This document shows, in pieces, positions 1 to 64,000 of a stretch of DNA of 64,000 bases. Positions within the stretch are counted from its first letter, which is position 1, and each line of letters starts with the position of its first letter. The position numbers were made by a program, and so were the translations under genes. A model generated the notes under the pieces. That model was not told the origin of the DNA, did not search any database, and saw nothing but the letters and a program-made list of their open reading frames with translations. Where the stretch lies: NCBI RefSeq assembly GCF_003670115.1, contig NZ_QQTY01000002.1, forward strand, positions 1,116,001 to 1,180,000, written 5' to 3'. This stretch comes from Natronorubrum halophilum. GTDB taxonomy: Archaea > Halobacteriota > Halobacteria > Halobacteriales > Natrialbaceae.

Positions 1-96
1 ACCAGTGGACCGATGGACGAAGAGGAAGGAACGACCGGCGGCACCGGCCTCGAAGACGACGGCATGATGGGCCACGACGACGAGTACGTCTTCTAA
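1..96 (+). CDS. C-terminal end of an unidentified acidic protein (partial)
   Basis: An open frame enters from the left edge and ends at the TAA at 94-96. The 31 visible residues are rich in Gly, Asp and Glu and finish in ...DDEYVF. There is no motif that identifies the family. An acidic, glycine-rich tail of this sort is usually a disordered end of a larger haloarchaeal protein. It points towards the convergent small gene at 131-313. Confidence 0.5.
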   Translation, partial: TSGPMDEEEGTTGGTGLEDDGMMGHDDEYVF

Positions 97-130
97 CTCG
101 GTTTTCGTATTACTCCCTCAGCCGTTAGCA

Positions 131-313
131 TCAGACCGTTAGCAGCGGGATTCCGAACGCTACGGCTACGCCGATCGCCATGACGAGAAAGCCGACGGCG
201 ACCGCACGCGAGGAATACTCGCTCATCGGGGCGGTCGTTCGCTCGGCCTCGAGATCGTGGCCGACATCGGCGGCCGAATCCTCGTCCACTTCCGGGTCCG
301 TATCGTCGCTCAT
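131..313 (-). CDS. small single-span membrane protein, haloarchaeal (DUF7550-like)
   Basis: This encodes 60 residues from the ATG at 313: an acidic N-terminal half (MSDDTDPEVDEDS...) followed by one hydrophobic helix near the C-terminus (AVAVGFLVMAIGVAVAFGIP) ending at LLTV. The frame stays open to 391, but the internal ATG is preferred because the extra residues are not acidic and an AT-rich stretch precedes the ATG. The layout resembles small haloarchaeal proteins I know as DUF7550; that name is from memory of the pattern. It is transcribed away from hisF, and no function can be assigned. Confidence 0.6.
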   Translation of the reverse strand: MSDDTDPEVDEDSAADVGHDLEAERTTAPMSEYSSRAVAVGFLVMAIGVAVAFGIPLLTV

Positions 314-429
314 AGGTGCGTGTTGCCGATTGAGCATAATAAAGTCACCTACACGGAAAGCGGGTTGTCCCGATCGCCCGATGCAGACCACTTTACTACT
401 CCGGGTCCCAACGCTCGCACAACACCCAT

Positions 430-1245
430 ATGGTACTGACCAAGCGAATCATCCCGTGTATCGACGTCGACCTGGACGAGGACGGGAACCCGGCGGTCTA
501 CACCGGCGTTCACTTCGAGGATCTCAAGTACACCGGCGATCCGGTCGAGATGGCCAAAGCGTACAACGAAGCGGGCGCCGACGAGTTCGTCTTCCTCGAT
601 ATCACCGCCTCCGCGGAGGGGCGCGAGACCATGCTCGACGTCGTCGAACGCGTCGCCGACGAGGTCTTCATCCCGCTCACGGTCGGCGGCGGTATCCGAA
701 CGACGGACGACATCAAGGAAACGCTGCGCGCCGGCGCGGACAAGGTCTCGATCACGACGGGCGCGCTCGAGCGACCCGAACTGATAAACGAGGGCGCGCG
801 CGCCTTCGGTAGCCAGTGCATCGTCATCAGCGTCGACGCCAGACGGCGCTTCGACGAGGGCGGCGAGCACTACGTCGAGATCGACGGCGAGTCCTGCTGG
901 TTCGAGTGTACGAAGAAAGGCGGTCGCGAAGGGACGGAAATCGACGTCCTCGAGTGGGCCGCGGAGGCCGAAACGCGGGGCGCGGGCGAACTGTTCGTCA
1001 ACTCGATCGACAAGGACGGCACGAAAGACGGCTACGACATCCCGCTGACGGCGGCCGTCAGCGAGGCCGTCGACACGCCGGTCATCGCCTCTTCGGGCTG
1101 TGGCGGTCCCGAGGACATGCACGAAGTGTTCACCGAGGCCGACGCCGACGCCGGCCTCGCGGCGTCGATCTTCCACTTCGACGAGCACTCGATCGACGAC
1201 GTGAAGCGGTATCTCGAGGAGCGGGACGTTCCGGTTCGGCGCTGA
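430..1245 (+). CDS. hisF: imidazole glycerol phosphate synthase, cyclase subunit HisF
   Basis: HisF is the cyclase half of the HisF-HisH complex. It takes ammonia from HisH and converts PRFAR to imidazole glycerol phosphate and AICAR, which links histidine and purine synthesis. The 271-aa protein starts [14 protein letters not shown], with the family's N-terminal catalytic Asp. The (beta/alpha)8 phosphate-binding and barrel motifs [11 protein letters not shown] and [15 protein letters not shown] are visible, including the second catalytic Asp in the latter. Length is normal for the family. No other his gene is adjacent, as is common in haloarchaea, where these genes are dispersed. The start lies about 30 bases after a TATA-like stretch. 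Confidence 0.97.
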
Positions 1246-1315
1246 GAGCGGCGACGGAGTCGTCACGTTTCGGTTTTCAATACGCTTATACTCGCAGCGT
1301 CGCGCTCTACTACCT

Positions 1316-2140
1316 GTGAAGTGGCGGTGTACGTGGTGTGGCAAACCACACGCGGAAAACGATCCACCCTGCGACAACTGCGGACACAACGCCTTCGAGA
1401 AGGCCGTCGTCCGCGAAGGGGACGACGAGTCGTCCGTCCCGCGGACCGACACGGTCGACACCGGAACGACCTACGTCTGGACCTGTCCGAACTGCGGCCG
1501 CGATCACGTCAAGAACAACCCGCCCTGCTCGCGGTGCGGTAATCCCGAACTCGAGAAGACCGAACAGACCTACGACGACGTCGAGCGAGATCTGGTCACC
1601 CCGGGATGGCTCGAGGTAGCCAGACCCTACACGCCGATCGTCGTCGTCTTCGGCCTGATCGTCGCGCTGTTCGCGACCGGGATCGTTCCGCTCTCGATTA
1701 TTCCCGGCGTCGGCGCGCCGTCGCCGCCCGACGCGCCGGGCGAGGGAACGGAGGCGGCCGGCCTCGATCTCGAAGCCGCCGAAGGGGAGGTTCACGAGCG
1801 ACTCGAGGCCGAACGGGACGGAGACGCCTCGCGAACGCACGACGGCGACCTCGCGGCGTACGCCGAGTACCACAACCGCGCGCTGGTCGCGATCGAATAC
1901 GAGGGTGCGGAGCCCGACGGGGTGGAACCGAGTGACTTCGGCGCGGACTGTCGGGACGCACCCCACATTAGACAGTTTCCGGGGACCCTGTCAACTGCCG
2001 ATTACGACGACGAGGCGGCGCTCGCCGATGACATCGCCGCCTCCCTCCGTGACAACAGCGGCGGCCCCGAACTCGATAGTGAGGGGCTGGACCTCCACGT
2101 CGTCGACGGCTCGATCTACGTCTTGTACGCGGCGTGCTAG
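1316..2140 (+). CDS. double zinc-ribbon, membrane-anchored CAP/SCP-like protein
   Basis: The protein has 274 residues and a GTG start. It holds two CxxC...CxxC zinc ribbons (Cys5/8/19/22 and Cys57/60/71/74), each followed by a similar ...NPPC/DPPC element, then one membrane helix at about 107-130. An external domain begins EVHERLEAERDG and contains DLAAYAEYHNRAL, the layout of the CAP/SCP fold (first helix plus conserved His). The predicted topology is zinc ribbons inside and CAP-like domain outside. An AT-rich box (ATACGCTTATA) about 25 bases upstream of GTG supports the start. CAP identity is from motif resemblance; the domain is short and lacks some conserved residues, so function is open. 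Confidence 0.75.
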   Translation: MKWRCTWCGKPHAENDPPCDNCGHNAFEKAVVREGDDESSVPRTDTVDTGTTYVWTCPNCGRDHVKNNPPCSRCGNPELEKTEQTYDDVERDLVTPGWLEVARPYTPIVVVFGLIVALFATGIVPLSIIPGVGAPSPPDAPGEGTEAAGLDLEAAEGEVHERLEAERDGDASRTHDGDLAAYAEYHNRALVAIEYEGAEPDGVEPSDFGADCRDAPHIRQFPGTLSTADYDDEAALADDIAASLRDNSGGPELDSEGLDLHVVDGSIYVLYAAC

Positions 2141-2422
2141 TCGAAACCACGACTCTCGAGGCGCTCGCGTTACGCCTCGCAGCCGGCGCGCGCCGTTCGG
2201 CCGGGAGTACGGCTCCGCGCGAGAGTGCGCGGAGCCGTGGGACCCGGGGGGGCAGGCCGGTAGCCGGCCCTGGCGGACAGAAAGGGCGAGCGGTGCGACC
2301 TCGAAGCGGCGAAGCCGCGGAGCGAGCGCTGTCACGTCCTCGCGAGCGCGCTCGAGGAGGGTGCTACGGCTCGAGCCGGTTTTCTCAATGGATCAACCGA
2401 AGAACGGAGGCACCGACTAGCG

Positions 2423-2707
2423 TTATGCGGCCGCTTCGAACGCGTCGCGGAACGAGACCGCCTTCTCGCGGACGGTGATTGCGCCGTCCTCGAGCGCTTC
2501 GAGCGGATCGACGCCCTCCACGGTCTTGATCGTGAGAATCGGTTCGGTCTGGCCACCCGACTGTTCGGGATTCACGTCGTAGGTGGCGGCGCTTACGTCG
2601 TCGTGCTCGAGCAGTGCGCCCTTGAGGACGTTCATGAACGTGTGGTCCTCGCCGGCGATTTCGATCGAGAGTTCGTTCTCGGTGCTCTCGGTGACCCGCA
2701 GTTCCAT
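2423..2707 (-). CDS. rpo11: DNA-directed RNA polymerase subunit Rpo11 (L)
   Basis: Rpo11 pairs with Rpo3 (D) to form the alpha-like platform on which archaeal RNA polymerase assembles. This 94-aa protein begins [23 protein letters not shown] and carries the diagnostic [17 protein letters not shown] segment of the RpoL/Rpb11 fold. The frame is open far upstream, but the ATG at 2707 matches the conserved N-terminus of the family. It is divergent from the rhomboid gene. The 282 bases downstream (2141-2422) contain only GC-rich sequence with short inverted repeats. Confidence 0.96.
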
Positions 2708-2884
2708 GTCCTGTTTTCCGTTCGTCGGCTGCTTGTACCTTTCCTTTCGGCGTCGAGGGGTGACTCGAGGGGACGGATCGCGGCCTCGAGATCGGCCGAC
2801 GGTGACTCGAGGCCGAACGACGGTCGAATGGACGACGGGATCGAGAATGTAAATCCCTATACAGCCTCGCTCGAACCTCTGGAT

Positions 2885-4729
2885 ATGCTCTCGGACGCGT
2901 CCCTCCTGACGGAAGTTCTTCCGATCCTCGTCTCGGTCGCCACGGTGGGGGCGCTGCTCGTCTCCGTCGCGGTCGTCAGGCGGCTCCACCGACCGGAGCG
3001 CGGCTGGGGTGAGACCGTCCGATCGCGACTCGTACTGGGGGTGCCGTGGGGGTCGCTTATCGTCATCGGGCTCGTCCTCTCTGTCTACCTGTTCGTCCAG
3101 GACGGCATCACCGAGTTCACGAACCCGGTAACCACCCCCTACCGGGCGTACTCGTACTTCTACCCGGTAGGGATGCTGACGGCGGGGTTTTCCCACGCCG
3201 GGCCGAACCACCTTCTCGGGAACTTCTCCGGCGCGCTCGTCGTCGCCCCCATCGTGGAGTACGCGTGGGGACACTACCCCGACGAACGCGGTGAGGGGCG
3301 GCTCTGGACGTGGTACACCACGCCGTGGATCCGAGCGCTGGTCGTCTTCCCGCTCGCCGTCGTCGTCGTCACGATCGTCACGAGCCTGTTCGCACTCGGC
3401 CCCGTGATCGGCTTCTCGGGCGTCGTTTTCGCGTTCGCGGCCTTCGCGCTGGTTCACTATCCGATCGCGACGATCGTCGGCACGCTCGGCGTCCAGAGCG
3501 TCCTGCTGACGCTCTACCGGGCGCTACGGAACCCGGTTGGCGTCTACGTCGCCGAGCCGAGCCCTGCGTCGGCTCCCTCCTGGGCGGGCATCGCCATCCA
3601 GGGCCACGCGCTCGGGTTCTTCATCGGCCTCGTCCTCGGTATCGCGGTACTCCGCCGGCGCGACTATCGACCCGATCCGCTTCGAATCTGGCTGGCCATC
3701 CTCCTCGTCGGCTTCGCAAAGGGACTGTGGCAGATCTACTGGTTCGGCGGCGAGAACACCTACATACTCTTTCAGGGACCCGGCGTCCTGATCGTCACCG
3801 CGCTCGCGCTCGTGGTGACGCTCGCGATTACGGGCACCGAAACGCCGCTCGTCCCGCGACGAATCGATCGCCTGTTCGCTCGAGGCAGTCGATCCGGCCC
3901 CAGTTCACCCGTAGATCGGCCGCTCGAACTCAGTCGAAACGCCGGTGACGGGTCCACGGCCACCGCAGCCAGAATAGAGCGGATCAGCGAGATCAGCGGC
4001 GGTGAGCGCGCACGCGAGACGACCCGGCTGTCGAACCTTGGCCAGCGGCGGACCGCGTACGTCGCCGTTCTCGCCGTTCTCGCCGTCGTCGCGGGAGTGG
4101 CGATTCCGGTGAACCTCTTCGTCCTCGACGACGCCACCGCGTCCTCGGACGCCGCCGTCGAGGTCGATGATTACACGATTCAGTACGCCGAGAGCGTCGA
4201 AAACGAACTCACGTCGCCGGTCAGAGTCGGTCCGCTCGCGGAGGCCGTTTCCATCGAATCCAGCGGCGTGATCGTCGCGAGCGAACGGCGACAGCTCTGG
4301 TCGGAGGTGGTTCCGGCCCAGCAACTCGCCTTCTCGGGCGAGGAATCGATCGTCGTCGGCGGCCCCGGCTGGCGCGAGACCGTTCACGTCGAACGAACCG
4401 GCTGGGAGCCGGTCAGCAACGAAACCGTCTATCAGGTCGCGATCTGGGCGGACGGCGAGGATCGCCGGATCGCCCACGAGTCCAACGAGTCGCGCGCCGA
4501 CGTTCGCATCGACGACCGAAACGTCACGATCGCACTTGAGGACGGTGAATTCGTCCTCGAGGTCGAAGGGGCCGGGACGGATATCGACACCGTCGCAACG
4601 ACACCGATGCCTGGGGAGGGCGAGTCGACGATAGCAGGCGGGCTGGCGTTCGAGCACGAGAACGGCACCATCTACGCGTCGTCGAACGGGACCCGGATCG
4701 CCGTTGCGAGCGAGGAAACATACCACTAG
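2885..4729 (+). CDS. rhomboid family intramembrane serine protease with large external C-terminal domain
   Basis: The protein has 614 residues. A multi-helix rhomboid core spans residues ~10-310: [11 protein letters not shown] supplies the HxxxN element, GFSG holds the catalytic Ser178, and [10 protein letters not shown] holds His241. A cytoplasmic linker follows, then another membrane helix near residues 390-415 and a roughly 200-residue beta-rich, acidic domain predicted to be outside. Start choice: the ATG at 2885 lies 26-30 bases after CCCTATACAG, typical of a leaderless start; an in-frame ATG at 2828 is the alternative. The protease probably cleaves membrane-anchored substrates; substrate unknown. 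The C-terminal domain is not one I recognise. Confidence 0.9.
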
Positions 4730-5149
4730 TCGGCGCCCTCCGAGGAGGCCGATTCGAGTTTGGGTCTCCGTACTGTTACTATTCCGACGGGAGTCGTCCG
4801 CAGTCGGTCGAACACGCTCGCGTCGTGTACGCACCGTCCTCTAGCGTCTCGAGCGGGATTCCGCTCGGTACTATCGGACCGACGGCTGTGGTCGACTGTT
4901 CGGAACGGCCGACGAACACGTGCGATGGTCTGACAGTCATCAGTACAGTCACGTTTCGGACGAGCGGGGCGGCGGTTGTCGGTCCCAAACGCATTGTTGT
5001 CCCAGATGGTCGCGTTCCGAGCACAGTTGTCAATGTGCAATAATTCACAAAGAATTAGATGAGAAATTAACGGGGTCATGGCTACGGGAAGCCGGAGAGA
5101 AACAATGACCCGATGAGCCGTCCGTTCGACCGAGTTGAATTCTGGACAG
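4730..5149. other. intergenic region with two competing small ORFs, neither convincing
   Basis: Two opposing frames cover most of this interval. One of 72 codons runs on the + strand (4825-5043). One of up to 89 codons runs on the - strand (4779-5048, GTG start; ATG at 4994). Both have moderate third-position GC and neither has a recognisable motif. The right end, 5040-5075, is AT-rich and probably holds the promoter for the ABC exporter at 5150. At most one of the small frames can be real. Confidence 0.4.
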
Positions 5150-5914
5150 ATGAGCAACCATGCACTGCAGCAGGCGACCGCCTCGGATGGCCAGACGAGT
5201 AGCGACGCCGACTCGACGGCGGCCGTTCGTCTCGCGGACGTCACGCACGAGTACGGCGCGAACGGCGGCCGAGGCCACTCGGGCGGTGATCGGACGGTGA
5301 CTGCACTCCGGGACGTCTCGCTCGCCGTTCAGGCGGGCGACATCGTCGGACTCGAAGGGCCAAGCGGGAGCGGGAAGTCGACGATTCTGCACGCGGTTAC
5401 CGGCCTGTTGGTCCCGACCGACGGCGCGGTCGAGTTGCTCGGGACCGACCTCACCGCCCTCTCGAATCGGAAGCGAACGAGGCTCCGTCGTCGCCACGTC
5501 GGGATCGTCTTCCAGCGTTTTCATCTGCTGTCGTCCCTGTCCGCCCGGGCGAACGTCGCGTTGCCCCTCGTTCAGGCAGGGATCCCCCGGTCGAAACGGC
5601 GCGAGCGCGCCGAATCCTTACTCGAGCAGGTCGGTCTCGGGGATCGAATCAATCACCTTCCGGGCGAACTCAGCGGCGGCGAGCGCCAGCGCGTCGCGAT
5701 CGCTCGAGCGCTCGTGACCGATCCGGACGTCATCGTCGCCGACGAGCCGACGGGCGAACTCGATACGGCGACCGGGAAGGAGGTGCTCGAACTTCTGACG
5801 GATATCGGTCGCGATCGGGCCGTGCTGGTCGCCTCGCACGACGATGCGACGCTCGCCGTCGCCGACCACGTGATCGGACTCCGCGACGGACGGGTGGTCA
5901 CGGATGGGGGATGA
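5150..5914 (+). CDS. ABC transporter ATP-binding protein, MacB/LolD type
   Basis: The 254-aa ATPase drives the two permeases that follow. It has Walker A (GPSGSGKST), Q-loop (GIVFQRFHLL), signature LSGGERQR, Walker B (VIVADEPTGELD) and an H-loop (VASHDD). The TGELD after Walker B and the EL..TDLT..S insertion mark the MacB/LolD/FtsE branch that couples to single-span-plus-three permeases. The ATG at 5150 is preferred over an in-frame TTG at 5135. The 3' end overlaps the next gene by 11 bases, so translation is probably coupled. Direction of transport is inferred as export or mechanotransmission; the substrate is unknown. Confidence 0.93.
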   Translation: MSNHALQQATASDGQTSSDADSTAAVRLADVTHEYGANGGRGHSGGDRTVTALRDVSLAVQAGDIVGLEGPSGSGKSTILHAVTGLLVPTDGAVELLGTDLTALSNRKRTRLRRRHVGIVFQRFHLLSSLSARANVALPLVQAGIPRSKRRERAESLLEQVGLGDRINHLPGELSGGERQRVAIARALVTDPDVIVADEPTGELDTATGKEVLELLTDIGRDRAVLVASHDDATLAVADHVIGLRDGRVVTDGG

Positions 5915-7184
5915 CGAGTTCGACGTAGATGCCGCCGGAACGCGTCGGACTCGGTGGAAAGGACTCGTTAGCGTCTCGATCGTTCGGCTGTGGAAACGCA
6001 CGGTACAAACCAAATCGGGCCGAATCGTGGCGACGATCAGCGCCGTCGCGCTGACGATCGCGCTACTCATCGTCGTAACGGGAATCGCGCTGGCGCTCGC
6101 CGACGGCGGAGCGATCGCGGACAACGACGCCGCTGTCCAGATCAGTCCCGAAGAGAGCGACACCCTGTCGGCCGTCGACGGAGTCGAGGGGCCGCGACTC
6201 GGCGAGACCAACGAACGAGCCGAGACGATCCGCGGTGAAGACGGCGTCGACCACGCGTCGCCGGTTCTGATCGAACCGGTCCAGTTCGAGCCGGCGGACG
6301 GGGAGGGCGATCCACGGACGGTATTGCTCGTCGGGGTCGTTCCCGACGACGAACCGCGGACTGTCAGCGGGCTCTCAACGGAGCACCTCGAGCCGGGTGA
6401 CTCGCACTACGCGAACGGCTCGTACAACGGCACCCGGCAGGGAGAGATCGTGCTCTCGGCGGCCGCTGCGAACCGACTCGAGGCGGAGACCGGCGACGAA
6501 CTCGCCGTCGGGGGCGCACACATTCCCGCAAACGTCTCGGCACCGTCGGTTACCGCGACTACCGTCGAGCAGGCCGGCGACGGCGACGACGAGACGCCGA
6601 TCGCGCTCGTTCACCTGAGCGAACTACAGACGCTCGCCGGAGCCGACGACGGCCAACTCGCCGACCAGATGTTGATCTGGGGCGACGCCGGTGCCGGGGA
6701 GACCGCCGCGGCGGATGCGTATCCCGACGCGGCGATTGAATCCACCGGCGGAGCCGACCCGTCGTCGCTGTTCGGCGACGGGCTGGCGTTCGCGACGAGT
6801 CTGCTCGCGCTGGTCGTCGGCATCGCGATCTGCGCCTCGTTCGTCGCGACGACCGCGGGAATGACCGTCAACGAGGACCGCCGTATGCTCGCCGTCCTCG
6901 AGTCGGTCGGGTTCCCCACCCACAGCCGACTCGTGGTCGTCGCGATGTCGACGCTCCTAACGACGCTGTGCGGTGCGCTTCTCGGGATCGTCCTGGGGGT
7001 CATCGGCATCCACGGCGTCAACGCGGCCGCCAGCGCGACCGTCTCCCCGGGTGCCGTCGCGCAGGTCCACCCGGTGTTCGTGCCCTACGCGCTCGTCGTC
7101 GCGCTCGTTTCCGGGCTCGTCGCCATCCCCTACCCGCTCGCGGTGGCCTCTCGGACGTCCGTACTCGAGGAGGTGGGACGATGA
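5904..7184 (+). CDS. ABC transporter permease, FtsX/MacB family (first)
   Basis: The protein has 426 residues with MacB topology: one N-terminal membrane helix (about residues 40-65), a large external domain (~65-290), then three C-terminal helices (about 295-320, 345-375 and 390-415) in the FtsX fold. The external domain is strongly acidic. The gene overlaps both neighbours (11 bases with the ATPase, 4 bases with the second permease), so all three form one operon and likely one heteromeric complex. Such systems pump peptides or lipoproteins, or transmit force to an external partner; nothing here reveals which. Confidence 0.9.
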   Translation: MGDDEFDVDAAGTRRTRWKGLVSVSIVRLWKRTVQTKSGRIVATISAVALTIALLIVVTGIALALADGGAIADNDAAVQISPEESDTLSAVDGVEGPRLGETNERAETIRGEDGVDHASPVLIEPVQFEPADGEGDPRTVLLVGVVPDDEPRTVSGLSTEHLEPGDSHYANGSYNGTRQGEIVLSAAAANRLEAETGDELAVGGAHIPANVSAPSVTATTVEQAGDGDDETPIALVHLSELQTLAGADDGQLADQMLIWGDAGAGETAAADAYPDAAIESTGGADPSSLFGDGLAFATSLLALVVGIAICASFVATTAGMTVNEDRRMLAVLESVGFPTHSRLVVVAMSTLLTTLCGALLGIVLGVIGIHGVNAAASATVSPGAVAQVHPVFVPYALVVALVSGLVAIPYPLAVASRTSVLEEVGR

Positions 7185-8428
7185 GCCTCCGACGAGCGGC
7201 GACGCGGACGAGAGCCGTGTTCGGCCTCGCGTTCGCACAGCTTCGGCGCTCCCCCGGTCGGACCGCACTCACCGTCTTCGCCGTGATGCTCGCGGTGTTG
7301 TCCGTGACGCTGCTCGCCAGTCTCGGCGTCGGCGTCGTCGAGACGGGCGAGGACGGCCTCGAAAACGCCGGTCGGGACATCTGGATCTCGAGCGACCCGA
7401 TCGATCCCTCGGCCAGCGGAACGGAGAACCCGATCGTCGGCGCACACGGCGTTTCGGCCGATATCGCCGAACGCGACGACGTCAGCTCCGCCTCACCGAT
7501 CGCGATGCACGACGTGTATATCGGGACTGACGCCGACTCCCTCGAGCGGACGTCGGCAGTCGGCGTCCCGCAGACGCACGACGAGTTCGGGTTCGAGGAG
7601 GGCGGCGGATTCGAAACCGAGCTGAACTTCTCCGAAGGCGAGCACCTCGACGGCGAACGTCCCACCGAGCCGACGACGGAAGAGATCGTCCTCGATCCCA
7701 ACACCGCCGAGGAACTGGACGTCTCGGTCGGCGACACGGTCTATTTGGGAACGTCTCGAGAGACGGCTCGGGATCACGAGTTTACCGTCGTCGGGATCGC
7801 CGCGTACTACTCGCAGTATCTGGGATCGGATGCGGAAGCGGTTCCGCTGACCGATCTCCAGGCGATCGCCGGGACGTCGGGAACGGATCGAGCGACCTTC
7901 GTCACCGCCAGCGTCGAAGACGACGCCGACGCCGACGCGGTCGGGGCCGAACTCGACGACGAGTACGCCGCCTACGACGTTCGCACCAGCGACGAGCAGG
8001 TCGGCGCGATGGTCGAAGAGCAACCGCTCGTCCTCGCGAGCGGCGCGACGCTGGTCGGCCTCGCCCTCGTCGGCGGGATCGTGCTGACGGTCAACCTGTT
8101 CGCGCTCGTCGCCTACCAGCAGCGGGACGAACTCGCCGCGCTCCGGGCGATCGGGCTCTCTCGGTGGGTGCTCGCGGGAACGATCGGCGCACAGGGACTC
8201 GTCATCGGCTTGCTCGGCGGGATCATCGGCCTCGCTGCCACGCCGCTGCTCGCGATCGGGCTCAACCACCTCGCGTCGACCGTCGCCGGGTTCGAGTCCC
8301 TCCTGCAGACGCCGCCCGAGGTCTACGCGCTCGGCCTCGTCCTCGCGGTCGTCGTCGGGACGATCGTCGCACTCGTCACCGGCTGGCACGCCGGCCGCTA
8401 CGCTCGCCTCGAGCAACTCGAGGGGTGA
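7181..8428 (+). CDS. ABC transporter permease, FtsX/MacB family (second)
   Basis: The protein has 415 residues from the ATG at 7181, which overlaps the previous stop as ATGA. It has the same topology as its partner: an N-terminal helix (about 25-50), an external domain rich in Asp and Glu, and three C-terminal helices with the FtsX-type segment RDELAALRAIGLSRW between the first and second. The two permeases are diverged rather than recent duplicates. A pair of different permeases with one ATPase suggests a heterodimeric membrane unit. Confidence 0.9.
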   Translation: MSLRRAATRTRAVFGLAFAQLRRSPGRTALTVFAVMLAVLSVTLLASLGVGVVETGEDGLENAGRDIWISSDPIDPSASGTENPIVGAHGVSADIAERDDVSSASPIAMHDVYIGTDADSLERTSAVGVPQTHDEFGFEEGGGFETELNFSEGEHLDGERPTEPTTEEIVLDPNTAEELDVSVGDTVYLGTSRETARDHEFTVVGIAAYYSQYLGSDAEAVPLTDLQAIAGTSGTDRATFVTASVEDDADADAVGAELDDEYAAYDVRTSDEQVGAMVEEQPLVLASGATLVGLALVGGIVLTVNLFALVAYQQRDELAALRAIGLSRWVLAGTIGAQGLVIGLLGGIIGLAATPLLAIGLNHLASTVAGFESLLQTPPEVYALGLVLAVVVGTIVALVTGWHAGRYARLEQLEG

Positions 8429-8463
8429 TCGAGACGCCGTTCCCTCGGCGAAATCAGACGGTA

Positions 8464-9096
8464 TCAGGACCACTCGATTCGGAACACTTCCGCCTCGAGC
8501 GTCGCCTCGGCTTCGGTGTGAAAATCGAACCGCTTCGCGATCGGGAATTCGGCCCGAAACGCGTGCGTGACGTCGCCCCCCTCGTCGTCGGCGAACGACT
8601 CGACGAACTCCCGGCTCCCTTCGTTGTGGATCGTATAGGAGACGGCGGCGATCGATCGCGCGGTCTCGAGAAACGTGCGATCGGCGTGGCGGTTGCCGCG
8701 CTGCGCGCCGAAAGGCGGGTTCGAGAGAACGGTCGCGTCGGTGAGCGAGAGCGGCGCGCGGGTGGCGTCACCGCGGAGCCAGCAGAGCGGGCCGTGCTTG
8801 CCCGCCTCGTCGATCCGCGCGGCGTTCGCCCGGGCCAGCGCGAGCGCATTGGGGTCGACGTCGATTCCCAGAACACGATCGGCTTCCGCGAGCGAGGCGG
8901 CGATCGCGAGCATCCCCGTTCCGGTGCCGAGGTCGACGACCTGCGCTTCGAGATCGCCCTGAAGCCGCGCCTGGTGGGCGATGTGGGCGGCGATCTCCGG
9001 AGGAGTGAGGTACTGCTCGAGTGCAGCGGAGGGCTCGGAAAAATCGTCGAGCGCCTCGAGCGCTCGAGCGAGGGTTCGTCGAGACGGGCCGGACAT
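8464..9096 (-). CDS. METTL5-type class I methyltransferase (probable rRNA N6-adenine)
   Basis: The 210-aa Rossmann methyltransferase has a SAM motif VVDLGTGTGML at residues 53-63, an acidic SAM ligand in GIDVDP, and the catalytic SNPPFG (residues 125-130) typical of N6-adenine methylation. QYLTPPEIAAHIA near the N-terminus is characteristic of COG2263 / METTL5. The eukaryotic member modifies small-subunit rRNA with the partner TRMT112; the archaeal target is an inference. The gene lies 10 bases downstream of a 133-codon gene on the same strand and is probably cotranscribed with it. Confidence 0.88.
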   Translation of the reverse strand: MSGPSRRTLARALEALDDFSEPSAALEQYLTPPEIAAHIAHQARLQGDLEAQVVDLGTGTGMLAIAASLAEADRVLGIDVDPNALALARANAARIDEAGKHGPLCWLRGDATRAPLSLTDATVLSNPPFGAQRGNRHADRTFLETARSIAAVSYTIHNEGSREFVESFADDEGGDVTHAFRAEFPIAKRFDFHTEAEATLEAEVFRIEWS

Positions 9097-9106
9097 TACG
9101 GCTCTC

Positions 9107-9508
9107 TTAGGAGTCGAGCGTGATAGATCCGTCGAGTTCGAGCGCCAGCCCTTCTCGCTCGGCGCGTTCCGCGCAGGCGGCCAGCGCGGGTCGGACCTTC
9201 TCGGGATCTGCGATATCGTCGATCTGAACCGTCACGGTACCGACACCGAGGAACGACCCGGCCCGAACGTACCCGCGCACGCGGTCGATTTCGTCCTGCG
9301 TGGCCAGCGAGCAATCCTCGTCGAAACAGGCGTCGATGGTGAGGCCGGCGGGAAGCAGTCCCTGCTCGGTCAGTTCGCGCTTCAAATCCCGGAGTTGTTC
9401 GGCTGCCGTCGACTCGAGCGACTCGGCCTCGAGGGTGACCGGGGTGACGTCCGCGGGCTGGCAGCCCTCGATCGTCGGCTCGAATTCGGTACCTGATGAC
9501 GTACTCAT
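9107..9508 (-). CDS. uncharacterised 133-aa protein preceding the METTL5-type gene
   Basis: I do not recognise the family. The protein is soluble and acidic, with a helical segment at about 25-50 (SLESTAAEQLRDLKRELTEQ) and a beta-alpha-rich region with three Cys (CQP, DACFDEDC). It ends in GLALELDGSITLDS. Its stop is 10 bases from the methyltransferase start, so it heads a two-gene unit. The AT-rich run upstream (9525-9550) provides the promoter. A role with the methyltransferase is possible only by context. Confidence 0.75.
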   Translation of the reverse strand: MSTSSGTEFEPTIEGCQPADVTPVTLEAESLESTAAEQLRDLKRELTEQGLLPAGLTIDACFDEDCSLATQDEIDRVRGYVRAGSFLGVGTVTVQIDDIADPEKVRPALAACAERAEREGLALELDGSITLDS

Positions 9509-9672
9509 TGTCTATCTATACATGAGTCGCATACAAAAATCTTTGTAAATGTCCGATAGTAATACTCGGGAGCGGTCCGGCGACTGCGCCGTTCGGCGGT
9601 CGAACCGTCTGTGGGTCTCGCTTTCATGACAAGTTCGAATAGAGTTAAGGAGAGCCCGTGTGAGAGGCAGGT

Positions 9673-9840
9673 ATGAAGTGTCCACGGTGTCAGGGCTCGC
9701 TCGAGGAACTCTCGTTGGGCGACGTCTCGACGGTGACGTGTCCCCACTGTGCGTTCGCGGACGTTCCGGTCGAACACGTCCGCGAGGACGAAGAGCCGGA
9801 ATCGTGGCGGGACGCGTTCAATCGGTTTTACGAGGGGTAA
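9673..9840 (+). CDS. 55-aa zinc-ribbon microprotein
   Basis: A short, compact gene: MKCPRCQGSLEELSLGD... with CPRC (Cys3/Cys6) and CPHC (about residues 27-30), followed by an acidic tail with an aromatic end (WRDAFNRFYEG). The two CPxC knuckles can bind one zinc in a rubredoxin or TFIIB-ribbon manner. Codons are typical of real haloarchaeal genes and TAA ends the frame. Haloarchaea encode many such CPxCG microproteins, and some are known to affect growth or biofilm traits. It is divergent from the METTL5 unit. Function unknown. Confidence 0.85.
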   Translation: MKCPRCQGSLEELSLGDVSTVTCPHCAFADVPVEHVREDEEPESWRDAFNRFYEG

Positions 9841-9939
9841 CTCGCCCCGCGCGGGCGCTAGTCGAACAAGACGTGTCATCCATTACCCGAGGCTCGAGCG
9901 GAGGAGTGTACGTACTACGTCGGAAAGAGAAACAGCGAG

Positions 9940-10968
9940 TTACTCGCTCGCCGGTGCTTCGGCTTCTTCCTCCTCGCGGTCGTGGTCGACGTCTTCGTCG
10001 GAGCGGGCGGCCACGAGGCCACCGCGGGCAACGCTGTAGAGCGGTTCGTTCGCGTGCGTAACACCGCTGATCGAGAACGGAATGTTCGCGTCCTCGAGGT
10101 GGTCACGGAACAGCGCCTCGAAGCCGCTCGGGCTCGAGGTACCGCCGGTGACGACGACGGGAACGTCGAGACCCTCTTCGACGTCTTCCTCGTCGACCTC
10201 TTTGACGATGTTCTCGATGACGTAGTCGAGCAGGTTCTCGTAGTAAATCGAGAGGGCACCCTCGACGCCGCCGACGTCGGTCGTAAAGTCGAGTTCGAAG
10301 TCGTCTTCCTTGATCGAGGTGACCTTGTCGACCGGCGTCCCGGTCGCGCGGGCGGCCTGCTCGTCGACCCAGTCGCCGCCGCGGGCGACGGAGAACTTCA
10401 TGACGGGCACCGCGTAGTAGGAGAGACAGACGTTCGTCATCCCGGCACCGAAACTGATCCCCAGCCCGGTGAAGTTGTTGTCCGCGAGTTCGCTGTAGAT
10501 GACGGACATCCCCTCGTTGATCGGTTCGGAGTCGTATCCCATGTCGTCTAAGAACGACTCGATCGTTTTCTGGTGGTACAGCGTCGAGAGATCCGAATCG
10601 ATCGGATCCGCCGGCGACGAGAAGTAGAGTTTCTCGTCGGGATAAGCCGGCTCGCCGACGACCTGCTCGATGATGAGCTTCATCATCGGGATTGCGCTCT
10701 TCTCGTCGTTCGAGAGGATCCCGTGTTTCATCGGCCGCCGCGTTTCCTTGTTGAAGATGTTCGCAAAGTTGAGGGCGTCGTCACCGACGACGTACACCTT
10801 GTCGTCCTTACGAATGTGGAGCACTTCGCTTCGCGAGAGCATCTGCTCGGCCATATCCGAGTACTCGATCTCTACGAAGGAGTTTCGCTGTTGCACGAAC
10901 ACCGTGTCGTTCCCATCCTGCTGTGCAGACAGGATGTTCATCGTCCCAACATCTAGGCCTTTCGCCAT
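9940..10968 (-). CDS. actin-superfamily cytoskeletal protein (salactin/volactin type)
   Basis: The 342-aa protein has the actin-like ATPase fold: phosphate-1 GLDVGTMN (4-11), phosphate-2 [13 protein letters not shown] (168-180) and an adenosine motif [13 protein letters not shown] (271-283), then an acidic tail. It matches the haloarchaeal actins described as salactin and volactin, filament formers linked to cell shape or chromosome partitioning; the assignment is from overall pattern. The phosphate-2 Asp of most actins is Ser172 here. ATG at 10968 lies 25 bases from a TTTATA box, so it is leaderless with its own promoter. It follows a membrane-protein gene (11065-11970) on the same strand. 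Confidence 0.85.
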
Positions 10969-10992
10969 AGTTTGGCAAGGTGACCGATGGAT

Positions 10993-11030
10993 TATAAATC
11001 TATGTGAATTTACTATATCTCAAAATAGTA
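10993..11030 (-). promoter_or_regulatory. promoter of the actin-like gene with upstream inverted repeat
   Basis: Read on the minus strand, TTTATA (10998-10993) is placed 25 bases before the ATG, as expected for a leaderless haloarchaeal box A. Just upstream is an inverted repeat, TACTAT...ATAGTA (11011-11016 / 11025-11030, 8-base spacer), which could be an operator. The box is seen directly; the operator role is inferred. Confidence 0.6.
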
Positions 11031-11064
11031 TCCGAGAGGGATGGATTAACGGCATCGCGGGATA

Positions 11065-11970
11065 TTACTGCCGCTTGACGAGGTTACGGAACCGCTCGAG
11101 CAGGCTCGAGAGCGGTCCGAGCGAGCTGTCGTCCGCGGTCGCCAACTCCTCCGCTTGCTGTTGTTCGCGGAGTTGTTTTAGCTTCGCCGTCTGATCGTCG
11201 ACCGTCGATTGCGAGGTCGTTTTCTTCTTCTCGCCGCCTTTCAGCCCCTTGAGTCCGGCGACCTGCGCGTCGACGCCGGTCGAGCGGGCCGTCTTCGTCC
11301 CGGCGTCGGTGTCGACCGAGATCTCGTCGAAATCGTCTCCCGAGAAATTGAGTCGGCGGTGTTCGGTCTTTTCGACGCCACCCCAGGAGAGATCGACCCC
11401 CTCCATCGCGTTATCGATGTCTTCGCGGATATCCGCGTCGGAGAACTCCTCGTTATCGTCTCCGCCCTCATCGGCTTCGACCTGTTCGATGGTGCGGGCC
11501 ATGTCGAGATAGTGAGCGATCAGTGCTGCACCGGTCGAGGCGGTGATCCCGGCCAGTCCCACGGCGTAGACCGCGACGACCTGCACCGTGTAATTGTTCC
11601 CGTAGCCGTTCCAGTGATCGGGATAGGCGTAGAGGAACCCGGCGACGGCCGCGATGGTCACGGCGACGCCGGCGATCGACGTGTACAGTACTCGGCGTTC
11701 CGACGGGAGCAAGACCACGATTCCGAGCATCAACAGGGGAAGCGCGATCATGACGATCGCGTACGCCGGCTCGGACCACGTGACGTACGCCGCGGTTCGG
11801 GCCTCGAACGTGGTGCTCCACAAAAAGAGCACCAGGGCGATGATCGCGAGGCCGATTCCGCCGAGGAACAGACCGAATCCGACGTAGATGTCGGTCCGGT
11901 CCTCTGGCTCACCGATGTATCGACGGTAAAGGTCGAAGAGATACCCGTCTGCAGGCTGTTCCGCTGACAT
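11065..11970 (-). CDS. four-span membrane protein with charged cytoplasmic tail (DUF7139-like)
   Basis: The 301-aa protein has four membrane helices at about 29-52, 69-90, 93-116 and 128-155, then about 145 charged cytoplasmic residues that include a predicted coiled coil near the C-terminus (TAKLKQLREQQQAEELA) and a basic end (LLERFRNLVKRQ). Haloarchaeal proteins of this kind are grouped, as far as I recall, as DUF7139. It sits 96 bases upstream of the actin homologue on the same strand. A membrane anchor or regulator for the filament is an attractive inference but is not shown. Confidence 0.8.
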   Translation of the reverse strand: MSAEQPADGYLFDLYRRYIGEPEDRTDIYVGFGLFLGGIGLAIIALVLFLWSTTFEARTAAYVTWSEPAYAIVMIALPLLMLGIVVLLPSERRVLYTSIAGVAVTIAAVAGFLYAYPDHWNGYGNNYTVQVVAVYAVGLAGITASTGAALIAHYLDMARTIEQVEADEGGDDNEEFSDADIREDIDNAMEGVDLSWGGVEKTEHRRLNFSGDDFDEISVDTDAGTKTARSTGVDAQVAGLKGLKGGEKKKTTSQSTVDDQTAKLKQLREQQQAEELATADDSSLGPLSSLLERFRNLVKRQ

Positions 11971-12142
11971 TAGAATCTCGTTTACACTCCAGTACTATGA
12001 CTGTTGGGACGGTCGAACCGGTCGCCCGACGGATCGGCTATCCGGCGTCGAACGCCGTATCGATCTCGTCCGCGGATCCATGCCGGTCGGTCGGGATTCG
12101 AAAAGCGCCGCTGTTATACGTCCGTGCCCGTTAGAACGGCTA

Positions 12143-13192
12143 ATGAGCCAAGAGTCGGAGTACAGCGAAGGGGACCTCCGAAAGACGGGAATGCGTCTCA
12201 AGCACGACCGCGAGTGGGACTACGAACTCGAGCAGATCGTCGACGCGATCGAGGAGCGAGACGCAAAGAAGGTCGGATTACAGTTCCCCGAGGGATTGAA
12301 ACGGCGCGGTCCGGCCGTCGCCGACGACCTGCGAGAGTTGGCCGACGACGACGTGACGTTCATGCTTTCGGGCCAGCCGTGTTACGGAGCCTGCGACCTC
12401 GACACCTATCTGATGAAGCGCACCGACGTGTTCGTCCACTTCGGCCACTCGCCGATGAAGGACACGGACAAGGTGATCTACGTCCCGCTGTTCTCGAACG
12501 TCGAAGTCACGCCGATCATGGAGGAGTCGCTGGACACCCTCGAGCCGCCCGAAGAGACCGAGAGCGTCGGCCTCGTCACCACCGCCCAGCACATGAACCG
12601 CTACGAAGAAATGCGCGAGTTCCTGGAGGACCGAGGCTACGAGGTCCAGAGCCGTCGCGGTGACGAACGACTCACCAACGAGGGACAGGTCCTCGGCTGC
12701 AACTACGCGAGCGCGGACGTGCCCGCGGAACAGGTACTCTACGTCGGCGGCGGGAAGTTCCACCCGCTGGGTCTGGCGATGGAACACCCCGACAAACACG
12801 TCGTCATCGCGGATCCGGTCAACAACGTCGTGACTCCCGCGGACACTGACAAATTCATGAAGCAGCGCTACGGCGCTGTTCACCGCGCGATGGACGCCGA
12901 GAAGTGGGGCGTCATCTTCTGTACCAAGATCGGCCAGGGTCGCTGGGAGATGGCACAGGACATCATCGACGACAACGACGACGCCTACCTCATCACGATG
13001 GACGAAGTAACCCCCGACCGACTCCGGAACTTCGACATGGACGCCTTCGTCAACACCGGCTGTCCGCGAATCACGACCGACGACGGGCCGCAGTTCCACA
13101 AGCCGATGCTCACCCCGGGCGAGTACCGCATCGCCGTCGGCGACAAGCCACTCGACAGCCTCTCGTTCGACACGTTCCACGGCACCTGGTAG
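12143..13192 (+). CDS. dph2: 2-(3-amino-3-carboxypropyl)histidine synthase Dph2
   Basis: Archaeal Dph2 carries out the first step of diphthamide synthesis on elongation factor 2. It uses a [4Fe-4S] cluster and SAM to generate a 3-amino-3-carboxypropyl radical. The 349-aa protein has the three separated cluster cysteines at Cys84 (QPCYGACDLD), Cys186 (VLGCNYA) and Cys307 (NTGCPRI), one in each repeated domain. ATG at 12143 matches the family N-terminal length; an upstream in-frame ATG at 12080 would add non-acidic residues. It is transcribed divergently from the actin-associated membrane gene. Confidence 0.95.
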   Translation: MSQESEYSEGDLRKTGMRLKHDREWDYELEQIVDAIEERDAKKVGLQFPEGLKRRGPAVADDLRELADDDVTFMLSGQPCYGACDLDTYLMKRTDVFVHFGHSPMKDTDKVIYVPLFSNVEVTPIMEESLDTLEPPEETESVGLVTTAQHMNRYEEMREFLEDRGYEVQSRRGDERLTNEGQVLGCNYASADVPAEQVLYVGGGKFHPLGLAMEHPDKHVVIADPVNNVVTPADTDKFMKQRYGAVHRAMDAEKWGVIFCTKIGQGRWEMAQDIIDDNDDAYLITMDEVTPDRLRNFDMDAFVNTGCPRITTDDGPQFHKPMLTPGEYRIAVGDKPLDSLSFDTFHGTW

Positions 13193-13556
13193 GCCGGTTC
13201 GACCGACTCTCGCGGTTCGGGTTGCGGATTCTCGACTCGAGCGTCGACTGTTAACTCGTCTTCGAGTCAGTACTCGCCCGTCAGTATCGTGATTGTCCCT
13301 CCTCGTGGCAACGCCGTGCTTCGGCACTCGCCCGGATCGCCACGTCGTAGCGCCGGTCGGCGTTCCTGTCACTTCGCTCTCGAAAGACGGTCGCATCGAA
13401 CTGAAAGTAAGAGCAGTTGATGGCCAAAAGTAGTATTACTATGTACAGAAAAATAGCAATCAACAGCTGATAGTCAACCGTTCGGGAGTAATCAGTGACT
13501 GATTCCAACGTGGTTTGGAGCAGTTCTTTTGCACGGTAGGCACCCATCGGTAGGTG
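13193..13556. other. intergenic region, AT-rich, with one doubtful small membrane ORF
   Basis: The stretch 13400-13500 is AT-rich and likely carries promoter elements. A minus-strand frame of 88 codons (13281-13547) has one hydrophobic run (LLIAIFLYIVILLLAI), but the rest is unlike local proteins and its codons are AT-rich. I treat it as probably non-coding. It would be divergent from the regulator at 13557 with only 9 bases between the start codons. Confidence 0.4.
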
Positions 13557-14267
13557 ATGAGTAATTCAGCTGGCAGCGGACGATCGACGGACGCTCGAGA
13601 CGAGGTCTTCGGTGCGCTTGCGGACGGTGTTCGCCGTGAACTCCTTCGGATCGTTCGCGAGCGATCGCCGGCGGGCATCGCGAAAACGGATCTCGCGTTC
13701 GAGCTCGCCGCAGTGCTCGCGGACAAACCGCTCGTTGCGGTCAGCGACGACGAGTACCAGCGCGCACTCGTCGACTGCCATCACCGAACGCTGCCCGCGT
13801 TGCTCGACGTCGGCCTTCTCGAGGAAACCGAGGCGGGAACGGTCGTGGCGACCGACCATCGGGCGTTCGCGGATCCCGAAATCGAAGCCGTCGTTTCGGA
13901 TCGGGGAGCCGATTACGGTGCCGATCTCGATGCGGTACTCGCGGCACTCGCCGACGCTCGACGGCGGACCGTTCTCTCGGAACTCGAAACGCAATCCCAG
14001 CCGCTTTCGACCGAAACGCTCGCTCGAGCGGTCGCGGCCCGCGAGGCAGGAACGACCGTTCGCGACGTCTCCGAGGATCGCGTCGAGGCGGTTGTCACGT
14101 CGCTCGTCCACATCCATTTGCCCCGGCTACAGGATGCCGGACTGATCGGCTACGACGCCGAGGTGGACAGCGTTTCCGCCGACGGTGATCGTCTCCCGTG
14201 GGCCGGCTGGTTCGAGGACGAGCACGAACGCGGCCGGTCGCTCGGAAACCGCGCTGCGACGTCGTGA
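13557..14267 (+). CDS. double winged-helix regulator (two DUF7344-like repeats)
   Basis: The 236-aa protein is built from two similar halves. The first begins DEVFGALADGVRRELLRIV and the second DAVLAALADARRRTVLSEL. Each continues into a wing-like segment ending in LPALLDVGLLEE or LPRLQDAGLIGY. This is the haloarchaeal DUF7344-type winged helix, usually one domain per protein, here in tandem. It is probably a DNA-binding regulator acting like a pseudo-dimer. ATG at 13557 is preferred over the GTG at 13554. No target is obvious nearby. Confidence 0.8.
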   Translation: MSNSAGSGRSTDARDEVFGALADGVRRELLRIVRERSPAGIAKTDLAFELAAVLADKPLVAVSDDEYQRALVDCHHRTLPALLDVGLLEETEAGTVVATDHRAFADPEIEAVVSDRGADYGADLDAVLAALADARRRTVLSELETQSQPLSTETLARAVAAREAGTTVRDVSEDRVEAVVTSLVHIHLPRLQDAGLIGYDAEVDSVSADGDRLPWAGWFEDEHERGRSLGNRAATS

Positions 14268-14416
14268 TCGGACGAGCACCGACAGGTCGTCTCCCTTCTC
14301 GGAACCGCCTCGTTACCCGCCCGATCTACCGCTGATCAGCGGTTTCGATCGCTCGCGGGAGGAAGCCGCTCACGAAGACAATAACACTTACCCACCCGGT
14401 CCACACAGATCCAGGT

Positions 14417-15250
14417 ATGATCCAGAGCGACTGGGGAGACTGGCTCGTTCGTGACGTCGAAGACGCCTCGCCCGACGGCGTGGCGGTCTGGTATCTCGGC
14501 TGTAACGGATTCATCTTCAAAGGCGCTGCGGGAACGACGATCTACATCGATCCCTATCTCGGCCTGGGCGATCCACCGCGAACCGTCCGAATGATTCCGG
14601 TACCGTTCGATCCCGACGACGTTACCGAAGCCGACGCCGTCCTCGCGACGCACGAACATTCCGACCACGTCCACGGCGAGAGTCAGGCCCCCATCCTCGA
14701 GGCCACGGACGCAACCTTCTACGCGCCCGACGACAGCCTCGCGGCCGCCCGCGAGGACCAATCGTGGGAATCCGAGTGGGACATCACGGACGAGCACTTC
14801 GCCGAGGTCAGCCCGGACGACACCCTCGAAATCGGCGAGTTTACCGTCCACGTCGAGACGGCGAACGATCCCGACGCGACGCACCCGGTGAGCTACGTTC
14901 TCGAGCACGACGCGGGCACGTTCTTCCACGGCGGCGATACGAAACCGAGCGACGAGTTCGAACGGATCGGCGAGGCGTACGATATCGACCTCGGCGTTCT
15001 CGCTTTCGGTACCGTCGGCCGGATTCCCGACAAAGAGACCCGGGAACCGAAACGAACCCGCTGGTACAACGACGAGAACCAGATCATCGAGGCCGCATCG
15101 GCGCTTCGACTCGAGCGACTCCTCCCCAGTCACTGGGATATGTGGCGCGGGCTGACGTCGGATCCGAAAGTACTCCACCACCACGCGCGGAGTTTCGAGT
15201 ATCCACGACGGCTGGACCTCGTCGAGATCGGCGACCGCGTCGATCTGTAG
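14417..15250 (+). CDS. metallo-beta-lactamase-fold hydrolase, UlaG-like
   Basis: The 277-aa enzyme has THEHSDHVHG, the HxHxDH zinc motif, near residue 80. It also has a second metal-binding region FFHGGDTKPSDEF and a final H (LLPSHWDMWRG). The N-terminal GCNGFIFKGAAGTTIYIDPYL (first strands) and the overall order fit the UlaG / L-ascorbate-6-phosphate lactonase branch of MBL-fold hydrolases. The true substrate in haloarchaea is unknown. It stands alone between two leaderless genes. Confidence 0.85.
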   Translation: MIQSDWGDWLVRDVEDASPDGVAVWYLGCNGFIFKGAAGTTIYIDPYLGLGDPPRTVRMIPVPFDPDDVTEADAVLATHEHSDHVHGESQAPILEATDATFYAPDDSLAAAREDQSWESEWDITDEHFAEVSPDDTLEIGEFTVHVETANDPDATHPVSYVLEHDAGTFFHGGDTKPSDEFERIGEAYDIDLGVLAFGTVGRIPDKETREPKRTRWYNDENQIIEAASALRLERLLPSHWDMWRGLTSDPKVLHHHARSFEYPRRLDLVEIGDRVDL

Positions 15251-15339
15251 CGTTGCGCCCGTCGTTGTACCACCGGCGATCAGCCAAATTCCGACGGGAT
15301 CCTCCGTCCTTCGGCGCGGACCGGAAATCAATCAGATCT

Positions 15340-15361
15340 GATACTGTCCGTATCATTTATA
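15340..15361 (+). promoter_or_regulatory. inverted repeat abutting box A of the acidic coiled-coil gene
   Basis: GATAC-TGTCC-GTATC (15340-15354) is a perfect 5-bp inverted repeat with a 5-base spacer. It sits immediately upstream of TTTATA (15356-15361), which is 26 bases before the ATG at 15387. A repeat in the BRE position next to box A is a plausible operator. Confidence 0.5.
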
Positions 15362-15386
15362 GTAATGGTGTGGTAACGTTGGTCCC

Positions 15387-17027
15387 ATGAATAGCACCGC
15401 CGACACGGACGACGTGATCGAGGTCAGTGCCGACGGGTTGTCCGTTCGGAAAACGTTCACGGCGGACGAGTTTCCTGTCCCTGCGATCCGATTCGAGATC
15501 GACTCGAAAAACGACGAACAGGTGGCATTCCGACTCTCCGAGGACATTCCCGAATCGTTTCCGATGGATAAGGTCGGCTTCCATCCCGACTATCACAGCG
15601 ACGACTGGACCGCCTTTCAGGACAACCACGTCGAGTTTACCGGCACCCTCGAGCCCGACGAGCAGTTCGTTACGGTTTACGGAGTTCGTATCGACGACGA
15701 GAGCGACGCCGAGCAGTTCCTGACGGAGCCGGAGATCGTCGAGGTTAGCTCCGAAGCCGAACACGGCTCGGATGCCGAGACGCTCGACGACGACGTCATC
15801 GGCACCATCGTCTCCGACGACGGCAATCAGGCCGTCAAGGACATGATTGCCGGCGACTCGGAGTCCGTCCCGGGCCTCGAGGAAGAGGAGGATGCGGACG
15901 AGTCGACCGCGGACGACGGCGATACCGGATCCGCGTCCAATCAGGACGACCTCGAGGACGAAGCCGACGGCCTCGATCTCGATCTCGGCGACATAGATCC
16001 CGAACCCGAGCAGGTCGACGACGAATCCGAGGCGGAAGACGACGCGCCGGAGATCGACCTCGGGTTCGACGAGGACGAGATTCCGGAACCCGACGAAGCG
16101 GTCGGCGACGGCGAAGACGACGAGGGCGAGGAGACCGACCTCGATATCGACCTCGGGGTCGACGAGGACGCCGACGCCGCCGATGCGGACGACGCTGACG
16201 CGCCGGAGGAGCCACTCGAGGACGCGGACGACAAAAGCGAGCCCGAGATCGAACTCGACCTCGAAGCTGCGGCGGCCGCAGTGGACGAAGACGCTGCGGG
16301 TGAAGACGACACGAGCGCGGAAGACGATGCGACGCTCGACGACGCCGAGCAGGCGTCGGTCGACAACGCCGCAGATACTGAGCCGACGTCGACCGACGAC
16401 AGCGAAACAACCGAGACGGAACCCGAACCGGACGTCGCTGTCGATGCGACTGGTGCCGATCCGGACGCCGGAACCGACGACGGCGACAGCGAACCCGCGG
16501 AACCCGCGGAGGCCGCGGCGGCGACGTTCGATGGCTCCGTCGCTACTCGGCTCGCGACGGAACTTCGCGAGGACGAGATCGACGACGCGGACCTCGAGGT
16601 GTTGCGCTCGGAACTCGACCTCGAGCCGTCGGGTCCCGATATCGCGAAGCTCGAACACCTCCAGTCCCGGGTCGAGGAGGTCGCCGCCTACACCGACGCC
16701 CTCGAGCAGTTCCTCGAGGACAACGGCACCGGCAAGCAGCTTCTCGAGGAGGTCCAGGCGGACCTCGAGTCCATCGAGGACGACGTGGCTTCGATGGACG
16801 ATCGAGTGGGTGGAACCGAAAGCCGCCTCGGGGACGTCGAAACCGACCTCGATGCGGTGACGGCCGACGTCTCGGACGTCGAGGACGACGTCGAAACCGT
16901 CGAAGGCGACCTCGAGGATGTTTCGACCGATCTCGTAACCGTCGAGGACGACCTCGAGGACGTCCGGGCGGAGGTCACCGACATCCAGGAGTGGCGCAAC
17001 CAACTCGGATCGATGTTCTCGGAGTAA
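15387..17027 (+). CDS. large acidic coiled-coil protein, uncharacterised
   Basis: The protein has 546 residues in three parts. Residues 1-125 form a globular domain (VRKTFTADEFPVPAIRFEI..., EDIPESFPMDKVGFHPDYH). Residues ~130-375 are an extremely acidic low-complexity linker dominated by D, E, A and S. Residues ~375-546 hold a helical segment and a long coiled coil with D-L-E/V-D heptad-like repeats (VETDLDAVTADVSDVEDDV...). It ends QEWRNQLGSMFSE. No enzyme motif or signal peptide is present. It is probably a cytoplasmic scaffold or filament-associated protein. The leaderless start is supported by TTTATA 26 bases upstream. It precedes the HisG-like gene by 74 bases. Confidence 0.85.
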   Translation: MNSTADTDDVIEVSADGLSVRKTFTADEFPVPAIRFEIDSKNDEQVAFRLSEDIPESFPMDKVGFHPDYHSDDWTAFQDNHVEFTGTLEPDEQFVTVYGVRIDDESDAEQFLTEPEIVEVSSEAEHGSDAETLDDDVIGTIVSDDGNQAVKDMIAGDSESVPGLEEEEDADESTADDGDTGSASNQDDLEDEADGLDLDLGDIDPEPEQVDDESEAEDDAPEIDLGFDEDEIPEPDEAVGDGEDDEGEETDLDIDLGVDEDADAADADDADAPEEPLEDADDKSEPEIELDLEAAAAAVDEDAAGEDDTSAEDDATLDDAEQASVDNAADTEPTSTDDSETTETEPEPDVAVDATGADPDAGTDDGDSEPAEPAEAAAATFDGSVATRLATELREDEIDDADLEVLRSELDLEPSGPDIAKLEHLQSRVEEVAAYTDALEQFLEDNGTGKQLLEEVQADLESIEDDVASMDDRVGGTESRLGDVETDLDAVTADVSDVEDDVETVEGDLEDVSTDLVTVEDDLEDVRAEVTDIQEWRNQLGSMFSE

Positions 17028-17101
17028 GGGCTCTGTTTCGCGCTCGCATCGCCGTTCCGGAAACGCAACTCGTTTATCCGTTGCCGGTCGAGAACCGCTC
17101 G

Positions 17102-18037
17102 ATGGGCGAGACGATTCCGATCGCAGTTCCGCGAAAGGGGCGACCGCTCGAGTCGGTTCTCGATCGGTTCGCACGCCGACTCGACGTTCCCGACCTCGCG
17201 GACGATATCACGTCGACGCTTCGTCACGAAAAAGCGCTCACGAAGGGAATGGTCGATACCGAACCCGACGCCGATGATGACGTGTACCATCGTCTCGCCG
17301 AATACAGCACCGTTGACGATCCGACCGAACCCGAGTACACGCTCTTGCGAGACGACCGCGCCGGCAAACCCCGCCGAATCGTCTTCGACAGCGTCACGAT
17401 TCCGCTCGAGAACGTCGACGGCGTTCCCGACGACACCGAGATCCAGCTTATCGGTCGCGAAGAGCCGTTCAGAGCGCTTCGAACGCACGAGTTCGCGCTC
17501 GGGTTCGACAGCGCCGACCTCATCCTGGAGGAAGTCGTCGAACTCCGTCCGGAGCCACTCGACCGGATCGGGGACATCAACGCCCGGATCAATCCCGCAG
17601 ATACCGACGTTCGCGTCGTCACCGGTCTCGGCGATACCGTCTATCACACGATGATGGCCACCCCTGAAATCTCGCCGCCGCCGGCGTCGCTCGATCGGGA
17701 CTTCCTCGAGCGCTACGAGGGGCCGCTCTGTATCGAACCGCGGTACGAACGGCTCGTACAGGCCGTACTCGGGACTCGAACGCTCGACGACATCCGATTC
17801 GTGCATCCGACAGCGGGTCGCGAAGAGGAGGCCGCGATCGCCGATACCGGGCTCGGCGTCTACCTGACCGTCACCGGCTCGACGGCTCGAGACCACGGCC
17901 TCCTGCTCGGCGAGCAACTGTTTCCCAGCGAGACCGTGCTGTTAGAGACCACGCCGGAAGTGACCGATACGGTTGCGGGCGTTCGCTCGCTGTTAAACGG
18001 GACCGACCTCGAGACGGAACTCGCGGTCGAGCAGTAA
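17102..18037 (+). CDS. HisG-like (ATP phosphoribosyltransferase-fold) protein of unknown role
   Basis: The 311-aa protein starts MGETIPIAVPRKGRPLESVL, close to the N-terminus of HisG (IAVPNKGRL). It later has DTGLGVYLTVTGSTARDHGL, which parallels the HisG phosphate loop D-x-V-x-TGSTLRxNGL. Between these the sequence is unlike HisG. It is therefore likely a divergent relative with the type II periplasmic-binding fold and an uncertain catalytic state. No his operon is adjacent. It lies downstream of the acidic coiled-coil gene on the same strand with its own TTTATC box before the ATG at 17102. Confidence 0.7.
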   Translation: MGETIPIAVPRKGRPLESVLDRFARRLDVPDLADDITSTLRHEKALTKGMVDTEPDADDDVYHRLAEYSTVDDPTEPEYTLLRDDRAGKPRRIVFDSVTIPLENVDGVPDDTEIQLIGREEPFRALRTHEFALGFDSADLILEEVVELRPEPLDRIGDINARINPADTDVRVVTGLGDTVYHTMMATPEISPPPASLDRDFLERYEGPLCIEPRYERLVQAVLGTRTLDDIRFVHPTAGREEEAAIADTGLGVYLTVTGSTARDHGLLLGEQLFPSETVLLETTPEVTDTVAGVRSLLNGTDLETELAVEQ

Positions 18038-18129
18038 GCGGCGGCCGTCGCCACGGCGGATTCATTTTCGCGTCGAACACGCTGTGAGCGCGAACGGAGC
18101 GATTCGATCCCAGAGCGGTTACAGCTCCT

Positions 18130-18495
18130 ATGAGCGAACGCGAAATCTCACCGAACGACCGAACGGAGGCACGAAAGCGCGTCGACTCGGAACTGCTCGA
18201 GGACGCACTCGACCTCGAGCGAGAGACGAACCGGCTGTCGGTGATGGGTGAGCCCACGCGATTTACGATCCTCTACTTGCTCGCCGAGGAGGGGCAAGTC
18301 AGAAGCGGCGAGCTGGCACAACTACTCGATCGTCGGCAAAACGACCTCTATCACCACCTCAACGCGCTCGAGGATGCGGGGTTAGTCGGGAAGTTCCGCG
18401 ACGGTGGGAGTCGCGTCTACGAGCTGTCGCCCCTGGCAGAGGGGTTCGTCCCGCAGGTGCTCGATGCCGTTCGGGCTCGAGCCAGAGCCGTCTGA
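18130..18495 (+). CDS. ArsR-family winged-helix transcription regulator
   Basis: The 121-aa protein has an ArsR-type winged helix: NRLSVMGEPTRFTILYLLAEE, the recognition region SGELAQLLDRRQNDLYHHLNALEDAGLVG, and a wing (FRDGGSRVYELS). No metal-binding cysteines are present, so a metal sensor is unlikely. It follows the HisG-like gene by 92 bases on the same strand. Target unknown. Confidence 0.85.
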   Translation: MSEREISPNDRTEARKRVDSELLEDALDLERETNRLSVMGEPTRFTILYLLAEEGQVRSGELAQLLDRRQNDLYHHLNALEDAGLVGKFRDGGSRVYELSPLAEGFVPQVLDAVRARARAV

Positions 18496-18763
18496 TTTTG
18501 TGGACTGCTCGTTCGCCGAGTTTCGATAGCGACCGGTCCAAACGCAGCCATCAGCGCAACGCGTAGCAGACTACCGTTTTGGAAACCGCACAGCGGGGAA
18601 CGTTATCGTGCGAATTCGAATGACCCGATCACCGAGGAGTTCGCGCATTTTGATATAGCGATATGAGATTTAAGAGACTGGTTTCGGACGGGTGTCATGA
18701 GTACCATCGTTGTAAATCGTCCGAATAATAGGAGCCAGGAAAGTCGACGACGCCACCGGCGGG

Positions 18764-19801
18764 TTACTCGGCCACGGAGTAGATGTGTTCGAGGTACGTT
18801 TGCCGAACCCGGTCCCCCCAGTTGTGGGTGTAGGTGTCGATCACGTCGCTGGCGACATCGCCCCGGAGATACTGGACGATACCGCGGTCTCCCGTCCGAT
18901 CGCGAAGGTGGGTGGTGAAGAAGTGCCGGAAGTAGTGCGGGGTGACGTTTTCGGCTGCTCCGCCCCCTGTCCGATACCACCCCCGTTCCCTCGCGTACTG
19001 TTCGACCACGTGGTGGACGACGTTCGGCGTCAGCCGTTCGCCCCAGCTATCGGCCGTTCCGACGAACAGCGGCTCCGTCGCGGTAGTCGACGGCCCGCTC
19101 GAGGCCGTATCCGGCCGCACGGCGAGCCACCGAACCAGTACGGCTTTCAGTTCCTCGTCGATCGGAATCACGGTCTCCCGTTTCCGTTTGTTCGACGCCG
19201 TTCGTCGTTCGCCGCCGGATTCGCGTCCGTAGCTGTGTTCGGTCGCGATAAACAGCGAGTCCGGGCGGCCCGCGATGTGCGCCCGCGGCTGCCACGTCCG
19301 GGCCTCGTGCTCGAGGTTCACGTCGATCAGATCCAGGTTACAGAGCTCTCCCGCCCTGATTCCGGTTTTCAGCAGCGTAACCACGAGCGCTTGGTGCAGC
19401 GGATGTCGAACCTCACTGACGAACGATCGCATTTCCGCCAACGTCACGTCACGCCGCGTCGGGTTCGACTCGATGGACTCGTTCATCTCCTCTAGAACGA
19501 CGGTCATCGGGTTCTCGTCGGTGTGACCGACTCGCTCGAGATAGCTGTAAAACCGGTTGAGATACGACGAGTACGTCGCGACGGTGCTCTCCGAATGCGT
19601 GGATCGAAGCTCGTGCACCCACGCCATACAGTCGCGGTAACTCGCCTCCGGCGGAGTCTTCTCGAAGCGCTCGAGGAGGAACTCCTCGTAGTCCGAGAGC
19701 ACCCGCTCGTAGGCCGTCGCGGTTCGTTCGTTCCGACCGTGGTGTTCGATGTCCTGGAGGAAGTACTCGACCGTATTCGGCGTCTGCTGACCCTCACTCA
19801 T
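18764..19801 (-). CDS. tyrosine recombinase / integrase (XerC/D-like)
   Basis: The 345-aa recombinase has an N-terminal SAM-like core-binding domain (~8-110) and a catalytic domain. Visible active-site residues are Arg149 (TGIRAGELC), the beta-hairpin Lys region (KRKRETVIP), His289 and Arg292 (HYFRHFFTTHL), and the nucleophile Tyr324 (DTYTHNW). The usual second His (LGH) reads LRGD here (residues 312-315). The gene overlaps the DUF5805 gene by 8 bases, a pairing seen repeatedly in haloarchaea. No tRNA or attachment repeat is visible nearby, so a resident chromosomal recombinase is as likely as a mobile one. Confidence 0.9.
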   Translation of the reverse strand: MSEGQQTPNTVEYFLQDIEHHGRNERTATAYERVLSDYEEFLLERFEKTPPEASYRDCMAWVHELRSTHSESTVATYSSYLNRFYSYLERVGHTDENPMTVVLEEMNESIESNPTRRDVTLAEMRSFVSEVRHPLHQALVVTLLKTGIRAGELCNLDLIDVNLEHEARTWQPRAHIAGRPDSLFIATEHSYGRESGGERRTASNKRKRETVIPIDEELKAVLVRWLAVRPDTASSGPSTTATEPLFVGTADSWGERLTPNVVHHVVEQYARERGWYRTGGGAAENVTPHYFRHFFTTHLRDRTGDRGIVQYLRGDVASDVIDTYTHNWGDRVRQTYLEHIYSVAE

Positions 19802-20183
19802 CGTTCGTCACCACGTAGCCCCCCTCGCGTCCGCTGTATCGGACCCGATTCTCGTCCTGCAGTCGTTGCAGTTCGTCGTCGAGTTCCGCCTCGACGTCGT
19901 CGACCAGTGCGTCGACGAGTCCGTCCCAGCCGAGGGCGTCCGTTCGCTGGAGGACCTCGAGAATTCGGTCGGCGAAGTCGTCGTTCGCTTCGGTTCCGGG
20001 GCTGGCTGTCGTCTCCGCGGTGGAATCGATCGCGGGAATCTCGAAGTTCGTCCGCCCGGCCTGGACCATCGTTCTGACGAACTCGCTTTGGCTCATCTCG
20101 AGTTCGTCCGCCTGCGCTTGCCAGACCTCCTTTTGGTGTCGGGGAACGTACGTTTTCACGGCGACTCGATCATCGTCGGCCAT
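19794..20183 (-). CDS. DUF5805-like small protein upstream of the recombinase
   Basis: The 129-aa protein has an N-terminal ribbon-helix-helix-like segment (RVAVKTYVPRHQKEVWQAQADELEMSQSEFVRTMVQAG), an acidic central part, and a C-terminal winged-helix-like end (LQDENRVRYSGREGGYVV). The pattern matches what I know as DUF5805, found next to haloarchaeal XerC/D-like genes. It is probably the DNA-binding accessory or autoregulator of the recombinase. It is the first gene of the pair, preceded by an AT-rich inverted repeat. Confidence 0.8.
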   Translation of the reverse strand: MADDDRVAVKTYVPRHQKEVWQAQADELEMSQSEFVRTMVQAGRTNFEIPAIDSTAETTASPGTEANDDFADRILEVLQRTDALGWDGLVDALVDDVEAELDDELQRLQDENRVRYSGREGGYVVTNDE

Positions 20184-20228
20184 ACCCGGTCGGTCTCAGC
20201 GCCACCACTTCAATCTATCCCACTATCA

Positions 20229-20248
20229 CAAATAAGGGCATTTATTTG
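20229..20248 (-). promoter_or_regulatory. inverted repeat in the DUF5805-recombinase promoter
   Basis: CAAATAA (20229-20235) and TTATTTG (20242-20248) form a perfect 7-bp inverted repeat with a 6-base spacer, about 45-65 bases before the DUF5805 start. It lies in the AT-rich promoter and is a good operator candidate, possibly for the ribbon-helix-helix protein itself. Confidence 0.5.
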
Positions 20249-21956
20249 GGTAGTTAGAACCCTATGGGCGGCCACAATAGACTATTATCTGTGTCCAAAG
20301 ACCCAGTAGAACAGGCCCAGTAGTACCATGGAAGAAGATAATGGTGCTGCCGAGATGAGATACGACCTCGCCACCTCGAGGCTATCGGCACAATGTGAAT
20401 TTTCACTGTCATACCTTGCGTTGGCTGTCGTCTTTTTGGTTAAAAGTTTGCCAATTTAGTAGAGCGATCCGTGCTAACTGGTAGAATTACCGGCAATATT
20501 AGAAGGCCGTTTCCACCGCCTGTCCCCTAGGGGTTGCGTCCCGAGAACCGGGTTGCAGAAATCGGTCGATTCGGCCCAAATAGTTACATGTGTGTCAGTA
20601 ACTGCGCCGAGTTTTCGTCCGTACCCTTCGAGTCGTTCCACCAGTTTCGGTCAGCGAGCAGAAAACACCCTCGAGGAAAATCTCACATCACGTAGGGATC
20701 ACCGTGAGCGTCGTTCGTCACCGAGAACGAATCCGTGTCGACCGAGTGACTTCGAGTGGGCGAAATCGGTCCTCGAGTCGGAATTCCGGGACGCTACGAA
20801 ACGCCCGTACACAGGTATCCGTTCGTAAAGAGACGAGTTCGGCGTCGCTTGCTCGACCGGGGCTCTCAGTGTATCCCGGCCTGCGCTTGAAAATCGACGT
20901 TCGGCGGCTCGAGGCACGATTATTGCCAGCGGTGGATCGGATTCGAAGCCGTTCGTTCGTCGGATGTGCGATATCGAACTGGCGATCCGTACTAAACCGA
21001 CCGTCGTTTCCGAAATCGGAATCGTATCGCGGCGAGTGCTCGGGTCCGAAGCGACGTACACCTGCGTTAGAGCGCGCTCTCGAGCCCTAGAAGACGACGG
21101 AGCGGGCCTCGAGAGTAACCCGGGCAGTGTTTTCAATAACCTCGCTGACGCGGCGTCAGCGGCCGTTGATCAACGGTCGGTACAGCCCGGAACGGGTCTC
21201 GATCCGATCGGTGACTGGTACCGAAAAGCGGTCGGCGACTGTCGCTCCTCGTATCGTTGCGGGAGAAGATGACGTTCGTCTCTCGTCGGCCCCCTCTCGG
21301 TTCCGGTTGTGTAAGGCGGTTCGCACCTCGACAGCGCTGCGGTCTACGATAGTAACAGCTACACCTATTCACGAACCGATCGCACGACGGCTGTGTAGTG
21401 ACGTGCAGCGGCTCCGTTGGTTCGGTGTCTCGAGCGATGTCGAACCGTCGGATCGAGATCCGGTACCGGACGATTCGCGGTCGAACGACATTGCTCACCC
21501 ATAATTATCGTCGTCGACTGTCCAGTTCGCGATACCGACTCGGGTTCGCTGCCCGCTCGCACGCCGTGCTGACGTGAGGCGTTCGCTATTTTCGGTCTCA
21601 CTCGAGTGCGTGGGGTGAATTTCGAGGCTCGAGTGGGACCGGGAGATCATTGGTAGTGTGCGTTATTTGCGACTGTCGATTCATCCGCTCCGTGCACACC
21701 AGATATATCGTATATTGCTATATCGAACCGCAGTCGTACAGCACTCACTGTAACCGCTGTAAGTCATGCCCGCCCGATCGCACGACAGTTGTGCGGTCGG
21801 TGTGTAACTATGTACATTGGACGTTCGGTGGCACTGAACGAAGCGAACGAGACGCCCGTACGCTGATCGTCTGTCCGTCCGAACCGCGACAGCTATTGAA
21901 GAATCGACTGCCCAAATTACATAGGTCACCTGGTGGTTAGGACGTATACCCCACAG
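20249..21956. other. gene-poor region of about 1.7 kb
   Basis: I see no convincing gene here. A 43-codon frame at 20328-20459 (MEEDNGAAEMRYDLA... with a hydrophobic end) and a 102-codon frame at 20964-21272 (MCDIELAIRTKPTVVSEIGIV...) are the least unlikely, but neither has a family signature. Base composition is lower in GC than the flanks, especially at 20270-20470 and 21640-21930. A palindromic CCCCTAGGGG lies at about 20523-20532. It may be a decayed integration region next to the recombinase, or it may hold unrecognised RNA. Confidence 0.45.
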
Positions 21957-23690
21957 ATGGCCAGCTATTATCCGGCACTACAGTGGACGCCCCACACGCC
22001 GGTACTCGTCGCGTCGTTTGTGGTCTGTACCGCACTCACGTTCGCTGGCTGGCGGTACCGTAACCAATCGGCCGCGTTTCCGTTTACCGTGATGATGCTC
22101 GGCTGCGCGTTGTATACTGGAACCGTCATCGTCGAATTTTCGGTCGTTGGCCTGGAGTCGACCCTGTTCTGGGCGCGACTGCAGTATCTCGGATGGGTGG
22201 TAATCACGCCGGCCGCATTCGTGTTCGTCCTCAGCTACACCGGTCGGAATCGTTGGGTGACGCTGAAACTGTTCGCGGCGCTGGCGGTCGTCCCGGTGGT
22301 CACCCTCTTACTCGTCTTTTCTCCGCTGGCTTCCGACCTCATCTTTCAGAATCCGCGGATGGTCGACAACGGTGGTATCGCGTACCTAGCCTACGATGCC
22401 GGACCGTGGTACGTCGCCGACGGCCTGTACAACAACGTCGTTATCGCGCTCGGATTCGTCCTGCTGGTGCGAACGTACTTTCGAACGACGATCGGTCAAC
22501 GGGATCAGGTCGGGGTACTCGTAATTGGCTTACTACCGTACGTAACCCTCGTTCCGTTCTACTATCACGTTGGACCTGCCGTATTCGACTTCGGAACACC
22601 GTACGAGATCGAGCCGTTCTTGTTCACGTTTACGGGATCGATCTTCGCGTGGGCGCTGTACAAATACCAGTTTCTCGAGAGCGTTCCCGTCCCCTTCGAG
22701 TTGCTGCTCGAGGCCACGCCGAACGGGATTTTCGCCGTCGACAACGAGAGTCGCATCACCGAGTTCAATCGGACCGCATGCGAGTACTTGGACATGACCG
22801 AACCGATCATCGGACAACCGCTGGCGACGCTCTCCGAACCGGCCGAGCGGGTCGACGCAATCATCGCGGACGAACGGGAGCCCGAGTTACGGATCGGCAA
22901 CGACGTGTATCACGTGTCGGCGTCCCAGCTCACCGACTCGCAGGGCGTCGAGCACGGGCGAATGGTGGTTATCCAGGACGTCACCGAGCGCGTACAGTAC
23001 GATCGGCTGCTGGAGCGTCACAACGAGCAACTCGAGACGCTAAACCAGATGCTTCGCCACGACATTCGAAACGACACGATGGTCGCGCTCGGCTGGAGCG
23101 AAGTCCTGGCCGAACTCGTCGAAGAGACGCCGCTCGAGGAGGAGACGGTACCCCTTCTCGACTACATCGACACGTCCATCAGGCATATCACCGATCTCAC
23201 GAAGATCGCATCGGAGCTCTCACAGCCCCTCGAGCGACCGGGAGACGATTGGAACCGCTCGATTCCGCTCCAACAGGTGCTCAAACAGGAGGTCGAGAAG
23301 GCAGCCGAAGCGTTTCCAGACGCCGTGTTCACGCTCGAGGACCCGCCGGACATCGAGGTTACCGCCGACAGGGCGCTCGCGTCCGCGGTCAGCAACGTGC
23401 TTCGAAACGCGGTACTACACAACGACAAGGAAATCCCGAGGGTCGACATCTCCGTCGACGTCGACGGCGACCGCGTGAGCGTTCGGATCGCGGATAACGG
23501 CCCGGGAATTCCGCCGGAGATGCGAGAGCGGATCTTCGAACGCGGGGTAAAGGGCAAACAGAGCGGCGGCACCGGACTCGGATTACACCTGGTTCAGACG
23601 TTCATGACCTGGTACGACGGGTCGATCGAAGTCGAAGACAACGACCCGACTGGAACGGTATTCACAATCGAACTGCCGGTCGTAGAGTAG
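21957..23690 (+). CDS. membrane sensor histidine kinase (7TM-PAS-HisKA-HATPase)
   Basis: The 577-aa protein has seven membrane helices in residues ~10-235 (histidine kinase N-terminal 7TM type). A PAS domain follows (~245-345, with ATPNGIFAVDNESRITEFNRT). Next come a HisKA helix with the phospho-accepting His368 in LRHDIRND and an ATPase domain with N box (SNVLRNAVLHN), G1 (IADNGPGIPP) and G2 (GTGLGLHLVQ). The ATG at 21957 is chosen over the GTG at 21933. No response regulator gene is adjacent, which is common for haloarchaeal kinases. The signal is unknown. Confidence 0.92.
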   Translation: MASYYPALQWTPHTPVLVASFVVCTALTFAGWRYRNQSAAFPFTVMMLGCALYTGTVIVEFSVVGLESTLFWARLQYLGWVVITPAAFVFVLSYTGRNRWVTLKLFAALAVVPVVTLLLVFSPLASDLIFQNPRMVDNGGIAYLAYDAGPWYVADGLYNNVVIALGFVLLVRTYFRTTIGQRDQVGVLVIGLLPYVTLVPFYYHVGPAVFDFGTPYEIEPFLFTFTGSIFAWALYKYQFLESVPVPFELLLEATPNGIFAVDNESRITEFNRTACEYLDMTEPIIGQPLATLSEPAERVDAIIADEREPELRIGNDVYHVSASQLTDSQGVEHGRMVVIQDVTERVQYDRLLERHNEQLETLNQMLRHDIRNDTMVALGWSEVLAELVEETPLEEETVPLLDYIDTSIRHITDLTKIASELSQPLERPGDDWNRSIPLQQVLKQEVEKAAEAFPDAVFTLEDPPDIEVTADRALASAVSNVLRNAVLHNDKEIPRVDISVDVDGDRVSVRIADNGPGIPPEMRERIFERGVKGKQSGGTGLGLHLVQTFMTWYDGSIEVEDNDPTGTVFTIELPVVE

Positions 23691-23758
23691 TCGAGACGCC
23701 GCGCGGGGGCGATCTGTATGGTCGGCTGATGCCGCTCGTTCTCGCGCGTTCCGACCCG

Positions 23759-24733
23759 CTACCGGCGAAGGTTTTCGGGAAAGATGCTCTCCGGGAGATA
23801 CGCCGAGACGACCCAGTTCGGCGCGTTGACTACCTCGTTGATCTTCAGGTCGACGGCCGCCGAACAGAGGATGTAGGCCTGTTCGCGGGTGAGTTCGCGC
23901 TCGTCGTGCAGGTGGTCGATCATCCCTCGGATGGCCGTTCTGGCTGCTTCGCGGAGATCGTCGCCGATTCCCGAGGTAGCGAACATCGGTTCGTCACGAC
24001 CGGTCGGCGTGAACGGGCCGTCGGTCTCGAAGCGCGGCTGCTCGATCGAGAGATCCGAACGCACGTCGAATCGACACGTGACCGACATCGGAGCCTCGAT
24101 TCCCGTCCCACAGACCTCGCCGTCTCCCTGGGCGGCGTGGCAGTCACCGACGCTAAACAGTGCGTCCTCGACCGCGACGGGAAGCGACAGCGTCGATCCC
24201 GCCGTCAGGTGTTTGACATCCATATTGCCCCCGACGGATCGCGGCGGAAACGTGCTGTGTTCCCCCTCCTCTCCGGGTGCGACGCCAAGAATACCGGGGA
24301 ACGGATCCAGTGGGACTTCGATCCCGTTTACGAAGCGAGCGACGTCGTCCTCGAGATCCCAGACGTGCAACGCCGGGTCTGGAAACGCGTCGAAAAGCAA
24401 TCCGAGGTCCGCTGCCCCCGGAAGAACCAGGGTGTATCCCCACCCGCGGTGCTCGAGTTCTAACAGTTCGATCTGGAGGACGTCGCCCGGACCGGCGCCG
24501 TCGATAGCGATCGGCCCGGTCAGGGGGTGTACGGGATCGATGTCCAGTTCGGCGACGTCCGCGGTCACCGAGTCGGGACCGAGTTGTCCGCTCGTGGCGT
24601 CCCGACACTCGAACCGGACGACGTCGCCAGGATCGATCGTCAGTACCGGTTCGAGATCGTTGTTCCACCTGCTGTGAACATTCGCGTCGTCGTCACTCAC
24701 TCGATGATCTACCGCGTCGTGATCGCTGGACAT
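23759..24733 (-). CDS. acetamidase/formamidase family protein
   Basis: The 324-aa protein of the FmdA/AmdA family hydrolyses short amides to acid and ammonia. Recognisable are the N-terminal SRWNNDLEPVLTIDPGDVVRFECRD region, the central GILGVAPGEEGEHSTFPPRSVGGNMD with the conserved glycine and acid residues, and the metal-binding VGDCHAAQGDGEVCGTGIE segment. The C-terminal CSAAVDLKINEVVNAPNWVVSAYLP is also typical. Length is close to the family's usual ~300-400. The gene is convergent with the kinase and divergent from nothing obvious. It could serve nitrogen scavenging. Confidence 0.9.
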   Translation of the reverse strand: MSSDHDAVDHRVSDDDANVHSRWNNDLEPVLTIDPGDVVRFECRDATSGQLGPDSVTADVAELDIDPVHPLTGPIAIDGAGPGDVLQIELLELEHRGWGYTLVLPGAADLGLLFDAFPDPALHVWDLEDDVARFVNGIEVPLDPFPGILGVAPGEEGEHSTFPPRSVGGNMDVKHLTAGSTLSLPVAVEDALFSVGDCHAAQGDGEVCGTGIEAPMSVTCRFDVRSDLSIEQPRFETDGPFTPTGRDEPMFATSGIGDDLREAARTAIRGMIDHLHDERELTREQAYILCSAAVDLKINEVVNAPNWVVSAYLPESIFPENLRR

Positions 24734-24915
24734 TCGATTATATTACACGAGGCGGTACCTGATAAATTGATTCCCCTACCGAGTCGTCCTCACGAACAGT
24801 TCGCGTACGGTGGACTCGCGTCGGGTGCGGCCGGTCCGCTGCGAGCGCGAAGAACAGTAGTCGCTGCAGGGTACCGGTCGAAAATCGAAGAGTTCGCGTG
24901 GGCCTGTCGATCGGG

Positions 24916-25149
24916 TCAGTGCGTCGCCGTTCGGACGTCGTCGACTCGATACAGATCTTCCTGCAGTCCATCGCCCTCGCAGTCGTCGCTCGGACATTCG
25001 TAGTGCCAGCCGTCCTGCGTCGCATCGCCCTCCCGGAATCGGTCGCCACAGACCTGGCAGAAAAGCTGTCCCTTTTTGCACGTATCTCGGTGTAACTCGA
25101 GGGCGAGTTCGGTCTGGAAAGACTGGTTGCAGTTGCGACAGGTGTGCAT
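24916..25149 (-). CDS. small zinc-finger protein with C2H2-like and treble-clef-like motifs
   Basis: The protein has 77 residues from the ATG at 25149. It begins MHTCRNCNQSFQTELALELHRDTC, a C2H2-type finger (Cys4, Cys7, His20, Cys24). A second cysteine set follows (FCQVCGDRF...YECPSDDCEGDG). It probably binds two zinc ions. An upstream in-frame start at 25176 would add non-conserved residues. Such proteins in haloarchaea may bind nucleic acid or act in protein contacts; no target is apparent. Confidence 0.8.
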   Translation of the reverse strand: MHTCRNCNQSFQTELALELHRDTCKKGQLFCQVCGDRFREGDATQDGWHYECPSDDCEGDGLQEDLYRVDDVRTATH

Positions 25150-25541
25150 ATTTCGTCTGACGCGAGCATCCCCCAAAACTGCTTGGGTTCTTTTATTGCA
25201 ACTTCAATGCCCGTGATTCGGCGTCACTGCTCCGATTTAGCCTCGACGGTCAGGGAAGAAAGAACGGTTATATTCGTGATTTACTCGGTGCTGGGTACTT
25301 CGTTCCCTGTCAGATCAGTTCCCACGATAGCCTGCGCTTCGGTCACACGATCGAATGTAAGGAATCAGGGATAATTCGTTTCGATTCGAGAGCCCACCGG
25401 ATACGTCACGACCCGACATCGTGGGACGAAACATACTGTGATGGCCCGTCGGGGAACGACTGACGAGTTACGCGAGCGGTGACGGCCGACGGTACAGTAG
25501 ACGGGATTCCAAACGGGTCGCGTTGATCGCCGCTGTGTGGG
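25150..25541. other. intergenic region, no gene seen
   Basis: This lies between the zinc-finger gene and the fumarase terminator side. The left part (25150-25300) is AT-rich and probably carries the zinc-finger promoter. Short open frames antisense to the zinc-finger gene have no protein-like features. I see no RNA gene or repeat here. Confidence 0.4.
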
Positions 25542-26951
25542 TCAGTCGTCTTGGCCGAGGATCCCGCGTTCGGTCATCTTCCGGGGATCGAGCACCTCGT
25601 CGGCTTCCACCTCGTCGAGGTAGCCCTTCTCGAGGACGACTTCTCGGACCGTCTTGCCCTCCTTGAGCGCCGTCTTGGCGACCTCGCTGGCCTTATCGTA
25701 GCCGATGTGGACGTTGAGCGAGGTGGCCATCGCCATCGACTCCTCGACGCGCTCCTCGCAGTACTCCGCGTTGGCCTCGAGCGGGTCGACGAAGCGCTCG
25801 GCGAAGACCTGACTCGAGTTCGAGATGAGCTCCGCGGACTCGAGGAAGTTGTGGGCCAGTACGGGTTTGTAGAGGTTGAGATCGATCTGACCTTCCGCCG
25901 CACCGGCGGAAACGGCAGCGTCGTTGCCGACGACCTGTTTGTGGACCTGATTGACGGCCTCGGCGACGACGGGGTTGATCTTGCCGGGCATGATCGAAGA
26001 ACCGGGCTGGTTCTCGGGCTGTTCGACCTCGCCGAGCCCGTTGCGCGGTCCGGAGGCGAGCAGCCGTAGGTCGTTTGCGATCTTGTTCAGCGAGCCCGCA
26101 ATTACTCGGAGTGCGCCGTGGGCCTCGCTCATCGCGTCGTGGGCGGCCTGGGCCTCGAAGTGGTTGTCCGCCTCGCGGAACTGGACGCCGGTCTCTTTCG
26201 TGATGTACTCGGCGGCGCGGCCGGGGAACTCCTCGTGCGTATTGAGTCCGGTGCCGACCGCGGTGCCGCCGAGAGCGAGTTCCGCGAGGTGTTCGCGGAC
26301 GTTGTCGACGCGGCCGAGTCCCTTCTCGACCTGCGTTCGGTAGCCGCCGAACTCCTGGCCGAGGGTGACCGGCGTCGCGTCCTGAAGGTGTGTTCGTCCC
26401 GTCTTTACGACGTCGTCGAACTCCTCCTCTTTGCGCTCGAGCGCCTCGCGGAGCGTGTCGAGTGCCGGGATGACGTCCTTCTCGACGGCCTCGAGGGAGG
26501 CGACGTGCATCGCGGTGGGGATGACGTCGTTGCTCGATTGGCCGTAGTTGACGTGGTCGTTGGGGTGGACGGTGCGGTCGCCGATTTCGCTGCCCATGAT
26601 TTCGGCCGCGCGGTTTGCGATGACCTCGTTGGCGTTCATGTTCGAGGACGTTCCGGAGCCGGTCTGGAAGACGTCGACCGGGAACTGGTCGTCGTGCTCG
26701 CCGGCGATGACCTCGTCGGCGGCCTCGATGATCGCCTCGGCCTCGGCCTCCTCGACGAGGCCGAGGTCGCGGTTGGCCTGCGCGGCGGCCTTTTTGACGA
26801 CGCCGAGCGCGCGAATGAACCGTCGGCCGAAGGAGATACCCGAGATGGGGAAGTTCTGGATCGCCCGCTGGGTCTGTGCACCCCAGTAGGCGTCTTTCGG
26901 TACCTGCATCTCGCCGAGACTGTCGCGTTCGAGTCTGTAGTCCTCGCTCAT
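25542..26951 (-). CDS. fumC: fumarate hydratase, class II (FumC)
   Basis: The 469-aa iron-free fumarase interconverts fumarate and L-malate in the TCA cycle in the cytoplasm. The superfamily signature GSSIMPGKINPVVAE is present, along with the substrate-binding GSGTSSNMNANEV and the TGRTHLQDATP segment carrying the catalytic His. Start ATG at 26951 gives the typical N-terminus MSEDYRLERDSLGEMQVP; 12 further codons upstream look unrelated. Length matches the family. It stands alone, divergent from the sugar ABC operon. Confidence 0.97.
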   Translation of the reverse strand: MSEDYRLERDSLGEMQVPKDAYWGAQTQRAIQNFPISGISFGRRFIRALGVVKKAAAQANRDLGLVEEAEAEAIIEAADEVIAGEHDDQFPVDVFQTGSGTSSNMNANEVIANRAAEIMGSEIGDRTVHPNDHVNYGQSSNDVIPTAMHVASLEAVEKDVIPALDTLREALERKEEEFDDVVKTGRTHLQDATPVTLGQEFGGYRTQVEKGLGRVDNVREHLAELALGGTAVGTGLNTHEEFPGRAAEYITKETGVQFREADNHFEAQAAHDAMSEAHGALRVIAGSLNKIANDLRLLASGPRNGLGEVEQPENQPGSSIMPGKINPVVAEAVNQVHKQVVGNDAAVSAGAAEGQIDLNLYKPVLAHNFLESAELISNSSQVFAERFVDPLEANAEYCEERVEESMAMATSLNVHIGYDKASEVAKTALKEGKTVREVVLEKGYLDEVEADEVLDPRKMTERGILGQDD

Positions 26952-27154
26952 GAGCGAACGGTTGGCGGTGGGGTGCGTAAAAGCCACCGGTCTGATTCCG
27001 GGAGCCGACGCGAACTACCACGGAACCGTTTCGATCTGTACTTCGTCAGTAGACGAGTGGGCAACTCTCCGTCGGATTAACTATTGACTCGGAATGTAAT
27101 AAATATTGGAAACTATTAAGTGCCCCCCGTACAATCAATCATGTGTGATTTACA

Positions 27155-28423
27155 GTGGGTAACGGTAACAAGCTGTCCCGTCGAACGGTTCTTAAGGGTG
27201 CTGGAGTGGCAGGAACGGCGAGCCTCGTCGGTCTCGCAGGATGTTCGACCGATAGCGGTGGCGACACGCTCGAGGTTCTGCACGGCTGGACCGGCGGCGA
27301 CGGTGCCGAGGCCGCCGACGCGCTCTTCGGCGCGTTCGAAGAAGCGCACTCGGACGTCGAGTACGACAATAAGCCGATCGGCGGCGGCGGTAACGAGAAT
27401 CTCGATAATACGGTCGCTACCCGCCTTCAAGGGAGCAACCCGCCGAGTTCGTTCGCCGGATGGCCCGGCGCGAACTTAGAGCAGTACGGGGACGCTGTCG
27501 GCGACATCGAGTCCGAGGTCTGGGACGAGGCCGACCTGAAGGACGCCCACGTCGAGGAAGCGGTCGAACTCTGCGAGTACAACGGCGGCTTCTCGGCGGT
27601 CCCGATCGGCTCTCACCGCCTGAACGACCTCTTTTACAACGTCGGCGTCCTCGAGGACGCCGGCGTCGATCCGGAATCGCTGGACAGCGTTGATGCGCTG
27701 ATCGACGCACTGGACACCGTGGAGTCGGAGACCGACGCGACGCCGCTTGCGATGTCGCTCGAGCCGTGGTGTATCCTCCAGACGTGGGCGCAGACGATGC
27801 TGGGCGAACACGGGTACGACGCCTACACGAGTTTCATTGAGGGCGACGGCGACGAGAGCGCCGTCCGCGATACGTTCGAGAAACTCGAGGAGATCCTCGA
27901 TAACTACATCAACTCCGACGCGGATACCGTCGAGTTCACCGAAGTCAATCAGGACATCATGAGCGGCGACGCCGCGTTCATCCACCAGGGTAACTGGGTC
28001 GCCGGCGCATACCTCGCGGAGGACCTCGAGTACGGCACGGACTGGGACGCGGTTCGGTTCCCCGGGACGGAAGACTACTACACCCTCCACATCGACTCGT
28101 TCATCTACCCGAGCGACAATCCGACGCCCGAGGATACCGCGACCTGGCTGCAGTTCGTCGGATCCGAGGAAGCGCAGGTCGCGTTCAACCAGTACAAGGG
28201 ATCGATCCCGACGCTGACGGACGTGTCGACCGACGAGTTCAACGACTACCTCACGAACACGATCGATGACTTCGACAGCGCTTCGGAGAAGCCGCCGACG
28301 CTCGCGCACGGACTCGCCGTTGACACGACGACGCAGTCCGACCTCGAGGAGGTACTCAATAACAACTTCGCGAAACCCTACAACGTGGACGATGCGACGG
28401 AAGGCTTCATGAACAACGTTTAA
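27155..28423 (+). CDS. sugar ABC transporter, substrate-binding lipoprotein
   Basis: The 422-aa protein has a GTG start. It carries a Tat signal (LSRRTVLKGAG) and a lipobox ending LAGC, so it is exported folded and lipid-anchored outside. The mature part is of the extracellular solute-binding family 1 (ELVLHGWTGGDGAEAADALF-like opening, GDAAFIHQGNWVAGAYL near the end of lobe 2). It heads a four-gene unit with two permeases and an ATPase, a complete CUT1-type importer. The sugar is unknown. The region before it (27080-27150) is AT-rich. Confidence 0.92.
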   Translation: MGNGNKLSRRTVLKGAGVAGTASLVGLAGCSTDSGGDTLEVLHGWTGGDGAEAADALFGAFEEAHSDVEYDNKPIGGGGNENLDNTVATRLQGSNPPSSFAGWPGANLEQYGDAVGDIESEVWDEADLKDAHVEEAVELCEYNGGFSAVPIGSHRLNDLFYNVGVLEDAGVDPESLDSVDALIDALDTVESETDATPLAMSLEPWCILQTWAQTMLGEHGYDAYTSFIEGDGDESAVRDTFEKLEEILDNYINSDADTVEFTEVNQDIMSGDAAFIHQGNWVAGAYLAEDLEYGTDWDAVRFPGTEDYYTLHIDSFIYPSDNPTPEDTATWLQFVGSEEAQVAFNQYKGSIPTLTDVSTDEFNDYLTNTIDDFDSASEKPPTLAHGLAVDTTTQSDLEEVLNNNFAKPYNVDDATEGFMNNV

Positions 28424-28438
28424 TCCTTCCACAAGTTT

Positions 28439-29449
28439 ATGAAATCTGTTTTAGAACTATTGCGTAGCGTCCGGCGTGAGCGGAGTGAGAACCGCGAACG
28501 CGAACGGTCGAGCCGAAAGCGGCGCATCAGGACGGACGGAGGCACCGTCGAGGAGCGATCGACGCTCCGTCGCGTACTCGACAGCGACATGGTCCAGTCG
28601 GCGCCGTTCTGGCTGCCGCCGTTCCTGTTGATGGGGTTTTTCGTGTACGCCGCGATCGGGTGGAATTTCCTGCTCTCGCTGACGGAGTACTCGGGCTTCG
28701 ACAGTCCCGATTACAGCAACCTGGGTCTTCACAACTATCAGAAGATGTTGGACGATCCGGGGATGTGGGCGGCGACTCGAAACACGCTGGTCCTGCTCGT
28801 CGGGTTTACCGTCGTGTGCCTGATCGTCGGCCTCGTCCTGGCCCTGTTGCTCGACCGCGAAATCCGTTTCAGCAGGTCGTTCCGAACGATCTACCTCCTC
28901 CCGTTCGCCCTCTCGTTCATCGTCACGGCCCAGTTCTGGCGGTGGATGTACAACCCGAACAACGGCATCATCAACCAGTTCTTCGGCCTGTTCGGTCTCG
29001 GTCCGTACAGCTGGCTGGGGAGTCCGCGACTCGTACTGGGGTCGGTGATATTCGCGCTCGTCTGGCAGTTCAGCGGGTACACGATGATCATCTACCTCGC
29101 TGCGCTCCGGTCGATCCCCACCGATCAGTACGAGGCCGCGCGGGCCGACGGGGCGAGTACGTTTCGGATGTATCGGCGCGTGATTATTCCGCAGTTGCGT
29201 CCGGCGATGGTTAGTGCGTCCGTCGTACTGGTGTTGTTCGCGCTGAAAGCCTTCGACTTCCTGTACGCGATCTCCGGCGGCTACCGACCCCGCCGCGGGG
29301 CCGATATCCTGGCGACCAAGATGGTTCGCGAGTCGTTCGGCCGCTCCGAGTGGGCGTACGGGTCGTCGATCGCACTCTTGTTGTTCGTGTTGTCGCTGGC
29401 GGTCATCGCGCCGTACCTGTACAGTCAGTACAAGCGAGGGAACCTATGA
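28439..29449 (+). CDS. sugar ABC transporter permease, MalF type
   Basis: The 336-aa protein starts at the ATG at 28439. A basic N-terminal extension (~50 residues, rich in Arg/Glu) precedes six membrane helices. The EAA loop that contacts the ATPase is clear: EAARADGASTFRMYRRVIIPQLRP. The order and the short gap of 15 bases after the binding-protein gene show an operon. The long charged N-terminus is more basic than usual for haloarchaeal proteins. Confidence 0.93.
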   Translation: MKSVLELLRSVRRERSENRERERSSRKRRIRTDGGTVEERSTLRRVLDSDMVQSAPFWLPPFLLMGFFVYAAIGWNFLLSLTEYSGFDSPDYSNLGLHNYQKMLDDPGMWAATRNTLVLLVGFTVVCLIVGLVLALLLDREIRFSRSFRTIYLLPFALSFIVTAQFWRWMYNPNNGIINQFFGLFGLGPYSWLGSPRLVLGSVIFALVWQFSGYTMIIYLAALRSIPTDQYEAARADGASTFRMYRRVIIPQLRPAMVSASVVLVLFALKAFDFLYAISGGYRPRRGADILATKMVRESFGRSEWAYGSSIALLLFVLSLAVIAPYLYSQYKRGNL

Positions 29450-30372
29450 GCGAGAAATCAGTTACGACCGAACAGACGGCGCCGGAGAGTTCGACGGGGG
29501 AGATTACGCTCAGAGACGTGGGGCTGTACGCGACGCTGGCCGGCCTCGTCGTATTCTATCTCCTGCCGATCGAGTCGGGACTCGTGACGTCGATCAAGTC
29601 ATCGGAAGCGGTGAGAGAAACGTTCCCGTTCCTCCCGCCCCTCAGCGCCAGCGGAATCACGTTCGAGAAGTGGCAGGTCGCGTTCGACTACCTCGCGCCG
29701 GGGATGGTCAACAGCGTGTTGTTCACCATTCCGTCGACGCTCCTCTGTGCGATCTTCGGCAGCATGGCGGCCTACGGACTGACGCTGGTCAAGTGGCGCG
29801 GTCAGGTCGCCGTGCTCGCGCTGTTCATCGCGGGCGTCTTCGTCCCCTATCAGGCGGTGATCGTTCCGCTCTTCCAGTTCTGGAGCCAGTACATGCAGCT
29901 GGGCGCGCGCCTCTCGTTCCTGTGGGGTCTCCCACTGCTCGAGCCACACCACGCGACGATCCTCGAGCTGATCATCACGCACACGGCGTACGGGATCCCG
30001 ATTGTGACGCTGCTGTTTCGCTCGCAGTACAAGACGATGTCCGACGAGATGATTGAGGCCGCGAGGCTCGACGGCGCGTCGATCTGGCGGGTCTACCGAC
30101 GGATCGTTCTGCCGCTGTCGATACCGATGTTCGCGGTCGTGTTCATCTTCCAGTTCACCCAGATCTGGAACGAGTTCCTGTTCTCGCTGACGATCATCGG
30201 GAGCGTCAACAATCCGGCCGCGTCTGCGACCCTTATCCTGTCCGGACTCGGCGAGGCGCTCGAGGGGACCGACTACCCGCTCCGAATGGCGGGCGCGTTC
30301 ATCACGGCGCTCCCGACATTACTCGTCTACGTGCTGTTCGCCGACAAGTTCGCGGAGGGGGTACAGACATGA
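29446..30372 (+). CDS. sugar ABC transporter permease, MalG type
   Basis: The 308-aa second permease overlaps the first by 4 bases (ATGA). It has six membrane helices and the EAA motif EAARLDGASIWRVYRRIVLPLS. The C-terminus AFITALPTLLVYVLFADKFAEGVQT is typical of CUT1 MalG-like proteins. It forms the membrane heterodimer with the preceding permease. Confidence 0.93.
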   Translation: MSEKSVTTEQTAPESSTGEITLRDVGLYATLAGLVVFYLLPIESGLVTSIKSSEAVRETFPFLPPLSASGITFEKWQVAFDYLAPGMVNSVLFTIPSTLLCAIFGSMAAYGLTLVKWRGQVAVLALFIAGVFVPYQAVIVPLFQFWSQYMQLGARLSFLWGLPLLEPHHATILELIITHTAYGIPIVTLLFRSQYKTMSDEMIEAARLDGASIWRVYRRIVLPLSIPMFAVVFIFQFTQIWNEFLFSLTIIGSVNNPAASATLILSGLGEALEGTDYPLRMAGAFITALPTLLVYVLFADKFAEGVQT

Positions 30373-30411
30373 CCGACCGACAGCTAACGTTACGGAAACA
30401 GAGGACTTGAG

Positions 30412-31590
30412 ATGGCAGAAACCCAACTCGACGACGTACGAAAGGTGTTCACGGAAGACGACGGCAGCGAGATCGTTGCCGTCAATGATGTATCGATCGA
30501 CATCGAGGACGGGGAGTTCCTCGTTCTCGTCGGACCGTCCGGCTGCGGCAAGTCGACGACGCTCCGGATGATCGCGGGACTGGAGACGATCACGGACGGC
30601 GCGATCCGTCTCGACGACCGCGTGGTCAACGACCTGCCCGCGAAAGACCGGGATATCGCGATGGTGTTCCAGTCCTACGCGCTCTACCCGCACATGACCG
30701 TCCGGGAGAACATGTCGTTCGGGCTCGAGGAATCCACCGACCTCTCGGACGACGAGATCGGTGCCCGCGTCGAAGAGACCGCCGAGATGATGGGAATCAA
30801 CGACCTGCTGGACCGGAAACCGGCCGAGCTCTCGGGCGGGCAACAACAGCGCGTCGCGCTCGGCCGGGCGATCGTCCGCGAACCGTCGGTCTTCCTGATG
30901 GACGAGCCGCTGTCGAATCTCGACGCCAAACTCCGCGCGCAGATGCGCACGGAGCTCCAGCAGCTCCAGGAGAAACTCGAGACGACGACGGTCTACGTCA
31001 CGCACGATCAGACGGAGGCGATGACCATGGGCGACCGGATCGCCATCCTCGACGGCGGCGAACTTCAGCAGGTTGGGACGCCCCTCGAGTGTTATCACGA
31101 ACCGGCGAACGTGTTCGTCGCGGACTTCATCGGCGAGCCCGCGATGAACTTCTTCGACGTGACCCGCCGCGATGCGGATGACGGGGGGGCCGTACTCGTC
31201 GGCGAGCACCTCGAGTACGCCATCTCGGAGGACGTCTCGGCGGCGGTCGGTGATCGTACCGAACTCGTCCTCGGAGTGCGTCCGGAGGACGTCGGCATCG
31301 AAATCAGCGACGGCGAGCGCCAGCGAGAAGACGGTCACGCCGTCCCGGCGACGGTCACCGTCGTCGAGCCGACCGGCGACGAAAACATCGTCTACCTCGC
31401 GCTCGGCGACGGTGGGAGCGAAGCCGATACGGTCATCGCGACGATCGACGGCATGAGCCAGACCGAAGCCGGCGAACGCGTGATGGTCCACATTCCCGAG
31501 GACGCCATCCACGTCTTCGACGCGAAAACCAGCGACGCGCTACACAACCGCCGCGTCGAGCACTCCGAACCCCGAATACCGAACGCCTGA
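30412..31590 (+). CDS. sugar ABC transporter ATPase, MalK/UgpC type
   Basis: The 392-aa ATPase has Walker A (GPSGCGKST), Q-loop (AMVFQSYALYPHMTV), signature LSGGQQQR, Walker B (VFLMDEPLSNLDAKLR) and H-loop (YVTHDQTEAM). A C-terminal OB-type TOBE region (~235-390) follows, as in MalK. It completes the importer started at 27155. The 39-base gap from the permease is compatible with cotranscription. It may also serve other sugar importers that lack their own ATPase. Confidence 0.95.
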   Translation: MAETQLDDVRKVFTEDDGSEIVAVNDVSIDIEDGEFLVLVGPSGCGKSTTLRMIAGLETITDGAIRLDDRVVNDLPAKDRDIAMVFQSYALYPHMTVRENMSFGLEESTDLSDDEIGARVEETAEMMGINDLLDRKPAELSGGQQQRVALGRAIVREPSVFLMDEPLSNLDAKLRAQMRTELQQLQEKLETTTVYVTHDQTEAMTMGDRIAILDGGELQQVGTPLECYHEPANVFVADFIGEPAMNFFDVTRRDADDGGAVLVGEHLEYAISEDVSAAVGDRTELVLGVRPEDVGIEISDGERQREDGHAVPATVTVVEPTGDENIVYLALGDGGSEADTVIATIDGMSQTEAGERVMVHIPEDAIHVFDAKTSDALHNRRVEHSEPRIPNA

Positions 31591-31745
31591 TCGGCGCGCA
31601 CGGGTCCATCGACTCCGGCTGCAGGTCGCGCGATCCGATTCGTTCGATACCGTTTCCTCTTCTCGCCGTTCGTCCGCACCTCGAGCAGTAGCCTCGTCCG
31701 ATCGTCATCTTCGAGCCGAACCGACCGGCGACGAAAACACCGGCC

Positions 31746-32459
31746 CTACCGCGGCTTCGACGTCGATCCGCCGCCCACCGCTCGAGCGTAGCCGAGACCG
31801 ACGGCGTGCGTCCCCGCGACGAGGAGATAGGCGGCGGCCGCCGCGGCGACCAACCCCACCGCGTCGGCGCGGCGGAACGTCGTGACGGCGAACCACGTCG
31901 CGAGGACGACGAGCGAAAAGCCGACCGTCCAGCGCAGAAAGTACGTCGCGTCGGTCAACGCGGGACGCAGGGCGTCGGCCTCGGCGGCCGCGCGCAACCG
32001 TCCGGTCGACACGCTCGCGGCAACCGCGACAGGGTAGACGTACGCACACGCGATGAAAACGAACACCAGCGCGGTCGACGAGACGAGTGCGAACAGCCCC
32101 GTTCCGTTTCCGAGCGCGATCCTTTCCGGCGTCTCCAGCAACGACCACGCCAACAGAGCGATCGACGGGACGAGGAGCGCGGTCGCCAACGCGAGAGCCT
32201 CGCATCCGGAGCGGATAACCGCCCGCGCGGACGGCCGCGGTCGCTGCTCGTCGGAACCGAGTACGAACGACGTCGTTCCGAACAGGGTGATAGCGCCGAG
32301 GAGCGCGACGAACGCGGGAACGAGCGCGACCGCTAACGGGGCGAGTGCCACCGCGTATCGCAACCCGACCGCGATCGCGACGACACCGAGACCGCACCTG
32401 AGAAGCGCCGTCCGACCGATCTCGTCGCTGACCGGGTACCGAAGCACGTCGCCGATCAT
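31746..32459 (-). CDS. multi-span membrane protein, DUF4013-like
   Basis: The 237-aa protein has about six membrane helices and starts MIGDVLRYPVSDEIGRTALL. The N-terminal layout (a short amphipathic element, then paired helices with a central TDATYFLRWTVGF segment) resembles DUF4013 membrane proteins of archaea; this is a loose match. It is convergent with the sugar ATPase. No function can be given. Confidence 0.65.
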   Translation of the reverse strand: MIGDVLRYPVSDEIGRTALLRCGLGVVAIAVGLRYAVALAPLAVALVPAFVALLGAITLFGTTSFVLGSDEQRPRPSARAVIRSGCEALALATALLVPSIALLAWSLLETPERIALGNGTGLFALVSSTALVFVFIACAYVYPVAVAASVSTGRLRAAAEADALRPALTDATYFLRWTVGFSLVVLATWFAVTTFRRADAVGLVAAAAAAYLLVAGTHAVGLGYARAVGGGSTSKPR

Positions 32460-32584
32460 GTCCGTCCTCGGTGTCGTTCCTCGTCGGGTCGATCGATCCC
32501 GTCCGGAGCCATACACGGCGAGTGGGACGGTCGGGGCAAAAACGTCGCGGTCCCGGTCGTGACGCTACGCCACGGTCCGTTCGG

Positions 32585-34285
32585 TCAGGTAAAATCCGGC
32601 GACAACCCCATGTCGTCGTCTCGAGCGCGTTCGCGCAGCGCCGACTGGAGCCGTTTGCGACTCGTCGTCTGGATCTCGCGAGCGACCTCGAGATCGATGT
32701 CGTAGACCGTCGGCGTCGCCCAGAAGAACGTCTGGGAGCTCGCCGTGTCGACGACGAGCGATGCTAGTCCGAGCCGGCGCTGGAAGATCGACCGCCGCGT
32801 CGAGACGGTCTGAATACGGTAGTAGGGGATCACGGTCGTTCGCTCCTGCCAGAAGCCACGCCGGATGACCAGGTGGTCGTCGCCGACGTAGTAGCCCAGG
32901 TGGACGTACTGCAGGTGGGCCGCCGGCGGTACCGCGGCGAAGACGACTACCGCGAGGTACCAGCGCTCGAGCGCGGTGACCCGCGTGATGGCGAAGCAGG
33001 CCGCGACGATGGCACCGGCGACCAGCGAGTATCGGACGAGGTACCGCCGCCGAGCCGTCGTCGGCGGGGAGCTGAATTTCGGCGTCTCGACGCCGGTGAG
33101 GTTTTCGGTGAACCGGCGGGCGCGGCGCTGTTCGGCCAGCGGAACGGCCGACTGGCTTCCGCCGCTGCTCTCGGGGCCGTAGCCGGCGGTCTCGACCCAC
33201 ATTCCGGCGTAGCCGATCAGTCGCTGCAGCGGGTTGGCGGTCATCGTCACCGACTGCACTTTCTCTACGGGAATCGATCCGCTGTAGCGCTGGAGGAGCC
33301 CGCGCTCGTAGACGAAGTCCTCGCCGGTGCGCCCGAGTTCGAAGCCGTAGTAGGTGGCGAACGTGTAGGCGACGCTCAGCAGGTACGTGACGACGAGACC
33401 GTTGAGCATCGAGATCACCGTCAGAATCCCGTAGTTGGTCGGCGATCCCTCGTCGAGCGTTTCCGGACCGCCGAAGGGCTGTGCGGTGGTGACGAGTAGA
33501 TCGAGAATCGGGTCGGTCACGAGGAAGAAGACGAACAGAACGCCGGCCACGGCTGCGGGCCGGAACGACGTAAACGAGTAGAGCAGGAGTTCCCGCGCCT
33601 CGAGGTCGAACAGTCGCTCGCGGCGCGTCCGACCCGGACCGGACGCGCCATCTCGGTAGTCCGAGACGGGTTCCGGCCCGTCGAACGGCGGCGTCGACTC
33701 CGAAACGCCCCGATTAGCCGTCCCGTCGGCCTCACTGCCGGAGACGACATCCGCCCGGGTAGCGTCGCCCGACGGCTCGTCCGTTCCGGTCGATTTCCGC
33801 CGGTCGGCGCTCGCGGCGTCGCGCTTTCGCCGGCGGTCTTTCACCTCGGCGGTTCGGCGTCGGATCCGGTCTTGCAGCCGAGTCGCTTCCGACTCGCTGA
33901 CGAAGTTCAGCGACGCTTCGGTATCGCCGCCGCCGGCGGTCTCGATCGAGACGATGGCGAGTCCGAGCAGTCGCTGGAGGACGCCCTGTCGAACGTCGAC
34001 GTTCTGGATTCGGCCGTAGGGAATTTCCCGTGAGCGGCGGGCGAACACGCCCGACGAAACGTCGAACGTATCGGGGGTGATACCGTACTCGAACCGGTAG
34101 TAGTAGGCGATTCCGTAGGCCGCGCCGGCGAGAAAGCCAAGCGGCGCAGCCAGAGGGGACCAGGACGAGTTGATCGGGTCGAATATCGCGCCGAGGACGA
34201 GCACGAGAACCATCGGTATCCACAGCCAGAGGAACCCGTACTGGAGGGCGGACGTAACCGCGCTGAGTGGGTGAAGTCGATTCAT
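32585..34285 (-). CDS. bacterial-PH (YdbT-type) membrane protein
   Basis: The 566-aa protein contains paired membrane helices followed by bacterial PH-like (bPH2) domains. Repeated elements are visible: EIPYGRIQNVDVRQGVLQRLLGL, SIPVEKVQSVTMTANPLQRLIGY and VIPYYRIQTVSTRRSIFQRRLGL, one per PH repeat. A charged linker occupies ~145-240. It is the YdbT partner of the YdbS-type gene 8 bases upstream. In bacteria this pair is an uncharacterised membrane module; a role in envelope stress or antimicrobial resistance has been suggested for Bacillus homologues. Confidence 0.85.
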   Translation of the reverse strand: MNRLHPLSAVTSALQYGFLWLWIPMVLVLVLGAIFDPINSSWSPLAAPLGFLAGAAYGIAYYYRFEYGITPDTFDVSSGVFARRSREIPYGRIQNVDVRQGVLQRLLGLAIVSIETAGGGDTEASLNFVSESEATRLQDRIRRRTAEVKDRRRKRDAASADRRKSTGTDEPSGDATRADVVSGSEADGTANRGVSESTPPFDGPEPVSDYRDGASGPGRTRRERLFDLEARELLLYSFTSFRPAAVAGVLFVFFLVTDPILDLLVTTAQPFGGPETLDEGSPTNYGILTVISMLNGLVVTYLLSVAYTFATYYGFELGRTGEDFVYERGLLQRYSGSIPVEKVQSVTMTANPLQRLIGYAGMWVETAGYGPESSGGSQSAVPLAEQRRARRFTENLTGVETPKFSSPPTTARRRYLVRYSLVAGAIVAACFAITRVTALERWYLAVVVFAAVPPAAHLQYVHLGYYVGDDHLVIRRGFWQERTTVIPYYRIQTVSTRRSIFQRRLGLASLVVDTASSQTFFWATPTVYDIDLEVAREIQTTSRKRLQSALRERARDDDMGLSPDFT

Positions 34286-34293
34286 ACTCGAGA

Positions 34294-34755
34294 TCAGACC
34301 GCGTCGTCGGCTTCGCTTTCGACGGCGAGTTCACGAAGCGTATCCTGGAGGTCTCTGGCGCGATCGGGTGTCAGACCCGGGATTCGGACGTCGGCGTTTC
34401 GCGTCCCCGCCGTGTAGACGACCACGCTCGAGAGCCCCAACGCTCGTTCGATGGGGCCGAACTGGGTGTCGACGTGCTGGACGCGGACGAACGGAACCGC
34501 GGTTTCGACGAACGTCACGACGCCGCGCTCGAGGTAGAGCGCGTCCGGCTGGAGTTCGAACTGCCAGACCTGGTAGAGCCGAACGGCGTAGACGATCCCG
34601 AGGACGAGCGCGAGACCGACGACGCCGGCCATCACGGCCGTCGGGACGTCGGTGAGCCATCGGTCGACGGCCGCGAGGATAACACCGAGGACGATCGCCG
34701 TGATCGCCCCCTGGGCGATCCAGAGCAGTCTAATACGGGAGTGAAGCGATTCCAT
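34294..34755 (-). CDS. bacterial-PH (YdbS-type) membrane protein
   Basis: The 153-aa protein starts at the ATG at 34755; a GTG two codons upstream is also in frame. Two membrane helices (about 10-55) precede one bPH2 domain with VPFVRVQHVDTQFGPIERALGL, the same motif repeated three times in the next gene. The two genes lie 8 bases apart and form an operon with a TTTATC box about 30 bases before the start. Confidence 0.85.
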   Translation of the reverse strand: MESLHSRIRLLWIAQGAITAIVLGVILAAVDRWLTDVPTAVMAGVVGLALVLGIVYAVRLYQVWQFELQPDALYLERGVVTFVETAVPFVRVQHVDTQFGPIERALGLSSVVVYTAGTRNADVRIPGLTPDRARDLQDTLRELAVESEADDAV

Positions 34756-34843
34756 ATACACATCCTATCAGGAGGGATGGATAAAGCTGCGGTTCCGGTG
34801 GGCGGCGCCGCCTTCGGCCGGAACCGGCGTTCGAACCGACCGG

Positions 34844-35098
34844 TCAGGCCTCGTGCTCGTCGTACTCTTCGGGCGTGTACGTCGAGACCTCGAGCGCGTG
34901 AATGTCCGTCGTCATGTGGTCGCCGAGGGCGTCGTAGACCGCCTGGTGTTGCTGGACCAGCGGCAGGTCCTCGAACGTCGGGGAGACGACCGTCGCGGCG
35001 AGGTGATCGTCGTCGTGTTCGTCGCGGGCGTGCGTTACCGTCGCGTTCGCGTCTTCGAGGTCCGCTTCGATGAGATCCTCGATGTCGGATAGCTCCAT
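34844..35098 (-). CDS. BolA family protein
   Basis: The 84-aa BolA/YrbA-type protein begins MELSDIEDLIEADLEDANATVTHARDEHDDDHLAATVVSP (segments) and has the family core FEDLPLVQQHQAVYDALGDHM. BolA proteins partner monothiol glutaredoxins in Fe-S handling in bacteria and eukaryotes. The conserved His in QQHQAVY is present. In haloarchaea the partner is uncertain. The start at 35098 fits family length; upstream residues are unlike BolA. Confidence 0.9.
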   Translation of the reverse strand: MELSDIEDLIEADLEDANATVTHARDEHDDDHLAATVVSPTFEDLPLVQQHQAVYDALGDHMTTDIHALEVSTYTPEEYDEHEA

Positions 35099-35220
35099 GC
35101 TCGAGTGATCGGGTGCTCGCGGCAAAAGCGCCGCGGTCCCGATGTGACCGGCGCTCCGGCGAGTGCCGTTCCCACTCGACGGTCGCCGCGTTTATGTCGA
35201 CTCGGTTCGCTCTCTGCGAT

Positions 35221-35730
35221 ATGTCACTGGCAGCCACGACCCGGCGCGCCGCCGAGGAGCACCCGTTTCTCGTGACGGCCTTGCGAGCGGGCGTCGTCAA
35301 CTACACCGGCGCTGCCCGGTTTCTCGAGGTCGACGGGGAGACCGACGCGATCGCCACGGCGCTTCGGCGCTACGCCGAGGAGCTGCCGGCGTACGAGTGC
35401 GAGTCGCGCGACGTTAGGGTCAGAATGGAAAGCGGAGTCGGGCCGGTCGGCGCCGCGGCGGGCGATACCGGGGCGGACGACGCACTCGTCTCCGTCGGCG
35501 GGACCGCGTTTGGCCCCGGAGCGGGTGATCGGACGGCGATCGTCGCGGCCGGGGCCGTCGACGCGACCGCACTCGCCGAAACCCTACAGCGCCTGTCGAT
35601 CGAGGACATCGAACCGGCCGCGGCCGCCGTCGGCGCAGCGTCGATGATAGTCGTCGTCGACCGCCTCGAGGGGGCGAACGCGCTTCGGGCGGTCGAGGGT
35701 TCGCTCGAACGGGTTCCGACGGAACGATGA
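35221..35730 (+). CDS. uncharacterised haloarchaeal protein (DUF7523-like)
   Basis: The 169-aa soluble protein starts at the ATG at 35221, about 30 bases after a TTTATG box. It opens MSLAATTRRAAEEHPFLVTALRAGVVNYTGAARFL, a helical region like a DNA-binding or dimerising helix pair. It closes with a beta-alpha-beta segment (ASMIVVVDRLEGANALRAVEGSLERV) that resembles an ACT-like regulatory fold. Similar haloarchaeal proteins are, as I recall, named DUF7523. Divergent from bolA. Function unknown. Confidence 0.75.
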   Translation: MSLAATTRRAAEEHPFLVTALRAGVVNYTGAARFLEVDGETDAIATALRRYAEELPAYECESRDVRVRMESGVGPVGAAAGDTGADDALVSVGGTAFGPGAGDRTAIVAAGAVDATALAETLQRLSIEDIEPAAAAVGAASMIVVVDRLEGANALRAVEGSLERVPTER

Positions 35731-36039
35731 CGCGCTTCGCTGAACTGGACGCCGATGATGAGGTGGGGTATCCCGCCCGGATCGAACCCACCAGAGACGG
35801 AGAGCGCTCCGGTCGTTACGACCGACCACCGGTCGCCGTGGTGAGTCGGTTCTCGAGTGTGGATCCGGTCGTGTTTCACAGTCGGTCGACGGCTGCCAGC
35901 GCCGTATAGCTCCCCTACAGGCGTACCGATTCGACTAGCCGCGAAACAGTACAGAAACGTTCCGGCGCGTGTGAGTTCGCGCTCGAGCCCTGTACGCTAT
36001 TAACAGCGTTTAACTACGGGCCGGAGGTAGACGTACGCA
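35731..36039. other. intergenic region before cysS
   Basis: A 60-codon frame (35727-35909) overlaps the previous stop as ATGA and reads MTRFAELDADDEVGYPARIEP..., but the second half loses acidic bias and matches nothing; I consider it doubtful. CGTTTAAC near 36007-36014 lies about 30 bases before cysS and is its probable box A. Nothing else is seen. Confidence 0.4.
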
Positions 36040-37533
36040 ATGACCCTGCACGTGACGAACACGTTGACGGGCGAGAAAGAGCCGTTCGAGCCACAGGACC
36101 CCGAGAACGTTCTGCTCTACTACTGTGGCCTGACGGTCTCGGATCCGCCACACCTGGGCCACGCGCGGTCGTGGGTCCACGTCGACGTCATGCACCGCTG
36201 GCTCGAGTACCTCGGCTACGACGTCCGTCACGTCGAGAACTTCACCGATATTAACGAGAAGATCGTCGCCCGCGTCGGCGAGGATGACCTCGGGGACGAC
36301 GAGGAAACCGTCGCGGAGACCTACATCGAACAGACGCTGTCGAGTATGCGCGCGCTCAATCTCCTGCGGGCGGAGGTCTATCCCCGCGTGTCGGAGCACG
36401 TTCCCGAAATCATCGACCTCGTCGAGACCCTGATCGAGAAGGGCTACGCCTACGAGTCCAACGGCTCGGTCTACTTCGACGTCGCCAGCTTCGAGGAGTA
36501 CGGCAAACTCTCGAATCAGGAACTCGATGAGATCGAGTCACAGGGTGACCCCGACGAGCGCAGCGAGAAGCGCAATCCGGCGGACTTCGCGCTCTGGAAG
36601 GCCGGCGGCGTCGACGAGGGTGCCGTCCACGAGCACCGACACGAGGGCGTCGACCACGGGGGCGAACCGCCCGAGGGACTGACCTGGGACTCGCCGTGGG
36701 GCGAGGGGCGACCCGGCTGGCACATCGAGTGCTCGGCCATGAGCATGACCCACCTCGGCGAGACGCTCGATATCCACGTCGGCGGCCGCGACCTCGTCTT
36801 TCCCCACCACGAAAACGAGATCGCCCAGTCCGAGGCCGCGACGGACGAGCGCTTTGCCAACTACTGGCTCCACTGTGAACTGTTCCAGATGGGCGACGAG
36901 AAGATGTCCTCGAGTCTCGGCAACTTCGTCACCGTCGAGGAGGGCGTCGACCGGCTGGGAACGAACGTCCTGCGGACCTTCCTCACCGCGGGATCTTACA
37001 ACAGCACACAGCTCTACGCCGACGAGACGATCGCCGAGGCCGAAGAGCGCTGGGATCGACTCGAGCGGGCCTACGACGCGGCCGTCGACGCGGTGGACTC
37101 CACCGACGCGAGGACAAAAATCGTCGACGAGTCGTTCCGGACGGCGGTCGACGAGGCCCGCGCGTCGTTCGTCGAGGCGATGAACGACGACTTCAACACG
37201 CGAGAGGCGCAGTCGGCGCTGCTGTCCATCGCGACGGCGGTGAACTCACACGTCGACGACCGCGATGAGTACGACTACCGCGGACTCCGAGAAGCCGTCG
37301 ACGCGCTTGAGGAACTCGGCTCCGTCCTCGGTCTCTCGTTCGCGGGTGAGACGGCGGGTACGGCAACCCTCGCCGGCGACGTGGTCGAACTCGTCCTCGA
37401 CGTGCGCGCTCGAGAGCGTGCGGACGGCAACTACGGCCGCGCCGACGAGTTACGCGACGAACTCGAGGCGCTCGGCATCGAGGTCCAGGACACGGACGAC
37501 GGCGCGAGCTATCGACTGCCGTCCGGCGAGTGA
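36040..37533 (+). CDS. cysS: cysteinyl-tRNA synthetase
   Basis: The 497-aa class I synthetase charges tRNA-Cys. The N-terminus has the zinc-ligand Cys29 and HIGH-type motif ([19 protein letters not shown]). The zinc-site HxxE region HIECSAMSM and [20 protein letters not shown] follow, and the KMSKS-type loop is [10 protein letters not shown]. The C-terminal anticodon-binding helical bundle is complete. Length is typical. It stands alone with a short leader. Confidence 0.97.
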
Positions 37534-37697
37534 TACCGACCGACGAGTTTCGGTCGAACGCGATCGAGCGCCACTGACCGCCGTTCGACGGTGGCGGGGA
37601 CACAGCGGGGCGGAGCGAGTGTCTCGAATCGGCCGAATTCCACGCGGTGATGAAGACCACGAAATTTATACTTCGGAGTACGGTCGACCTGACTAGT

Positions 37698-38423
37698 ATG
37701 AATCGACGACTGTTCGTTGCCACGATCGCGGCTGGAGCGGTGGGTACCTCGGCGGGCTGTCTCAGCGGCATCATCAACGACGCCACGACGTTCGAGGCGT
37801 TCCCGGTCCGAGTGTCCACGGCCGCCGCGGACGAGGCCGGGTACGAATACAAAGGGACCAGGAAACGAGTCGAAGAGCGCGAGTTCGCCGGCGAAAGCGT
37901 CGAGGTGACGAACTATCTCAGCGAGTACACCCGGACCCTCGAGCTCCCGCTCGATGCCTTCGGATCGGAGACGGAAGCCGGCGTCTTTGCACTCATCTCG
38001 ACGCCACAGGTCAGCGTCGCGGGCGAGAGCTTCAATCCCGTCGGCGAGATGTCCACGGCGGAACTCGCCGAACACGTCCAGAACCAGTACGACAAACTCG
38101 AGATCGGGAGTAACATCGGCGGTCGAGCCCTCGAACCCGACGAACTCGACGTGCGGGTCTCGTTCGATACCTACGAAGGAGCAGCGACGCTACACGGCGA
38201 GCAAGAGATCAATGTGCTCGTCGATATCGCCCAGCCGGATCACGATTCCGACCACCTCGTACTCATCGGCGTCTATCCCGACGAAGAGGGGTTTTCGGCA
38301 GAATCCGAACAGGGGCGAATCGATACCATGGTCGCCGGCCTCGAGCACAGCGACGACGTAGACGTCGATATCGTCGAGGAGGATGGAGACGGCGGCGACA
38401 ACGAGACGGACGAAAACGAGTAG
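37698..38423 (+). CDS. DUF6517-like lipoprotein
   Basis: The 241-aa protein starts MNRRLFVATIAAGAVGTSAGC, a signal peptide with two N-terminal arginines and a lipobox ending SAGC at Cys21. The mature region has the pattern FPVRVSTAAADEAGYEYKG..., VTNYLSEYTRTLELPL and ALISTPQVSVAGESFNPVGEMSTAEL, which fits the haloarchaeal DUF6517 lipoproteins. It ends in an acidic low-complexity tail. Start ATG at 37698 is chosen because it places the signal peptide at the N-terminus and lies 26 bases after an AATTTATAC box. Function unknown. Confidence 0.85.
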   Translation: MNRRLFVATIAAGAVGTSAGCLSGIINDATTFEAFPVRVSTAAADEAGYEYKGTRKRVEEREFAGESVEVTNYLSEYTRTLELPLDAFGSETEAGVFALISTPQVSVAGESFNPVGEMSTAELAEHVQNQYDKLEIGSNIGGRALEPDELDVRVSFDTYEGAATLHGEQEINVLVDIAQPDHDSDHLVLIGVYPDEEGFSAESEQGRIDTMVAGLEHSDDVDVDIVEEDGDGGDNETDENE

Positions 38424-38469
38424 CGTCCCTCGCAAAAACGATCGTCGCTGATCGACCGTTCGCGTGCGC

Positions 38470-39570
38470 TTACAGGCCGAGCGCCGTCATAAGCGACAGC
38501 CCGCTCGCGAGCGCGCCGAGGAGGTAGCCGCCGATCGCGCCGCCGTTGAGCAGCGGCAGTCCCGCGTGGGGTCGCCCCTTGAGAACCATGAACATGAGGA
38601 CGAGCAGGCCGGCGATCGTGCCGACGAGTGCGCCGAGGGCGGGAACGTTCAGCGCGATTCCCGGAACGTCGATCGTGCCGACGTCGAGGAAGTACGCCGC
38701 GCTCGCGACGAGAATCGTCGGGATGACGGCGTCGCCGAGGCCGATGAACAGCGCGTCACGTTCCATGCCGCCCTCGTCGGGATCGGTCCCGTCAATTTCG
38801 GCGTCGGCATCGGTTCGGGCGTCATCGCCGGTGGCGTCCGTATCACTCGTCGATGGCCCGCCGTTGGCTGCGGTGGTGGACGTCGAGTCCGTGGGAGTCG
38901 CCTCTGCAGAAGCCGAATCCGTCTCGTCGCCCGATTCGTCCTCGAGGACGCCGTCGGTGCTGCCCGCGGCGAGGTAGGAGTACGAGAGGGTCGTCGGGAT
39001 CACGAGGACGACGGGGATCTTGAGGTCCATCACGCCCTCGGCGAGATCGAGCATGTGCTCGGTCCCGTAGACGCTGATGGCGTCGTAGACGGCGAGGACG
39101 GACAGCAACAGGATGGCCGGCAGGAGTCCGAAGCTGATCCCGAACAGGGCGGCCGCACCGGCCCCCATCACCACCCCGGTGCTGTCGATGACGTACCACT
39201 CCGGATAGAACAGGAGGGCTGCCCCGATCCCGACGGCGGCGAGCGCGGCGACGGCGTTGACTCCGCCGACGGTGACCGCGGGCGGGACGAGTTCGGCGAA
39301 GACGAACCACGCGAGCATCACGCTGACGCCGATGATCATGGCCTTGATGAGCCACTGGACGTCGTACTTGAACGTCACGAGCATGAGGGCGGTCGCGACG
39401 AGAATAATGGCGAAGTACACCACGCTGTTGGCCGGGTCGTCGGGGTCCTCGACCGCCTGTCGATCCGAATCGTGGAAGGGCTCGATCAGCGCCAGCGCAC
39501 CGAGCTGGACACCGAGAAAGAGCACCACCGTCAGACCGACGGCGAGGAGGACCCGCGTCCGATGATTCAT
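38470..39570 (-). CDS. presenilin/signal-peptide-peptidase family intramembrane aspartyl protease
   Basis: The 366-aa protein has about nine membrane helices. The two catalytic aspartates are in LAVYDAISVYGTEH (Asp163, YD motif) and GLGDAVIP (Asp280, GxGD motif), with a C-terminal PAL-like turn (HAGLPLLNGG). An acidic, Ser/Thr-rich linker of about 70 residues (203-272) separates the two catalytic helices, comparable in position to the loop cleaved in presenilin. The start at 39570 is set by conserved MNHRTRVLLAVGLTVVL. It is the last gene of a minus-strand run after gar1. Confidence 0.9.
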   Translation of the reverse strand: MNHRTRVLLAVGLTVVLFLGVQLGALALIEPFHDSDRQAVEDPDDPANSVVYFAIILVATALMLVTFKYDVQWLIKAMIIGVSVMLAWFVFAELVPPAVTVGGVNAVAALAAVGIGAALLFYPEWYVIDSTGVVMGAGAAALFGISFGLLPAILLLSVLAVYDAISVYGTEHMLDLAEGVMDLKIPVVLVIPTTLSYSYLAAGSTDGVLEDESGDETDSASAEATPTDSTSTTAANGGPSTSDTDATGDDARTDADAEIDGTDPDEGGMERDALFIGLGDAVIPTILVASAAYFLDVGTIDVPGIALNVPALGALVGTIAGLLVLMFMVLKGRPHAGLPLLNGGAIGGYLLGALASGLSLMTALGL

Positions 39571-39713
39571 AGCCCGGCGTTCGTACCCCGCTCCTATGGG
39601 TGTTTTCGTCTTCGCTCGAGCGAGCGACTCGGATGGCGGTCGGTTCGCGGTCGCTCGAGCCACGCGTTCGAGCGGTGCTACCGGTCTCCAGGGTGTTGTG
39701 GATGCCCGGAGCG

Positions 39714-39992
39714 CTATCGAGCGTACAGTGGCGATCCCACGAGCGACGGCAGGTGAACGCCGGCGTCGGGCGTCACCGCGAGATAGGGGCGCTCGACCGG
39801 CCCGAAGACGTCGACGACGCGGCCGACCTCCTCGAGGGAGTCGTCTAAGACCATCGTCCCGATCTCGTTTCGGAGCGCGCTATCGGAGTTCGCCCCGCCG
39901 TCGGCACCACCGGATCCGCTATCGTCGGTGTCGTCCGTCCGCAACACGGCGAGGCCCTGTGCGGTACGGACGACCGATCCAACCCGGCGCAT
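39714..39992 (-). CDS. gar1: H/ACA RNA-protein component Gar1
   Basis: Gar1 is a core protein of archaeal H/ACA RNPs that direct pseudouridylation of rRNA. The 92-aa protein starts MRRVGSVVRTAQGLAVLRTDD and has the beta-barrel GTMVLDDSLEEVGRVVDVFGPVERPYLAV typical of the family. It contains an acidic-glycine insertion of about 15 residues after the first strands. It begins one base after srp19 ends, so translation is likely coupled. Confidence 0.93.
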   Translation of the reverse strand: MRRVGSVVRTAQGLAVLRTDDTDDSGSGGADGGANSDSALRNEIGTMVLDDSLEEVGRVVDVFGPVERPYLAVTPDAGVHLPSLVGSPLYAR

Positions 39993-39993
39993 C

Positions 39994-40275
39994 TTACTCG
40001 CGCATCGCGACGACGTAGGCCGCGACGGCCTGGACGAGGTCGTTTTTCGCCGAGTCGTCGGCCCCGCGGACGACGACGCGGCCGCGATCGGCCCAGTGCT
40101 CCCTGGAGTAGGCCTTGTCCCGTTCGATCGTGGCATCGTACCCGATCTGCTGGACCGCCTTGGCGATTTCGTCGACCGTCGGCTCTTCGACTGATAGATC
40201 TCGTGACACGCGCCGACCCTCGGCCCGTGAGAGGCCCGCATCGAGATAGGCGGGCCAGATGACGTTCTCGACCAT
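39994..40275 (-). CDS. srp19: signal recognition particle 19 kDa protein
   Basis: SRP19 binds 7S RNA and promotes SRP54 loading in protein targeting to the membrane. The 93-aa protein begins [26 protein letters not shown], the family's diagnostic N-terminus, and carries [32 protein letters not shown]. It lies upstream of gar1 and downstream of btuF on the same strand; the two RNP proteins share an operon, a common haloarchaeal order. Confidence 0.95.
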
Positions 40276-40335
40276 GCGTTCATCTCGAGCAGCCGACGAG
40301 TAAACCCTTTTCAAAACGAGACGGGAATTCGGCGA

Positions 40336-41415
40336 TTATCGACGGCCCGCGAGGAACGCGACGGCGAGGAGCGCTGCGACGGCCACTGCCACCCCGAAGC
40401 CGGGGATCGTATCGTTTTCGGCGTCGCTTTCACTGTCGTCGGTTTCACCGTCGCCGCTTTCGTTGGCCGCTTCGAGGCCCTCGCTCGCCTGCTCGTAGGC
40501 GTCGGGGTGAACTGTTTCGACGATATCCACGACGGCGTAGAGTACCTGCGGTGCGGGCTGACTGATCTGGTTCGCATCGACGGAGACCGTATTCTCGTTC
40601 TGATAGGCCGTCGTTGCCTCAGCCCCGTTGGGTATCGGCGGTTCGTCGGTGTAGTCTGGGTAGATGATCCACTCGGGATCTTCGTCGACGATCATCTCGG
40701 TGCTGAGTTGCGGGTAGAACGTGCCTTCCGCCTGTTCGGCGATGTCCTCGACACCGGCGGTCGTCAGCACCTCGTGGATGAACGAATCGGTTCCGGCGGT
40801 CGTTCCGTCCTCGCCCATCGCGTAGTAGGCGAGCGGTCGATCCGCTCCCTCGAGGGCCGTTTCGACGACCTCGAGACGCTCGTCCATCCAGTCGACGGTT
40901 TCCTCGGCACCGCCGCACTCGCCGGTCAGTTCACCGGTTCGAAGGGTGTTCTCGCGCACGTCGTCCATCGAGTTCGCGGCATCGAACTGGTAGACCGTGA
41001 GGCCGGACTCGCGAAGACCTTCGACGTCCGCGTCAGCCGTGGCGTTTGCAGCCAGAACGAGGTCCGGATCGAGGTCGACCACCAGTTCGTGGTCGACCTC
41101 GTAGTTGTCGGTGATATCCACGCGGTCGCCGATTTCGAGGCCGCTCGTCGCCTCCTCGTCGGGCATCCCGTCGAGGCGGTCCTCGGCACCGATCTCGAAG
41201 ACGGTCTGTGCGTCGCTCGCCTGCAAGGCGACGATGGACTCCGGCGGTTCCTCGAGCGTGATCTCTTCGCCGGTCGCGTCCGTTACCTCGAGCGGGTACT
41301 CACACTCCGCGTCGCTCGCATCGGCGGTAGTTTGGACGCTCGTCCCAGCTACGGTGGGGGCAAACAGCGAGAGGGCCAGTAGTACGGTAACGAAAACGAC
41401 GAGTTTCTGTCGCAT
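40336..41415 (-). CDS. btuF: cobalamin ABC transporter substrate-binding protein, PGF-CTERM anchored
   Basis: The 359-aa protein has a Sec signal peptide (first ~24 residues), a type III solute-binding (BtuF/FhuD) domain with ESIVALQASDAQTVFEIGAEDRLDG and WIIYPDYTDEPP, a Ser/Glu/Asp-rich stalk, and a C-terminal PGF-CTERM (TIPGFGVAVAV..., basic end RR) for archaeosortase processing and lipid attachment. Divergent from btuCD with a shared promoter palindrome. Cobalamin rather than iron siderophore is preferred from the extended BtuD and gene order, but siderophore uptake is not excluded. Confidence 0.85.
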   Translation of the reverse strand: MRQKLVVFVTVLLALSLFAPTVAGTSVQTTADASDAECEYPLEVTDATGEEITLEEPPESIVALQASDAQTVFEIGAEDRLDGMPDEEATSGLEIGDRVDITDNYEVDHELVVDLDPDLVLAANATADADVEGLRESGLTVYQFDAANSMDDVRENTLRTGELTGECGGAEETVDWMDERLEVVETALEGADRPLAYYAMGEDGTTAGTDSFIHEVLTTAGVEDIAEQAEGTFYPQLSTEMIVDEDPEWIIYPDYTDEPPIPNGAEATTAYQNENTVSVDANQISQPAPQVLYAVVDIVETVHPDAYEQASEGLEAANESGDGETDDSESDAENDTIPGFGVAVAVAALLAVAFLAGRR

Positions 41416-41439
41416 TATCCGCTATGACGGGGGTCTTCA

Positions 41440-41451
41440 ACAAATATTTGT
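41440..41451. promoter_or_regulatory. symmetric palindrome serving both btuF and btuC promoters
   Basis: ACAAATATTTGT is a perfect 12-bp palindrome. Its edges are exactly 25 bases from the btuF ATG on one side and 25 bases from the btuC ATG on the other. That is the expected box A distance for leaderless transcripts in both directions, so one element may be the TATA box of both genes. Confidence 0.65.
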
Positions 41452-41475
41452 CTAACCCAACCGAGGTTGCAGTAT

Positions 41476-42606
41476 ATGACGCGCCCGGTCCGGACCGTTT
41501 CGTGGTCGGCGGGGTTGATCGTGCTACTCATCGCCGTCATCATCGGTAGCGCCGCCCTCGGATCGGTCAGGATCGATCCGGTGACGGTGGCGCTGGCCAT
41601 CTTGAACGCTGTCGTCGTTCCGTCGGGCGTGACACTCGAGACCGGAACCCTGCCGGTAATCGGGACCGGGGTTCCGGTTCCGGATCTCCGGTACACGTCG
41701 ATCTTCTCGTTCGACGTTTCGCGAACGGACCAGATCATCGTGGCCGATATTCGGCTGCCGAGGATCGCCCTCGCGGCGACGGTCGGGTTCTCGCTCGCGG
41801 CCGCGGGAACGGTCATGCAGGGATTCTTCCGAAATCCGCTCGCCGATCCGTCGATTATCGGTGTTTCGTCCGGCGCCGCTGTCGGTGCCGTCGCAGCGAT
41901 CGCGTTTCCGGCCCTGATTCCGTTCGGAAGTCTCCACCTCTCGGCGTTCGTCGGCGCGCTGGGGGCGGCGTTTTTCGTCTACGGGATCGCGACCGAAGGC
42001 GGACGAACGCCGGTCGCGACGCTGCTGTTGGCGGGCGTCGCCATACAGGCGTTTCTCGGCGCGATGATTTCCTACATGCTCGTCCTCAGCGGCGACGAAC
42101 TCAGACAGGCCGTGGTCTGGATGATGGGGCATCTCAACAACAGCACCTGGGGCGACGTCGCGTTCGCGCTGCCGGTCACCCTTGCCGGCGTTCTCGTCTT
42201 GCTGGCGTACACGCGCGACATGAACGTTCTCTTGCTGGGTGAGGAGGACGCACACCACCTGGGCGTCAACGTCGAACGGACCAAACTGCTCTTGCTCGCG
42301 ATCGCGAGCCTCGTCACCGCGGCCGGCGTTGCGGTCGCGGGCGTCATCGGGTTCGTCGGACTGGTCGTTCCCCACATCATGCGCCTGGTCGTCGGCCCCG
42401 ACCACCGCATCCTGTTGCCGACCAGCGCGCTCGCCGGCGCGTCGTTTCTGGTCGCGACCGATACGATCGCCCGGATCGGGACGGTCCCGCTCCCGTTCGG
42501 CCTCGAGTTCGCGACCCCCGTCGTGCCCGTCGGAATCATCACGGCCGCGTTGGGCGCGCCCTTTTTCCTCTTCTTGCTCACCCGCCGGGAGGTGCATTCG
42601 GTATGA
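41476..42606 (+). CDS. btuC: cobalamin ABC transporter permease BtuC
   Basis: The 376-aa FecCD/BtuC family permease has about ten membrane helices. The family segments [46 protein letters not shown] and [28 protein letters not shown] (in parts) include the ATPase-contact loop. An insertion of about 35 residues near 45-80 ([16 protein letters not shown]... [10 protein letters not shown]) is longer than in bacterial BtuC. Start ATG at 41476 is supported by the palindromic box A 25 bases upstream. It overlaps btuD by 4 bases. Confidence 0.9.
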
Positions 42607-43964
42607 CGCAGCGACCGGAGACGCACGATGGCGAACCCGAGCGCCAGGCCCGTACGCACCGCCCCGATCCGGCGGCGATATCGGTCGATAACTGTTCGCT
42701 CTCCTTCGGCGATCTCTCGGTCCTCGAGAACGTGTCGCTGACCGTTGAGCCGGGGGAGTTCGTCGGGTTCGTCGGCCCCAATGGAGCCGGGAAGACGACG
42801 CTCCTGCGGGCCATCAGCGGTGCGCTGGAGCCGGCCGCCGGAACGGTGTCGATCGGCGACAGCGATATCCACGCGATCCCCTCGAAGGCCTCGAGTCGGC
42901 TGGTATCGGTCGTGCCTCAGGATACGACGCTCTCGTTTTCCTTCCCCGTTCGCGACGTCGTCGAGATGGGGCGACACCCCCATCGGTCGCGGTTTTCCGC
43001 GCCGACTCGCAGGGACCAGCAGGCGGTCGAACGCGCCCTCGAGCGCACGCGAACGAACGATCTGGCTGACCGACCGATCGACGAAGTGAGCGGCGGGCAG
43101 CGCCAGCGCGTCGTCCTCGCGCGTGCGATCGCCCAGGAAACGCCGGCGCTGTTGCTCGACGAGCCGACCGGCAGCCTCGACATCAACCACCAGGTCGAGA
43201 CGCTCGAGTTGGTCCGGGAACTGGTCGAGGAGGGCCGAACCGTCTGCGCGGCGATTCACGACCTCGACCTGGCCGCGCGCTACTGCGATCGACTCGTGAT
43301 GCTCGCGGACGGCGAAATCTACCGGAGCGGTCCGCCGGGGGACGTGCTGACCGGAGACTCGCTCGCCGCCGTCTTCGACGCGACGGCGACCGTCACGCCG
43401 AACCCGATCACGGGGACGGAGACGGTGACGGCGCTTTCGGACCGCCGTCGAAACGGCGCGGACGACGGTCCAGACGGGCGGGCGCTCCGAGACGGTCGCC
43501 TTCACGTTCTCGGAACGGGAACGCGCGCCGCGGGCGTCCTCGCCCGACTCGAGACCGCGGATGCGGGACTCGAGGTCTCCGTCGGCCCCGTTACGAGGGG
43601 TGATACGACGGCCGAGACGGCCCGATCGCTCGAGGTCGACCGCATCGAGGTCCCGCCGTTCGAATCGCTCTCGGAGTCCGATCTGATGATCTTCGAGAAC
43701 CGGGTCTCCGAGGCCGACGTGACGGTCCTGGCCGACCCCGAGATCGGTACGGGCGGGACCGGCAGCCAGCAGCTTCTCGAGGCGGTCGACGGTACGAACA
43801 CGCCGATCGTTGAGGCGACGCCGGAGACGGTGCTCGAGGCGGTCGGAGACGCGCTCGCAAACCGGTCGGCGTCAGCAGAGACGGACTCCGACGCAGGTTC
43901 GGAGTCGTCGTACACGGATAGCGACTCGAGTTCGGGGCTGTCGGCCGGGTCGTCCAGCGACTGA
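42603..43964 (+). CDS. btuD: cobalamin ABC transporter ATPase BtuD with C-terminal extension
   Basis: The 453-aa protein has an N-terminal ~255-residue ATPase (Walker [10 protein letters not shown], signature VSGGQRQR, Walker [14 protein letters not shown]-loop [12 protein letters not shown]). An additional ~195 residues follow: [31 protein letters not shown]..., a Rossmann-like beta-alpha domain, ending in an acidic Ser-rich tail. Halobacterium salinarum BtuD is also extended, so the tail is a haloarchaeal feature. ATGA overlap with btuC shows coupling. Confidence 0.9.
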
Positions 43965-44114
43965 TGCCGTCGAATTAATCCAGTGAACGGTGGTTTCGAA
44001 CTGGCAACCGGTTCGGCGAGTATACTGGCGGACGGCTCCGTCGAAGGCCAAAGAAGCGGATTGATGTTTACAGCGATCAGTACAGAGGGAGAGGGGAACG
44101 AGTATGTAGAAGCG

Positions 44115-45290
44115 CTACACGACGCCGAGTTCCCGGGGATAGTCGGTCAAGTTTTCGTAGCCTGTCTCGGTCACCACGACGAGGTCTTCGAGGCGGACGC
44201 CGCCGGTTCCCTGCTCGTACAACCCGGGCTCGACCGTGACGACGTGGCCGGGCCGTAGCTCCCCGCCGCCCCAGTTGAGCTTCGGCTTTTCGTGCACGTC
44301 GAGCCCGACGCCGTGGCCGGTGGCGCTTGTGAAGCCGTCCTCGGTGGCCTCGTCGGTCCGGAGCGTCGGGTACCCCGCGTGCTCGAACACGTCGCAGACC
44401 GCCTCGTTCACCGCCTCGCCGGTCACGCCGGGCTGGATGGTTCCGAGCGCCGTCTCGTATGCCTCCCGGGTCACCTCGTACCACTCCCTGATTTTCGCGT
44501 CAGGTTCACCCTTCACGAACGTCCGGGTCACGTCCCCGAAGTACCGCGATTCCTTGTTGCGCGGGAAGATGTCGACGATGATCGGATCGCCCGCCGCTAT
44601 CGGGCCCGTCCCGACCGCGTGCGCCGTGGCCCCCTCCGCCCCTGAGGCGACGATGCACTCGTCTAGCGCACAGCCCTCCTCCAGCAGTGTAGCTTCGATA
44701 GCCCGGCAGACCCGCTCGCTGGTGAGCACCTCCCCGTCCAAGTGCAGGACACCCGACTCGACCGTCGCACGTTCGAGCATTTCCTCGGCGACCGCCATCG
44801 CACTCTCGTTCGCCCGCTGGGTCTCTCTTACGTGTTTGACTTCCACCTCGGTTTTCAGCGCGCGAATATCACCAACCGTGTCGTCGTAGTCGGTGACGAC
44901 GTTGACGCCGTGGGCGCGGAGGACATCGGCAGTGCCGTTCGGGAAGGAGGCCGGTACCGACACCGCGTCGACGTCGTTCTCGGCGAGAAACTCTGCCGTC
45001 GCGATGGGACCGGCTCTCGCCGGCCCGTGTTCGATGACCTTGCTCCCGTAATCGAACTCTGAGAACCGTCGCACGCTATCGCCGTCGCCTTCGGTGCTCG
45101 CTCGCGCGTACACCATGTCGGGGACGAGCAGGTGCACCTTCCCGTCGAGGTACAGAGTGATGAAGTTCCCCATCGCGCGAAAGCCCGAGAGGTAGTACTG
45201 GTTGCTATCCTCACCGTCGTCGTTAATCAGATACCCGTCGGTACCTGCCTCGTTGAGATACGTCGTTAGCTGTGGATAAGCGGGAGCCAT
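44115..45290 (-). CDS. Xaa-Pro peptidase (M24 family)
   Basis: The 391-aa protein has the creatinase/prolidase N-terminal domain (~1-150) and a pita-bread catalytic domain. Metal-binding residues are visible in [22 protein letters not shown] (two Asp), [11 protein letters not shown] (His), [11 protein letters not shown] (Glu) and [10 protein letters not shown] (Glu). It likely removes N-terminal residues ahead of proline from peptides in the cytoplasm. Start ATG at 45290 lies about 35 bases after a CATTTATT box. No operon partner. Confidence 0.93.
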
Positions 45291-45596
45291 GGAGCGAAAT
45301 TGATGAACCGAGAAATAAATGTTGTTAAACAGAGATGTCAAATCGCCTCTCTCACGATGCTAGTTGTCAGATCCGAGAGTAAGACCACGGCCGGCGTATG
45401 AACGTCTGAAAAGCACATTCGTACGCATCGTAAACGAGCGTGTCAAAACAACACACAGCTACCGGAGAGGATCGTATCAGAACCGACCGGACGGCGATCG
45501 CGAGCGCTCGAGCGCGATCGGTCCGTGAATCGGTCCAACCGAGAGTACGAGCGCAACTGGACGGTTTTTTACCCCTCCGCCTCCGAGTGGCCGCTA
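45291..45596. other. divergent intergenic region, no gene seen
   Basis: The left part (45295-45350) is AT-rich and carries the probable minus-strand box A (AATAAATG on the plus strand) of the peptidase gene. The right part is the gatE leader and includes ACGGTTTTTTACC, 25-35 bases before the gatE ATG. No RNA gene or repeat is apparent. Confidence 0.4.
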
Positions 45597-47465
45597 ATGA
45601 GCGAGTACGACTACGACGAGCTCGGACTCGTCGCCGGGCTGGAGATCCACCAGCAACTCGAGACGGCGACGAAGCTGTTCTGCCAGTGTCCGACCGAGCT
45701 TCGCGAGCCCGAAGAGTCGACGCGTCGGTTCACGCGCTATCTTCATCCCACGCGCAGCGAACTCGGCGAGATCGATCAGGCCGCCTTAGAAGAGAGCAAG
45801 GTCGACCGCGAGTTCGAGTACCTCGCGTACGACTCGACCTGCCTGGTCGAGGAAGACGACGAACCACCACACGAGCTGGACGACGAGGCCCTCGAGACGG
45901 TCCTCGAGGTGGCCCAGCTGATGGAGATGAACCCAGTCGATCAGGCGCACGTCATGCGAAAGCTCGTCGTGGACGGCTCGAACACGTCGGGCTTCCAGCG
46001 CTCGACGCTGATCGCGACCGACGGAGCGATCGAGACGAGCGACGGGGCGGTGGGGATCGAGGACCTCCTGCTCGAGGAGGAAAGCGCCCAGCGCGTCGAA
46101 GAGACCGACGACGGCGTTCGCTACAGCCTCGACCGGCTCGGGATTCCGCTGGTCGAGATCGGCACGAAACCGGATATCTCGACGCCCGACCAGGCCCTCG
46201 AGGCGGCCGAGCGAATCGGCATGTTGCTTCGCTCGACGGGGAAGGTCAAGCGCGGTCTGGGGACGATTCGCCAGGACGTCAACGTCTCCATCGAGGACGG
46301 CGCGCGCGTCGAGGTCAAGGGAGTCCAGAGCCTCGACGGTATCGACGACATCGTTCGAAACGAAGCCGCACGGCAGGTCGAACTCGTCGAGATTCGCGAC
46401 GAACTCGAGGAGCGGGAGGCGTCGATCGGCGAGATGCAGGACGTGACCGGCGTGTTCGAGGGAACCGAGAGCGGTGTCATCGCTGGCGCGCTCGACTCCG
46501 GCGGGGCCGTCGCGGCCGTCCCGCTGTACGGTTTCGACGGTATCGTTGGCCGGGAAGTCGCGCCCGACCGTCGCCTCGGAACCGAGTTCTCCGACTACGC
46601 GAAACGCCACGGCGCGGGCGGGATCTTCCACACGGACGAACTGCCGGCGTACGGCGTCACCGAGGACGAAGTCGCGGATCTTCGGGACGCCGTCGGGGCG
46701 GGTCCCGACGATGCCGTGGCGATCGTCGCCGCTGACACCGGTGTGGCGGAAACCGCCATCGAAGCCGTCGCCGAGCGCGCCGGAGTTGCACTCGAGGGCG
46801 TCCCCGAGGAAACCCGCGGCGCGAACGAAGACGGGACGACTCGCTATCTGCGCCCGCTTCCCGGTGCGGCACGGATGTATCCCGAGACGGACGTGCCGCC
46901 GGTCGAGCCCGATCCGAGCGAGGTGCCGAAGCCGGAACTGCTGACCGAGAAGGTCGAGCGCTATCAGGCCGAGTACGACCTCGGCACGGGACTGGCGGAG
47001 CAGGTCGCCTACGGGAAGCGGATGCCGCTGTTCGAGGCTGTCGTCGCCGACGGGGTCGATCCGACGCTCGCCGCGACGACGCTCGAGTCGACGCTGACCG
47101 AACTCCGGCGGGACGACGTGTCGGTCGAAAACCTCGAGCGCGAACACCTCGAGGGCGTTCTCGGGATGGTCGAGGATGGCGACCTTCCCAACGAGGGCGT
47201 GCCGGACCTGCTCTCTGCGCTGGCCGAGGAGCCGGATCGAACGCCGGAGGAGGCGGCCGAGGAAGCCGGCCTCGGCGGCGTCGACGAGAGCGAGGTTCGC
47301 GAGGCCGTCGTCGAGGTCGTCGAGCGAAACGAGGACCAGGTTGCGGACGAAGGAATGCAGGCGTTTTCCGGGCTCATGGGCGAGTGTATGGGCGCGCTGC
47401 GCGGCAAGGCGGACGGCGACCTCGTGAGCGAACTGCTCCGCGAGGAGATTCAGAAGCGGGCGTGA
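45597..47465 (+). CDS. gatE: Glu-tRNA(Gln) amidotransferase subunit E
   Basis: GatE with GatD converts Glu-tRNA(Gln) to Gln-tRNA(Gln) in archaea. The 622-aa protein has the GatB/E kinase-like core (LVAGLEIHQQLETATKLFCQCP, PLVEIGTKPDI, RQDVNVSI), the GatE-specific AspRS-like insertion (~250-420, with GREVAPDRRLGTEFSDYAK) and the C-terminal YqeY-like tail ending in FSGLMGECMGALRGKADGDLVSELLREEIQ. Start ATG at 45597 matches the conserved N-terminus. gatD is not in the window. Confidence 0.96.
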   Translation: MSEYDYDELGLVAGLEIHQQLETATKLFCQCPTELREPEESTRRFTRYLHPTRSELGEIDQAALEESKVDREFEYLAYDSTCLVEEDDEPPHELDDEALETVLEVAQLMEMNPVDQAHVMRKLVVDGSNTSGFQRSTLIATDGAIETSDGAVGIEDLLLEEESAQRVEETDDGVRYSLDRLGIPLVEIGTKPDISTPDQALEAAERIGMLLRSTGKVKRGLGTIRQDVNVSIEDGARVEVKGVQSLDGIDDIVRNEAARQVELVEIRDELEEREASIGEMQDVTGVFEGTESGVIAGALDSGGAVAAVPLYGFDGIVGREVAPDRRLGTEFSDYAKRHGAGGIFHTDELPAYGVTEDEVADLRDAVGAGPDDAVAIVAADTGVAETAIEAVAERAGVALEGVPEETRGANEDGTTRYLRPLPGAARMYPETDVPPVEPDPSEVPKPELLTEKVERYQAEYDLGTGLAEQVAYGKRMPLFEAVVADGVDPTLAATTLESTLTELRRDDVSVENLEREHLEGVLGMVEDGDLPNEGVPDLLSALAEEPDRTPEEAAEEAGLGGVDESEVREAVVEVVERNEDQVADEGMQAFSGLMGECMGALRGKADGDLVSELLREEIQKRA

Positions 47466-47539
47466 GCGGTCCTCCCTGACCGGTGCTGGTCTCGCTGTTC
47501 GTATTCTCCCCCTCGAGTAATCCGACTCGAGCGGATACC

Positions 47540-48022
47540 CTATTCGTCGGGTAACTCCTCAAGCAGCGTCTCCAGCTCGTAACTCTGCAGCGCGTCGCGC
47601 TCTTCGATCGCCGAGATGACGAACGTCGAGTCGGTCCGGTCGACGCCCTCGAGTTGCTCGAACTCGGCGATCAGACGCTCGACCATCCCGCTGTCGCTCA
47701 GTCGCGCGACGACGATGAAGTCCGTCTCGCCCATCGTGAAGTAGACGTTCGTGACGCCCTCGACGGTCAGGAGTCGGTCCGCGAACTCCTCGTAGGAGCC
47801 GCGATAGTCGGCGTGAACCTCCACGAGGACGGTCACTCCGAGGCCGAGTTTCTCGAGATCGATGTCGTAGCGGTCGTTCGTGATGATCCCCTCCTCCCGG
47901 AGATTGTTCAGCCGGTAGTGGATCGTCGAAACGGGGATGCCGGTCGCTTCGTGGAGCCGTTCGGGGCTCCCCGTCTCGAGTTCGGCGATCGCCTTGAGAA
48001 GTCGGACATCGCGTTCGTCCAT
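47540..48022 (-). CDS. Lrp/AsnC-family transcription regulator
   Basis: The 160-aa protein has an AsnC-type helix-turn-helix at the N-terminus (MDERDVRLLKAIAELETGSPERLHEATGIPVSTIHYRLNNLREEGII, in parts) and a RAM/ACT ligand domain (VTVLVEVHADYRGSYEEFADRL... VTNVYFTMGETDFIVVARLSD). Such proteins sense amino acids. It is divergent from an EamA permease with 180 bases between, so the permease is a likely target. Confidence 0.93.
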   Translation of the reverse strand: MDERDVRLLKAIAELETGSPERLHEATGIPVSTIHYRLNNLREEGIITNDRYDIDLEKLGLGVTVLVEVHADYRGSYEEFADRLLTVEGVTNVYFTMGETDFIVVARLSDSGMVERLIAEFEQLEGVDRTDSTFVISAIEERDALQSYELETLLEELPDE

Positions 48023-48202
48023 GAGGGAGTCCTCGGCGGGGATCGGAATGTATCCTTCGCCTGATGTACTTGGAGAACTCTACAACGGACGTGTCCTGTG
48101 TGGCGGTCGATTCGGATCAAGATCATATGTGTGGTTTTGGGTTCGTCGACATCGGTTTGATTGTAGAAGGATCTAAATACACCCGTCCGTTTCGAACTGG
48201 AT

Positions 48203-49279
48203 ATGGTCACTATCGCCTCTCTTCGATCTGAGTACCGTGGATTGATTCTCTTTTCGATGCTCTCGCTTTGCTGGGGCAGTTCGTTCGTCGCGATCGAAAT
48301 CGGGCTCGAGCACGTCCCGCCGCTGTTGTTCGCCGGGCTTCGCTACGCGGTGGCTGGCGCGATCGTCCTCGGCTACGCAGCCGTCGTCACCGACAGGATT
48401 CGCCCGTCGGGACGGTCGGAGTGGCTCGTCGTCGTCGTCGCCGGCGTGTTCGTCATCGCGCTCTATCACGGGCTGTTGTACCTCGGGGAACTGCACGTTT
48501 CGGGCGCAGTCGCGGCGACGGTCGTCAGCACGGCACCGATCCTCACGGTCGCGTTCGCGGGCGTTTTGCTCCCGAGCGAACGGCTCAGTCTCGTCGGTGT
48601 CGGCGGTTTCGTACTCGGGCTGGTCGGCGTCGTCCTCGTCGTCCGACCATCGCCGGCGGCGCTCGGGGGAGAGGTGACGTTCGGTGCGATACTCGTCTTC
48701 GCCTCCGCCGTCGCGTTCGCGCTCGGCAGCGTACTCGTCCGGCCGATCGAATCGGATCTGCCACTCGAGACGCTACAGGCCTGGTCGATGCTGCTCGGTG
48801 CCGGAGTGTTGCTCGGCTGGGCGGTCCTGCGAGGCGAATCGGTGGCCGCCATCGAGATGACGACGACAGCGCTGCTCTCGTATGGGTACCTGACGCTGGT
48901 CTCCGGGGTCTTCGCGTTCTTGCTCTACTTCGAACTCCTCGATCGAAGCGGGGCGACGCAGGTGAACCTCGTCGGATACGCCGAGCCGGCGGTCGCGATC
49001 TGCGTGAGCTGGCTCGTGCTCGGGTCCGTCGTCGACTCGCTCACGGTCGTCGGTCTGGTGACGATTCTCGTCGGGTTCGTCGTCATCAAGCGAGATGCGT
49101 TTCGGTCGCTCCTTCGATCGGCCTGGACGACCGCGCCGACCGAGAGCCGACGAGCGGCGGGTGAGCACCCCGAGTCCCGAACCGACGGCGTCCGAACCGA
49201 CGGCGGCGTTTCGGTCGAGTCCAACTCGAGTCGTTCGATGGACGAGGGCTCGTGCTCGCGGTTCGAACGTCAAGAATAG
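48203..49279 (+). CDS. EamA/DMT-superfamily permease
   Basis: The 358-aa membrane protein has ten predicted helices in two EamA repeats (LFSMLSLCWGSSFVAIEIGLEHVPPLLFAGLRY in repeat one; AVAFALGSVLVRPI and ELLDRSGATQVNLVGYAEPAVAI in repeat two), then a ~65-residue charged cytoplasmic tail. It is a putative exporter of amino acids or related metabolites. The ATG at 48203 follows ATCTAAATA by about 28 bases. The divergent Lrp gene suggests amino-acid-responsive expression. Confidence 0.9.
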   Translation: MVTIASLRSEYRGLILFSMLSLCWGSSFVAIEIGLEHVPPLLFAGLRYAVAGAIVLGYAAVVTDRIRPSGRSEWLVVVVAGVFVIALYHGLLYLGELHVSGAVAATVVSTAPILTVAFAGVLLPSERLSLVGVGGFVLGLVGVVLVVRPSPAALGGEVTFGAILVFASAVAFALGSVLVRPIESDLPLETLQAWSMLLGAGVLLGWAVLRGESVAAIEMTTTALLSYGYLTLVSGVFAFLLYFELLDRSGATQVNLVGYAEPAVAICVSWLVLGSVVDSLTVVGLVTILVGFVVIKRDAFRSLLRSAWTTAPTESRRAAGEHPESRTDGVRTDGGVSVESNSSRSMDEGSCSRFERQE

Positions 49280-49383
49280 ACCGTTGCTGGAGTCCCGGTC
49301 CGCGTCGCGTGTATAATCGCGTATAAATTCCTCTAAGGGGTCCCAGGAAACGTTTACCAGTGAGAACGTGGGTGGTATACATC

Positions 49384-50046
49384 ATGACAACACCGACAAT
49401 CACGACAGTGTGCCACGTGCGCGCGCCGCTCTTGCTCGAGCCGGTCGACAGGCAGATCGAAACCTTACGGGCCTGCGAGACGGAGGGGGCGATCGACGAG
49501 CTCTTACTCCGTAGCTGGCCGAAAGAGGTCTCACTCACCGACAACAGTCCCTATCAGGAAGCCCTCGAGAGCTTCGACCGATTCGAGCAGTGGGCCGAGG
49601 AGCGCGGCGTGAGCATCCGCCCGCCGTTCAGAGAGCGCGCGACGACGTCGCAGATTTCCGGCGAGACGAACGATTTGCTCGTGATGCCCCTGCTGTGTCT
49701 CGAGGTCTACGCCGACGACGAACTGATCGGCGTGTTCCCCCACACCGACGAGGAACTCGAGGAGACGCACACGACGGACGAGGCCATCGCCTCGCTTCGA
49801 ACGGGCGAACTGCCGACGCCGTTGGGTGCTGCCGGCGAGACCGAAACGCGATCGGAACCGACGACGGGCGTCGTAGACGCGGGCGTCTGTCCCGACTGCG
49901 ACGGGTCGCTGATCGACGGGCAAGGGCTGTTCGCTTGCCCCGACTGCGGCTGGATCGGTACCGTTTCCGAGTCGGGACGGTACGTCTCACAGGCCGCGCG
50001 CGAGCGAGCGAAAGAAAGCGAGGAAACGCCGGTAGCGCCGCAGTGA
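49384..50046 (+). CDS. haloarchaeal protein with C-terminal zinc ribbon (HTH-like family)
   Basis: The 220-aa protein starts at the ATG at 49384. Residues 1-130 follow a haloarchaeal pattern (CHVRAPLLLEPVDRQIETLRACETEGAIDELLLRSWPKEV..., FEQWAEERGVSIRPPF, VMPLLCLEVY) annotated in some genomes as an HTH-domain protein. The C-terminal end has a zinc ribbon (CPDCDGSL... CPDCGWIG, ~175-205). It may act in transcription or signalling; no target is known. Confidence 0.8.
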   Translation: MTTPTITTVCHVRAPLLLEPVDRQIETLRACETEGAIDELLLRSWPKEVSLTDNSPYQEALESFDRFEQWAEERGVSIRPPFRERATTSQISGETNDLLVMPLLCLEVYADDELIGVFPHTDEELEETHTTDEAIASLRTGELPTPLGAAGETETRSEPTTGVVDAGVCPDCDGSLIDGQGLFACPDCGWIGTVSESGRYVSQAARERAKESEETPVAPQ

Positions 50047-50195
50047 GTTGACCGTAGTCGATACCGGACCCGTGGATCGTTCAGTTTTCGAGTCGTCAAG
50101 AGCGACCGACAGCGTACTCGCCCCCAATTGAGACGGTTTCGCACGGTACGGTCTCGAGCCGCCGGGGTTCGGTTGTTGTTTTTCGGGGCGTTCAG

Positions 50196-50969
50196 TCACT
50201 GCTTTTCGGGGCGTTCCGTCGCCCGGCGGAGCAATCCGAGAAGTGCGTTCGCCTCGCCCATGGTCAGATCCGCCCGGCCGTACACGCGGCGGAGCATTCG
50301 CATCGTTTTGTCGCGTTTCTCTTCGGGATGGTTGAGTTCCTCGAGTAAGTCCGCCCACTGGTCGTACACTCGATCGACGGTCGGTTTGGGGGCTCGGACG
50401 CGCTCTAGGTCCGGGTGTTGCGTTTCCTCGTCCGCGAGGGTGAGAGATTGCAGTTCGTAGAGCGTGATGGTCGCGGCCTGCCCGAGGTTGAGCACGGGGT
50501 ACTCGGCGTGGGCCGGAATCGAACAGATCTCGTCGATCCGAGCGAGTTCCTCGTTGGTGAGCCCGACGCGTTCGCGCCCGAAGACGAGCGCGGTGGGTCC
50601 GTCGACGGTCCGCAGCCGATCCGCGAGCTCCGCCGGCGTGGAGAACGGAAACCGAACGTGACTGCGGTCGTCCTCGTTGGTCACCGCCGTACAGCCGATC
50701 GTGTGGTAGCTCTCGACGATGTGATCGAACGTCGTCTCGGTCGCGTTCGGGAGGATGTCCTCTCGAGCGTGCCCTGCGTAGCCGTACGCCTCGCCGTCGG
50801 GATCGAGTTCCGGCGGGTCGACAAGCAGGAGGTCCTCGAATCCGAAGTTCTTCATCGCGCGGGCGATCGTGCCGACGTTACCCGGCGACTGGGCGTCGAC
50901 GACGGCGACCGCCGGCGGTGTCCGTGAACGTCCCCTCGAGCGGTCGGTTTCAGACGACTCGGTATTCAT
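50196..50969 (-). CDS. SPOUT tRNA/rRNA 2'-O-methyltransferase, TrmJ-like
   Basis: The 257-aa SpoU/TrmH-fold methyltransferase has motif 1 VDAQSPGNVGTIARAMKNFGF, motif 2 ALVFGRERVGLTNEEL and motif 3 VLNLGQAATITLYEL, the deep-knot SAM site. A C-terminal helical extension (~165-257) is shared with archaeal TrmJ, which methylates the ribose at position 32 of tRNA. Target not proven. Start ATG at 50969 is preferred; the longer frame to 51083 is less protein-like. It is transcribed away from the origin. Confidence 0.85.
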   Translation of the reverse strand: MNTESSETDRSRGRSRTPPAVAVVDAQSPGNVGTIARAMKNFGFEDLLLVDPPELDPDGEAYGYAGHAREDILPNATETTFDHIVESYHTIGCTAVTNEDDRSHVRFPFSTPAELADRLRTVDGPTALVFGRERVGLTNEELARIDEICSIPAHAEYPVLNLGQAATITLYELQSLTLADEETQHPDLERVRAPKPTVDRVYDQWADLLEELNHPEEKRDKTMRMLRRVYGRADLTMGEANALLGLLRRATERPEKQ

Positions 50970-51238
50970 CGGATGATACTCGATATCGGCTCGAGGAGCC
51001 GGGTATCCGTTTCGGTTCCGTTCGTGAGCCTGCGAGTGTCTCCATGAGTGTTCGCTGACGTGGAATCGACGGTGATCATACACCGATTAGCTGGCGGGCG
51101 GTCAAAAGATATCTGTTCGATTCGAGTCGGCAGTCCCGGTTAGCAGTGTTTGGAACGGACGCCACTCTCGATTCGTAACTTCCGGATCGTCCCCGATAGC
51201 TGAAGTCGGACGTTCCACCGATATAATCGTCTACACAA

Positions 51239-51306
51239 CTAGTCTAGAAATCCGTTCTAGAAACAACTAGACTATACTAGACTACTAGACTAGATTCTTC
51301 GTCTAG
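51239..51306. repeat. CTAG-dense repeat tract in the origin
   Basis: Eight CTAG tetramers occur within 68 bases. ACTAGACT is repeated three times (51266, 51276, 51284). The tract is AT-rich and partly self-complementary. It is a candidate DNA-unwinding element. Confidence 0.7.
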
Positions 51307-51477
51307 ATTATCAGCGGTAGCCGATAGGTAGCGGCCTACACCACTGGTTGGTAGCGGGGCTGAGCACCGTCGTGAACTGGCTCTGATCTTTCGTTCGAAC
51401 CCTCTCCAATCGATTCGACAGGAACTGTACGGCAATCACGGAAGGGGCGAGTACTGATGAAACGGGTCTGGTGTTGG

Positions 51478-51506
51478 GGGGACACACCCCCCTCGCGTTT
51501 GTAACG
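51478..51506 (-). repeat. origin recognition box 1
   Basis: On the plus strand this reads GGGGACACACCCCCCTCGCG then TTTGTAACG. It is the near-perfect inverted partner of the box at 51627-51657, 120 bases away. Confidence 0.75.
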
Positions 51507-51534
51507 CAGTTTAGGTGTGGGGGTCTTCACGTGG

Positions 51535-51559
51535 AACACACCACCTTCGCGGATGTAAC
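51535..51559 (-). repeat. origin recognition box 2
   Basis: CACACCACCTTCGCGGATG then TAAC has the same orientation as box 1 and the same GTTACAT-type core on the minus strand, but the G-string is shorter. Confidence 0.6.
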
Positions 51560-51626
51560 ATCTGGCTCTTATCGTCCATCTCGACACGGATCCCGGAATG
51601 ATCGAACACCCACCCCACCCATTCGG

Positions 51627-51657
51627 CGTTACAAACGCGAGGGGGGTGTGTGTCCCC
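51627..51657 (+). repeat. origin recognition box 3
   Basis: CGTTACAAACGCGAGGGGGG followed by TGTGTGTCCCC. It is the inverted counterpart of box 1, with nearly all bases matching. Confidence 0.75.
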
Positions 51658-51810
51658 ACTAGCAACTGCCGTAGTGTCCGAGAAAGGGCTTTATCCGCCG
51701 ATATCGGCAACTTCGGTAGAACACGATCTACTGTACCGCCACCGAACGGGTTTCAGAGATCACCCGGCACTGTCACCGGTGGTGGCACCTAACCGGAGAC
51801 TGACACCGCC

Positions 51811-51838
51811 GTTACATCCGCGAGGGGGGCGTGGGTGC
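51811..51838 (+). repeat. origin recognition box 4
   Basis: GTTACATCCGCGAGGGGGGC followed by GTGGGTGC. Same orientation as box 3, with a C-C change in the core and the G-string intact. Confidence 0.7.
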
Positions 51839-51958
51839 TTCACACAGTTGAATTGTCGGGGGATGAGTTCCTGTCCCGAGTTGGTGCTCTCGAGTCGAGT
51901 TATCGTCGAACACCGTTCGAAATCACTGCTAGCAATCGTCATGTGCCTCGCGCCGCCT

Positions 51959-51970
51959 CACAAACGCGAG
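51959..51970 (+). repeat. partial origin box 5
   Basis: CACAAACGCGAG matches the core of box 3 but lacks the following G-string. It may be a weak or decayed site. Confidence 0.4.
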
Positions 51971-52037
51971 ACCGCTGTCCATCGACAACCGCAACGATAG
52001 TGGCGAATATTCGGGTTTTGGGCCTTGATACGCAATA

Positions 52038-52050
52038 TTTACATCCGCGA
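52038..52050 (+). repeat. partial origin box 6 near the cdc6 start
   Basis: TTTACATCCGCGA matches the core of box 4 without the G-string and lies about 50 bases before the cdc6 ATG. Initiator binding here could autoregulate the gene. Confidence 0.4.
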
Positions 52051-52101
52051 TAGATCTCCATAGCTTTATTTCAATCCAGTTGGAAGACACGGGCTACTGC
52101 A

Positions 52102-53340
52102 ATGTCCGCCAACGACGATCGTGATCCACTCTTTCGGTACGACGATCCGGTCTTTGCCGACGAGCGCCTGCTCGAGATCACACATCTTCCCGGCCCGGAC
52201 CGGATCGTCGGACGCGACGAGCAAATGCAACGGGTTGCGGACGCCCTGAATCCCGCGATTTTCGGGAGCGAGCCGAACCACCTGTTCATCTTCGGCAAGA
52301 CCGGAACCGGCAAGTCGCTGATCTCCCGATCGATCACCCAGCGGGTGATCTCGGAGGCCCAGCGCGACGACATCACGGTGAAGTACGCGTTCATCGACTG
52401 CGGGGAGCAAAACACCGAGGCGTCGATCGTCAAGACGATCGCACAGATCGTCAACGAGTCGAACAAGAGCGGCGTCTCCGTCCCCGATCGCGGCCTCGGG
52501 ACGGGCGACTACTACAAACGGCTGTGGCAGTCGATCGACCACTGCACCGACGTCACGATCGTCATCTTGGACGAGATCGACATGCTCGAGGACGACGAGG
52601 TCCTCCGGAAACTCTCCCGCGCCGGCGAGAACCGACGTATCTCGGACTCGAGCATCGGAATCATCGGCATCTCGAACAAGATCGACTTTCCGGACCACCT
52701 CTCCGAACGCGTAAAATCGAGTCTGTCCCGGGACGAACTCGTCTTCTCGCCCTACGACGCCAACCAGCTCGTCGAGATCCTCGAGAAACGACGCGACGCG
52801 TTCCACGACGGCGTGCTCTCCGACGACGTTATTCCGCTGACCGCCGCGCTCGCGGCCCAGGAACACGGGGACGCGCGCAAGGCGATCGACATCCTCCGCA
52901 ACGCCGGCCGCATCGCGAAGAAACAGGACGCGACTCGAGTCACCGCGGATCACGTCCGTGACGCCAAAGAGAAGACCGAAGCCGATCGATTCAACGAGTT
53001 GATCGAGGGCTCGCCACAGCAGGCCAAGGCGATCCTCTACTCGCTGACGCTGCTGACCGAGAACAGTTCGGAAAAGGAGTTCCCGACGAAGATCATCTAC
53101 AACCAGTACAAGGAAATCGCTCGCCAGCTCGATTTCGACGTCCTCTCGGAGCGCCGAGTGCAGGAGATCCTCCAGGAACAGAACTTCCTCAACGTGATCC
53201 AGTCCGAGCGCGAGGGTCGCGGGCGCGGACGCGGTGCCCACGCCAAACACCGACTGCTCGAGAACCCCTCGATCGTCCGGAAAGTCCTGCTTCGGGACTC
53301 CCGGCTGGCCGTCCTTGAAGAAGACGCTAAAAACGAGTAG
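52102..53340 (+). CDS. cdc6: origin initiator protein Orc1/Cdc6
   Basis: The 412-aa AAA+ ATPase binds origin boxes and loads the replicative helicase. Walker A is FGKTGTGKSL, Walker B ILDEIDML, sensor 1 GISNKID and sensor 2 GDARKAIDILRNAG. The C-terminal winged helix spans ~330-412. The N-terminal part DDPVFADERLLEITHLPGPDRIVGRDEQ is family-typical. Located directly beside clustered boxes with matching orientation, so this is likely the cognate initiator. Haloarchaea have several paralogues; which one this is cannot be told. Confidence 0.96.
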   Translation: MSANDDRDPLFRYDDPVFADERLLEITHLPGPDRIVGRDEQMQRVADALNPAIFGSEPNHLFIFGKTGTGKSLISRSITQRVISEAQRDDITVKYAFIDCGEQNTEASIVKTIAQIVNESNKSGVSVPDRGLGTGDYYKRLWQSIDHCTDVTIVILDEIDMLEDDEVLRKLSRAGENRRISDSSIGIIGISNKIDFPDHLSERVKSSLSRDELVFSPYDANQLVEILEKRRDAFHDGVLSDDVIPLTAALAAQEHGDARKAIDILRNAGRIAKKQDATRVTADHVRDAKEKTEADRFNELIEGSPQQAKAILYSLTLLTENSSEKEFPTKIIYNQYKEIARQLDFDVLSERRVQEILQEQNFLNVIQSEREGRGRGRGAHAKHRLLENPSIVRKVLLRDSRLAVLEEDAKNE

Positions 53341-53435
53341 CGACCGATCGCCGACGACGCAGCGCTTACTGCCGTTCGATTCAGTCCCGGTTCGTCAATC
53401 GCGGTACCTTTGAGGCTGCTCTTCCGAGACCGAGT

Positions 53436-54629
53436 ATGAACGCCGTCGACGCGGCGGGGTTGGGAATCGGCGACGAGTACCCGCCCCGGATCATGGGCGT
53501 GTTGAACGTCAGCGAGGAGTCCCCGTACGATCCGAGCGTCTTCGACGACGCCGGCGACGCAGCCCGGTACGTCGACGAGGAACTGATCGGTGAGGGTGCC
53601 GACATCGTGGATATCGGGCTCGAGTCGGCGAACAAACGCTTCGATGTGCTCACGGCCGACCAGGAACTCGATCGGCTCCACACCGCGCTCGAGACGATCG
53701 AGCGCGTCTCCGGGGACGCGATCTTTTCGATCGAAACCCGGTACGCCGAAGTGGCAGACGAGGCGCTCTCGCGGGGCTTCGACATGGTCAACGATATCTC
53801 CGGCTTCGCCGATCCGGAGATGCCGACCGTCTGTGCGGACCACGACGTTGCCGTCGTCAAGATGGCGAGCCCGCCGGATCTCGAGCGCCCGGGTGCGGTC
53901 GAGGAAACCGACTGGGCCGGCCGAAAGTCGCCCGAGTGGGCGTCTCAGGCCGACTACGTCGATCAGGTCTTCGAAGCGCTGAAACAGAACGGACTGACCG
54001 ACAAGACGATCATCGACCCGGCCTTCGGCGGCTGGAGCGAGGCCCAGACGCTCGAGGGCGACCGCGAAACGTTCCGTCGTCTTCGAGAGTTTCGCGCGCT
54101 CGGACGGCCCGTGCTCGTCTCGATCAATCGAAAGAACTTCCTCGGCGATATCGCCGGTCGCGAGACGGAGGATCGGCTCCCGGTCAGCCTCGCGGCCACC
54201 TCGATGGCCGTCGAACGCGGTGCGCACGTGATTCGAACCCACGACGTCGCCGAAACCCGCGACGCGGCCCTGGTTGGGGACGCGTTTACCGACCGCGCTC
54301 GCGTCGTCACCGACGAGTTCTCGGTGTCCCGGCTGGACGTTCGCTCGAGCCGTGAACTCCGGGCGCACCTCGAGGAACGCGGTATCGATCCCAAGGGTGC
54401 CGACGACTGGTGTTCGCTGGCGATCAAGGTCGACGGACTCGACGGAGACGATCGGGTTCGGGTGGCGTCGATCGCGTCCGAGTACGACACGGCCGTGAAA
54501 CACGTGAACACGGGACAACTCCTCCTCGTCGGATCGACAGCCGCGATTTCAGACGTGTCAGCCCATCTTCGGGACGCAAACGGCGATCTGAGGGGGCTCG
54601 GAGAATCGTTCGCGGAAATGCTTGAGTAA
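53436..54629 (+). CDS. folP: dihydropteroate synthase-like protein
   Basis: The 397-aa protein has the DHPS barrel signatures RIMGVLNVSEESPYD and GADIVDIGLES, an MVNDISGFADPEM segment, and FRRLREFRALGRPVLVSINRKNFLG. It condenses a pterin pyrophosphate with an aminobenzoate-type acceptor in folate or related pterin synthesis. It is longer than bacterial FolP by ~100 residues at the C-terminus. The next gene encodes the pterin pyrophosphokinase MptE, so two consecutive steps sit side by side. Confidence 0.88.
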   Translation: MNAVDAAGLGIGDEYPPRIMGVLNVSEESPYDPSVFDDAGDAARYVDEELIGEGADIVDIGLESANKRFDVLTADQELDRLHTALETIERVSGDAIFSIETRYAEVADEALSRGFDMVNDISGFADPEMPTVCADHDVAVVKMASPPDLERPGAVEETDWAGRKSPEWASQADYVDQVFEALKQNGLTDKTIIDPAFGGWSEAQTLEGDRETFRRLREFRALGRPVLVSINRKNFLGDIAGRETEDRLPVSLAATSMAVERGAHVIRTHDVAETRDAALVGDAFTDRARVVTDEFSVSRLDVRSSRELRAHLEERGIDPKGADDWCSLAIKVDGLDGDDRVRVASIASEYDTAVKHVNTGQLLLVGSTAAISDVSAHLRDANGDLRGLGESFAEMLE

Positions 54630-54826
54630 GAGAAAGCTTATGCCGGATGCTTCGAAAAGAGGAAGTGGACGCCGGGCGGCCTCCCGGGTAGGGGTACTTT
54701 GGAGGCGACCCCCGGCCCACAACACGAATTATTGCGGTGTTATGTCGACGAGTGACAACGACGACGAGTCCGCTGTCATCGGACACGAGACCGAATACAG
54801 ATACGACTCCGTCTCTCATCTCAGGT

Positions 54827-55534
54827 ATGGAGTTCGACGAGTGGGAACCCGTGTACGAACCGATCCTGGCCGAGTTCGGCTACGAGCGGGCGGGCGACGA
54901 GCGAGCGCGTGATACGCTGGCCTCGCTGACCGACGACTTCGATCTCGCTCACCTCTCGAGCGCTCGAGACGCCACGGTCGCGGTCGCCGGCGCTGGCCCG
55001 TCACTGGAGCGTGAGCGCGCACTCGAGCGGGCCCGCGCAGCCGACGTCGTTTTTGCAGCCTCGACGGCGGCCGATACGCTCGCCGAACGCGGGGTCGACG
55101 TCGACTGTATGGTTACGGATCTCGACAAGAACCCGGAGACGGTCCGGCGGTTGACCGAGCGAGGGGTTCCGGTCGCGGTCCACGCTCACGGCGACAACGT
55201 TCCCGCGCTCCGCGCGGTGGTTCCCGATTGCGCCGGCGAGTACGTGTTGCCGACGACGCAAGCAGCGCCGCGGGGACCGGTTCGGAACGTCGGCGGGTTT
55301 ACTGACGGCGACCGCGCGGCCTTTCTCGCGGATCATCTCGGGGCCGCCCGCTTGGTCTTCGTCGGCTGGGACTTCGACGATCCCACGGTGGATTCGACGA
55401 AAGCGCGAAAGCTCGCGTGGGCCGAACGGTTGCTGTACTGGCTCGAGTCGCGTCGCGGCGATCGATTCGAGCTACTGGACGGCCGACGAGAGACGATCGA
55501 GACGCGTGCACTCCCGCTCGAGGCCGGTGAGTGA
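54827..55534 (+). CDS. mptE: 6-hydroxymethyl-7,8-dihydropterin pyrophosphokinase, MptE-like
   Basis: The 235-aa DUF115/MptE family protein makes the pyrophosphorylated pterin used by FolP. Motifs: VAVAGAGPSLERE (nucleotide-binding loop), DVDCMVTDLDKNPE and VHAHGDNVPALR, with VLPTTQAAPRGPVRNVGGFTDGDRA near the C-terminus. Start ATG at 54827 follows a ~197-base spacer that holds no other clear gene. Function is by homology to archaeal MptE. Confidence 0.9.
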   Translation: MEFDEWEPVYEPILAEFGYERAGDERARDTLASLTDDFDLAHLSSARDATVAVAGAGPSLERERALERARAADVVFAASTAADTLAERGVDVDCMVTDLDKNPETVRRLTERGVPVAVHAHGDNVPALRAVVPDCAGEYVLPTTQAAPRGPVRNVGGFTDGDRAAFLADHLGAARLVFVGWDFDDPTVDSTKARKLAWAERLLYWLESRRGDRFELLDGRRETIETRALPLEAGE

Positions 55535-55652
55535 CGGTTCGCCGCGGCGATCGGTAGCTCCTCGCCGCTCCCGTGAACGACCAGTTGGCAATAACGAAAT
55601 TGACGATCGATTGGTAATAACGGTTAAGATGAACAGGCGGTGACCATAGTAC

Positions 55653-56096
55653 GTGGATACTCGACTCATCGTTACGGCTCCGGTGATGGCGTACGTCGCC
55701 GTTCTCGGACTGTTTTCGCTCGCCCAGTCGACGGTCGACGTCGCGTTTACGGACGGGCAACCGGCGTTTATGATCGTCATCGGACTTCTCGGTCCGGTAA
55801 CCGCGCTCGGATTGATCTGGCTCAAGAACTACGCCTACGGTGCACCGCTGCTCGTCTTGACGGTGTTTTCGAACGCGTGGTTCGTGAGCTACTTCTTTTT
55901 CGTCCACGACAACTCGGCGAACGTGTTCGCCGCGTCGGGCGACGGTGCGGCGGCCTATATGATGTCGGCGGTCGGGCTCGTCGCCACCTCGCTCATCCTC
56001 GGCGGCGTCGGCTGCTGGCTGTGGTACCGAGAGAGCGCCCAGTTTCGGACCGCGGTCGATCGGTTCGTCCGTCCGTCGACGGGACCCGAGCACTAA
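55653..56096 (+). CDS. four-span membrane protein, uncharacterised
   Basis: The 147-aa protein has a GTG start, four hydrophobic helices (about 7-25, 38-56, 64-84, 100-125) and a short charged C-terminus. No motif is recognised. An AT-rich stretch (55590-55630) with ATAACGGTTAAG provides the promoter. It stands between mptE and the convergent cetZ. Confidence 0.7.
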   Translation: MDTRLIVTAPVMAYVAVLGLFSLAQSTVDVAFTDGQPAFMIVIGLLGPVTALGLIWLKNYAYGAPLLVLTVFSNAWFVSYFFFVHDNSANVFAASGDGAAAYMMSAVGLVATSLILGGVGCWLWYRESAQFRTAVDRFVRPSTGPEH

Positions 56097-56150
56097 CGCG
56101 GATCGCGATACCGTTCGGAACCGTGATGGCCGATAGAACCACACGAACTC

Positions 56151-57323
56151 TCAAAACAGCGCGTCGAGTTCCCCGCCCGTATCGACCAGGGATGCGAACT
56201 CGTCCTGGGCGCGCGCGTTGACCACCTCTGTCGTCTCCTGGGCCTCGATCGCGACCTGCTGAAGTTGATCGATTCTCGAGACGTCCGTCACGCCCGACAA
56301 GAGCACGATCGCGCCGACCTCGTCGCTATCGGAGATCGGGTAATCGCCGCCGCGGATCTCCATACTCCCCGTCTCGTCCTCGAGCCACTGACGGCCGCGC
56401 TCGATTCCCTTACGGCTCAACTCGGTGGACGGACCGGTGGCCACGACGAGGCCACGGTCGGTACTGCCGACGTTACACTGGAGGGTGAGCCGACCAAGCG
56501 TCGCCTTGCGCACGAGACTGCTCAGGCGGGTAGTCGCGCTTCCCTCGTCGAAACCGCCGGCATCGTTGCCGCCGGTCAATGACGAGAGGAGCCCGTCGCC
56601 GCTCGTGTCGACGGTCTCGCTCGCGTAGCCGATCGTCGAAACGCCGCCGCCCGAGAGCGTGTTGATGATCTCGGAGGAGTCGACGACACTTTCAGCGACG
56701 TCGTCGCCGTAGCCGACCTCTCCGGCGGCGAACAGCAGCCCGAACCGCTCGACGATTTCGCGGTTGATCCGATCGTAGCCGCCCTGGACGGACTCGCCGG
56801 CGCTGCGCCAGACGTCGTTATCGAAGACCAGCAGGTTGTCGGCCTCGCGGACGAACGTCTGGAACGAACGGGCCGCATTGAGCGTGTAGATCCCGCCTTC
56901 GTCCGTCGCCGGAAGGATACCGAGCCCGTAGACCGGCTGGGTGTAGAGCTGCTTGAGATGCTTTGCGAGGACGGGTGCACCCCCGGAGCCGGTGCCGCCG
57001 CCCATGCCGGCGACGACGAGGAACGCATCGAGTTCGTGGGTCGGAACTCGATCGATCGCGTGTTGGACCTCGTCGATGTCCGCCTCGGCGATCTCGGCTC
57101 CGAGTTCGTTATCGCCGCCGACGCCGTGGCCGTTTACGCGCGACTGCCCGATGAGGATTCGATTCGTCCGGGGGACGTACTCGAGTCCCTGCAAGTCCGC
57201 CGTTGCCGTGTTGACCGCGATTCCGTCTTCGACGAATTCGCGATCAATGGCGTCGTCGTACGCCAGAAATCGATCGACTACTTTTCCGCCAGCCTGACCA
57301 ATGCCGATGAGTGCGAGTTTCAT
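56151..57323 (-). CDS. cetZ: tubulin-superfamily cytoskeletal protein CetZ
   Basis: The 390-aa tubulin/FtsZ-superfamily GTPase is of the archaeal CetZ group. It begins MKLALIGIGQAGGKVVDRF, a CetZ hallmark, and has the GTP signature GMGGGTGSGG (106-115). The T7 loop region NREIVERFGLLFAAGEVG is also seen. CetZ1 of Haloferax is required for rod-shape development and motility; which paralogue this is cannot be told. A second cytoskeletal gene (actin type) lies 45 kb away. Confidence 0.93.
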   Translation of the reverse strand: MKLALIGIGQAGGKVVDRFLAYDDAIDREFVEDGIAVNTATADLQGLEYVPRTNRILIGQSRVNGHGVGGDNELGAEIAEADIDEVQHAIDRVPTHELDAFLVVAGMGGGTGSGGAPVLAKHLKQLYTQPVYGLGILPATDEGGIYTLNAARSFQTFVREADNLLVFDNDVWRSAGESVQGGYDRINREIVERFGLLFAAGEVGYGDDVAESVVDSSEIINTLSGGGVSTIGYASETVDTSGDGLLSSLTGGNDAGGFDEGSATTRLSSLVRKATLGRLTLQCNVGSTDRGLVVATGPSTELSRKGIERGRQWLEDETGSMEIRGGDYPISDSDEVGAIVLLSGVTDVSRIDQLQQVAIEAQETTEVVNARAQDEFASLVDTGGELDALF

Positions 57324-57638
57324 GGGTAGCTCTCGTGGCCGTTCCCGGCGTGGACGCGTCCATCACTGGACCGGTCCATCGAGTGGGAGCGGACGTCACA
57401 CGTGCATCGATACCACGACACCGTATTGTTATGGCGAACATATATCGGTAGAAAAGATAATCAGTATCCCGTTACTATCTCGAAAACCATCATCCGGCGA
57501 GGACCTGCGGTACGTCACACCCATCAATCCGTAAGACTGTCCGCGCTACCGATCGCCCGACGGCCGCACGTCGTCCGTTCGTCGAGATGTCGTCTCGAGA
57601 GTAAGTCCTATACGCCGTGGTGGCGTACTCGAGCGCGT
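57324..57638. other. divergent intergenic region between cetZ and the binding-protein gene
   Basis: AT-rich at 57420-57480. The box CCTATAC (57607-57613) is 26 bases before the ATG at 57639. I see no gene or RNA here. Confidence 0.4.
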
Positions 57639-59387
57639 ATGGAAGACGTCGCTCCCTCGACGACCAGACGGGGGTTGCTCGCTGGGATCGGTGTTGGAAC
57701 CAGCGCCCTCGCCGGGTGCGCGGAGCGACTCTGGTCGCAGGCAGAAACCAGCGACCCGGAGCAGGTTTCGCTGACAATCAAGACTGTTCCGGCGGACGAC
57801 GACCGCCTCGCCGCGACGATCGCGAGCCAGCTCCGTGAGAACTACGTTGCGGCCGGCATCGACGCAACGCACGAACCGGTCTCCATGGCGGAACTGTATC
57901 GCGATATTCTGCTCGAGGGTAACTACGACGTATTCGTCGCCAGACACGACGGATTCGACGAGTACGACGCCCTCCGCGGGCTGTTGCACTCACAGTTCGT
58001 CAGCGAACAGGGGTGGCAAAACCCCTTCCAGTTCTCCGATATCACGGTCGACGACTACCTCGAGGAACAGCGGATGGCCGAGGGAGACGACCGTCTCGAC
58101 GTGCTCATCGATCTGATCGACCACCTGCTGGAGACAACACCGTACACGGTTGTCGCCCATCCCTACCCGCTCAGCGGGCTGGACAACGAGTTGAGCGTCC
58201 CGAACCCGCCTCGGCGTCCACACCAGTACCTGGATATCCTCACCCACCCGAACAACGAGTCGCGAAACGGTCCACTCGAAGTCGGCGTCTTCGGTGAAGG
58301 TCTCACCGAGCGGCTGAACCCGCTCACCGTCGACCAGAACCGGATCGCCGGTCTACTGGGCCTCCTGTACGATCCACTGGTCCGACGGATCGACGAGGAG
58401 TACGTTCCGTGGCTGGCCGAAGACGTTGAGTGGACCGAACAGGGCCAGCTCCGAGCCCGCGTTACCCTTCGGGAGGGACTCGAGTGGCACGACGGGACGG
58501 ATCTCGATGCCGACGACGTGGCGTTTACGCTCGACTTTCTCGAGGACACCTCGATGGGTTCGATCGACAGTGGCGCCCCCGCACCGCGATATCGGGGGCG
58601 ACAGACGTTGGTCGACAGGACGAACGTGATCAATTCGCGGACGATATCCCTGTTCTTTACCCAGACGAACCAGTCGGCCGCTCGTCGGGCGCTGACGATC
58701 CCGCTGCTCCCGACGCATATCTGGGCCGACCGGGCGGAAGTCGTGACCGAGCGCCAGACGCAAGCGATTATGGACGACAACTCCGAGCCGATCGGTTCGG
58801 GACTGTTCGCCTTCGGAGAGTCCACGACCGACGCCGAGATCCAACTCGAACCGTTCGATGCACACGTCCTCCGCGAAGCGACGGACCGTCCGTCGGTGCT
58901 CGAGAACTCCTCCCGGTTCGATGGAATCACCTTCCAGGTCGATCCGAACGCTGGCTCGATGGTCGACGCGCTTGTCAACGGTGAGGTCGACGTGACGGCG
59001 AGCGAACTGCCACCGGAAAGCGCCGGGGAAATTCGAAAGGCGGAGAACACCGCAACCGTGACGGGGACGTCCGACGCGTTCTACATGATCGGCTACAGCA
59101 GCCATCACCCCCAACTCGGCAACCCTCACTTTCGGCGGATCTGTTCGCGGCTAATCGACCGCGAGCACGCCGTGACCGAGTTTTTCGACGGCCTCGCCGA
59201 ACCGGCTACCTCCGCCAATGCGCTCGTCGGCATCCGCGACGACGCCTGGGAGTACGACCACGATTTCGGCACCGCTTCGGATCCTCTCGAGTTTCCCGGT
59301 ACCGACGGAGAGATCAACGCGTCTCGGGTCCAGTCTCTCTTCTCGGCTATTCACTACCGCTACGAAGACGATATCCTGCTCGAGTGA
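57639..59387 (+). CDS. peptide-type ABC substrate-binding lipoprotein with circularly permuted layout
   Basis: The 582-aa protein has a Tat motif (TTRRGLLAGIG) and lipobox ALAGC (Cys27). The mature protein opens with VSLTIKTVPADDDRLAATIA and AAGIDATHEPVSMAELYRDI, and TVVAHPYPLSGLDNELSV follows near 170-187. In SBP_bac_5 proteins these normally form the C-terminal part. Only after ~210 does the canonical N-terminal part begin (LNPLTVDQN..., LYDPLVRRIDEEYVPWLAE, LREGLEWHDGTDLDADDVAF). The chain ends VQSLFSAIHYRYEDDILLE, where the usual protein would continue into LTIKTV. No permease genes are adjacent. Confidence 0.85.
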   Translation: MEDVAPSTTRRGLLAGIGVGTSALAGCAERLWSQAETSDPEQVSLTIKTVPADDDRLAATIASQLRENYVAAGIDATHEPVSMAELYRDILLEGNYDVFVARHDGFDEYDALRGLLHSQFVSEQGWQNPFQFSDITVDDYLEEQRMAEGDDRLDVLIDLIDHLLETTPYTVVAHPYPLSGLDNELSVPNPPRRPHQYLDILTHPNNESRNGPLEVGVFGEGLTERLNPLTVDQNRIAGLLGLLYDPLVRRIDEEYVPWLAEDVEWTEQGQLRARVTLREGLEWHDGTDLDADDVAFTLDFLEDTSMGSIDSGAPAPRYRGRQTLVDRTNVINSRTISLFFTQTNQSAARRALTIPLLPTHIWADRAEVVTERQTQAIMDDNSEPIGSGLFAFGESTTDAEIQLEPFDAHVLREATDRPSVLENSSRFDGITFQVDPNAGSMVDALVNGEVDVTASELPPESAGEIRKAENTATVTGTSDAFYMIGYSSHHPQLGNPHFRRICSRLIDREHAVTEFFDGLAEPATSANALVGIRDDAWEYDHDFGTASDPLEFPGTDGEINASRVQSLFSAIHYRYEDDILLE

Positions 59388-59506
59388 GTTCTCGTCCCGG
59401 CCGTGCGGACGCGACAGCGCTCGGCGGAGACGCGGTGTGAGGTCGGCAACGAGATAATTTGAAAGAGTTAATGGGTCGTGGGCTGTACGGTGAGCAGACA
59501 CACCGT

Positions 59507-60379
59507 ATGGCACTCGCCGAAGTACTGCTCGAGCTTGCCCTCATCGTGACGACGATGCTCGTTACGGCAACGCTCATTATCGTCGGACCGCGGAACGTGG
59601 CCGACGCACTACGGGATTTTCGCTGGCGTCTCGAGGCCTGCGTACTCCCGTTTTCCGCGCTCGTGGTCGTGCTTCTGTTGCGGTGGTCGACACAGGATGT
59701 CGTTCATCGACTCGAGCGGCAAGTGCTCCGGAACAACATCACGGCGGTCCTGTTCGAACTCGATCAGCTACTCTTCGGGACGAACCCCGTCACCGTTCTC
59801 CAGTCGTTTCAAACCGATCTCGTGACGTCGTTTTTCGTCTTCGTCTACATGTACGGCTACGCGTTTTTGCTGATCTTCCCGTTTATCGCGTACTTCGCGC
59901 TCGACGAGATGGACGACCTGTCGAACCTCGTGATCGCCTTTACCGCGAACTACGGAATCGGGCTGCTCTGTTACACCTTCTTTCTCGCGTTCGGTCCGCG
60001 AAACTACGATCCGCTGCTGTTCGAGGGGCTGTTGTACGAGGCGTTTCCCCAGTCCCGGATGCTGACGAACGAGATCAACCAGAGCACGAACGTCTTTCCG
60101 TCACTGCACACCTCGCTGTCGATGACCGTCTTCTTCCTCTCGTGGGTGACCCGAGAGAAGTATCCGATCTGGCTGTTCGTCTCCGGCTTCTTCGCGATCA
60201 GCATCTCGCTTTCGACGATGTACCTGGGTATCCACTGGTTCTCCGACGTCGTCGCCGGAACGTTGCTCGCACTCGTCAGCGTCTACATCGGCGTCAACTA
60301 CACGGTCGAGGGGTTTCTCGCGTGGATTCGCCGGTTCTTCGAGACGCAGTCCGGACCGCCGAACGCCGACGGCGAGTAG
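59507..60379 (+). CDS. PAP2-superfamily membrane phosphatase/phosphotransferase
   Basis: The 290-aa protein has about six helices and PAP2 motifs: VFPSLHTSLSMTVFFLSW (SxxH, motif 2) and MYLGIHWFSDVVAGTLL (motif 3, HxxxD). A long N-terminal region has three helices. Some relatives act as inositol phosphotransferases or lipid phosphatases; the substrate here is unknown. ATG at 59507 is preferred; one at 59471 is in frame but lies ahead of the likely transcription start. It follows the binding-protein gene by 119 bases on the same strand. Confidence 0.87.
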   Translation: MALAEVLLELALIVTTMLVTATLIIVGPRNVADALRDFRWRLEACVLPFSALVVVLLLRWSTQDVVHRLERQVLRNNITAVLFELDQLLFGTNPVTVLQSFQTDLVTSFFVFVYMYGYAFLLIFPFIAYFALDEMDDLSNLVIAFTANYGIGLLCYTFFLAFGPRNYDPLLFEGLLYEAFPQSRMLTNEINQSTNVFPSLHTSLSMTVFFLSWVTREKYPIWLFVSGFFAISISLSTMYLGIHWFSDVVAGTLLALVSVYIGVNYTVEGFLAWIRRFFETQSGPPNADGE

Positions 60380-60497
60380 GTATCGGTCGAGGTACTCGGC
60401 GAGAGCCGTCGTAGCGCCGTCTCGAGTCGCCGCTCGCGCCCGCCGACGCGACTCGCCACACCCCGATTCTTTCTACGATCGAGTCGTCGATTCGAGT

Positions 60498-61910
60498 ATG
60501 AACCTCCACTGGCACCGCCGCGATCTCCGCGGAACCGACAACCTCGGCCTCGCACACGCAGCCACAGCGGCCGACGGCCGGGTTGTTCCCGTGTTCGTCC
60601 TGGATCCGACCGTCCTCGAGCACGCGTCACCAGTTCGGGTCGCCTGCCTGCTCGAGGCCCTCGACGGCCTTCGTGGCTGGTATCGCGAGCGGGAGAGCGA
60701 CCTACTCGTCGTCCGTGGCGAAGCCAGCGAGGTGCTCTCGCGGCTCGCTCGCGAACACGACGCCGAAGCCGTCGTCTGGGCGACCGATTACAGCGCGCTC
60801 GCTCGGGAGCGCGATCTGGCGGTAACGGCAGCACTCGAGGACGACGACGTCCGGTGTGAGACCGTCCACGACGCGATCCACCACGAACCGGGGTCGATAA
60901 CACCGAACGAGGGCGACCACTACTCGGTGTTTTCGTACTTCTGGAAAAAGTGGCGCGACCGAGAGAAACGCGAACCGGTCGATCCACCGGCGGCGAACGA
61001 CCTCGCCGACCTCACGGGTGAGCCGCTGCCGTCGCTCGCCGAACTCGGGTTCGAAGAGCCAGTTCCGACGCCGCCACGGGTCACCCAGCCGGCGGCCCGT
61101 GAGCGACTTACGGCCTTTTGCTCTGGACCGATCTATCGGTACGCCGAAACCCGTGACCGTCCGGCTCTCGACGGCACCTCCCGGCTTTCGGTCCATCTCA
61201 AGTGGGGGACCGTCGGCATTCGAGCGGTGTACGAAGCCACGGAACGGGCGGCAAACCGCGGGGAGACCGACGAAGCACGCGAGAGCGTCAGGGCGTTCCA
61301 GCGGCAACTCGCCTGGCGCGAGTTCTACGCGTACGTCCTCGCGTTTAACCCCGAAACAGTCGCTGAGAACTTCAACGACTACGAGAACGCGATACCGTGG
61401 CGAAACGATACCGACGAAATCGAGGCCTGGAAAGCCGGGAAAACCGGGTATCCGATCGTCGATGCGGGGATGCGTCAGTTGCGGGCGACGGGATGGATGC
61501 ACAACCGCGTTCGGATGCTCGTCGCGTCGTTTCTGACGAAGGATCTATTGACCGACTGGCGAGTCGGCTACGACTGGTTCCGCGCGAACCTCGCCGACCA
61601 CGAGACGGCGAACGACGTCGGTGGGTGGCAGTGGGCCGGCTCGACCGGGACCGACGCCCAGCCCTATTTTCGGGTGTTCAATCCGATGAAACAGGGACGC
61701 GAGTACGATCCGGACGCCGAGTACATCCGCGAACACGTCCCCGAACTCGCCGACGCGACGGCTACGGAGATTCACGGGTGGCACGACCTCGAGTCGACGG
61801 AGCGGGATCGAATCGCCGCCGCGTATCCGGCACCGATCGTCGATCACGCGGATCGCAGAGAGCGCGCAATCGCAGCGTTCGAACGGGCACGCGGGGAGCC
61901 CTCGAAGTAA
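60498..61910 (+). CDS. phr: deoxyribodipyrimidine photolyase (class I CPD type)
   Basis: The 470-aa light-driven repair enzyme has an N-terminal photolyase domain (MNLHWHRRDLRGTDNLGLAHA, antenna-binding) and a C-terminal FAD domain with RLSVHLKWGTVGIR, FQRQLAWREFYAYVL, GYPIVDAGMRQLRATGWMHNRVRM and WQWAGSTGTDAQPYFRVFNP. Trp residues for electron transfer are within these. It reverses UV pyrimidine dimers. Important for a sun-exposed halophile. Confidence 0.96.
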   Translation: MNLHWHRRDLRGTDNLGLAHAATAADGRVVPVFVLDPTVLEHASPVRVACLLEALDGLRGWYRERESDLLVVRGEASEVLSRLAREHDAEAVVWATDYSALARERDLAVTAALEDDDVRCETVHDAIHHEPGSITPNEGDHYSVFSYFWKKWRDREKREPVDPPAANDLADLTGEPLPSLAELGFEEPVPTPPRVTQPAARERLTAFCSGPIYRYAETRDRPALDGTSRLSVHLKWGTVGIRAVYEATERAANRGETDEARESVRAFQRQLAWREFYAYVLAFNPETVAENFNDYENAIPWRNDTDEIEAWKAGKTGYPIVDAGMRQLRATGWMHNRVRMLVASFLTKDLLTDWRVGYDWFRANLADHETANDVGGWQWAGSTGTDAQPYFRVFNPMKQGREYDPDAEYIREHVPELADATATEIHGWHDLESTERDRIAAAYPAPIVDHADRRERAIAAFERARGEPSK

Positions 61911-61984
61911 CTGCCGAGAGACGGTCGTGCTGACACCACGGGGAGTCGGTCAGCCGGCCGTCTGGCGGAGGCCGCCTCGAGCAC

Positions 61985-62953
61985 TCACTCTGCCCAGTAG
62001 GCTTCACCCGGCTCCGTCTCGAAGACCGCCCGCTCGAGGAGGTCGACGGCTTTCTCCAGGCCCTCCCGGGAACTCGTCAGCGAGTCCTCGTGTTCGATGC
62101 TCAGGGCACTGTCGTAGCCGACCATGCGCAGCGTCGAGACGAGGTCCTTCCAGTGGGATTCGTCGTGACCGTAGCCGACCGATCGGAAGAGCCACGAGCG
62201 GTTCGGTTCGTCGTCGTAGGCCGTCGTGTCGAGGACGCCCTTCTCCCGCGCCTGGGCCTCGTAGATCTTGGTATCCTTGGCGTGGAAGTGGTGAATGGCG
62301 TCTCGCTCGCCGAGGTACCGGATCGCGTCGGTAATCGAGATGCCCTGCCAGTAGAGGTGCGAGGGATCGAAGTTCGCGCCGATACGGTCGCCGGTCTCTT
62401 CGCGCAGCCGCGCCATTCCGTGGGGTTCGTGGACCAGCATGTTCGGGTGCATCTCGATCGCGATATCGACGTCGTGCTCGTCGGCGTACTCGGCCAGTTC
62501 GTCCCAGTACGACACCGCCTGCTCCCACTGGTACTCGAGCGCGTCGGCGTGTTCCGAGGGCCACGGGGCCGTAATCCAGTTCGGCACCTCATCGTCCGGG
62601 CCGCCCGCGGGGAGTCCCGAGAAGCAGGTCACGGTCCCGACCTCGAGCTGGGAGGCGAGTTGAATCGCCTCTCGAAGCTCGAGATCGGCTCGCTCGGCCC
62701 GCTCGTCGTCGGGATGCAGCGGATTGTTGTGCGTCGCGAGCGCGCTAATCCGCATGTCGTAGCCCTCGAGCAGGTTTCGAACCTCCTGTTGGGCGCTATC
62801 GTTGTCGAGGTACTCCGCCCGCGGCAGGTGATCCTGTCCGGGGTGACCGCCGACGCCGGGTTCGATCGCGCTGACGCCGAGGTCGTCGAGATAGGAGAGC
62901 GCTCCCTCGAGCGATTCGTCCGCCAGCGGCGGGGTGTGAACGCCGATATCCAT
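61985..62953 (-). CDS. sugar phosphate isomerase/epimerase-type TIM barrel
   Basis: The 322-aa AP-endonuclease-2-like TIM barrel starts MDIGVHTPPLADESLEGALSYLDDLGVSAIEP. Metal-site residues occur in IAIEMHPNMLVH (Glu), GANFDPSHLYW (Asp, His), HHFHAKDTKIY (His) and ALSIEHEDSL (Glu). Such enzymes are inositol or sugar isomerases/epimerases or dehydratases. It lies in the same orientation as a Gfo/Idh/MocA oxidoreductase downstream of the edge, which supports sugar or inositol catabolism. Confidence 0.9.
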   Translation of the reverse strand: MDIGVHTPPLADESLEGALSYLDDLGVSAIEPGVGGHPGQDHLPRAEYLDNDSAQQEVRNLLEGYDMRISALATHNNPLHPDDERAERADLELREAIQLASQLEVGTVTCFSGLPAGGPDDEVPNWITAPWPSEHADALEYQWEQAVSYWDELAEYADEHDVDIAIEMHPNMLVHEPHGMARLREETGDRIGANFDPSHLYWQGISITDAIRYLGERDAIHHFHAKDTKIYEAQAREKGVLDTTAYDDEPNRSWLFRSVGYGHDESHWKDLVSTLRMVGYDSALSIEHEDSLTSSREGLEKAVDLLERAVFETEPGEAYWAE

Positions 62954-63040
62954 ACGGAACGACGGACGACGGCCGGGAAAATAAAACGTCCGCTGGCGAA
63001 CGGACTGCGAGCCGGTGGCGGACGGTCCTCCGTCGCTGGC

Positions 63041-63358
63041 CTACAGCACCCGCGGCTCGGGCCGATGTGGGGATCGCGACGTCGAGGGTCTCGGGACGGC
63101 CCGGACGAGCGTCGACGCCGGTTTGTACGCGACCCGGTCGGTCGGTGATTTCCGGGCGACGAGCCTCCAGAACCCCGGGGCGTGAAACGTGATCTCACAG
63201 AGCCCCCGCTCGTCGGTCCGCTTGCGCTTCGAGCCAGCCTCGACGATGGCCCCTTCGATCGGTCGATTCCCCTTATCGCGGGCGCGAACGGTGACCGGCT
63301 GTCCGACCGGGACCTCATGACGACTGAGCTCGAGGATGAGTGGTCGTTTGACTCTCAT
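63041..63358 (-). CDS. small beta-sandwich (carboxypeptidase-regulatory-like) protein
   Basis: The 105-aa protein begins MRVKRPLILELSRHEVPVGQPVTVRARDKGNRPIEGAIVEAGSKRK (in parts). The pattern VPVGQPVTVRARD..RPIEGAIVEAG..KRKRTDERGLCEITFHAPGFWRLVARK is that of a CarboxypepD_reg/Ig-like fold with the turn around Asp-Glu-Arg-Gly. It has no signal peptide. The C-terminus is basic, unusual for this genome. Function unknown. Confidence 0.7.
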   Translation of the reverse strand: MRVKRPLILELSRHEVPVGQPVTVRARDKGNRPIEGAIVEAGSKRKRTDERGLCEITFHAPGFWRLVARKSPTDRVAYKPASTLVRAVPRPSTSRSPHRPEPRVL

Positions 63359-63467
63359 GCGAGAAACTACCACGGGAGCGACGAAAACCCCTCACCTGCA
63401 ACTGAGCGCGGGTTCCCCGAGCCGCGTCGAACAACACCTGCGGTGCGTGTCGCCTCCGGCGTGCCGG

Positions 63468-64000
63468 TCACTCGCCGACGGTGATCGTGTGGCCCTCGGC
63501 GCTCGAGCGATAGAGCGCGTCGATAACCCGCTGGACGGTGAGCGCCTGCTGAACGCTCTCGTCGCTTCCATCGCGGACGATCCGGTCGAAAAACGTCTCC
63601 TGTTCGTCCGTGTGCGTGTCGTTCTGCCGCGTCTCCACGGCCGTATCCTCGAGATGATCCGGCCCGACGTTGCTCGCGGAGTGAAAGCTGAGATCACCCT
63701 CGAGCAGGTCGAAGCAGGCGGCCGATTTCGTTCCACGAACGATGAACTCGTGGTTCGCCGGACGGTTCGTCGCCCACGCCACCTCGAGGGAGATCGTTCG
63801 ATCGCCGTCACACCGGACGAACGCGCTCGCCGAGTCGTCGACGTCGAACCCGGCCGGTCCGGCGTCTTCCCCCCACATCTCGAGATACGCGTACTCCTCG
63901 CTCGAGCCGAACTCGCCGCGGGCGACGCCGTTTACCTCCGTGACCGGTGGATAGTCCAGAAAGAAGAGGGCGAGATCGATGGCGTGGACGCCGAGATCGA
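63468..64000 (-). CDS. Gfo/Idh/MocA-family oxidoreductase (partial, 5' end beyond window)
   Basis: The C-terminal 176 residues are visible. They enter at DLGVHAIDLALFFLDYPPV, the family's DxGxHxxD segment at the start of the substrate-binding domain. They continue through DDSASAFVRCDGDRTISLEVAWATN and the end ALTVQRVIDALYRSSAEGHTITVGE. The N-terminal NAD-binding domain lies past 64000. Such enzymes oxidise sugars or inositols with NAD(P). It is next to the sugar isomerase-type gene and probably acts in the same pathway. Confidence 0.9.
   Translation of the reverse strand, partial: DLGVHAIDLALFFLDYPPVTEVNGVARGEFGSSEEYAYLEMWGEDAGPAGFDVDDSASAFVRCDGDRTISLEVAWATNRPANHEFIVRGTKSAACFDLLEGDLSFHSASNVGPDHLEDTAVETRQNDTHTDEQETFFDRIVRDGSDESVQQALTVQRVIDALYRSSAEGHTITVGE

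Follow-up and report, generated by a model that had tools for sequence, protein, structure and literature searches.

A tract of eight CTAG tetramers at positions 51239..51306 (no strand) is a real, conserved element of a replication origin linked to an orc1/cdc6 gene in Natronorubrum halophilum. Positions are those of the window, the whole 64-kb stretch of DNA that was analysed. With modest confidence, we favour the reading that the tract is a methyl-mark array, whose sites would be the targets of a CTAG methyltransferase on the probable unwinding flank of the origin; we infer its role from genome comparison. The cluster is kept in relatives, which suggests that the origins may be chemically marked. 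The first-pass annotation had described an array of a rare tetramer in AT-rich DNA inside the origin, naming CTAG as a methylation target, and this description holds: the tetramer is depleted, the origin is orc1/cdc6-linked and the array lies in its AT-richest DNA.

Structure of the origin

The initiator gene of the orc1/cdc6 family next to the origin (52102..53340, + strand) encodes 412 amino acids, scores 412 bits against TIGR02928 and carries the Cdc6_lid and Cdc6_C domains. Upstream of it, a repeat search revealed a long inverted repeat, the arms of which are 84% complementary. The left arm (51475..51523, - strand) holds a G-string ORB with its core at 51487-51505, supported by the conserved spacing, and the right arm (51610..51658, + strand) holds an ORB with its core at 51628-51646. 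A second, weaker ORB (51537..51559, - strand; core 51541-51559) is separated from the first by 54 bp in most orthologues where it occurs, and a further copy (51807..51836, + strand; core 51811-51829) was recognized by the repeat search and its ORB core. Inverted G-string ORBs beside an orc1/cdc6 gene place this locus among the haloarchaeal origins adjacent to such genes. The ORB spacing is nearly fixed in relatives, where the minus-strand box is often followed by a weaker box about 54 bp on, and the plus-strand ORB usually lies 140-145 bp from the first (minus-strand) box.

The eight sites begin at 51239, 51244, 51257, 51267, 51277, 51285, 51290 and 51303, each as first annotated, and the reported repetition of ACTAGACT at steps of 10 and 8 bases is present in the sequence. 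Most sites are flanked by A or T, and the GC content of the tract is close to the lowest in the intergenic region. Its placement at the left flank of the origin boxes in AT-rich DNA was also correct, as the tract has 34% GC and 180 bp separate its right end from the leftmost ORB. Methyl sites are interleaved with initiator boxes at the oriC of E. coli, an arrangement that is not found here. Wherever a Natrialbaceae locus has three or more CTAG in the cluster, the array lies outside the ORBs, on the outer side. Two more CTAG stand isolated in the origin region: a ninth at 51659..51662 (no strand), adjoining the right ORB arm outside the tight array, and a tenth at 51929..51932 (no strand).

On the far side of the array is an ORF of the SpoU RNA methylase family (50196..51083, - strand; PF00588); these are the outer limits of the ORF, and the true start may be inside. 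A gene for a pterin-binding enzyme (53436-54629; PF00809) follows orc1 downstream and keeps this side in the majority of orthologous loci.

Haloarchaeal origins with G-string ORBs have been described (PMC3528665, PMC3936714), in which, as here, G-rich ORBs in inverted orientation and an AT-rich element accompany orc1/cdc6. They differ in that the AT-rich element here lies outside the inverted ORB pair. The word CTAG does not occur in the main-text portions of these two papers.

CTAG is depleted outside the array

The rarity of CTAG, which the first-pass annotation had assumed for haloarchaea in general, was confirmed for this genome. In a sample of 20 spread 20-kb stretches (400 kb) from five contigs, CTAG occurs 146 times (0.365/kb), and its observed/expected ratio of 0.106 is the lowest of the 256 tetramers. 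The annotation had asked for the density in 70-bp windows, and the maximum in the sample is two CTAG, against eight in the tract. It had also been prepared to give up its reading if CTAG were equally frequent elsewhere in the genome, which, at the density of the sample, it is not. The 64-kb window contains 26 CTAG against 94 expected from dinucleotide shuffles, and the 18 copies outside the tract amount to 0.28/kb.

Conservation at orthologous origins

With the initiator protein as query, 72 loci were obtained from named genomes, of which 49 were taken as Natrialbaceae orthologues and eight outside the family were counted apart; L084, whose upstream DNA covers 261 bp, was excluded, as were the paralogues and distant matches L089-L102. 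CTAG was counted in the 800-bp stretch from -1200 to -400 of orc1. At least three CTAG within 70 bp are present in 44 of the 49 orthologues, at least four in 40 and at least five in 30. The five loci without three CTAG in 70 bp of this stretch are L053, L057, L068, L070 and L073, and the array of L057 is located farther out. Among the eight loci outside Natrialbaceae, one (L081) reaches three. Absence of the tract from orthologous origins, which had been named as an observation that would count against the array, is contradicted by its retention at 44 of 49 loci, and its enrichment goes beyond chance (0 of 2000 shuffles).

Over the 49 loci, CTAG reaches 7.45/kb in the 800-bp origin regions versus 0.27/kb in the remainder, where it is the rarest tetramer. 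When tetramers were ranked in the pooled whole 800-bp regions, CTAG (observed/expected 2.0) did not come first, and TCGA (3.9) led the ranking. This ranking misses CTAG because the array fills a small part of each region.

A candidate CTAG methyltransferase

The genome encodes a 357-residue protein (L009) of the N6_N4_Mtase family and MthZI type, in which the SPPY catalytic motif precedes an FxGxG-type motif. It is 46% identical over 98% of its length to the methyltransferase of pFZ1, which we take to be the plasmid carrying the MthZI CTAG system. The pFZ1 gene adjoins that of an MjaI-family restriction enzyme and is paired with it, whereas no MjaI-like restriction enzyme was found in this genome with a query that finds one in 3 of 145 genomes. 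By homology, L009 is predicted to be a solitary CTAG (m4C) methyltransferase. A second, partial N6_N4 match (L010) is also present in the genome.

L009 has the motif order described for the type II beta class, and its closest known counterparts are the CTAG methyltransferases of the MthZI type, HVO_0794 / Zim (PMC5867850, PMC6471742, PMC6606915). MthZI is a plasmid-encoded CTAG system, according to a title cited in PMC6471742. Among the species of this survey, Natrinema pallidum has m4C at CTAG according to SMRT data (PMC12160562), and the modification was also measured in Haloarcula marismortui and Haloferax mediterranei (PMC6606915).

Of 391 genomes in the order, 348 have the enzyme. Among the 43 enzyme-less genomes, 23 of which were derived by subtraction from the genome list of a three-CTAG pattern search, 41 belong to one family (f3) and include all sampled members of the genera g50 and g60. 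The looser three-CTAG pattern itself, run over the 391 genomes, was too unspecific to be used alone.

A second array design at oriC1

Searching for three CTAG with gaps up to 20, we found four tight clusters in the 4.67-Mb genome, three of which are upstream of orc1/cdc6 genes; arrays are present at 3 of the 12 orc1-like genes examined. Besides the array of the window, one such cluster on contig C3 (L006) has six CTAG between copies of an ORB-like repeat, and the other, on contig C4 (L008), lies between two ORB-like elements. The gene of the latter is taken for the conserved oriC1 type. The fourth tight cluster (L007:5118-5158; G000:C4:316117) locates in a short intergenic stretch with no orc1/cdc6 match near it. 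A search of plasmid DNA gave three partial matches.

The oriC1 array of the family f1, which is Natrialbaceae as judged from the orthologues of the window's initiator, has its own design. Its CTAG sites share a common register of 0, 31, 41, 63, 83 and often 132, with the spacings 31-10-22-20-(49) repeated across genera. Stacking 19 genomes without gaps revealed that the sites read TCTAGTAAC, an extended directional motif, and that the non-anchor CTAG columns have a mean identity of 86% versus 65% in the other columns. With one array taken from each genus (20 arrays), all spacings but the last fall close to multiples of 10.5 bp (z = 10.9), and this z is an upper bound because the register is one inherited state. 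The phasing may be one event seen many times. For the oriC1 arrays of families f2, f4 and f9, 29 distinct arrays gave z = 4.0 at 10 bp, and the 18 arrays that remain with one per genus gave p = 0.34; phasing in these families was dropped as not significant.

Beside the oriC1 CTAG array, we notice a landmark that reads approximately TRCGGATNNTGTTT and leads into an A/T box (L008:5010-5360); it is recognizable in genomes from f1 to f11. A strict search expression for it found the motif in few f3 genomes, and the strictness of the expression is the cause. The oriC1-type Orc1 of 564 residues (L022:256-1950, - strand) has an acidic, low-complexity insertion of about 110 residues between Walker A and Walker B.

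Distribution of the enzyme and of oriC1 arrays

We scored an oriC1 array as three CTAG in 100 bp and dropped three rows with less than 900 bp upstream (two f3 genomes without the enzyme and one f9 genome with it). The sample took in 37 of the 61 enzyme-bearing f3 genomes and a further hand-picked set of 80 across families; no oriC1 match was obtained for G297. Of the 117 enzyme-bearing genomes, 65 have an array, compared with 0 of the 40 that lack the enzyme. The contrast comes mostly from one family, f3, to which 38 of these 40 belong, and is strongly confounded by family. Among enzyme-bearing genomes, the array is present at oriC1 in 28/31 of f1, 21/22 of f2, 5/6 of f4, 3/7 of f9, 1/4 of f5, 1/2 of f7, 1/3 of f10, 1/3 of f11, 0/1 of f6, 0/1 of f8 and 4/37 of f3. 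The enzyme-less genomes comprise f3 (0/38), f2 (0/1) and f4 (0/1).

Inside f3, the comparison of 4/37 with 0/38 gives p = 0.054. The two other enzyme-less cases are cleaner than the f3 contrast: CTAG is absent from oriC1 in the single f2 genome that lacks the enzyme (1 of 116) and occurs there once in the f4 genome, each genome being only about 90% complete. Two f1 genomes with the enzyme, G016 and G070, have no CTAG in the 1.5 kb upstream of the oriC1 gene. Together with the 4/37 of f3 and the 1/4 of f5, they make the enzyme clearly insufficient for an oriC1 array. The enzyme is common in f3 without an oriC1 array; therefore, the arrays are no by-product of the enzyme, which probably has reasons to persist besides the arrays.

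Possible role and alternative explanations

Three readings had been offered at first, namely a protein-binding array, a phased unwinding element and a methylation-marked site. The last of these is best supported, by the solitary enzyme, by the lack of oriC1 arrays in all 40 enzyme-less genomes and by a constraint that covers four bases only; the phased form of the unwinding element is rejected at this origin. In the proposed mechanism, the array would be a target-site cluster for the solitary m4C CTAG methyltransferase, in the AT-rich flank on the ORB side away from orc1. Its sites would carry N4-methylcytosine, as in the relatives named above, and the flank would be hemimethylated just after replication. 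The methylation state could then signal whether the origin has fired, or could modulate its unwinding, by analogy with Dam/SeqA at the oriC of E. coli. We know of no SeqA-like reader for m4C CTAG.

As an unlikely alternative, a sequence-specific protein such as an Orc1/Cdc6 paralogue, a nucleoid protein or a helicase-loading factor might bind the A/T-flanked CTAG, with methylation being incidental. The f1 oriC1 register, close to multiples of 10.5 bp and built of the directional TCTAGTAAC, is what a protein lattice requires, and an origin motif of Sulfolobus is bound by a nucleoid protein (PMC12141716). Against this idea, the f1 register is inherited, the arrays outside f1 show no significant phasing when each genus is counted once, enzyme-less genomes have no oriC1 array, and four base pairs make a small site for proteins that are not methyltransferases.

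The origin of the window itself is unphased, with a motif of A/T-flanked CTAG only. The steps of 10 and 8 bases had been read as close to one helical turn, and the pair distances of 41 distinct orthologous arrays do not bear this out (z = -1.0 at 10.5 bp). With about one array per genus (16 arrays), no helical period was found either (z = -0.4; p = 0.95 over all periods). A helically phased unwinding or binding array was rejected here on this spacing test, a period of about 10.5 bp being seen only at f1 oriC1. Among 272 array sites of this origin type, A or T is adjacent in 84% on either side, and there is no longer motif. In six groups of close relatives (17 loci), 121 of 171 CTAG sites are retained versus 440 of 1283 other 4-mers of the tract, a comparison in which the alignment can favour CTAG-to-CTAG matching. 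The rest of the tract turns over faster than its flanks in 16 of the 16 pairs listed. Because the flanks are A/T only, CTAG is retained and no helical period exists, site identity and a sizeable number of sites are kept while the spacing is free. Evolution has preserved a number of 4-bp CTAG sites, and neither their spacing nor a longer motif. Such a constraint would suit a methyl mark, and would suit a rigid protein lattice less.

That the tract is a plain DNA unwinding element, in which CTAG with its central TA step melts or kinks easily, seems to us quite improbable. The tract is near the regional GC minimum, with a median of 2.9% of 70-bp windows lower in GC over 45 arrays. Yet the lowest-GC windows of the origins, picked blind to CTAG, contain 5.35 CTAG per 150 bp and 1.12 of the next anagram, so that CTAG is favoured over each of its 23 anagrams, some of which also have a TA step. 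AT-rich DNA elsewhere is not enriched, as 70 similarly AT-rich control windows outside origins have 0.24 CTAG. Plain AT-richness was also rejected as the cause of the array: dinucleotide shuffles of the tract (51228-51312, 2000 trials) gave a mean of 1.8 CTAG, and AT-richness fails to explain the array because they top out at six versus the eight observed. Moreover, enzyme-less genomes have an oriC1 without CTAG arrays, and plain unwinding gives no reason for melting by means of the rarest tetramer of the genome.

It is very doubtful that the array serves orc1 or the divergent SpoU methylase gene as a promoter or operator. It does sit in their shared intergenic region, but about 160-220 bp from the outermost start of the SpoU ORF and about 800 bp from orc1. 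A promoter of the SpoU gene was rejected, as the array is retained with orc1 and the ORBs where that gene was not found (L074-L076) or is displaced (L059, L088). The array evolves with the origin, and not with the neighboring SpoU gene. Chance, local composition or a relic of CTAG-targeting insertion sequences, elements that are mentioned in PMC6471742, can hardly be believed, because the array is conserved at 44 of 49 orthologous loci and no shuffle of the tract reaches eight CTAG.

Returning to the methyl-mark array, we speculate on a wider scheme that is tentative and, on balance, doubtful. Haloarchaea of at least three families might run a counterpart of Dam/SeqA, in which m4C CTAG arrays in the AT-rich part of several origins per cell report the replication status. 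It would come in two designs, a free-spaced counting array, exemplified by the origin described here, and, at oriC1, a register-locked CTAGTAA lattice on one face of the DNA, read by a putative protein.

Relation to known systems

CTAG clusters upstream of orc1/cdc6 in Haloarchaea, correlated with an orphan enzyme, were reported by Blow et al. 2016 (PLoS Genet, PMC4752239), who proposed a replication role for them. The phenomenon itself is therefore already published. The present array is of the same kind, being a non-coding, conserved CTAG cluster upstream of orc1/cdc6 in a genome with a methyltransferase that is solitary by homology. The two descriptions agree in the motif, the place, the occurrence at several origins per genome and the proposed role (PMC4752239), and may agree in the enzyme association, which at oriC1 is strongly confounded by family in our sample; they differ in that CTAG density was plotted there in 500-bp windows, whereas the anatomy is resolved here at the level of bases. 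In titles and abstract openings of the open-access literature, we found no description of the base-level layout of CTAG origin arrays. New here are the anatomy relative to the ORBs and the GC minimum, the CTAG-only constraint and the unphased array at this origin, as well as the register-locked oriC1 type and the limits of the enzyme link, since many genomes with the enzyme have no oriC1 array. The anatomy distinguishes two designs of array that look alike in density plots, and shows which bases matter for testing.

Dam/SeqA at the oriC of E. coli resembles the present system in its orphan methyltransferase, site-dense origin and AT-rich DNA (PMC5867850, PMC6471742). The two differ in the mark, m6A in GATC versus m4C in CTAG, and in that the array here is outside the initiator boxes and CTAG is rare in the rest of the genome.

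The role of the widespread CTAG methylation of haloarchaea is stated as unknown in PMC6606915 and PMC6471742. If the arrays are the reason why the enzyme is kept, this would mean epigenetic control of archaeal replication. The unmethylated CTAG sites of Haloferax lucertense are concentrated in DNA of low GC content (PMC11001535); therefore, the AT-rich array might be under-methylated. In Haloferax volcanii, deletion of the enzyme in a multi-gene deletion strain caused no growth defect (PMC5867850), and oriC2 is the only origin described as CTAG-dense (Ouellette et al. 2018, PMC5867850).

Follow-up and report, generated by a model that had tools for sequence, protein, structure and literature searches.

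A natural circular permutation in a haloarchaeal family-5 solute-binding lipoprotein encoded next to a PAP2 membrane protein

The window analyzed here (the whole 64,000-nucleotide stretch from Natronorubrum halophilum) carries, on the same strand, a gene for a solute-binding protein (SBP) lipoprotein of the peptide-binding family 5 and a gene for a PAP2_3 membrane protein, which starts 119 bp past the SBP stop codon (Table 1). A CetZ tubulin-like gene (56151-57323) lies upstream in divergent orientation and a photolyase gene (60498-61910) lies downstream; both are kept as neighbors mainly within Natrialbaceae, a matter of synteny in that family. Between the CetZ gene and an MptE-like gene, positions 55653-56096 encode a 147-aa protein with apparent membrane segments and no Pfam match. 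An Rfam scan returned no RNA, and a scan for sigma-70-type signals, whose range excludes archaeal promoters, detected neither a promoter nor a terminator.

Table 1. Features of the SBP-PAP2 locus, in window coordinates.
Feature	Position	Strand	Details or basis
Family-5 SBP lipoprotein, very probably circularly permuted	57639..59387	+	582 aa, ATG start
Tat signal and lipobox (RRGLLAG...SALAGC, predicted lipidated Cys27)	57639..57719	+	sequence and conservation
Permuted block, residues 30-193, matching columns 316-474 of the 487-column canonical profile (its C-terminal third)	57726..58217	+	profile alignments and controls
E-x-G-W-Q-N-P-F signature, residues 123-130, within the permuted block	58005..58028	+	conservation in PAP2-linked clade
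Linker, residues 194-206, between former C- and N-termini; modeled helix 194-202	58218..58256	+	profile alignment, model
Residues 207-573, matching canonical columns 8-325 (the N-terminal two thirds of the profile); ends at the helix preceding the LTL strand	58257..59357	+	profile alignment, model residues 205-582 on AppA 17-355
PAP2_3 membrane protein; 290 aa counted from the conserved ATG, the reading frame being open as far back as TTG 59459	59507..60379	+	PF14378
PAP2 motif 1 Arg (GPRN)	59999..60001	+	invariant in 79 sequences
PAP2 motif 2 His (FPSLH)	60107..60109	+	invariant in 79 sequences
PAP2 motif 3 His...Asp (HWxxD)	60233..60247	+	invariant in 79 sequences

The signal sequence of the lipoprotein (RRGLLAGIGVGTSALAGC) holds a twin arginine (R10 R11) and a lipobox ending in A25, G26 and C27, with R10, R11, G26 and C27 invariant in an alignment of 75 homologues. 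The Tat-lipobox route is the usual one among haloarchaeal lipoproteins, in which the twin arginine and the cysteine lie 12-21 residues apart (PMC2945643); the spacing of about 16 found here falls inside that range. Behind the signal the sequence blocks follow in the order that the initial annotation had described, with LTIKTV/IASQL/AGIDATHEP and HPYPL ahead of LNPL/YDPLVRR/WHDG and the chain ending at VQSLFSAIHYRYEDDILLE. That annotation had read the order as a circular permutation with its cut in a single loop, and the profile comparisons described below bear it out; they place the cut in the loop that links the LLxxAGY helix to the LTL strand, at about canonical columns 311-326.

Searches with the single protein sequence recover mainly the rear part of the chain. 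Pfam PF00496 aligns residues 254-527 with profile positions 1-247 of 368 (126.8 bits against a cut-off of 32.4), residues 1-209 submitted alone give a weak match to positions 269-348 (E 0.033), and the best matches among solved structures (TM1223, AppA, DppA and others) run from about residue 203 onwards, against the N-terminal two thirds of those proteins. Profile comparison was carried out with a family alignment of 75 sequences (the window protein and 74 from 80 named haloarchaeal SBP loci) and a canonical profile of 27 haloarchaeal family-5 SBPs collected via PF00496. HHalign placed the front part of the chain (the N-block, aligned over residues 31-193) on the canonical C-terminal columns with a probability of 98.4 and an E-value of 4e-15, and the remainder (the C-block) on the columns given for it in Table 1 with an E-value of 2.5e-41. 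Both parts of a family-5 domain are therefore present in other than the canonical N-to-C order, and rotating the profile at residue 205/206 restored that order in one alignment spanning columns 10-474 of 487, with a score of 415 vs. 324 unrotated. None of thirty column shuffles of the N-block rose above a score of 19.5 or reached an E-value under 0.08, and reversing the block gave a score of 14.9.

Independently, a search of the PDB with an HMM built on just the N-block picks out the C-terminal third of family-5 chains, including 5u4o (366-503 of 521, E 1.8e-6), 6i3g (351-468), AppA (370-499 of 520), DppA and others. With HMMER, rotation of the single SBP sequence brought no gain, the best single-domain score staying at 107, an outcome probably due to gaps and the linker region breaking up the alignment; the same rotation raised the score of a paralogue (L002) by 41 bits and those of transporter-linked relatives by up to 87 bits, and shuffled-block controls remained flat. 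Other haloarchaeal ORFs show the reversed PF00496 order within a single reading frame, with profile positions 287-366 (above the cut-off) ahead of 2-288 in genome G005 (C39) and the same order in G006 (above the cut-off) and G003 (just below it).

The Pfam result for the single sequence, which detects only profile positions 1-247, would suit a different arrangement, namely an unrelated extra domain at residues 30-205 in front of a truncated SBP, with no permutation at all. Such a domain has almost no probability, given that the N-block falls on canonical C-terminal columns at an E-value that no shuffled block approaches, that it matches the C-terminal third of solved SBPs, and that relatives show the reversed order above the Pfam cut-off within one ORF. 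We therefore regard it as nearly certain, judging from sequence profiles, that the chain is naturally circularly permuted, with the C-terminal third moved to the front. An added domain in front of a complete SBP was also considered and ruled out, as the chain stops where canonical column 325 ends. Examination of the chain for the findings that would have spoken against the permutation gave the opposite, in that no stretch able to act as another C-terminal part follows residue 573 and the N-block is homologous to the C-terminal part of the family.

The AlphaFold2 model built from the 75-sequence alignment (pLDDT 88.8, pTM 0.86) has the two-lobed fold of this family. VIA superimposed residues 205-582 of the model on AppA 17-355 (Z 21.8, 332 residues, rmsd 2.8), leaving over the last ~165 residues of AppA, to which the N-block, of similar length, is matched by profile. 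Foldseek and VIA align residues in chain order, so that the OppA/DppA/AppA fold is assigned by structure to residues 205-582 and by profile homology to residues 30-204, whose place in space we infer in the same way. At the level of sequence profiles, and with support from the model, the permutation lies in the C-terminal lobe, with the old termini joined by a short linker.

The same cut occurs outside the branch to which the window protein belongs. A three-profile test found the C-lobe ahead of the N-lobe in ten transporter-linked proteins, of which L004 belongs to the genome of the window. Permuted SBPs of this kind (L038, L152-L160) sit in complete SBP-DppB-DppC-DppD-DppF operons, one of them in the window's genome, and their profile aligns with that of the window family collinearly over the full length (E 2e-63), with the cut shared at canonical columns 311-326. 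Unlike the window SBP, they lack both the E-x-GWQNPF signature and a PAP2 neighbor. Annotation tools read these proteins as truncated SBP_bac_5. Since relatives with this cut occur in ordinary Opp/Dpp operons, the permutation does not single out the branch that lacks a transporter, and it may well be older than that branch. When a tree is built on the shared region, the PAP2-linked proteins come out as a single clade (support 100), separate from the transporter-linked ones. All permuted sequences but two lie on one side of a branch with support 97, no root being inferred; in the unconstrained tree two transporter-linked sequences (from G001 and G028) group with canonical ones, and a single origin for all permuted sequences is not rejected (p-AU 0.39). 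The best explanation is that the permutation was inherited from a wider group of haloarchaeal SBPs, most of them transporter-linked.

A second, different circular cut was also seen in haloarchaeal family-5 SBPs (L007 349-2166 on the minus strand, corresponding to G000:C2:314-316 kb, and L136 1393-3225, likewise on the minus strand). There the chain ends in the middle of the C-terminal lobe (positions 2-77 of 166 in the canonical C-terminal profile, canC) and a later piece (107-137) stands at the N-terminus. The L007 protein is probably a transporter component, because its locus also encodes, close by, a permease of the DppB type together with an ABC ATPase.

Searches for orthologues showed that the permuted order is kept at full length across Halobacteria. 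Members of the family (E <= 1e-40) were confined to the order of the window's organism, where they occurred in 32 of the 295 genomes sampled from the phylum. A PAP2 gene lies directly downstream on the same strand in 78 of the 80 named loci; one of the two remaining loci runs off its contig (L069) and the other is a true exception (L079). Counted over 41 genomes, 64/67 SBPs of the clade have PAP2 downstream and 64/72 PAP2 genes have the SBP upstream. SBP copies that lack an adjoining PAP2 are L079, one each in G016 and G019, and one in G038 at a contig end. The species with the exceptional copy (L079 7962-9761), Halorussus amylolyticus, also has a paired one (L080). By gene order, the SBP is the first cistron of a conserved haloarchaeal SBP-PAP2 pair, which Haloarcula species carry as well (L116, L120). 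Spacing between the two genes is 0-290 bp in Natrialbaceae, where each may have its own promoter, and typically -4 (a start/stop overlap) in Halorubrum and its relatives. Tandem SBP-PAP2-SBP-PAP2 arrays also occur, one of them in the window's genome (L037 9302-14673; G000:C2:467-473 kb), where the pair was duplicated as a unit.

Apart from PAP2, no neighbor is conserved across families; one candidate upstream ORF is present in nine loci. The initial annotation had pointed to the lack of a permease beside the SBP, and this holds more widely, for across the 80 loci the unit includes no gene for an Opp/Dpp permease or ATPase, and the window SBP has PAP2 downstream instead. The operon of permease and ATPase that marks an Opp/Dpp system is absent here. 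In L096 alone, a weak match to a permease occurs upstream in divergent orientation; ATPase matches, likewise weak, are found only at greater distance. Eight PAP2 relatives have no adjoining SBP. Solo copies such as G000:C4:549209-550006 (L161) and L162-L164 share no common neighbor that we could find, and possibly represent an ancestral or separately working enzyme.

The product of the downstream gene belongs to the PAP2 superfamily, with a match to PF14378 (E 5.3e-17, 62.7 bits against a cut-off of 27) and the expected Arg, PSxH and HxxxD residues (Arg181, His217, His259 and Asp263, numbered from TTG 59459), which are kept in 79/79 PAP2 sequences. Its model (pLDDT 93.6) has Aur1 as the best fold match (9vj4, Z 20.6 over 220 residues; 9ivc, the Aur1-Kei1 complex, Z 19.4), followed by LpxE (Z 16.8); LpxE and YodM, which also match, are phosphatases. 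A transferase and a phosphatase are both possible because PgpB (3e-6) is a better match than Aur1 (0.007) by sequence profile. The loops between TM1-2 and TM5-6 are rich in Lys and Arg and those between TM2-3 and TM6-7 poor in them, and under the positive-inside rule the active site appears to face outside, on the side of the lipoprotein.

Within the SBP, E123, G125, W126, Q127, N128, P129 and F130 are invariant in the PAP2-linked clade (75 sequences aligned); the E-x-GWQNPF stretch is a candidate site for contact with a ligand or partner. Where some canonical members have a GWxxDxxDP motif, the PAP2-linked SBP has RHPGxxDPD, so that the peptide specificity of the old family cannot be assumed. 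Taken together, the clade-specific signature and the changed motif argue for an altered ligand or partner surface.

The best explanation of these results, to which we give a probability of roughly 0.6, is that the permuted SBP is a non-ABC surface binding subunit that regulates or supplies a PAP2 lipid enzyme. The family history of the protein would also suit an ordinary transport SBP that feeds an ABC permease encoded elsewhere, with PAP2 as a co-regulated bystander, since the closest homologues beyond its own clade are genuine transporter SBPs that carry the same permutation and are encoded in complete operons, and the genome has about 20 family-5 SBPs and several Opp/Dpp operons. We consider this unlikely, however, given the fully supported separation of the PAP2-linked clade from the transporter-linked proteins, a pairing with PAP2 in 64/67 copies from many families with no permease, and tandem duplications that carry both genes together. 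Still less probable is the sensor or receptor proposed in the initial annotation, acting with no enzymatic partner and functionally unrelated to PAP2; a predicted membrane-anchored ligand-binding fold and a locus free of Opp/Dpp permeases are compatible with it, whereas the absence of a conserved signaling gene alongside, the standing of PAP2 as the only neighbor conserved across families, and the frequent overlap of the two reading frames all speak against it. An accessory subunit of PAP2 fits the gene pairing better than a sensor or receptor does.

A further reading keeps the partnership and drops the ligand. The lipoprotein would have lost ligand binding and would do no more than stabilize PAP2 as its scaffold or folding partner, in a role comparable to that of a non-catalytic partner such as Kei1 beside Aur1; the tight pairing, the solution of Aur1, the nearest PAP2 fold, with its partner Kei1 (9ivc), and the possibility that ExGWQNPF, the most constrained stretch, is a protein interface are all in its favor. 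It is nevertheless about as improbable as the transport reading, if not slightly more so, in view of a bilobed fold that is complete in the model and of many scattered conserved positions, more than a pure scaffold requires.

A functional partnership between the SBP and PAP2 is probable, and the specific mechanism of a ligand-binding subunit is put forward more tentatively, at a little under even odds. Under the binding-subunit reading the lipoprotein would take up a ligand on the outside of the membrane, most likely a small molecule such as a polar head group, and would present it to the PAP2_3/Aur1-like enzyme or control the enzyme through its open/closed change; the enzyme would in turn act on a membrane lipid or polyprenol, from which it would split off or transfer a group linked through phosphate. 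The permutation would set the old C-terminal lobe beside the lipid anchor. Physical contact between the two proteins, the ligand and the reaction are what we infer from these data. Extended to the haloarchaea as a whole, the proposal describes a two-component surface system in which a permuted former transport SBP may have been taken over by an Aur1-like PAP2 lipid enzyme as its ligand-binding subunit; membrane-lipid or polyprenol chemistry would then be controlled or fed by a soluble ligand from outside the cell, a picture we hold with the same reserve as the mechanism itself.

Comparison with known systems shows both precedent and difference. The family-5 (cluster C) SBPs OppA, DppA, AppA and NikA (PF00496) are homologous to the window SBP over its whole length and share the two-lobed fold seen in its model; the window SBP differs from them in its permuted chain, in a lipid anchor placed before the former C-terminal lobe, and in having a PAP2 partner in its unit instead of a cognate permease. 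TpMglB-2 (Tp0684) of Treponema pallidum, classed as "Type Ic / cluster Bc," is also a natural circularly permuted, membrane-tethered SBP, and it still binds its ligand and closes (PMC4990184). It differs in being a type I SBP that binds glucose and is associated with ABC transport, with another cut point and a smaller moved piece (PMC4990184); the window SBP, a PF00496/cluster C protein with a different cut, falls outside Type Ic, whose members are type I/cluster B SBPs with permuted N-lobe strands. The mycobacterial lipoprotein LpqW is reported to steer the synthesis of PIM/lipomannan, a membrane lipoglycan, rather than transport, and to act opposite the mannosyltransferase PimE (PMC3229680). 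The N-block profile matches the C-terminal region of LpqW (PDB 2grv, 405-467 of 621), and LpqW is therefore not permuted; the enzyme reported for it, PimE, also differs from the PAP2 protein paired with the window SBP. Aur1 (inositol phosphorylceramide synthase) and the PAP2 lipid phosphatases LpxE and PgpB share fold and catalytic motifs with the partner PAP2, whereas sequence similarity is weak, and no SBP partner for any of them was found in the literature examined. That literature, mostly outside subscription journals, contained neither a permuted family-5 SBP nor an SBP-PAP2 pair.

Natural circular permutations of binding proteins are seldom reported, and we found none for the peptide-binding family 5. 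Permuted members of this family are common in one archaeal class and their transporter-linked relatives persist, so that the origin and the effect of the permutation are open to study. The standard label "ABC transporter substrate-binding protein" is misleading for the PAP2-linked SBP genes, whose near-constant pairing with PAP2 points to an undescribed haloarchaeal surface system. If the pairing is functional, the idea drawn from LpqW, that of an SBP-like lipoprotein acting on lipid chemistry, would reach the archaea.
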